This document shows positions 1 through 20,783 of a stretch of 20,783 nt of DNA, one piece after another. Position 1 is the stretch's first letter. Every line of letters starts with the position of its first letter. The notes beneath the pieces were generated by a model. The model saw only the letters and a program-made list of their open reading frames with translations. It was not told the origin of the DNA and did not search any database. Both the position numbers and the translations under genes were made by a program. Source of the stretch: Chrysophaeum taylorii (lineage: Eukaryota > Sar > Pelagophyceae > Pelagomonadales > Pelagomonadaceae); contig JAQMWT010000516.1 in the NCBI GenBank assembly GCA_029834535.1, forward strand, positions 1-20,783. Reading direction: 5' to 3'.

Positions 1-900
1 GGGGGACACCCCCGGACCCCCCATGGCCCCCCCAAGGCCCCCCGGGCCTCTGCTGCCGCGCACGGACGCGGGTGCCGACCAAAAACGCCGTCGCACGCCG
101 TGGCAACGCTTTTTTTTCGTCATTTTCGGTTCTTGAACATGTTGAGATCCGTTATGAGGGTTTATGGTAGAGCGTCTGGCTTCTGCGGTAAGGCTTATGC
201 GTGTGTTATTTTCGGCTTTGCGTGCCGCGACGCGGTGGACGTGGCCGCCGACCACACGCCCGTTTTATTCTCTTTCTTTGCCGTGGGATCCTGTGGGAGG
301 AGACAACAGGCTCGGGGTGGAGGAGGCGGACTCCCCATTGGGGAGTTTTAGGCCTTGGGAATAAAGGGTGTAGTAGTCTTTTATTAATATCCATGGTGCG
401 AGTTGGAGGAGGTAGACAGGGATGAGGCGGTGGAGAATGGAGCGCGCACCGTTGGAGTTGACAGGGCGTGGGTTTCGAAGGAGCACGACGGAGATTTATC
501 CGTGTGGCCGACGGTGGCCGATGGTCTAGACGTAGATAGCGGACGTCCCGTCGAGCGGGGTTCGGGTCGAGGACGACCCGCGCGAAGAGCGAGGCGTGGC
601 GGTGGATGCGGGCTCCGTTCCCTCGGCGATGGCCAGACCGCGGCCACGGGCGGTCGTCGTGGACGCGCGCGGGCGCGCGGTCGGTCGTCGGCGCGTAGGC
701 GCACCGGTCGCGGCGACGACGGGGCGTCTGTCGTAGAAGGCAAAGCGGAGGCGGCGAGTCCCAGGACGTCGCGCGACCACCGTCGACCAAGCCGAAATCG
801 CGGTAGCAGACGCGTCGAGCTCGAAGACTCGTCGCGCCGGCGACGTCGTCGCGGCCTTCGTCGACGCCGGCCGCGACTTTACGGCGAGCCGTTGTCGCCC

Positions 901-1365
901 GCGGGGGAGAGTCCGAGGCCGCGGTCGGGACGGCGGTGGCCGCTCGCAGCGGCGACGAAGACGCCGGCACGCATCGTATCGAAGCGCTGGCGCACGCGTC
1001 GAGCTCGACGCGCCGCGGAGTTTTTATTTCGGGTTGGTCGACTGGACGTCAACCCGCGGGCGAGTCCGAGTCCGCGGTCGCGACGGCGGTGGCCGCTCGC
1101 GGCGACGAAGCCGCCGGCACGCATCGTAACGAAGGTTAAACGGTGGTCGATCCACCGAGTCGACCGTCGCGTCTCGTTCGGTCGCGCGCGTTCTCGAGGA
1201 CGGCCCGTCGGAAGAGCGAGTCGTAGCCGTGGAAGCGGGCTTTGACCGCAGACGCGAGCGCGGCAAGCGGGCTTTGACCGCAGACGCGAGCGCGGCAAGC
1301 CGTTGTCGATTTCGGTGGCCTCTCGCAGCGGCGACGAAGACGCCGGGCAGCATCGCGCGTACCGA
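901..1365. repeat. Degenerate ~80-bp GC-rich direct repeats
   Basis: Copies lie at about 901-983 and 1056-1137, with a shorter, more diverged copy at about 1303-1365. All share the core GGCGACGAAG followed by a CCGG-containing stretch and GCATCG. The first two also share GAGTCCGAG upstream and CGCATCGTA downstream. Spacing is irregular (about 155 and 240 bp), so this is a dispersed or decayed array and not a clean tandem. Confidence 0.7.
1235..1298. repeat. Perfect 32-bp tandem duplication
   Basis: The unit starting GCGGGCTTTGACCGCAGACG at 1235 is repeated without change at 1267. It is one of several tandem duplications with a 32-bp period in this window. Confidence 0.9.
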
Positions 1366-1739
1366 AGAGTTCGCGCGCAAAAAAGGCGAAATCGCGTCGC
1401 ATTTTTGCGCGCGCCAGAAGCCCGAAAGAACCCCGAAAGAAAAGATGGAGCCCCCCGGCATGCCATGCCGGCGTCGAGGCTCGCGTCCCTGGCTCGAGCG
1501 CGTCGTCCCGTTTGCCGGGCGAAGGCTCCATCGCCGTCGCACGCGTCAACCTTACTTCAAAAAAGATCGGCCGAGGGTTTGTGTAGCAAATAGCAAAAAA
1601 AAAAGGAAGAAGGGTAAGGGTTTTTTTCTTCGAATTACTTTCGATTTTTTACGACCAACAGGATCCGAACTCGAGACGTACGTAGCGTACCCTCCCCAGA
1701 TTCTCGCTCAAAGTTCGTCGGTCTCTCCCGGAACCGTGC

Positions 1740-1880
1740 GACGGCGGCTATGTGACCATCCCATCCGAATGGGGAGCCTTCACACATATCATCGTCTTCA
1801 AGGAACTCATTTCGAAATTTCTCTTGGTGTACTTTACACGCACCACCAACGCCACGGAGTTCACTCAAGCTCTGGATTTT
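1740..1880 (+). pseudogene. Copia A integrase core, amino-terminal part in another frame
   Basis: In the frame of 1740 the translation contains GGYVTIPSEWG and then FLLVYFTRTTNATEFTQALDF. This fits the first strands of a copia-type rve integrase core, which in family members reads like 'DxxGP...YFVTFIDDFSR..WVYFLK.K.E....F..F'. The frame closes at TGA 1887-1889. The large downstream ORF continues the same domain in another frame starting at 1882. The switch lies at the T5 run 1877-1881, where a one-base length change would account for it. Nothing upstream of about 1740 resembles the integrase zinc finger or protease. The first catalytic Asp of the D,D(35)E triad is not clearly identifiable. 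Confidence 0.7.
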
Positions 1881-1881
1881 T

Positions 1882-4800
1882 GTGTATGACTTCTGTCGTA
1901 CACAACTCAACGTGCACATGCGCACCCTCTACTCCGATGCATTCAAGCCTTACTTTAGCCAGCACATTACCTCCCCGTACCGCGTCGATAAGGGCATTCA
2001 ACTCATTGCCTTCCCGCCGTACATGCACCATTTTAACTTTGAAGTTGAGTCTGCCATCGGTTTCATCGCCTCCGCCTCCTCAACTCGCCTTCGTTCTCTC
2101 CTTAATGCTCACTATCGTGGCGCCAAGATCGTGGAACCCGCTATCATGTTCCCATGGGCGGTGATACACACCGTTCAAAGCTATAACCTTCTCCCGAACG
2201 CCACGCTCGAGCGCATTCATCATGCTATTCTGAGTCCGCAACAGCTACTCTACAACCAACTCAGCACTCCCCAACACGATATGCTCAAGATTTTTGGCGC
2301 TGAATGTTACCTCCTATTGGAGCCCCATAAACACCACAAGTGGGCACCGTGCCGCCGCAAATATCTGTATCTCTGTTGCGCCAACGCGCAAAACCCGCTC
2401 GTCTCCCCACGCGTCGACCATCTCGCTGACGTCGCCCTCAACGCTGAAAACGGACAAATTCGTATTTCGTCCAAGCTGCAATTCCTCTACATGTTGCAGC
2501 ATCCTACTCCTGATCCTGAATTAGCTCCTCCGCCACATGCTCCTTCCGCGCCCTTCTCGCTCACACCCCACGCCACTATGCAAGACCATGCCATTCAGAG
2601 GGGGACAAGGACTTTTCATCCTCAGAGGGGGCACTCCCCACCTCCTTCAGCTCCTCCGTCTTCGTCCCCTACTCCGGCCTCTTCTCCCTCTTCTGACGCT
2701 ACCGCCGACGAATCTGGCTCTATGTCACCGCCGCCCTTGCTTCCTTCTTACAAAGACCTTTTTGCACAAGATGACCTCATTCTTGTTCCAGGTTCCAAAC
2801 AGCCTAACACTCGCAAGGCCACTTATATGAAAACTATCCGAGCCCGGTTACAGGCGTCTACTATTGGTGCTTACAAGGCCGCTGGTGGCAAGCTCGCCGA
2901 TTTCCGCTGGGATCTTCGCCACCACTTTCTTACGTTCAAGTCTCCCGCCCTCTCCGCCCTTCATCTCCGTGGTGGTATCCTCTGGTCTGCTATCTGCTCA
3001 GAGGGGGAACATGCGTTGTTAGCTCGTCTTCTTCTCCCGTTGCGTACTGACTTACTTGCCCGCTACCCGCACGTCGATGGTTACTTCGCCCACGCCAAGT
3101 GCGCATCCAGCATCCCAGCTGCAACCTTTTTAACTGCTGATGGTTCACCTGCGTGCCCTATTCCTCAGCCCCTTTTATCTGCGTTCACTGAACACGCTGC
3201 TGCCTTCGGCACTTCTTCCTTACAATATGCACTTACGTACCTGGCGCCGACCAGCTTTATTGATCACAACTCATCCGAGTTTGGCGCTACTTCTGCATCT
3301 CTGGCTGACTTGGAGGAATACCTTCTGGTCTCTACAGAGTTTATCACCCAGGTCTTACGTACCGACCCTACTATCCATATTCAACTGGAATCTGCCCCTA
3401 CTACTCCTACCGACGCTGTTTCCGCTTATCCCGAAGTTGCGCACACTGCCTCGACCGCAACGTCGCTAAACTATAATTCACCAGCCACTGTTGGTCCTGA
3501 CGAATATAAGGTCCAAGAAGCGGACGTTTCCATTGACGAATATAAACTTAAGTGCCTCCACGGTTTGTCGCCTGAAAACAGGCACGCCTACCTCAAGGCC
3601 ATCGCCAAGGAACTCCACGACATTATCCGCTTTGGCTGCTTCAAACTTTCCTTACCCGACGGTGTCTCTCGTCCTATTGACAGCAAGATGGTGCTGAAGA
3701 TTAAAACAGACTCTGCAGGCAAATACGTTAAGCACAAGGCTCGCCTCGTACTACGTGGCTTCCTAGCATCTCTTGGCGCCGATTTCTTTGGTACCTTCAG
3801 CCCCATGGTCACTATGACCGCAACCCGGGTACTACTAGCTATTGCAGCATACAAGCAATTGCCTGTCTACCACGTCCCAAACGCCTTCGTTCAGTCTGAC
3901 ATCGATGCCAATGTCTATGTTCAATTACCAGACGGCATCAAGCTTATCGACCCCGATGACGCTAAGTACAAGGGCCGACGTCTACCGAAACTGCTGAAGT
4001 CACTTTATGGACTTAGGCAATCACCATCCCTTTGGAACAAAGAGATAGACGGCTTCTTCCGTAGCCTTGGTTACAAGCGCCTGCATTCGGACTCTTGCCT
4101 ATATGCTCGAGTATCCGCACATGCTAAGTTCGTCGTATGCAGTCTGTCTGTAGACGACATTGTTATTGTGTCCAATGACGACCCACTTCGTACTGAATTA
4201 CAGGATGCCCTCCGCAAACGGTATGCTGTAGAGCAGTTTGAACCTGTCCATACCCTCCTAGGCATGCGTGTGTGTCGCACATCTGACGGCTCCATTTCTC
4301 TGGATGTGCAAGCCAAGCTGGATGAACTCTTCGCTGATCACCCAGTCTTGCAGCAACTGACCCCGCTTAAATATCCTATGTCATCGTCCTTCAAGTATAA
4401 AGATGGCACTCCCAGCACTGAAACAGAGTTGTACATCAACTCGCACTTTGCCACCCTCCTTGGCAAGCTGGTGTTCATGCAAGTTGCCTGCAGACCTGAC
4501 TTCTCGCAAGCCTTGGGCAGATGTTCGCGTGGTATGCATGCACCCACATATGTTCACGTCCAAATGCTAGAGCATTTGCTTCGCTACCTCAAGAAGCCGG
4601 AAAACCGCTCACTTCGCCTCTGGTTTCACCCTAAAGGTAATGCCATTGAAGCTCACCTTCGCACTGTCTCCGCTAATCGAATTGATCTATCCACTGTGGT
4701 CGACTACCAACCACAGGATGTATCTACTGGACAGTTTGACCCCTTAGTTGCCATGGTTGACGCTGACAATGCCCCTTCCTTAGCACAGGAAGATAGGAAA

Positions 4801-5337
4801 TCTACCACCGGGTTTGTCTTCTATCTTTTCAACTGCCTTATTGGTTGGAAAAGCAAACTTCAACCGATTGTCTCCTGCTCAACTCACGAAGCTGAGTTGA
4901 TTGCCCTCAGTATTTGTGCTGATGAAGCTGTTTGGCTACGCAAGCTGCTGTTGGAACTCTCCTTTGTCGTCAACCCCACCTTCTACGTCAACAATGCTAA
5001 TGGTGAGAACACCGCTGACCCTGTTGACTTCGATGACAATGACAACCCAATTGCTGAAGATATGCGCTTCATCAGAAGCCTACCTCTTTTGTCTGACAAT
5101 GCTGCCGCTGTTCACACCTCTAATAACCCAGATGGGTCCTCTCGATCCAAGGCACTGTCGACCAGATGGTTTAAAATCCGTGAGTATATCTCGCTACAGA
5201 AAATACGAGTCCATCATGTTCCCGGCAAGCTGAACGTGGCGGATGGTTTTACAAAGCCACTTGCTGCTGAGTTCTCCACCTTTCGCTCTCTACTCGGTAT
5301 GCATCATGCCACTGACGACAATCCTTTACAGGATTGA
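1882..5337 (+). CDS. Copia A pol: integrase (partial), long linker, reverse transcriptase, RNase H
   Basis: The 1151-codon ORF opens with GTG only because the upstream frame is shifted, so 1882 is not a real start. Residues 1-115 are the rest of the integrase core, with Asp19 in LYSDA and Glu56 in EVES as the likely second and third triad residues. Residues about 210-560 are a Pro/Ser-rich stretch and an extra region of unknown function. RT begins near residue 590 with SKMVLKIKTD and HKARLVLRGF, followed by TFSPMVTMTATRVLLA. The active-site box is SVDD (residues 756-759) in place of YVDD. The position of the first catalytic Asp (normally MDVKTAF) is His664 in YHVPNAF, so polymerase activity is doubtful. 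RNase H shows VDADNA, EDRKSTTGFVF, STHEAEL, LLSDNAAAVH and NVADGFTKPL. The stop is TGA 5335-5337. Confidence 0.93.
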   Translation: MYDFCRTQLNVHMRTLYSDAFKPYFSQHITSPYRVDKGIQLIAFPPYMHHFNFEVESAIGFIASASSTRLRSLLNAHYRGAKIVEPAIMFPWAVIHTVQSYNLLPNATLERIHHAILSPQQLLYNQLSTPQHDMLKIFGAECYLLLEPHKHHKWAPCRRKYLYLCCANAQNPLVSPRVDHLADVALNAENGQIRISSKLQFLYMLQHPTPDPELAPPPHAPSAPFSLTPHATMQDHAIQRGTRTFHPQRGHSPPPSAPPSSSPTPASSPSSDATADESGSMSPPPLLPSYKDLFAQDDLILVPGSKQPNTRKATYMKTIRARLQASTIGAYKAAGGKLADFRWDLRHHFLTFKSPALSALHLRGGILWSAICSEGEHALLARLLLPLRTDLLARYPHVDGYFAHAKCASSIPAATFLTADGSPACPIPQPLLSAFTEHAAAFGTSSLQYALTYLAPTSFIDHNSSEFGATSASLADLEEYLLVSTEFITQVLRTDPTIHIQLESAPTTPTDAVSAYPEVAHTASTATSLNYNSPATVGPDEYKVQEADVSIDEYKLKCLHGLSPENRHAYLKAIAKELHDIIRFGCFKLSLPDGVSRPIDSKMVLKIKTDSAGKYVKHKARLVLRGFLASLGADFFGTFSPMVTMTATRVLLAIAAYKQLPVYHVPNAFVQSDIDANVYVQLPDGIKLIDPDDAKYKGRRLPKLLKSLYGLRQSPSLWNKEIDGFFRSLGYKRLHSDSCLYARVSAHAKFVVCSLSVDDIVIVSNDDPLRTELQDALRKRYAVEQFEPVHTLLGMRVCRTSDGSISLDVQAKLDELFADHPVLQQLTPLKYPMSSSFKYKDGTPSTETELYINSHFATLLGKLVFMQVACRPDFSQALGRCSRGMHAPTYVHVQMLEHLLRYLKKPENRSLRLWFHPKGNAIEAHLRTVSANRIDLSTVVDYQPQDVSTGQFDPLVAMVDADNAPSLAQEDRKSTTGFVFYLFNCLIGWKSKLQPIVSCSTHEAELIALSICADEAVWLRKLLLELSFVVNPTFYVNNANGENTADPVDFDDNDNPIAEDMRFIRSLPLLSDNAAAVHTSNNPDGSSRSKALSTRWFKIREYISLQKIRVHHVPGKLNVADGFTKPLAAEFSTFRSLLGMHHATDDNPLQD
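2596..2631 (+). promoter_or_regulatory. Paired internal polypurine-tract-like motifs
   Basis: CAGAGGGGGACA (2596-2607) is followed 25 bases later by CTCAGAGGGGG (2621-2631). Both resemble the 3' polypurine tract of this element (CTCGAGGGGG, 7391-7400). They lie in the integrase-RT linker and are translated there as QRG. Some LTR elements prime plus-strand DNA at a central polypurine tract; that role here is inference. Confidence 0.4.
2997..3007 (+). promoter_or_regulatory. Internal polypurine-tract-like motif
   Basis: CTCAGAGGGGG is identical to the motif at 2621-2631, but here it is read in a different frame (SEGE). Shared DNA in different frames argues for a nucleic-acid role over a conserved peptide. 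Confidence 0.35.
3453..3473 (+). repeat. Copy 1 of a 21-bp motif encoding TxxSLNY
   Basis: This is GACCGCAACGTCGCTAAACT plus A, translated TATSLNY in the pol frame. It lies just before the RT domain begins. It differs from copy 2 at two positions. Confidence 0.75.
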
Positions 5338-5354
5338 AGATACCTAACTCTAGT

Positions 5355-5375
5355 GACCGCAGCGTCGTTAAACTA
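5355..5375 (+). repeat. Copy 2 of a 21-bp motif encoding TxxSLNY
   Basis: This copy, translated TAASLNY, lies 18 bases after the pol stop codon and in the same frame. It differs from copy 3 at one position. Confidence 0.75.
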
Positions 5376-6370
5376 TCCCTGGCCTTACCTTCTCTTGCCA
5401 CATTTTTTTTTTGTACACGGGCGAGTGTTGTTCATGTCTTTCTTGACACTCCCGTGGCCGTGGCATCTCTCCCAAGTTGTTTCAAAAGCGACAACCCATA
5501 ACCACTGTCACTCCTACTACCTCCCAGGCTGCTACTGTCTCACCGACACCAGCTGAACCTGTTTTACTACAATCCCTAACACTCCAGGATGGCCTCAACA
5601 TGGATTTTGCCCTGATTGAACGAGGATTCTCTCGTTCTGAGAGCTTCCGTACTCCTGCTACGCCCTTTCTCTCTTCTGTTATGCGAGCGGAGATCTCTAC
5701 GGCACTCAACTCGATATATGAATCTGCTGACTCTTCACTGTTTGTGGAACTTACGACGCTCATATCCGTGCGCCTACCCATTACTACATTTTGGGAAGCT
5801 GCTCCTGCTATCACTTCTATTGGCTGCTACAGAGGCCCCAAACGTGAGCGTTTCATCCTGTCATCCTACATTTCTTGCTTCTACCACATATAATTCGAAG
5901 TCACAAGCACCGAGTGAACTCCCCACTGAAGTGCTGAGTCACCTTAACACAGATGACCACAAGAAGAATGGTCATATTCCCATCTCAACTATCACCACTA
6001 ACATTTGTTGTGCTTGTCACAACACCGATCAGGCGCCCATACAACCTAACGTATGTGCACGTAATGCTACTTCCTTCCAACCCTCCTGTAACGGGTGCTC
6101 AGCTGGTCATATACGCGCAACCATCATACGCGCGTATCATTTGCCAAAGGAGCTACATATTCTCTTGACCAGAAATCTAACGCAACATTCGCCACTTGCT
6201 CATTTAGTCTTATCAGTAACCGATGCAGCCACAGACTCCACTACTCAAGTACCATTGGCACTGGATCTTCGGCTTATTACTCAGATGCACCTGGAGCATC
6301 TTAACTTTCTTGTAACGCTCGAGCGAACACATGCTCGTAAAACTCAGGCTATGTTCAAGCCCACCAAATA

Positions 6371-6536
6371 CCACCATGTGATTCATACTGTTATCCGATC
6401 GCGCGTACAACATCTTAACAACTACGCATCATCATCTGATGATACAGAACCGCCCACCATGTGATTCATACTGTTATCCGATCGCGCGTACAACATCTTA
6501 ACAACTACGCATCATCATCTGATGATACAGAACCGC
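6371..6536 (+). repeat. Perfect 83-bp tandem duplication
   Basis: 6371-6453 and 6454-6536 appear identical base for base, both beginning CCACCATGTGATTC. As 83 is not a multiple of three, the duplication shifts the frame of ORF X and creates its early TGA. With no visible differences between copies, the event is recent relative to the decay of the rest. Confidence 0.92.
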
Positions 6537-6554
6537 TATCACTCCGGGATGTAA

Positions 6555-7163
6555 TGTTCGGCCACACTTATGTTCAGGCAGAACATTAAGGCTTCCTGCA
6601 CCCTTTTTTTTTTAACGTTGACCGAAGCGTCGTTAAACTACTCACACTCCACGCTAGACGCTATCCTGGAGATATCTTCGCCACCGTTACCTACGCATTC
6701 TGCTTCGCTTGTTGATTCCGACTTCTTGTGCCAACAAGTCGACCAACTCCAGGAAACACCTCCCTGGAGAACCGGCTCTTCCCTCCTACAGCCAACACCC
6801 ACGTGTTACTTATACACCGTACAAGATCACAGAGCTGTTGTCTCGCTTAATACTCGCCGCTCATGATCAACATGCTACCAACTACTCCTCCCCTGACGAT
6901 CACCTCCTTCATCTACGTGACAAGTTGCTCTCATGCTTTAGAGCATTCCGTCCGCTCTCATGTGAATCTGAAGACTCTTCTATATTCGTTCTTCATTCGC
7001 CAAGTCCAACTTTTTTTTGGAAAACCAACTGGACACCTTTCAACTAGATTCTCTATCGCCATCCATACTGAATGCTCTACCTGCACTCACCCTTCTCTTG
7101 GCACCACATCGTTCAGCTATTGGTGTTCACCACCTTACAGCAGAAGCTGACGATGATCAATAA
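6555..7163 (+). pseudogene. Copia A extra ORF Y, degenerate
   Basis: A frame open from 6555 carries TEASLNY at about 6621 and continues to about 6800 (STLDAILEISSPPLPTHSA). Readable coding then moves to the frame containing YKITELLSRLILAAHDQHA and, after a T8 run at 7011-7018, to a frame ending with TAEADDDQ at TAA 7161-7163. I recognise no domain. The frame changes near homopolymers suggest decay by slippage. 7164-7390 downstream holds a T10 run at 7324-7333 and nothing else I can support. Confidence 0.35.
6620..6640 (+). repeat. Copy 3 of a 21-bp motif encoding TxxSLNY
   Basis: This copy is translated TEASLNY and lies about 30 bases past the inferred end of ORF X, right after a T10 run (6604-6613). 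Confidence 0.75.
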
Positions 7164-7390
7164 TCCTAACACACTGTCTGTTGTATCTGTGTTTCTTAAT
7201 GTTCAGTTCAAAAGGGTCAAATCGACTCTCAGTTCCACCAAGTCCAAGTCCAAGTCCTAAGACCCTTCTATACTCTTGATGCTTCGTATGTGACCTCTGT
7301 GACCATCAAGACCGTATTCCTCCTTTTTTTTTTCTTCATCATCATCTTTCTCAAGAGATGCTCTACAGTCGCACCTTGCGCTTAAGACAT

Positions 7391-7400
7391 CTCGAGGGGG
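7391..7400 (+). promoter_or_regulatory. 3' polypurine tract of copia A
   Basis: CTCGAGGGGG directly abuts the TG that begins the LTR. Copia-type elements typically end their internal region with GAGGGGG-like tracts at this place, where plus-strand DNA synthesis is primed. Confidence 0.75.
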
Positions 7401-7714
7401 TGCAGAGAAATCTGCTGCCTCTTACCCTTATCCGTCCGCCGAGAACGTGATCTCTTCCTTACCCTTCTTCTTCCTTTCTACACAATCAAATAGTCCTATG
7501 ATTTGTGCCTACGCTCATCATCATGGTCTAGCGCGTCCCGAGGTATGTAGCACTATACACTTAACCTTTCTCGTGTAGTGCTAGATGCCGCCTGTCGTGT
7601 TCTGAGGATATAGGGGACATAACCTTCATTCCCCGAATTAATTACTTCCAGACGTTCACGATGAGACGGGATGGTTTCCCAGGTGACTTACCACTGCTTG
7701 CTGAATGCTCTGCA
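7401..7714 (+). repeat. 3' LTR of copia A (314 bp)
   Basis: The LTR begins TGCAGAG immediately after the polypurine tract and ends CTCTGCA, a perfect 7-bp terminal inverted repeat with the canonical TG...CA ends. No second copy is present in this window, in agreement with loss of the 5' end. An imperfect hairpin at 7548-7583 (TAGCACTA and CAC paired with GTG and TAGTGCTA around a 12-base loop) may be an RNA structure. The first AATAT after the LTR could be a 5-bp target-site duplication, but the microsatellite makes that untestable here. Confidence 0.8.
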
Positions 7715-7909
7715 AATATAATATAATATAATATAATATAATATAATATAATATAATATAATACAATACAATATAATATAATATAATATAATATAATATA
7801 ATATAATATAATATAATATAGTATAGTATAGTATAATATTATATAATATAATATAATATAGTATAGTATAGTATAGTATAATATAATATAATATAATATA
7901 ATATAATAT
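7715..7909. repeat. AATAT pentanucleotide microsatellite
   Basis: About 39 units of AATAT, with occasional GTATA and CAATA variants, start at the base after the copia LTR. Open frames through it (Tyr/Ile/Leu repeats) are artefacts of a period-5 repeat. Confidence 0.97.
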
Positions 7910-8163
7910 GGCTGCGCAGATATGCACCTACGTGCTCTCTCTCATGCGCGCGCCCACGTGGTTTGTGCATTGGCGCGGCGAACCCTGGTTTGTGCATCGC
8001 AGGTCGCTGTTCCAGTTTGGAGCGCCGCTGCCGAGATCTCGCTGAGGCGCGAGTGCCCGTGCAAAGTGTCCCTCCCGCCAAGAAGAGCGGTCCAGGATTA
8101 CGCGCGCAGGACTACGATCGGCCAATGATCTTCAAAATAACGCCAAGTCGTTATCGTCGGATC
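7910..8163 (+). other. Left half of a sequence split by the gypsy insertion; coding-like
   Basis: Composition returns to GC-rich after the microsatellite. One frame reads PPAKKSGPG and later DRPMIFKITPSRYRRI right up to the insertion point, ending in the target site GATC. Removing the insertion joins it to 15300. I recognise no domain, and frame breaks follow on the right side, so this could be an old gene fragment or chance. Confidence 0.3.
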
Positions 8164-8499
8164 TGTAGTGGTTTTCTCTCAGATACCCGCCCCTCTTGGC
8201 CGGACCAGGGGCCTCAACAACCCTTTCTCCCAACCCGAACCGCGGGTGAAACCACCACACGCCCGATCTCAGCGTAATACCTCACGCCATCACGAAATCG
8301 GACAATCAAATGAGGGTAATAGCAAGAAGACAGCAAGAAAGTAATACAAATGCCTGGTACATTGGGTTCAGTGGAAGTACGGGTGAGGATGTCGCGATGA
8401 CCCCCCCCCCCCCATCATTGCAAGGTCAGTACCAGAGCAACAATCAGGGTAAGTCGGGTGGCAGGCAGGCAAGTGGGGGGAATGGGCGTTACTGCCACA
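8164..8499 (-). repeat. 3' LTR of the gypsy element (336 bp)
   Basis: In + orientation it begins TGTAGTGGTTTT and ends ACTGCCACA. It matches 14963-15295 except for 8 substitutions and a C run of 13 against 10. On the element's own strand this is the downstream LTR. Confidence 0.95.
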
Positions 8500-8512
8500 G
8501 GAGCCCCCTACT
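8500..8512 (-). promoter_or_regulatory. 3' polypurine tract of the gypsy element
   Basis: On the - strand AGTAGGGGGCTCC lies directly before the 3' LTR. It is a short, purine-rich but imperfect tract in the expected place. Confidence 0.5.
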
Positions 8513-8683
8513 TGAGATGAAGTCGTCCTCGACTTCGAGGGTGACGAAGGTCACGCTCACGAATGGTACGATAAGCTCGGTCAGCTACATCAGCAGGAAC
8601 TTTGTTGCTGTGGAGGCCGAAGTTTCTGACGAGGACATCTATTTCATCCGGGCGAAAATCAGTCACACAGGGTTCACAGCCCT

Positions 8684-9289
8684 CTATGTTTGGTCGTAAG
8701 CGTGTGAAGCTACCTCCGTCCGGGTCCTTGTATCTGGTCTTGAACGTCGCTCAGCCAGGGGCTTAGTAGGAACAAAAACACGAGGATCATCGCGCGGTCC
8801 CAAATCGGTATAGTAGTGAAGCGCAGCTGTATCATTGTCGTGGTCATATTCTTCGTAGACTTCGGCAACATAGATACGCTTCTTCCACGCGTTGGATCGT
8901 CCTTTAACCCTGAAAATCGCGAACTTACCATGCTTGAAACGGCCGCGGTCTGAAGGTAAATGCAGAGGGACTGAAGAAGTGTCGGTGGTTGGCACTTTCA
9001 AAGGCACAATCTGTTGTACAAATACTGCAACTGATTCAGCATCATCGTCGTTGACGTCCTGAATTTCGTAAACGACGGGAGGGATCTTTCTGGTAACTAT
9101 GTAAGGCCCGCGCCAAATGGGCCGTAGCTTGTGGCGCGTCTTAGGCACGAAACGCAGAACATAATCACCTGGGGAAAACTGGATGTCAATTTGGTGGGCA
9201 TCATAGTTGAGTTTTTGGCTCTCCTGTGCTTTCTGGTGAGCTCGTGTAACGAGTCGACTATAAAATTCAATCTTGTTCTTAAAGTCCAC
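8684..9289 (-). pseudogene. Gypsy integrase C-terminal part with extra module
   Basis: The 201-residue frame begins DFKNKIEFYSRLVTRAHQKA, the usual helical tail of a gypsy integrase core. It then gives FSPGDYVLRF and KLRPIWRGPYIVTRK, the GPY/F-type DNA-binding motif. Beyond it lies HGKFAIFRVKGRSNAWKKRI followed by a YVAEVYEEY strand and LHYYTDLG, a pattern of short aromatic-rich strands like the small beta-barrels (Tudor, Agenet or chromo type) that some integrases use for chromatin targeting. That identification is inference. The GTG at 9289 is not a true start: the core lies in another frame upstream and is separated by TAA. The stop is TAG 8684-8686. Confidence 0.8.
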
Positions 9290-9308
9290 CTAAGTCTGAT
9301 GACGTGAT

Positions 9309-9635
9309 TTATTGCGGTAGATCACGCTGTTCACTCAAAAGATTGTAATCGGGTGGTAACAAGGGTTGCTTGCCAGTACGCATCATGAAAGGTGAAATCT
9401 TCGTTCCCGGAATGTACATCCTATTGTACGTGAATGCCACATATGGGAGGAAATTCGACCAATCTGGCTGACGCTGTTCATCGATCGCATCTCGCAAGAA
9501 GGCTTCGATAACTCGGTTGACACGTTCAGTGTGGTTACTCTGAAGGTGATACGGAAGGGTAGTACGATAACTTACGTTGAATTGACGAACAATCGTGCGA
9601 AATAACCTGTCCGCGAACTCCGAACTCATTTCCAT
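9309..9635 (-). pseudogene. Gypsy integrase core, second half
   Basis: Starting after the second catalytic Asp, this frame reads EFADRLFRTIVRQF, YHLQSNHTERVNRVIEAFLR (with the catalytic Glu in TERVNR), then DWSNFLPYVAFTYNR, all typical of retroelement rve cores. It is out of frame with the first half (9535-11124) because GAGTTCG is tandemly duplicated (+ strand CGAACTC at 9614-9620 and 9621-9627), adding seven bases. It ends at an in-frame TAA, 9309-9311, before the C-terminal part, so the integrase is interrupted twice. Confidence 0.85.
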
Positions 9636-11124
9636 TATCCGTGACTATGCACCGTGGGAGACATCCATCGAGTAAAATCTTGTCCACAAACGCGTTCAAA
9701 ATTGAATAGTCATGTTTTGTGTTGATCAGAGCTAATTTCAAGAAATGCGACGCTGCATCGTACATTGCGAGTATGTACGTGTACAGGTCAGCGCCTCGCA
9801 GAGGTCCAATCAAATCCATACCTAGGACATAGCAATCTCCGACGCGATTCGGTTGACAGAGCAAGCCATGACGCCTAGGCATGGTGGATCGAATCTTCTG
9901 GCAAATAATGCAGGCATTGACGAACTCATTAACTGACGATGAGACGTTTGGCCACCAATACCGTTCTAAGATTTGATTCGCTGTGGAGTCTCGTCCTACA
10001 TGGCCTCCGAACAATCCTCGGTGATGCATGGCGATTACACGCTTTCGCATAGACTGAGGGACCACAATAAGACGTTGAGAATCCGAATCATCGACCTTAT
10101 ACAACACATCGCTATCAACTTCATACGGTACGGATGACTGCTCGTCTTGATCTTTCTGTTCAGAGTCGAGATTTCGTCTGATGCGCTTGCATGTGTCATC
10201 TTCAGCTTGTTCTTTCGCTATCTCATCGAGAGTGATCTCATCCTCCGCTTGATCCGCAAAAGGGAGACGTTCGACGGAGTCAACTGGCTCAGACTCGTAC
10301 GAGAATTGAGGCGGTTGTACGTTCTGTCGCGTACTAACTGCTACCATAGCTGCGGTGGGTCCGCTGTCCGTCGGTATAGGCATCGTCACCGAAGAGAAGG
10401 TAAAACAAGCTGTGCCAGGTACATCGGTGGGGATTTCTTGGAAAATCAAAAAAGCTTCATTGATCGGTTCCCCGTCTTCGTCTTTCTCGATCAATTTGTC
10501 GATAGGGTTGCGCGACAGACAATCCGGGATGCGCATGCCAGGGGAATTTCCAGGCTTGTATCCGAGCTCCCGGTCGAACGCAGCAAGCCGCATAGCCCAT
10601 CGTGCTAACTGTCCAGACGTATGATTCGAATCCCGAAGAAACGTTAAATTACGATGTTCCGTCTCTAATTTCGTCTGATGACCTTCGATAAAAAATCGGA
10701 AATTTTCAAGAGCGGAGAGTACTGCGAGGAGTTCCAAGCGCCGATGATCATACTTCCTCATCGACTTAGGCACGGTTCGATTCCAGTATTCAATAACTCT
10801 CTCTTCGATTCTTTCTCTTCCATCGTCGTCAACGACTGGTACCTTTTGAAATAGGTAAGCACCCAACCCATGCGCGGAAGCATCAGTTCGAATGTAGAAA
10901 GGCAACGAGTAATCAGGATGGTAGACACCCTTCGAAGTGACAATAGCCTCGTTGATGGCATCCCAAGCTTCCTGACACTCTTTCGTCCACTCGAATTTTA
11001 CGTCCGGCAACGTCAGTTGTCTTAATGGCTCTGCAACCTTCGCAAAATTCCTTACAAAACGCCGGCAAATACTCCCCATTCCAAGGAAAGACCGCACTTG
11101 CTTCTTAGGGTCAGCATCCGACAA
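9535..11124 (-). CDS. Gypsy pol: RT connection, RNase H, integrase HHCC finger and first half of core
   Basis: Residues 1-70 hold the RT thumb/connection signature KKQVRSFLGMGSICRRFVRNF and EPLRQLT. RNase H follows with Asp81 in RTDASAHGLGAYLFQ, Glu131 in RRLELLAVLSALENF and the MRIPDCLSR end motif; the usual TDH is TEH here. After a linker (about 205-330) comes the integrase zinc finger, with HH in AMHHRGLFGGHVG and CC in NACIICQ. The core begins with the first Asp in GMDLIGPL and the second in VTDNGNEF. The frame then runs out of the domain because of the 7-bp duplication at 9614-9627. RT proper lies upstream in other frames, so the ATG at 11124 is internal to an ancestral polyprotein. Confidence 0.92.
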   Translation of the reverse strand: MSDADPKKQVRSFLGMGSICRRFVRNFAKVAEPLRQLTLPDVKFEWTKECQEAWDAINEAIVTSKGVYHPDYSLPFYIRTDASAHGLGAYLFQKVPVVDDDGRERIEERVIEYWNRTVPKSMRKYDHRRLELLAVLSALENFRFFIEGHQTKLETEHRNLTFLRDSNHTSGQLARWAMRLAAFDRELGYKPGNSPGMRIPDCLSRNPIDKLIEKDEDGEPINEAFLIFQEIPTDVPGTACFTFSSVTMPIPTDSGPTAAMVAVSTRQNVQPPQFSYESEPVDSVERLPFADQAEDEITLDEIAKEQAEDDTCKRIRRNLDSEQKDQDEQSSVPYEVDSDVLYKVDDSDSQRLIVVPQSMRKRVIAMHHRGLFGGHVGRDSTANQILERYWWPNVSSSVNEFVNACIICQKIRSTMPRRHGLLCQPNRVGDCYVLGMDLIGPLRGADLYTYILAMYDAASHFLKLALINTKHDYSILNAFVDKILLDGCLPRCIVTDNGNEFGVRGQVISHDCSSIQRKLSYYPSVSPSE

Positions 11125-11156
11125 AGTGCCTGGGATTGGCGTGTGTCTGATGGCTT

Positions 11157-12196
11157 CTAAACTCCTCGGTTATGGAAGAAGTCCGTTCGGGGTAGACAAA
11201 TGGCCCAACAACTCAATGACTTCTTGCATGAAGTGGATCTTCTTGATCTTGGCGCTGTACCCTTCCAAGGCGATATGGGGAATAACTTGCACAGGCATTG
11301 CAATTGATTCTTAGTATCCGCGTGACCGGCGATAATATCGTCGATATATGCCACGAGATCACGATATAGCCATTTCGACAAGCCAGTGTTTAGCTGCTTA
11401 AAAAATAAAATTCCGGCTGGTTTGACTCCCAAAGGCAGACGCATGTAGCTGTACGCTCCCAGAGGACTAGGGAAGGTGACCACATCTTGTGCATCTAGCG
11501 ACAATCGTAAATTGTGATAGCCCCAACGAATATCCAAACTGGAACGACAGAACTTGTCGATGAGAAACATCAACGCGTCAGCCATGCTCACACTCGGCCA
11601 GCTATCATCCTTGAGCAATGCATTGAGGCGCCGTAGGTCGACAGCTGCTCTGTAAGCATTGGAAGTGCCAGGCTCAGCACCTTTCTTAGGCAACATCAAA
11701 ATAGGGAACCCCATGGAGAATTCGCGGGACGAATAACTCCGTCTCGGGTCCATGCTTCAATCTGCATCCGCAAACATTCAATCTTTTCTTTCGACAACCG
11801 ATATGGCGAGAGTTTGACGGGAGTCGGGTTCTCTTCTTTGAACCGGAGCGTCACTTCAGGTGAATCAACAGGTCTCATCACATCATCGAAAAATGCCCAC
11901 GAATACGAGATTAAGTGCTTCATCATCAGCTTCTCGTCATCATCTAAAGCAGGATGCTCTGTAATACCCAATTCAGTCATCACCTCTTCGACCTGCGCGA
12001 CGGTCGGAGGGATGACCTGCATGCTCTCCTGATCCGCTAAATGAGGAGGCATCACCGGTAAAGGTTGACCATGTTCGTCGTGAGGCGCGTCCGCCCACGG
12101 AACGTCGTACTTATTGAAATACGCAGGTCGCTCCTTCGCGGTGCCTTCTTCTTCAGCAGTTGCGGAGGGCTGGTTGCCGGCTTGGTTGCTTTGCAT
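11157..12196 (-). pseudogene. Gypsy reverse transcriptase, frameshifted
   Basis: Two overlapping frames cover the RT fingers and palm. The first (12196-11696) ends with PYRLSKEKIECLRMQIEAW and DGVIRPANSPWG, the standard start of a gypsy RT. The second (11753-11157) carries FPILMLPKKG, AYRAAVDLRRLNALL, SSLDIRWGYHNLRL with the first catalytic Asp (Asp74), and AYIDDIIAGH with the catalytic pair (Asp138, Asp139). The switch lies in the GGGG of CCATGGGGTTCC near 11712. After residue 150 the frame changes again: the RT continuation (SAKIKKIHFMQEVIELLGHL) is in a third frame near 11200-11270. Catalytic residues survive, but the product cannot be full length without several recodings. Confidence 0.9.
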
Positions 12197-13406
12197 AACA
12201 GCAGTGGCGACGGTGGCCCCCCTGCAAAAGATTGAGCCGTCCCAGGCGATGTAACCGAAGGTGGTGGCGGGGTGGTGGAGGCAGCAGCTGATGGTGCAGG
12301 ACTCGCAGGAGAATAGAGTTCATCGGGCGAAATCCATGACACACTTCGAGTGGCAGGGTCGAGCGTTGGAATGCGCGACTCTACAGCAAAAGGTGAAAAC
12401 CGTAGAATATGGTGATCGGGTTGGGCTATCGTAGTCGTCGCAATATTCCGCAACTTACCCAAATTTCGAAGTGAAGGGTCAAACGAATTGTGCACTGCTA
12501 GCGCGATCCGCGTCATAGTCGCGGGTGGCACCATACTGCCAAGCATCTTCATAGCTGCTGTCTCTGAAACTTTCTCACCCCATTGCCACGTAGCAGGAAC
12601 GGTCATAATTTCCTGGTGCATCTGCAACGTGAGTGGACGGGTGTTCGAGAAATGAGGTCCCATCTGCAATTTGTTGCGCGTCACTGTGAAGGCAGGGCCG
12701 ATAGCCGGGCGCGTAGATGAGAAACTGTTCACTATAATGAGCGGGTGACCACCTGTAAATCCCAACGCTGGCCCAAAACGGTCCCGTAAATTCGGTGGTA
12801 CACGCGATAATAACGGCAGTTCCAAGCGAACATTGCAAGCAAGTAGGCGCGTGCGCGAGCACAGCAATTCTGGTGTGATACTATAGAAATCGACAATACG
12901 CGGCACATAAAATTGGTGATGCACAAAAGGGATCACTGATGGTTCCTGCTCGAGCGTCCATCGTCCAATTACATAAGGTGCGTTGCGGAAATGACGCAGG
13001 ACCCAAGAAGTAATAGTAGCGCCCTTGCGTGCGTCCCTGTAGTGCAAATTGGCAGTCGACCCATAGATACACGGCGGACTTGCGTGAAAATAAGAATGCT
13101 TCCAAAATCTGAATGTAAATACGACAACACCAAGTCGTATGTACGACGATGAGATTTCCCTAACTCATGCAAAACATAGGGAATCTTCGGAAAATTGAGC
13201 TCAAAGGTGGCTCGGGCTTGAGGACAAGCATCCAAAGCCAGGACAATGCGAAATGAACTGCCATATAGCTCATTGCATCGCCGGATACCCAACGTTGATC
13301 CTCCAGCGCCAGCAAAGTAGACGACGACAAAGGTGTAGGTGATGGGTATCCAAACCAAGGAGGCGTGCTTGGATAGCAGGTCCTTATCAGTCGCCTCCAT
13401 CTCCAT
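12052..13406 (-). pseudogene. Cytosine-C5 DNA methyltransferase inside the gypsy element, split by one frameshift
   Basis: C5 methyltransferases transfer a methyl group from SAM to cytosine in DNA. In the frame of 13406, motif I is YFAGAGGSTLGIRR (13319-13278), and motif II is LALDACPQARATFELNFP. The frame changes near 13100 (GATTTTGG on the - strand). In the frame of 13047, motif IV is HASPPCIYGS with the catalytic Cys codon at 13069-13071. Motif VI is probably TLEQ (Glu at 12949-12951) and motif VIII CSRTRLL (12861-12841). Motif IX is RPLTLQMHQE (12639-12610) and motif X GSMVPP (12540-12523). A short target-recognition region lies between VIII and IX. The domain of about 275 residues is compact like bacterial or viral enzymes. 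After about 12490 a Pro/Ser-rich linker leads toward RT. All three catalytic signatures are kept; only the frame is broken. Confidence 0.88.
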
Positions 13407-13414
13407 TTCTGGTG

Positions 13415-13423
13415 TTTTTTTTT
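13415..13423 (-). promoter_or_regulatory. A9 slippery run joining gag to the methyltransferase frame
   Basis: On the - strand gag reads GTG AAA AAA AAA CAC. The methyltransferase frame opens from the -1 position right here (ACA CCA GAA ATG). A AAA AAA in the zero frame is a usable -1 slippery heptamer. A programmed shift as in other gag-pol elements would fit, as would a simple loss or gain of a base in a homopolymer. I see no convincing downstream stimulatory structure. Confidence 0.4.
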
Positions 13424-14494
13424 CACTTCTTCATCTGGAGGTGGCTCAGGAGGAGGTCTGTCACTTAAGACATCCTCCTCGACTTCATTCTCGTCAACAG
13501 CAGCCGTGAGAGTCGCATGACAAACGTCCTCAGTGGCTTCTAGCTGCATGTTGACACATCCTTCATGCGGCATGATCTCGCCTTCCATCTTACGCTGCAA
13601 CTGCATCCACCACGCGTTCACCTCCTCCCGGTCCTTCGTAATTTGCCCACTGAGATTCGAAAACGTGATACGAGTCATACCAGCAGCTCCTTTCTTGATA
13701 TGAAGTATCTCTTCTTCGTTACGAGGACGTGCTGAACCGGGGTCAGTATGATGCTGCGGGGTAGGCTCCGGTCGACTTCGCGGTGGCTGATCGTCGGTCA
13801 GTGCCGATACAGCGTCATCTTCTTCGGGCGTAACACGCGTAGCATCCGGAGAGGCTGGCCGTGCCTCTCGAGCATGCGCCCGCGTGGATTCCTCCACCAT
13901 TCGTCGAAGTCGATCGTTGTCGATCCGCTGCCGCTCCACTTCTGAGCGTTGTTGTTGCGCGTCGCGGCGGGTGCGCTCAAGTTCACGTATGACTTGCTCG
14001 ATCTGCGACTGGTACATCTCGAATCGTTCGTTGATGGTCTGCAGAATCTCGGGGTCGGTATCCACGCGAAAATCTGTCGCCCTCGTATTCGCGGATGGTG
14101 GCCTAGGAGGTGCACTCTCCTCTGGTCCACGCATCGCCGTAAACGGTCCGGGTTCCGCTCGAGATGGCTCCGTAGTATTCATCGCACGTTCGTAGGGTCG
14201 TGCGTACGGGAACGTCGGCTCACCCGGTCTTGAAGTTGCGTCTGGCGCAACCGTAGCTCCCCCTTCGCCAGCGCGTGGATCCGGAAGGATGATCACGCTT
14301 GGGGGGTTGTCGAGGCTGTCCGATGACCTTGCCTCTCTTCTGATGCCGCTTTCCTCGGCTTCCGGCCGTGGAAAGGGCGTACTGAACGGTGTTCTTCCAA
14401 GAGACGAAAGTGGAGTCGCTGCACTGAATCGTTGCAGACGCTCCTGTGCGTCCCGAAACCACTGCGGTCGTTCTGTCATTGGCCTCTCTGCCAT
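13415..14494 (-). CDS. Gypsy gag-like protein with coiled coil, capsid apparently truncated
   Basis: The start is ATG 14492-14494 after a leader of about 450 bases. The formal ORF runs to 13160, but after residue 360 (KKK at the A9 run) it only reads the methyltransferase region out of frame, so the gag part is residues 1-360. Residues 20-140 are Pro/Ser/Arg-rich and disordered-looking. Residues 146-212 are a long charged helix with heptad-like spacing (INERFEMYQSQIEQVIRELE), a likely coiled coil for multimerisation. Residues 272-305 (TRITFSNLSG and VNAWWMQLQRKME) resemble the beginning of a gypsy capsid. The rest of the capsid, CCHC nucleocapsid and protease are not found. The end is acidic and Pro-rich (PPPEPPPDEE). 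Confidence 0.75.
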
Positions 14495-14940
14495 GACCGC
14501 GCTTTGCCCGGATAATAGGATTAATCCGAACGCTCACAACTCGCTTGTTGTATTCTTTTCGTCAGACGACAATTGCCGGCAGCCGTCTGACTGCGCGCTG
14601 TACCGGTGCGCTGGACTTACGGAAGTTTTTGCCTTGCGCGTGAAGACTATGGACGGCCTTCCCGGTGCTATCGCTCGCCGTCAGGGAGGTGGTCTGCCTC
14701 GCGCGATCTAGGTTAGGACTTACAACACTGCCACTCAGTTGCGATATGCACAGATATGCAAAATGAGTCCTAGTGACTCCGCTCCCAGTTCGATCCGAAT
14801 CACGAAAAATGAACCCCGCGGCGGTACCCGTGATCCCCTGGATCTTCACCCACAAATGCGTCGGCTTCGCACTCACTCGACCGTTACGAACCGACTCGCC
14901 GCCGAAAAAAAGGAGGTCGATAGTCCGGGAGTTGGACTAT
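14495..14940 (-). other. Gypsy 5' leader between primer binding site and gag
   Basis: About 450 bases lie between the primer binding site and the gag ATG. Short overlapping frames exist on both strands, but none is conserved-looking. Packaging or dimerisation signals would be expected here, and I cannot identify them. Confidence 0.4.
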
Positions 14941-14943
14941 CGA
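14917..14943 (-). other. 10-bp perfect hairpin overlapping the primer binding site
   Basis: TCGATAGTCC (14917-14926) pairs exactly with GGACTATCGA (14934-14943) around a 7-base loop. The outer three base pairs overlap the end of the primer binding site, so primer annealing and hairpin formation would compete. Confidence 0.65.
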
Positions 14944-14961
14944 TTCCCGTTTCTGAGACCA
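14941..14961 (-). promoter_or_regulatory. Primer binding site complementary to a tRNA 3' end
   Basis: On the - strand, one base after the LTR terminus, the sequence reads TGGTCTCAGAAACGGGAATC followed by G. Read on the + strand it has the geometry of a tRNA end: CGATT as the last five T-loop bases, CCCGT as T-stem, seven acceptor-stem bases, discriminator A and CCA. The tRNA species is not identified. Confidence 0.8.
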
Positions 14962-14962
14962 C

Positions 14963-15295
14963 TGTAGTGGTTTTCTCTCAGACACCCGCCCCTCTTGGCC
15001 GGACCAGGGGCCTCAACAACCCTTTCTCCCAACCCGAACCGCGGGTGAAACCACCACACGCCCGATCTCAGCGTAATACCTCACGCCATCACGAAATCGG
15101 ACAATCAAATGAGGGTAATAGCAAGAAGACAGCAAGAAAGCAATACAACTGCCTGGTACATTGGGTTCAGTGGAAGTACAGGTGAGGATGTCAAGATGAC
15201 CCCCCCCCCATAATTGCAAGGTCAGTACCAGAGCAACAATCAGGGTAAGTCAGGTGGCAGGCAGGCAAGTGGGGGGAATGGGCGTTACTGCCACA
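14963..15295 (-). repeat. 5' LTR of the gypsy element (333 bp)
   Basis: Begins TGTAGTGGTTTT and ends ACTGCCACA in + orientation, a direct repeat of 8164-8499. For the - strand element it is the promoter-bearing LTR. I see no strong TATA box. Confidence 0.95.
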
Positions 15296-15640
15296 GATCG
15301 ACATCTGCGACTCGAAACGCGCCGAAGAACATCACCGAGTTCCCCCCAATCATCATCGTGCTCAACAAACACGCCCGTCGTCATCAAGATAATCCTGAAC
15401 GGGCGTCATGTCATCATCGAAAACTATCTGTGGGCGACCAGTAATATCGGTCATCTCCGCTGCCGTCATGGCGCTCCTCATCATCTCGAGACATGCCACA
15501 ACACTTCAGCTCAAAGTGCCGTCGCGCGCGAAAATGGTACCAGTCCCGGTACTCTCTGGTGCCGGAACAATCCGATACTACCCCTAACCTGCGCATTTAT
15601 TTCCGTTATTAGAATAGATCTACAAATAAGAACCACATAA
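15296..15640 (+). other. Right half of the sequence split by the gypsy insertion; coding-like in shifting frames
   Basis: It starts with the GATC target-site copy. GC3-rich codons read ICDSK (frame 1), then NITEFPPIIIVLNKH (frame 2), then TPVVIKIILNGRHVIIENYL (frame 3). The hydrophobic beta-strand patterns look real, but the frame slips twice within 150 bases, so if this was a gene it is decayed, or spliced in ways I cannot see. The family is unknown. 15641-15907 downstream holds nothing I can support. Confidence 0.3.
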
Positions 15641-15907
15641 GCGCGCCGAAATTCAGGGGCCGGGGTGTGTGAACAACGGGTGGTATTTATGTGCGCAAAC
15701 GACGCGTCTTGGGCCCCTCTACGCGCAGAAAAATCGCGAAGATCCAATTCGACGGTGTGTGAAAGTTTATAGAGCACGACTAAATTCGCCTTGTCAGGAA
15801 TCAAATACCCATACATAAATAATCGGAGGCAGAGAGGCCATTAATTAGTGTCCGGTGTCGTCATATACTGAAAAGTACTCAAAACGGACGCCGAAACGGA
15901 CGTAAAT

Positions 15908-15968
15908 GTTAGTACGAATACAAAACTTCGGTATGTATTGTTAGTACGAATACAAAATTTCGGTATGT
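15908..15968. repeat. Tandem duplication with 32-bp period
   Basis: GTTAGTACGAATACAAAACT begins the unit at 15908 and recurs at 15940 with one substitution over 29 bases. It lies in AT-rich DNA upstream of the exon-like ORF. Confidence 0.88.
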
Positions 15969-16015
15969 TTGGCGCTCCAATCGCTTTCGCGATTTTATTT
16001 TTTTGTCCGTATGAA

Positions 16016-16380
16016 GCTAGCCGTTGACAATTTTGAATTATGCAACTGCTAGCCGTTGCCAATAACGACTGAAAAAGATTCCGAGAACGGTCGAATATGT
16101 CGTGCGAGCCGTTGACAGCTTCTACCTGCGACAACGAAAATCACGCCGTTATGTCGGAGCCGTTGGCTTTTCACTTTTTCTTGAGTCTTCAGGAGCGCGC
16201 TCTTGAACATTCCAAGAACGATGCTTGTGCGTCAGATTCATAATAACGTAGCACTTCAAGATTCGACGAATTCGAATAACGACTTCCAAGAATTCCGAGA
16301 ACAATGGAAAACCTAGAAAATTTAATTGTTTCGTGCTAGCCGTTATCTGCGTCGACAGAACGATGGAAAGCATAGAAAAG
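16016..16380. repeat. Degenerate repeats with AGCCGTT core upstream of an exon-like ORF
   Basis: GCTAGCCGTTGACAA (16016), GCTAGCCGTTGCCAA (16048), GCGAGCCGTTGACAG (16104), a GAGCCGTTGGC variant (16157) and GCTAGCCGTTATC (16335) share the core. Nearby sequence repeats too: AGAACAATGGAAAACCTAGA is echoed at about 16359 as AGAACGATGGAAAGCATAGA. The region is either a decayed minisatellite or a promoter with repeated sites. CCGTTG matches the core bound by MYB-type factors, which is only suggestive. Confidence 0.6.
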
Positions 16381-16386
16381 GAGTGA

Positions 16387-16707
16387 TGCCCACGTCTCAG
16401 GAACTCGCGGACCAGCGAAAGTGTCTCCTCCAAAAAGAACGGCGCGACGCGCATCTTCAAGTACCTCGCGCGTGGCTTCAAGGCGGGCAACGCCTACGAC
16501 ATCGTCAACGCCGCCCTCGCTCTCCAACGCCCGAACGCCCTCGCCGACATCCAAGACGCACGTATCCCGGTGCTCTTCGCCACAATTCGTGCCGCTGCCC
16601 TCGCCGCCGCCTGCAACATCTACGGTCGCGACCCCAACAACGCCTCGGACCTCACGCCGCAGGAACACGACCCGGATGTCATTGACCTCACCGAAGACCT
16701 CCTCTAA
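16387..16707 (+). CDS. Exon-like ORF ending in a SUMO-interaction-like motif
   Basis: The frame 16387-16707 has no in-frame ATG but a strong coding signature from about 16420: nearly every codon ends in C or G, unlike the other frames. The product begins SVSSKKNGATRIFKYLARGF and includes an Ala-rich helical stretch (PVLFATIRAAALAAACNIYG). It ends with DPDVIDLTEDLL before TAA 16705-16707. VIDLT flanked by acids is the classical SUMO-interaction motif. Lack of a start suggests a terminal exon with an acceptor AG near 16400 or 16415, or a gene fragment. I do not recognise the family. It is not related to the retrotransposons on either side, so it may be a host gene. Confidence 0.6.
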   Translation, partial: CPRLRNSRTSESVSSKKNGATRIFKYLARGFKAGNAYDIVNAALALQRPNALADIQDARIPVLFATIRAAALAAACNIYGRDPNNASDLTPQEHDPDVIDLTEDLL

Positions 16708-16745
16708 CCCGCCAGCACCAATATTATTCTTATCAGCGCGGTGGC

Positions 16746-17105
16746 TATATGTGTCACATGAACTATAACATTTGTTATATGTGAAATTTTAGTACATTCA
16801 ATTGTTATAAGTGTCATATTATTTACATAAAATGTTTTAAGTGTCACTTTTTTCTGTAAATTGTATTATGTGTCACAAATTGTATTTTAATGTTATAAGT
16901 GTCACGTCCTAATTTTTTTAATATTTTTATATGTCACTCTTTTTGAATTAATTGTTATAAATGTCACAACTCTTGCACTTAAATTTAAGTATTGTCGCAA
17001 CTTACTTGTAAACTCTTATCAGTGTCACTTTTTTTTTGACGCTCTTCGTGTAAGTGTCGTGTATCGTGTAATAATTGCTATCAGTGCTACACTATTGTCA
17101 CGTGA
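16746..17105. repeat. Degenerate ~30-bp periodic repeat, core TTATAAGTGTCAC
   Basis: About twelve copies of a TTATAAGTGTCAC-like core occur at roughly 16746, 16773, 16803, 16834, 16865, 16892, 16926, 16954, 16989, 17018, 17050, 17076 and 17094, spaced 26-35 bases until the last. Spacers are AT-rich, often T runs. The cores are diverged, while spacing is kept near 30. The array begins about 40 bases after the stop of the exon-like ORF and ends in a TCACGTGA palindrome (17098-17105). Confidence 0.8.
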
Positions 17106-17115
17106 TAAGATGACT

Positions 17116-17195
17116 CAACACAGCGCGCCGCAGCAGGTGACGCACCTCAACGCAGCGCGCCGCAGCAGGCGGCGCGGGTGCCTGCTGCGGCGCGC
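17116..17195. repeat. 32-bp tandem duplication plus 16-bp perfect hairpin
   Basis: Units at 17116-17147 and 17148-17179 share the core CAGCGCGCCGCAGCAGG. The second unit's GCGCGCCGCAGCAGGC (17155-17170) pairs perfectly with 17180-17195 around a 9-base loop, giving a very GC-rich stem next to an AT-rich array. Confidence 0.9.
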
Positions 17196-17199
17196 GGGC

Positions 17200-17761
17200 A
17201 CGCGCTCTTCCATCTTGTCCTCTTCTCCCCAACGGCGATGGCGACATCACGTCACAAGACGGGACGACACGACACGGCACGGCTCTCCGCTCGGTTATTT
17301 TCTCGCGCGTCGCTTTACCAGCACTACCTGCCATGCATTCAAAGCAGCTCGCGGCCTCTTATTAAATTTTGCGCTTTACATCGTTTGTGGTGAGCGAAGA
17401 ATCGTCAGTCTGAGAATCAGGTGACGATGGTGTGTTGTTGTGCGGACTTGTCTGGAGGAGTCGCTAGGTGCGACACAGGAGGGAGGGACGTAGAGGGAGG
17501 AAGGAGGAGCCGAGCTGCTTCGGTGATGATAATCATCTTAAGAAGATGATGACGCTGACGAGGTCCAAGATGTCGATATTGAAATGACTGTGATGGTGGT
17601 CCAGAGAGCTACACTATTATGTGTACGGCACTGGAACATTTCACGCCTTTCACACCTATCTCCGCAATAGGGTTTTCTCTCCGTAATACGGCTTTCCCTC
17701 TTTCCTTCCTTACCCCCCCCCCCCTTCCGCCCTATTATCTCAGATTATGAAGAATTAGATA
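17200..17761. other. No gene seen
   Basis: Mixed sequence with a small hairpin (ATCATCTT and AAGATGAT, 17532-17550), a repeated CTCCG(C/T)AATA phrase near 17661-17690 and a C13-like run near 17707. Open frames here are short and not convincing. Confidence 0.5.
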
Positions 17762-18421
17762 TGCAGTTCACTTCCAACAAGGAGTAGACCTCCAGGTGCG
17801 TACCGTCAGGTATGGGGTTGTCTGTTTAAGTAATGGAGGCTTCGTTCCTCGTTGTCAGTGTAAACGCTCCTATGGGACCTAATGTCCTTAAGGAGTTAGG
17901 GCTTAAATCCCTACCTTGTGTAGTAGCATGTGACAAGCGGAATGGTCTGTACACGCCTAAGACTGCACGCAGTCTCTACCATGTACCCGGAGAGGGTCAA
18001 ATCTCTCCACGTTATGGCCCCAGATGCGGAGCTGTGTCAGCCCAACTGTGTTGTGCGTATAATGGAGTGATCAGTTTACGCCTGATTACGAGTACAATGC
18101 GACAATGTGTTTGGCGGTAGTCTACTGTACATATCTGTTGTGTGACGGTATTTGACCACCAGTTAATTTGGTTTGTGGCCGAGTTGGGTCGGCCACTGGT
18201 CATATGCACTCGCATAGCCAATAAAATTAAAATTTTTCCTACACAAGCCGCGGAAACTTGTACGGGTTTTTCTTTTTCTTCCATTCCCCAACAAAAGACT
18301 GTCTGCTCGAGAATTAATCCATTCTTCAGTCTCAAATCATCATGCTTAAATGGCATAATGATTTGTCTGGTCTTGTATATATGCTCACGCTTAAAATAGC
18401 GAACTGTACATATCCCTCTGC
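17762..18421 (+). repeat. Candidate 5' LTR of copia B
   Basis: TGCAG at 17762 and CTGCA at 18417-18421 (within CTCTGCA) form matching ends like those of the copia A LTR (TGCAGAG and CTCTGCA). The right end lies 75 bases before the gag-like ATG, the right place for an LTR. Inside are an AATAAA at 18220-18225 and a TATATATG at about 18376. There is no second copy in the window to prove it, and no standard primer binding site follows, so this is a proposal. Confidence 0.35.
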
Positions 18422-18496
18422 ATGTTAGAAACCCTTCATCTGAGCATGTCAAATTGTTTTATCCTTCCTATAACCTATTTTTAATAGGTCACAACT

Positions 18497-20158
18497 ATGT
18501 CAAAACAAAAACCAATATCCACTGCGGATATTTATAAGCAAGAACAAATCCTCGTTGATAAACTCAACGCTGGATTGCGCTTCCAAGACAACTCAACGAA
18601 GGTAAGATTACAAATTGAGATGCTTCGCAGACATATGACAATTCCATACGTGGACGCGTTATTCTCAGTCTTTATTGGAATGGTGTAAACTCTACGAGAC
18701 ACGCTCTGGGAACAACTCGACTCACGATCCTGAAGTTTTAAAGCTAGTTGATCCTAACGACGTTCGTCCGTTATTGGAGTTCCTGTTAAAGATATATAAT
18801 GAAACAGAATTTTCATCTAACCGACGCTTGGATAAACCCGCATCATGGATTCCATACATCCCTGGTACTACCGCTACCAAGCCACCTAAGGTATTATTGA
18901 TGGATACTATTCATCAATCCCACGACTCCCTAAACAATGCTTACTCATTGTTAGCTACTGTGGCTGGTCAGTCCGGCTTTAACGCTCGTAAACTTCGTAA
19001 TGCGAAAGATAAAGCATCGACAATTTTACCTCGTGACACGTCTTACTATCGTCCACCTTCAAATTATAACGTTAAAGGCACCAGTTTCGACCGTCCTGTC
19101 TACTCACACTCCTCTAACCGCAACTCACGCTCTAACATGTCTCTTATGGACCGGGCCACTTATCAAGTTGATCGTCTTCGCCACCTGTTTGGTAAATTAC
19201 AGGAAGCGAATCCCAATCCTTCCACCGATTCTAAAATGGTACAGGAGGAAATGAAAAGCTTTCTGAGTACCCTCTGGACAACCGCTTATCAAGCTTCGAC
19301 ACAGTCCTTGGATCCTGACGAAGCCACCCAAGTTCATCTGTACTTATCTCGAGTTGATACTATGTCCAATACCACTGTGAGCCTCTTAGAAGCCGATAAG
19401 GAATCTCATGTTTCAGAAGAAAAGTATCAAACTGAAATATCTGCTCCGGAAGCGCCCCCCAGTGATGCGGAGCAGAGGGGGACAGCTGATACAGAGAAAA
19501 TGCTCCACACTTTTCTGTCCATTAAAGATGATGAAATCGATAACAGCCCTCAGCCGCTATTGGAGCACATAAATGCTAAAGCTCAGGATGCTATCGTTCG
19601 TCGTCAAGCTCGGGAAACTTCCTCGCACTCTGAGCTCCCCAGTAATCTACCCAACGAGTATAATAAAGATGGCACAGATCCCCCCGTGTTGCTACCAAAA
19701 TTAAACACTGGTTTTACACTCGTCGTTGTGCCTTCCGAACAAACGCAAAGTTTCATGACACAGCACGTGTTTGGTCAAAGCTCAACACATGCCTGTTATG
19801 CAACAATGCTTAAACTGCACAACGAATACAATTTGCCGCTAATGACTACGCCAGGATATGCTGACACATGTGCTTCTCAACATGTAATTAACTTTAAACG
19901 TTATGCTGATCCTATCCACGTCGCAAAGCTACCCGAGTCCTTGTCACCTGCTGTCCAGACTGCTACGGATACGCAGAGAATCACGCATGCTATGATTTTA
20001 AGGACTGTCATTCCCACTCTCCCAAAGCATCCAAATGTGGGATATGTAAAGCTAGACGTTTTCCTACCAAAGCAAAACGACCATAACGATCCCGATCTGC
20101 ACATCATCAGTATGACTAATGGGGAGGAGATAAGCTTGGTATACATCTTTATGGAGTT
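18497..20158 (+). pseudogene. Copia B gag-like region and aspartic protease site
   Basis: ATG 18497 opens MSKQKPISTADIYKQEQILV, and this frame ends at 18688. The same protein continues in the frame of 18675 (EWCKLYETRSG), so one base was gained or lost near 18660-18680. The middle is Ser/Thr/Asn-rich and hydrophilic, as in gag. At residue 397 of the second frame, YADTCASQHVINF matches the copia protease pattern D-S/T-G-A-S-x-H, with Cys in place of the Gly after Asp-Thr. A Gly-to-Cys change there would be expected to harm activity. No CCHC nucleocapsid motif is visible. The readable frame changes again near 20140. The formal ORF continues to 20495, but its last 115 residues look like shadow sequence. 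Confidence 0.65.
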
Positions 20159-20461
20159 GAATTTAAAGGACAATCATCTATCCAGAGTAAAATTGATGTT
20201 AATGTCAAGATTACTTTGTTTAGACTCCGCAACCTGTTGCCTACTCTACCAATTTATGCGCTACAACAAGCAAAAGCCCGTAAAATGGAACTTCGCTCAC
20301 TACAGTTCAGACTATGTGCTTTTAATGAACAACGCGAAATGCTTAAACAATATTCCACCCTCATGGAACGCGCAATTTACGTCCCATGGCTTAAAACCAT
20401 CCTGGAGTCAATGCATTCGCAGCTGCCTTACATACGCAAGCATTTCACACCACCCGTATGA
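20150..20461 (+). pseudogene. Copia B continuation after the protease, helical, unknown
   Basis: In the frame of 20216, extended upstream, the sequence reads LYGVEFKGQS, then NVKITLFRLRNLLPTLPIYA and a helix-rich charged stretch (MELRSLQFRLCAFNEQREML). It closes at TGA 20459-20461. Typical copia elements would show a GAG-pre-integrase domain here, which I do not see. Function unknown. Confidence 0.4.
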
Positions 20462-20758
20462 CGCAAGGTTACCACACGTTTGCTTCATAAAGTAACTTCA
20501 TCTCCTAGCCCACGAACACCTACTGTAACTCTACTTTGCTCTGGGATGTCCACTCCTGCATTCTTGGCTTGCGCTTCTAATGACTTGCAAATCAACATCA
20601 ACGTTAAAGTTCTTGTTGAGAGCGACGACAATATCACGCACATGCTACGAAGACGATTTGGTAATTCCATCGAAGTTTTCCCATCCCTACCCAAGTTCCT
20701 TATACATATCCCCATCGAGCATCGGACGCTGAACGTGCACGATATTACACCGATATAG
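20462..20758 (+). pseudogene. Methyltransferase-like motif I-II segment in copia B
   Basis: This frame continues that of 20150-20461 after a single TGA. It contains TVTLLCSGMSTPAFL, then a strand VKVLVESDDN and a helix ITHMLRRRFGNSIEVF. The layout resembles motif I and II of DNMT3-like C5 methyltransferases (hydrophobic strand, F-x-G-I-x-T-G turn, helix, about 23 residues, then a strand ending in S/E with Glu binding the SAM ribose). Glu47 (20618-20620) would be the ribose ligand. The spacing from ST to the acidic residue (23) is close to that in the gypsy methyltransferase (22). There is no PC motif before TAG 20756-20758. It could be another Rossmann fold or chance, hence the low confidence. 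Confidence 0.3.
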
Positions 20759-20783
20759 TGGAACTGACATCACCATGCCACAA

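Follow-up and report, generated by a model that had tools for sequence, protein, structure and literature searches.

A divergent cytosine-C5 methyltransferase domain predicted in the Pol polyprotein of Ty3/gypsy retrotransposons of the pelagophyte Chrysophaeum taylorii

Cytosine methylation is often used by host genomes to silence transposons, and given that hosts do so, a transposon that carries the methylating enzyme itself presents a paradox. A sequence-only reading of 20,783 nucleotides from the pelagophyte Chrysophaeum taylorii (contig JAQMWT010000516.1 of assembly GCA_029834535.1, hereafter the window) had placed a cytosine-C5 methyltransferase (MTase) inside a Ty3/gypsy retrotransposon, which raises the question of what such an element does with the enzyme. 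The Pol polyprotein of this gypsy family, designated F1, almost certainly bears a divergent C5-MTase domain between a protease-like region and the reverse transcriptase (RT). The best explanation overall, to which we assign a probability of about 0.5, is that this Pol-encoded enzyme methylates the cDNA of the element itself before integration, an activity and a purpose that we infer.

The F1 element of the window lies on the minus strand (Table 1) and is flanked by a GATC target-site duplication at 8160-8163 and 15296-15299; its assignment to Ty3/gypsy rests on the order of RT (RVT_1), RNase H, and integrase, together with the long terminal repeats (LTRs) and the short duplication. The LTRs are 97.6% identical (327 identities, 8 mismatches, and 3 gaps, 8163-8500 aligned with 14962-15296), and at least 38 further LTR-length matches of 92-96% identity occur elsewhere in the genome (40 scored of 455 candidates; of 42 rows listed, two are the window element itself and two are short). 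The LTRs and duplication described earlier are thus real, but the element is defective, having lost 2.6 kb internally and acquired several frameshifts, and its MTase is frameshifted. Another F1 copy, L022, aligns to window 14347-13575 and picks up again at 13585, with 2.6 kb of L022 skipped; the deletion took the gag C-terminus and the protease-like region, leaving the gag remnant abutting the stretch that precedes the MTase. Because of this deletion gag and MTase are adjacent, and a location between gag and RT, as first reported, is therefore true of the window, but in unbroken F1 copies the MTase follows the protease-like region and precedes RT.

Table 1. Features of the window, with coordinates, strand, and the evidence for each.
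Feature	Position	Strand	Basis
F1 LTR retrotransposon, defective copy	8164..15295	-	LTR comparison, GATC flanks
F1 5' LTR, TG..CA ends	14963..15295	-	alignment with the other LTR
F1 3' LTR, TG..CA ends	8164..8499	-	alignment with the other LTR
Candidate primer-binding site, begins TGG, adjoins 5' LTR	14937..14961	-	position beside the LTR
gag N-terminal remnant	13575..14494	-	ORF start; L022 alignment
C5-cytosine MTase domain, split over two frames at about 13104-13164	12451..13373	-	PF00145 scores, L022 alignment, motifs
MTase motif I, FAGAGGST	13293..13316	-	in register with DNMT2 profile
MTase motif II, LALDAC	13224..13241	-	in register with DNMT2 profile
MTase motif IV, ASPPC, catalytic Cys	13069..13083	-	in register with SPPC of DNMT2
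Presumed MTase motif VI, TLEQEP (EQE for ENV)	12940..12957	-	out of register with ENV in profile alignment
Presumed MTase motif VIII, RTR	within 12841..12861	-	out of register with RxR in profile alignment
MTase motif IX-like, RPLT	12628..12639	-	motif reading
MTase motif X position, GSMVPP	12523..12540	-	in register with DNMT2 profile
Linker and reverse transcriptase, two frames	11157..12196	-	PF00078 E 8.3e-8 for 11157-11753
RNase H, integrase zinc-binding domain, integrase core start	9535..11124	-	PF17917 1.1e-22, PF17921 2.9e-18, PF00665 0.03
Integrase remainder, two frames	8684..9635	-	PF22938 7e-6, 26.5 bits (cut-off 27)
Integrase/RT/RNase H part of F3-related copia element	1882..5337	+	PF07727 4.6e-38; 57% identical to F3 over 150 aa
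5' part of F3 copia-type element: gag-like region, protease-like YADTCASQH (by eye), MTase-like start	18675..20783	+	94% to L042 over 18910-20783
F3 MTase-like domain start; frameshift before VELTSPCT	20462..20778	+	motif-level only

In the window, MTase motifs I-II fall in one frame (open 12972-13430) and IV-X in the other (open 12055-13164). The motif numbers and the consensus sequences (ENV for VI, GNxVPP for X) are those that we take to apply to the family. By this numbering, motifs I, II, and IV and the VI-, VIII-, IX-, and X-like motifs sit in order on the minus strand, as initially read, but motif VI reads EQE instead of ENV and motif X lacks the usual Asn; canonical ENV and GNxVPP are absent both from F1 (EQE, GSMVP(P/H)) and from F1b, a sister gypsy family (EQE, ASVVPP). 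The span first proposed, 12052-13406, contains the MTase but takes in some 130 residues of linker as well, the domain itself being 12451-13373. When checked against the Pfam C5-MTase model PF00145, neither of the two window pieces reaches the 22-bit cut-off (E 4.1e-4 with 20.3 bits, and E 4.1e-3 with 17 bits), but the domain of an unbroken F1 copy reaches 1.2e-8 (35.2 bits). The F1b domain scores 6.2e-6, with 26.3 bits when excised and 21.0 when scored within the longer frame. In a profile-profile comparison, five F1 and F1b sequences matched a DNMT2-type profile of 120 sequences over nearly the whole length with a probability of 96.9 and an E of 1.6e-10 (column-reversed control, 0.33), although DNMT2 was the only reference profile compared and the match therefore cannot place F1 nearer DNMT2 than other classes. 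Motifs I, II, IV, and X are in register in this alignment; EQE and RTR are off ENV and RxR, and motifs VI and VIII are therefore assigned by spacing and by eye. A search with the DNMT2 profile by hmmsearch also found F1b and F1 (E for four sequences). The ordered motifs, the profile match, and the LTRs with their GATC flanks together confirm a C5-MTase domain inside a Ty3/gypsy element.

Twelve bacterial genomes have been assembled from the same culture, according to the available part of the source (PMC10366177), and the window copy is damaged, as might be expected had a bacterial or viral MTase gene inserted here once or had the assembly produced a chimera. Against this, at least about 120 F1 MTase loci are present in the genome (135 rows merged; a few on near-duplicate contigs, for example, C6/C268), F1b contributes at least 129 further MTase matches (129 scored of 1,019 candidates), the domain shares a reading frame with RT in those copies that were read, and dN/dS is far below 1, which leaves such an origin a practically negligible probability. 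The genome search for further copies, proposed with the first reading, thus shows that the window copy is no one-off, and contamination or a one-off insertion is ruled out by genome copy number. Some F1 MTase loci lie within open frames of 1,800-2,100 codons. In one copy, P0002, MTase, RT, RNase H, and integrase occupy a single 2,115-codon frame (integrase core 29.4 bits, cut-off 32.6; H2C2 above its cut-off), another, P0001, combines a weak gag match with MTase and RT, and F1b frames of 3,063 and 3,067 codons each span MTase and RT. The protease-like region of F1 has, as read by eye, DGMAD where DTGA is expected, and no Pfam match to an aspartic protease was obtained in F1 or F1b copies. The MTase lies upstream of RT, within 3 kb, in 73 of 92 F1 RT loci; 13 loci were counted neither as carrying nor as lacking it, and 20 F1b loci are unpaired. 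Copies of the family lacking the gene, which the first reading had tied to a one-off insertion, do exist, but they amount to six of the 92 loci, in which no MTase is listed and the protease-like region is about 1 kb too near RT, and this looks like secondary loss. Given that the protease-like match and RT report equal open-frame length in three of the six, copies may be able to multiply without encoding the MTase, perhaps helped in trans.

The MTase domain is constrained like RT, with a dN/dS of about 0.1. The median is 0.112 for 74 F1 pairs and 0.062 for 22 deep pairs, and in the same seven F1 loci the MTase gives 0.07 versus 0.073 for RT; the median for the protease/linker part is 0.215. Between F1 and F1b, identity is 41% in the MTase versus 28.5% in the protease/linker part, and GxGGS, LALD, SPPC, EQE, RxRLL, and VP are unchanged in the five rows aligned. 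Thus, purifying selection has very probably maintained the MTase domain while at least two gypsy families diverged. What is being kept could in principle be a fold that serves Pol assembly, nucleic-acid binding, or SAM binding without catalysis, as the departures in motifs VI and X and the six F1 loci without the domain would allow. This is made highly improbable by the Cys of motif IV, the Glu of presumed motif VI, and both Arg of RxR, which do not vary among the 11 F1 rows and are conserved in F1b, where identity is 41%, even though Ser-Cys replaces the Pro-Cys of motif IV in one of the 11.

Two families that appear to be copia-type, F2 and F3, also have MTase-type domains, Pfam-significant in F2 and at the motif level only in F3. 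The excised F2 domain matches PF00145 at 8.1e-9 (35.8 bits; cut-off 22) and phrog_363 at 4.1e-9; its motifs II, IV, VI, and VIII are in register with the DNMT2 profile (profile-profile E 1.7e-4; not found by single-sequence hmmsearch, 0.19, E for four sequences), and a canonical motif I was not seen. In the F2 locus L032, a 1,952-codon frame contains the MTase at 349-475, rve at 1016-1110 (0.006, below cut-off), and RVT_2 at 1686-1933 (1.6e-38); no LTR pair was found in L032 or L037, loci that may not span the whole element. The F3 domain has no significant profile score: PF00145 gives at best E 0.13 (five of seven rows, with one unrelated family tying in one row), phrog_116 gives 0.044 and is the only family in four of the seven, and the DNMT2 profile gives 0.033 (reversed control, 0.41; not found by hmmsearch, 0.3, E for four sequences), with motifs I, II, IV, VI, and VIII in register. 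The contig and the window end at 20783, inside an F3 copy, and no MTase is seen in the part present of the F3-related element at 1882-5337. No relation among the F1, F2, and F3 domains was detected by hhalign or blastp. The balance tips slightly towards MTases having been captured at least three times separately, by gypsy F1/F1b and by copia-type F2 and F3, into one Pol niche after the protease-like motif and before the next enzyme, in which case cytosine methylation would recur among pelagophyte LTR elements as an almost standard part of their life cycle. If the captures were independent, function would strongly constrain where in Pol the MTase can sit, which would suggest that it acts on nucleic acid inside the particle. 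That a single genome has gypsy and copia families whose MTases show no detectable relation is also what competition or a shared enemy predicts, and the enzyme might be a weapon directed at rival elements or invading DNA viruses, which it would methylate and silence, earning its bearers the tolerance of the host; the antiviral idea has been published as speculation (PMC6338049, in the part available), but there is no sign of targeting, and this role is very unlikely.

The F1 enzyme had been called virus-like, a description that the searches did not bear out: scans of viral contigs with the F1 and F2 alignments (two short peptide patterns each) gave no relative, nor did protein-database searches with the F1 MTase within its polyprotein (1,192 candidates) or alone (1,113 candidates) among proteins sharing exact 5-residue words. 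Within PHROG, the F1, F1b, and F2 domains match the phage C5-MTase families PHROG 116 and 363 best, but these matches are weak and partial, and a relative on viral contigs was not found. Among PDB sequences, a weak C5-MTase match, 8yf3, was returned at E 0.42 for one F1 sequence and 0.035 for the F2 profile; the F1 profile had no match up to E 1, and F3 only an unrelated one at E 1.

As for function, the MTase would be made within Gag-Pol and packaged together with RT and integrase, and could then methylate the double-stranded cDNA at cytosines, either ahead of integration or during it, such that new copies would arrive already marked. The mark could be kept by a host maintenance enzyme, a candidate being a gene of the C. 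taylorii genome that we take to be DNMT5-like. What the element might gain is protection or camouflage for cDNA that has yet to integrate, along with control over how it is expressed. As a whole, this mechanism is tentative, its chance falling somewhat short of even. A search for CpG decay gave no clear footprint, either in ten F1 loci (C>T singletons at 28 of 388 CpG versus 95 of 1,173 other C sites) or in the MTase-domain sets (CpG versus other C, 6/110 versus 9/306 in F1, 16/118 versus 33/298 in F2, and 7/72 versus 39/267 in F3). Counted against self-methylation are the non-canonical motifs VI and X of F1, motifs VI and VIII being out of register, the MTase-less loci, and the lack of clear CpG decay. 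The DNMT2 group is known for tRNA methylation, and LTR elements prime on tRNA. The F1 domain might accordingly act as an RNA methyltransferase with DNMT2-like chemistry, modifying the genomic RNA or the primer tRNA of the element to aid packaging, translation, or priming. The match to a DNMT2-type family and the absence of a clear CpG-decay footprint fit this, and RNA methylation was raised by de Mendoza et al. for SymbioLINE (PMC5890265, available part), but with DNMT2 as the only reference profile the match says nothing of closeness relative to other classes, and we consider an RNA target unlikely.

Methylation of its own cDNA by the element, the reading we prefer, can be set beside known systems, described here as in the available parts of PMC5890265 and PMC6338049. 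Element-borne C5-MTases are described in dinoflagellates and a charophyte (PMC5890265); the phenomenon is thus known, and here it is new in LTR elements of a stramenopile, a pelagophyte, a lineage other than the dinoflagellates and charophyte that the earlier reading had named. The closest analogue is KnitGypsy-Dnmt3 of Klebsormidium nitens, which resembles F1 in being an LTR Gypsy element whose Pol ORF encodes a C5-MTase, in being present in several copies, and in showing purifying selection (Ka/Ks below 0.2; PMC5890265). The two differ in that the Klebsormidium element carries an MTase classified as DNMT3 and has its repeats in a DIRS-like arrangement, whereas F1 is a stramenopile element with ordinary LTRs and a 4-base duplication. 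In yeast, KnitGypsy-Dnmt3 gave no methylation, which counts against self-methylation although its authors call the result inconclusive; the domains of SymbioDIRS-Dnmt3 carry out de novo CG methylation in yeast and so provide a precedent for it (PMC5890265). In Symbiodinium, SymbioDIRS-Dnmt3 and SymbioLINE-Dnmt comprise hundreds of retrotransposon C5-MTases with Ka/Ks below 0.2 and like that of RT (PMC5890265). Both algae thus hold hundreds of element-borne C5-MTases with DNMT-less relatives alongside, but the carriers are DIRS (tyrosine recombinase) and LINE elements in Symbiodinium and gypsy- and copia-type LTR elements in C. taylorii. DAM (N6-adenine) methylases of DIRS elements are likewise an accessory polyprotein domain, although they belong to an unrelated enzyme family, modify a different base, and reside in a different element class (PMC5890265, PMC6338049). 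A stramenopile with hundreds of MTase loci, in gypsy-type and apparently copia-type elements, adds a new branch of life to those in which this rare phenomenon is known, and given that the alga is culturable, its genome small, and loci with and without the enzyme present in one family, the question of function is testable. The 71 Mb genome contains several hundred element-borne MTase domains versus two host DNMT genes seen.

The cytosine-C5 DNA methyltransferase (MTase) domain carried by F1, a Ty3/gypsy-type family of LTR retrotransposons in Chrysophaeum taylorii, is a real and abundant feature and is under selection. In the window copy, the LTRs (identical at 327 aligned positions, with 8 mismatches and 3 gaps) end in TG..CA and have GATC on both sides, which bears out the target-site duplication claimed in the sequence-only reading, and RT (PF00078, 8.3e-8) is followed by RNase H (PF17917, 1.1e-22) and an integrase zinc finger (PF17921, 2.9e-18), a Ty3/gypsy arrangement. 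The motifs of a C5-MTase lie in order, as claimed, on the strand of the element genes between a gag remnant and RT. Compared with an unbroken relative, however, the window copy is defective, given that it misses 2.6 kb comprising the gag C-terminus and the protease-like region and carries frameshifts at several places, one within the MTase. The deletion has brought gag beside the MTase, which in unbroken copies lies between the protease-like region and RT. The two window MTase pieces match PF00145 below the Pfam cut-off (4.1e-4 and 4.1e-3); the domain excised from P0002, an unbroken F1 copy, reaches 1.2e-8 (phrog_116, 3.8e-10; TIGR00675, 3.1e-4, far below its cut-off).

Features of the window and loci of the MTase-bearing families and host-type genes
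Feature	Position or loci	Strand	Remarks
LTR retrotransposon F1	8164-15295	-	LTR alignment, GATC on either flank
F3 copia-type element, 5' start	18675-20783		window end
F3 MTase-like domain, start	20462-20783		very end of window; other loci L042, L044-L049
F2 loci	L003-L008, L032-L039		PF00145-significant domain in Pol frame
Host-type DNMT genes, two	L002, L028		one DNMT2-like (CTAYLR_008533), one larger with weak RING match
Short-spaced F1 loci	C335, C209, C394, C51, C248, C311:80802		among the matches listed, no MTase

Across the genome searched (70.8 Mb, 697 contigs), the window MTase piece has at least 135 matches (121 scored of 892 candidates), giving at least 120 F1 loci once rows within 2 kb are merged; these counts are lower bounds, and some contigs look near-duplicate (C6 and C268 have matching rows). 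The family order, gag, protease-like, MTase, RT, RNase H, and integrase, is a composite of two unbroken copies, P0001 (1,812 codons; RT and MTase above the Pfam cut-off, gag E 0.039) and P0002 (2,115 codons; MTase, RT, RNase H, and H2C2 above, integrase core just below at 1e-6). When the F1 RT is used as the query, at least 135 rows are found (135 scored of 1,118 candidates), 92 at ≥76% identity (F1) and 43 at 61-64%, the latter constituting a sister family, F1b. The MTase in a 3,067-codon F1b frame (L050) is 41% identical to that of F1, matches PF00145 at 6.2e-6 when excised, and shares GxGGS, LALD, SPPC, EQE, RxRLL, and VP with four aligned F1 rows, while the protease/linker regions are 28.5% identical; as a query, with 129 of 1,019 candidates scored, the F1b MTase has at least 129 matches.

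An MTase match lies within 3 kb upstream of RT in 73 of the 92 F1 RT loci (69 from the first MTase search, four from a further one) and, among the matches listed, within 3 kb of RT in at least 23 of the 43 F1b loci. Six F1 loci have the protease-like region 501-616 bases from RT, versus the usual ~1,597, and in three of them (C248, C311:80802, and C394) the protease-like and RT matches have open frames of equal length (1,171, 753, and 768 codons, respectively), which suggests in-frame loss of the MTase; in two of the remaining 13, an MTase match lies farther upstream, at 4.1 and 5.1 kb. An F1 sublineage without the MTase thus apparently exists by loss, and MTase-less relatives are also reported, in the available text, for the Symbiodinium elements (PMC5890265). 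A one-off insertion, which the sequence-only reading had tied to the existence of copies lacking the gene, is ruled out by the locus counts of F1 and F1b, even though 6 of 92 loci are without a listed MTase.

When a profile of five F1/F1b rows is aligned with a profile built from 120 DNMT2-type proteins, the match spans almost the full domain (probability 96.9, E 1.6e-10, against E 0.33 for the column-reversed control), with motifs I, II, IV, and X in register. In this alignment, neither EQE nor RxR of F1 falls onto its presumed DNMT2 counterpart (ENV and RxR, respectively), and the two are called motifs VI and VIII from order and spacing. The non-canonical motifs VI and X may be compatible with altered activity.

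Selection was assessed by pairwise Nei-Gojobori dN/dS (own script) on open-domain copies in pairs with dS >0.02. The F1 MTase has a median of 0.112 over 74 of the 78 pairs from 13 distinct sequences (values from 0 to 0.73), and 0.062 over 22 deep pairs, where dS is near saturation. In seven F1 loci, the MTase (0.07, 19 of 21 pairs) is about as constrained as RT (0.073, 18 of 21) and more strongly than the protease/linker (0.215, 20 of 21). The values are 0.179 (28 of 28 pairs) and 0.077 (21 of 21) for the domains of two apparently copia-type families, F2 and F3, respectively.

A PF00145 search that scored 123 of 474 candidates returns at least 57 rows, two of which are host-type genes (C634 and C621); all 13 examined by sequence of the other 55 belong to F2. 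A 1,952-codon F2 frame (L032) encodes a protease-like region, the putative MTase, a weak integrase core, and an RVT_2 RT. In the F2 domain (PF00145, 8.1e-9), LPC, ENV, and KxRYLAV align with motifs IV, VI, and VIII of DNMT2, but a canonical motif I is not seen. The F3 domain, with at least 129 rows (129 scored of 1,061 candidates), is by itself below significance (PF00145, 0.13 at best; phrog_116, 0.044; DNMT2 profile, 0.033, reversed 0.41). Most F3 rows match a DNA methyltransferase family in both Pfam and PHROG, and motifs I, II, IV, VI, and VIII are in register with the DNMT2 profile; the domain is probably a C5-MTase. No relation among the F1, F2, and F3 domains is detectable by profile-profile alignment or blastp. 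By our own reading, the protease motif seems altered in all these families (DGMAD in F1/F1b, DGGAS in F2, and DTCAS in F3, versus the usual DTGA/DSGA), and no Pfam protease matches the frames scanned (L024, L050, L032, and window 18675-20495).

Judged from sequence, the Pol of F1 contains a C5-MTase domain under selection, which would be packaged with RT and might methylate the new cDNA of the element. CpG observed/expected is 0.99-1.13 in F1 and F2 loci, 0.93-0.98 in F3, and 1.30 in an F1b locus, compared with 1.31-1.42 in three host-gene loci, where G+C is higher; for TpG/CpA, the mean value runs from 1.06 to 1.14 in the F1/F2 loci and from 0.65 to 0.91 in the host-gene loci. These differences could reflect mild decay or merely base composition. 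Across ten F1 loci, C>T singletons are no more frequent at CpG sites (28/388) than at other C sites (95/1,173), and the small MTase-domain sets give 6/110 versus 9/306 (F1), 16/118 versus 33/298 (F2), and 7/72 versus 39/267 (F3). The loci thus show no clear trace of a CG mark that is both strong and heritable, which would be in keeping with methylation of RNA, a context other than CG, marks that do not last, or efficient repair.

Element-borne MTases are a known phenomenon, to which these sequences appear to add a new host group and an unusual multiplicity of families. As far as the available texts go, DNMT-bearing LINE, DIRS, and Gypsy elements were described by de Mendoza et al. 2018 (PMC5890265), whom a 2025 survey cites when, for streptophytes and dinoflagellates, it mentions DNMT3 in "LTR Copia and DIRS" elements, orphan DNMTs also being covered (PMC12344493); the hosts that Morozov et al. 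2019 name for retrotransposons bearing DAM or DCM, which they do not tell apart, include Stramenopiles (PMC6338049); and a DNMT survey including pelagophytes mentions no such element (PMC9998398). Within the literature searched, whose coverage excludes many subscription papers and bioRxiv preprints, MTase-bearing retrotransposons are not reported from pelagophytes, and the remark in the 2025 survey is the only one on MTase-bearing copia elements.

The DNMT2-like host protein on contig C634 is identical to CTAYLR_008533 of C. taylorii, and the larger host-type gene is presumably DNMT5-like. The published genome comprises 71 Mb in 702 contigs, and the main text of that paper, as available, is without the words "transposon", "transposable", or "repeat" (PMC10366177). 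The rbcL on contig C697 is red-type by our own reading and PDB matches. In the window, repeats of a five-base A+T unit, some of them variant, form an array between two elements (7705-7910) that is flagged as inverted repeats overlapping one another, and a perfect 83-base tandem duplication occupies 6371-6536.
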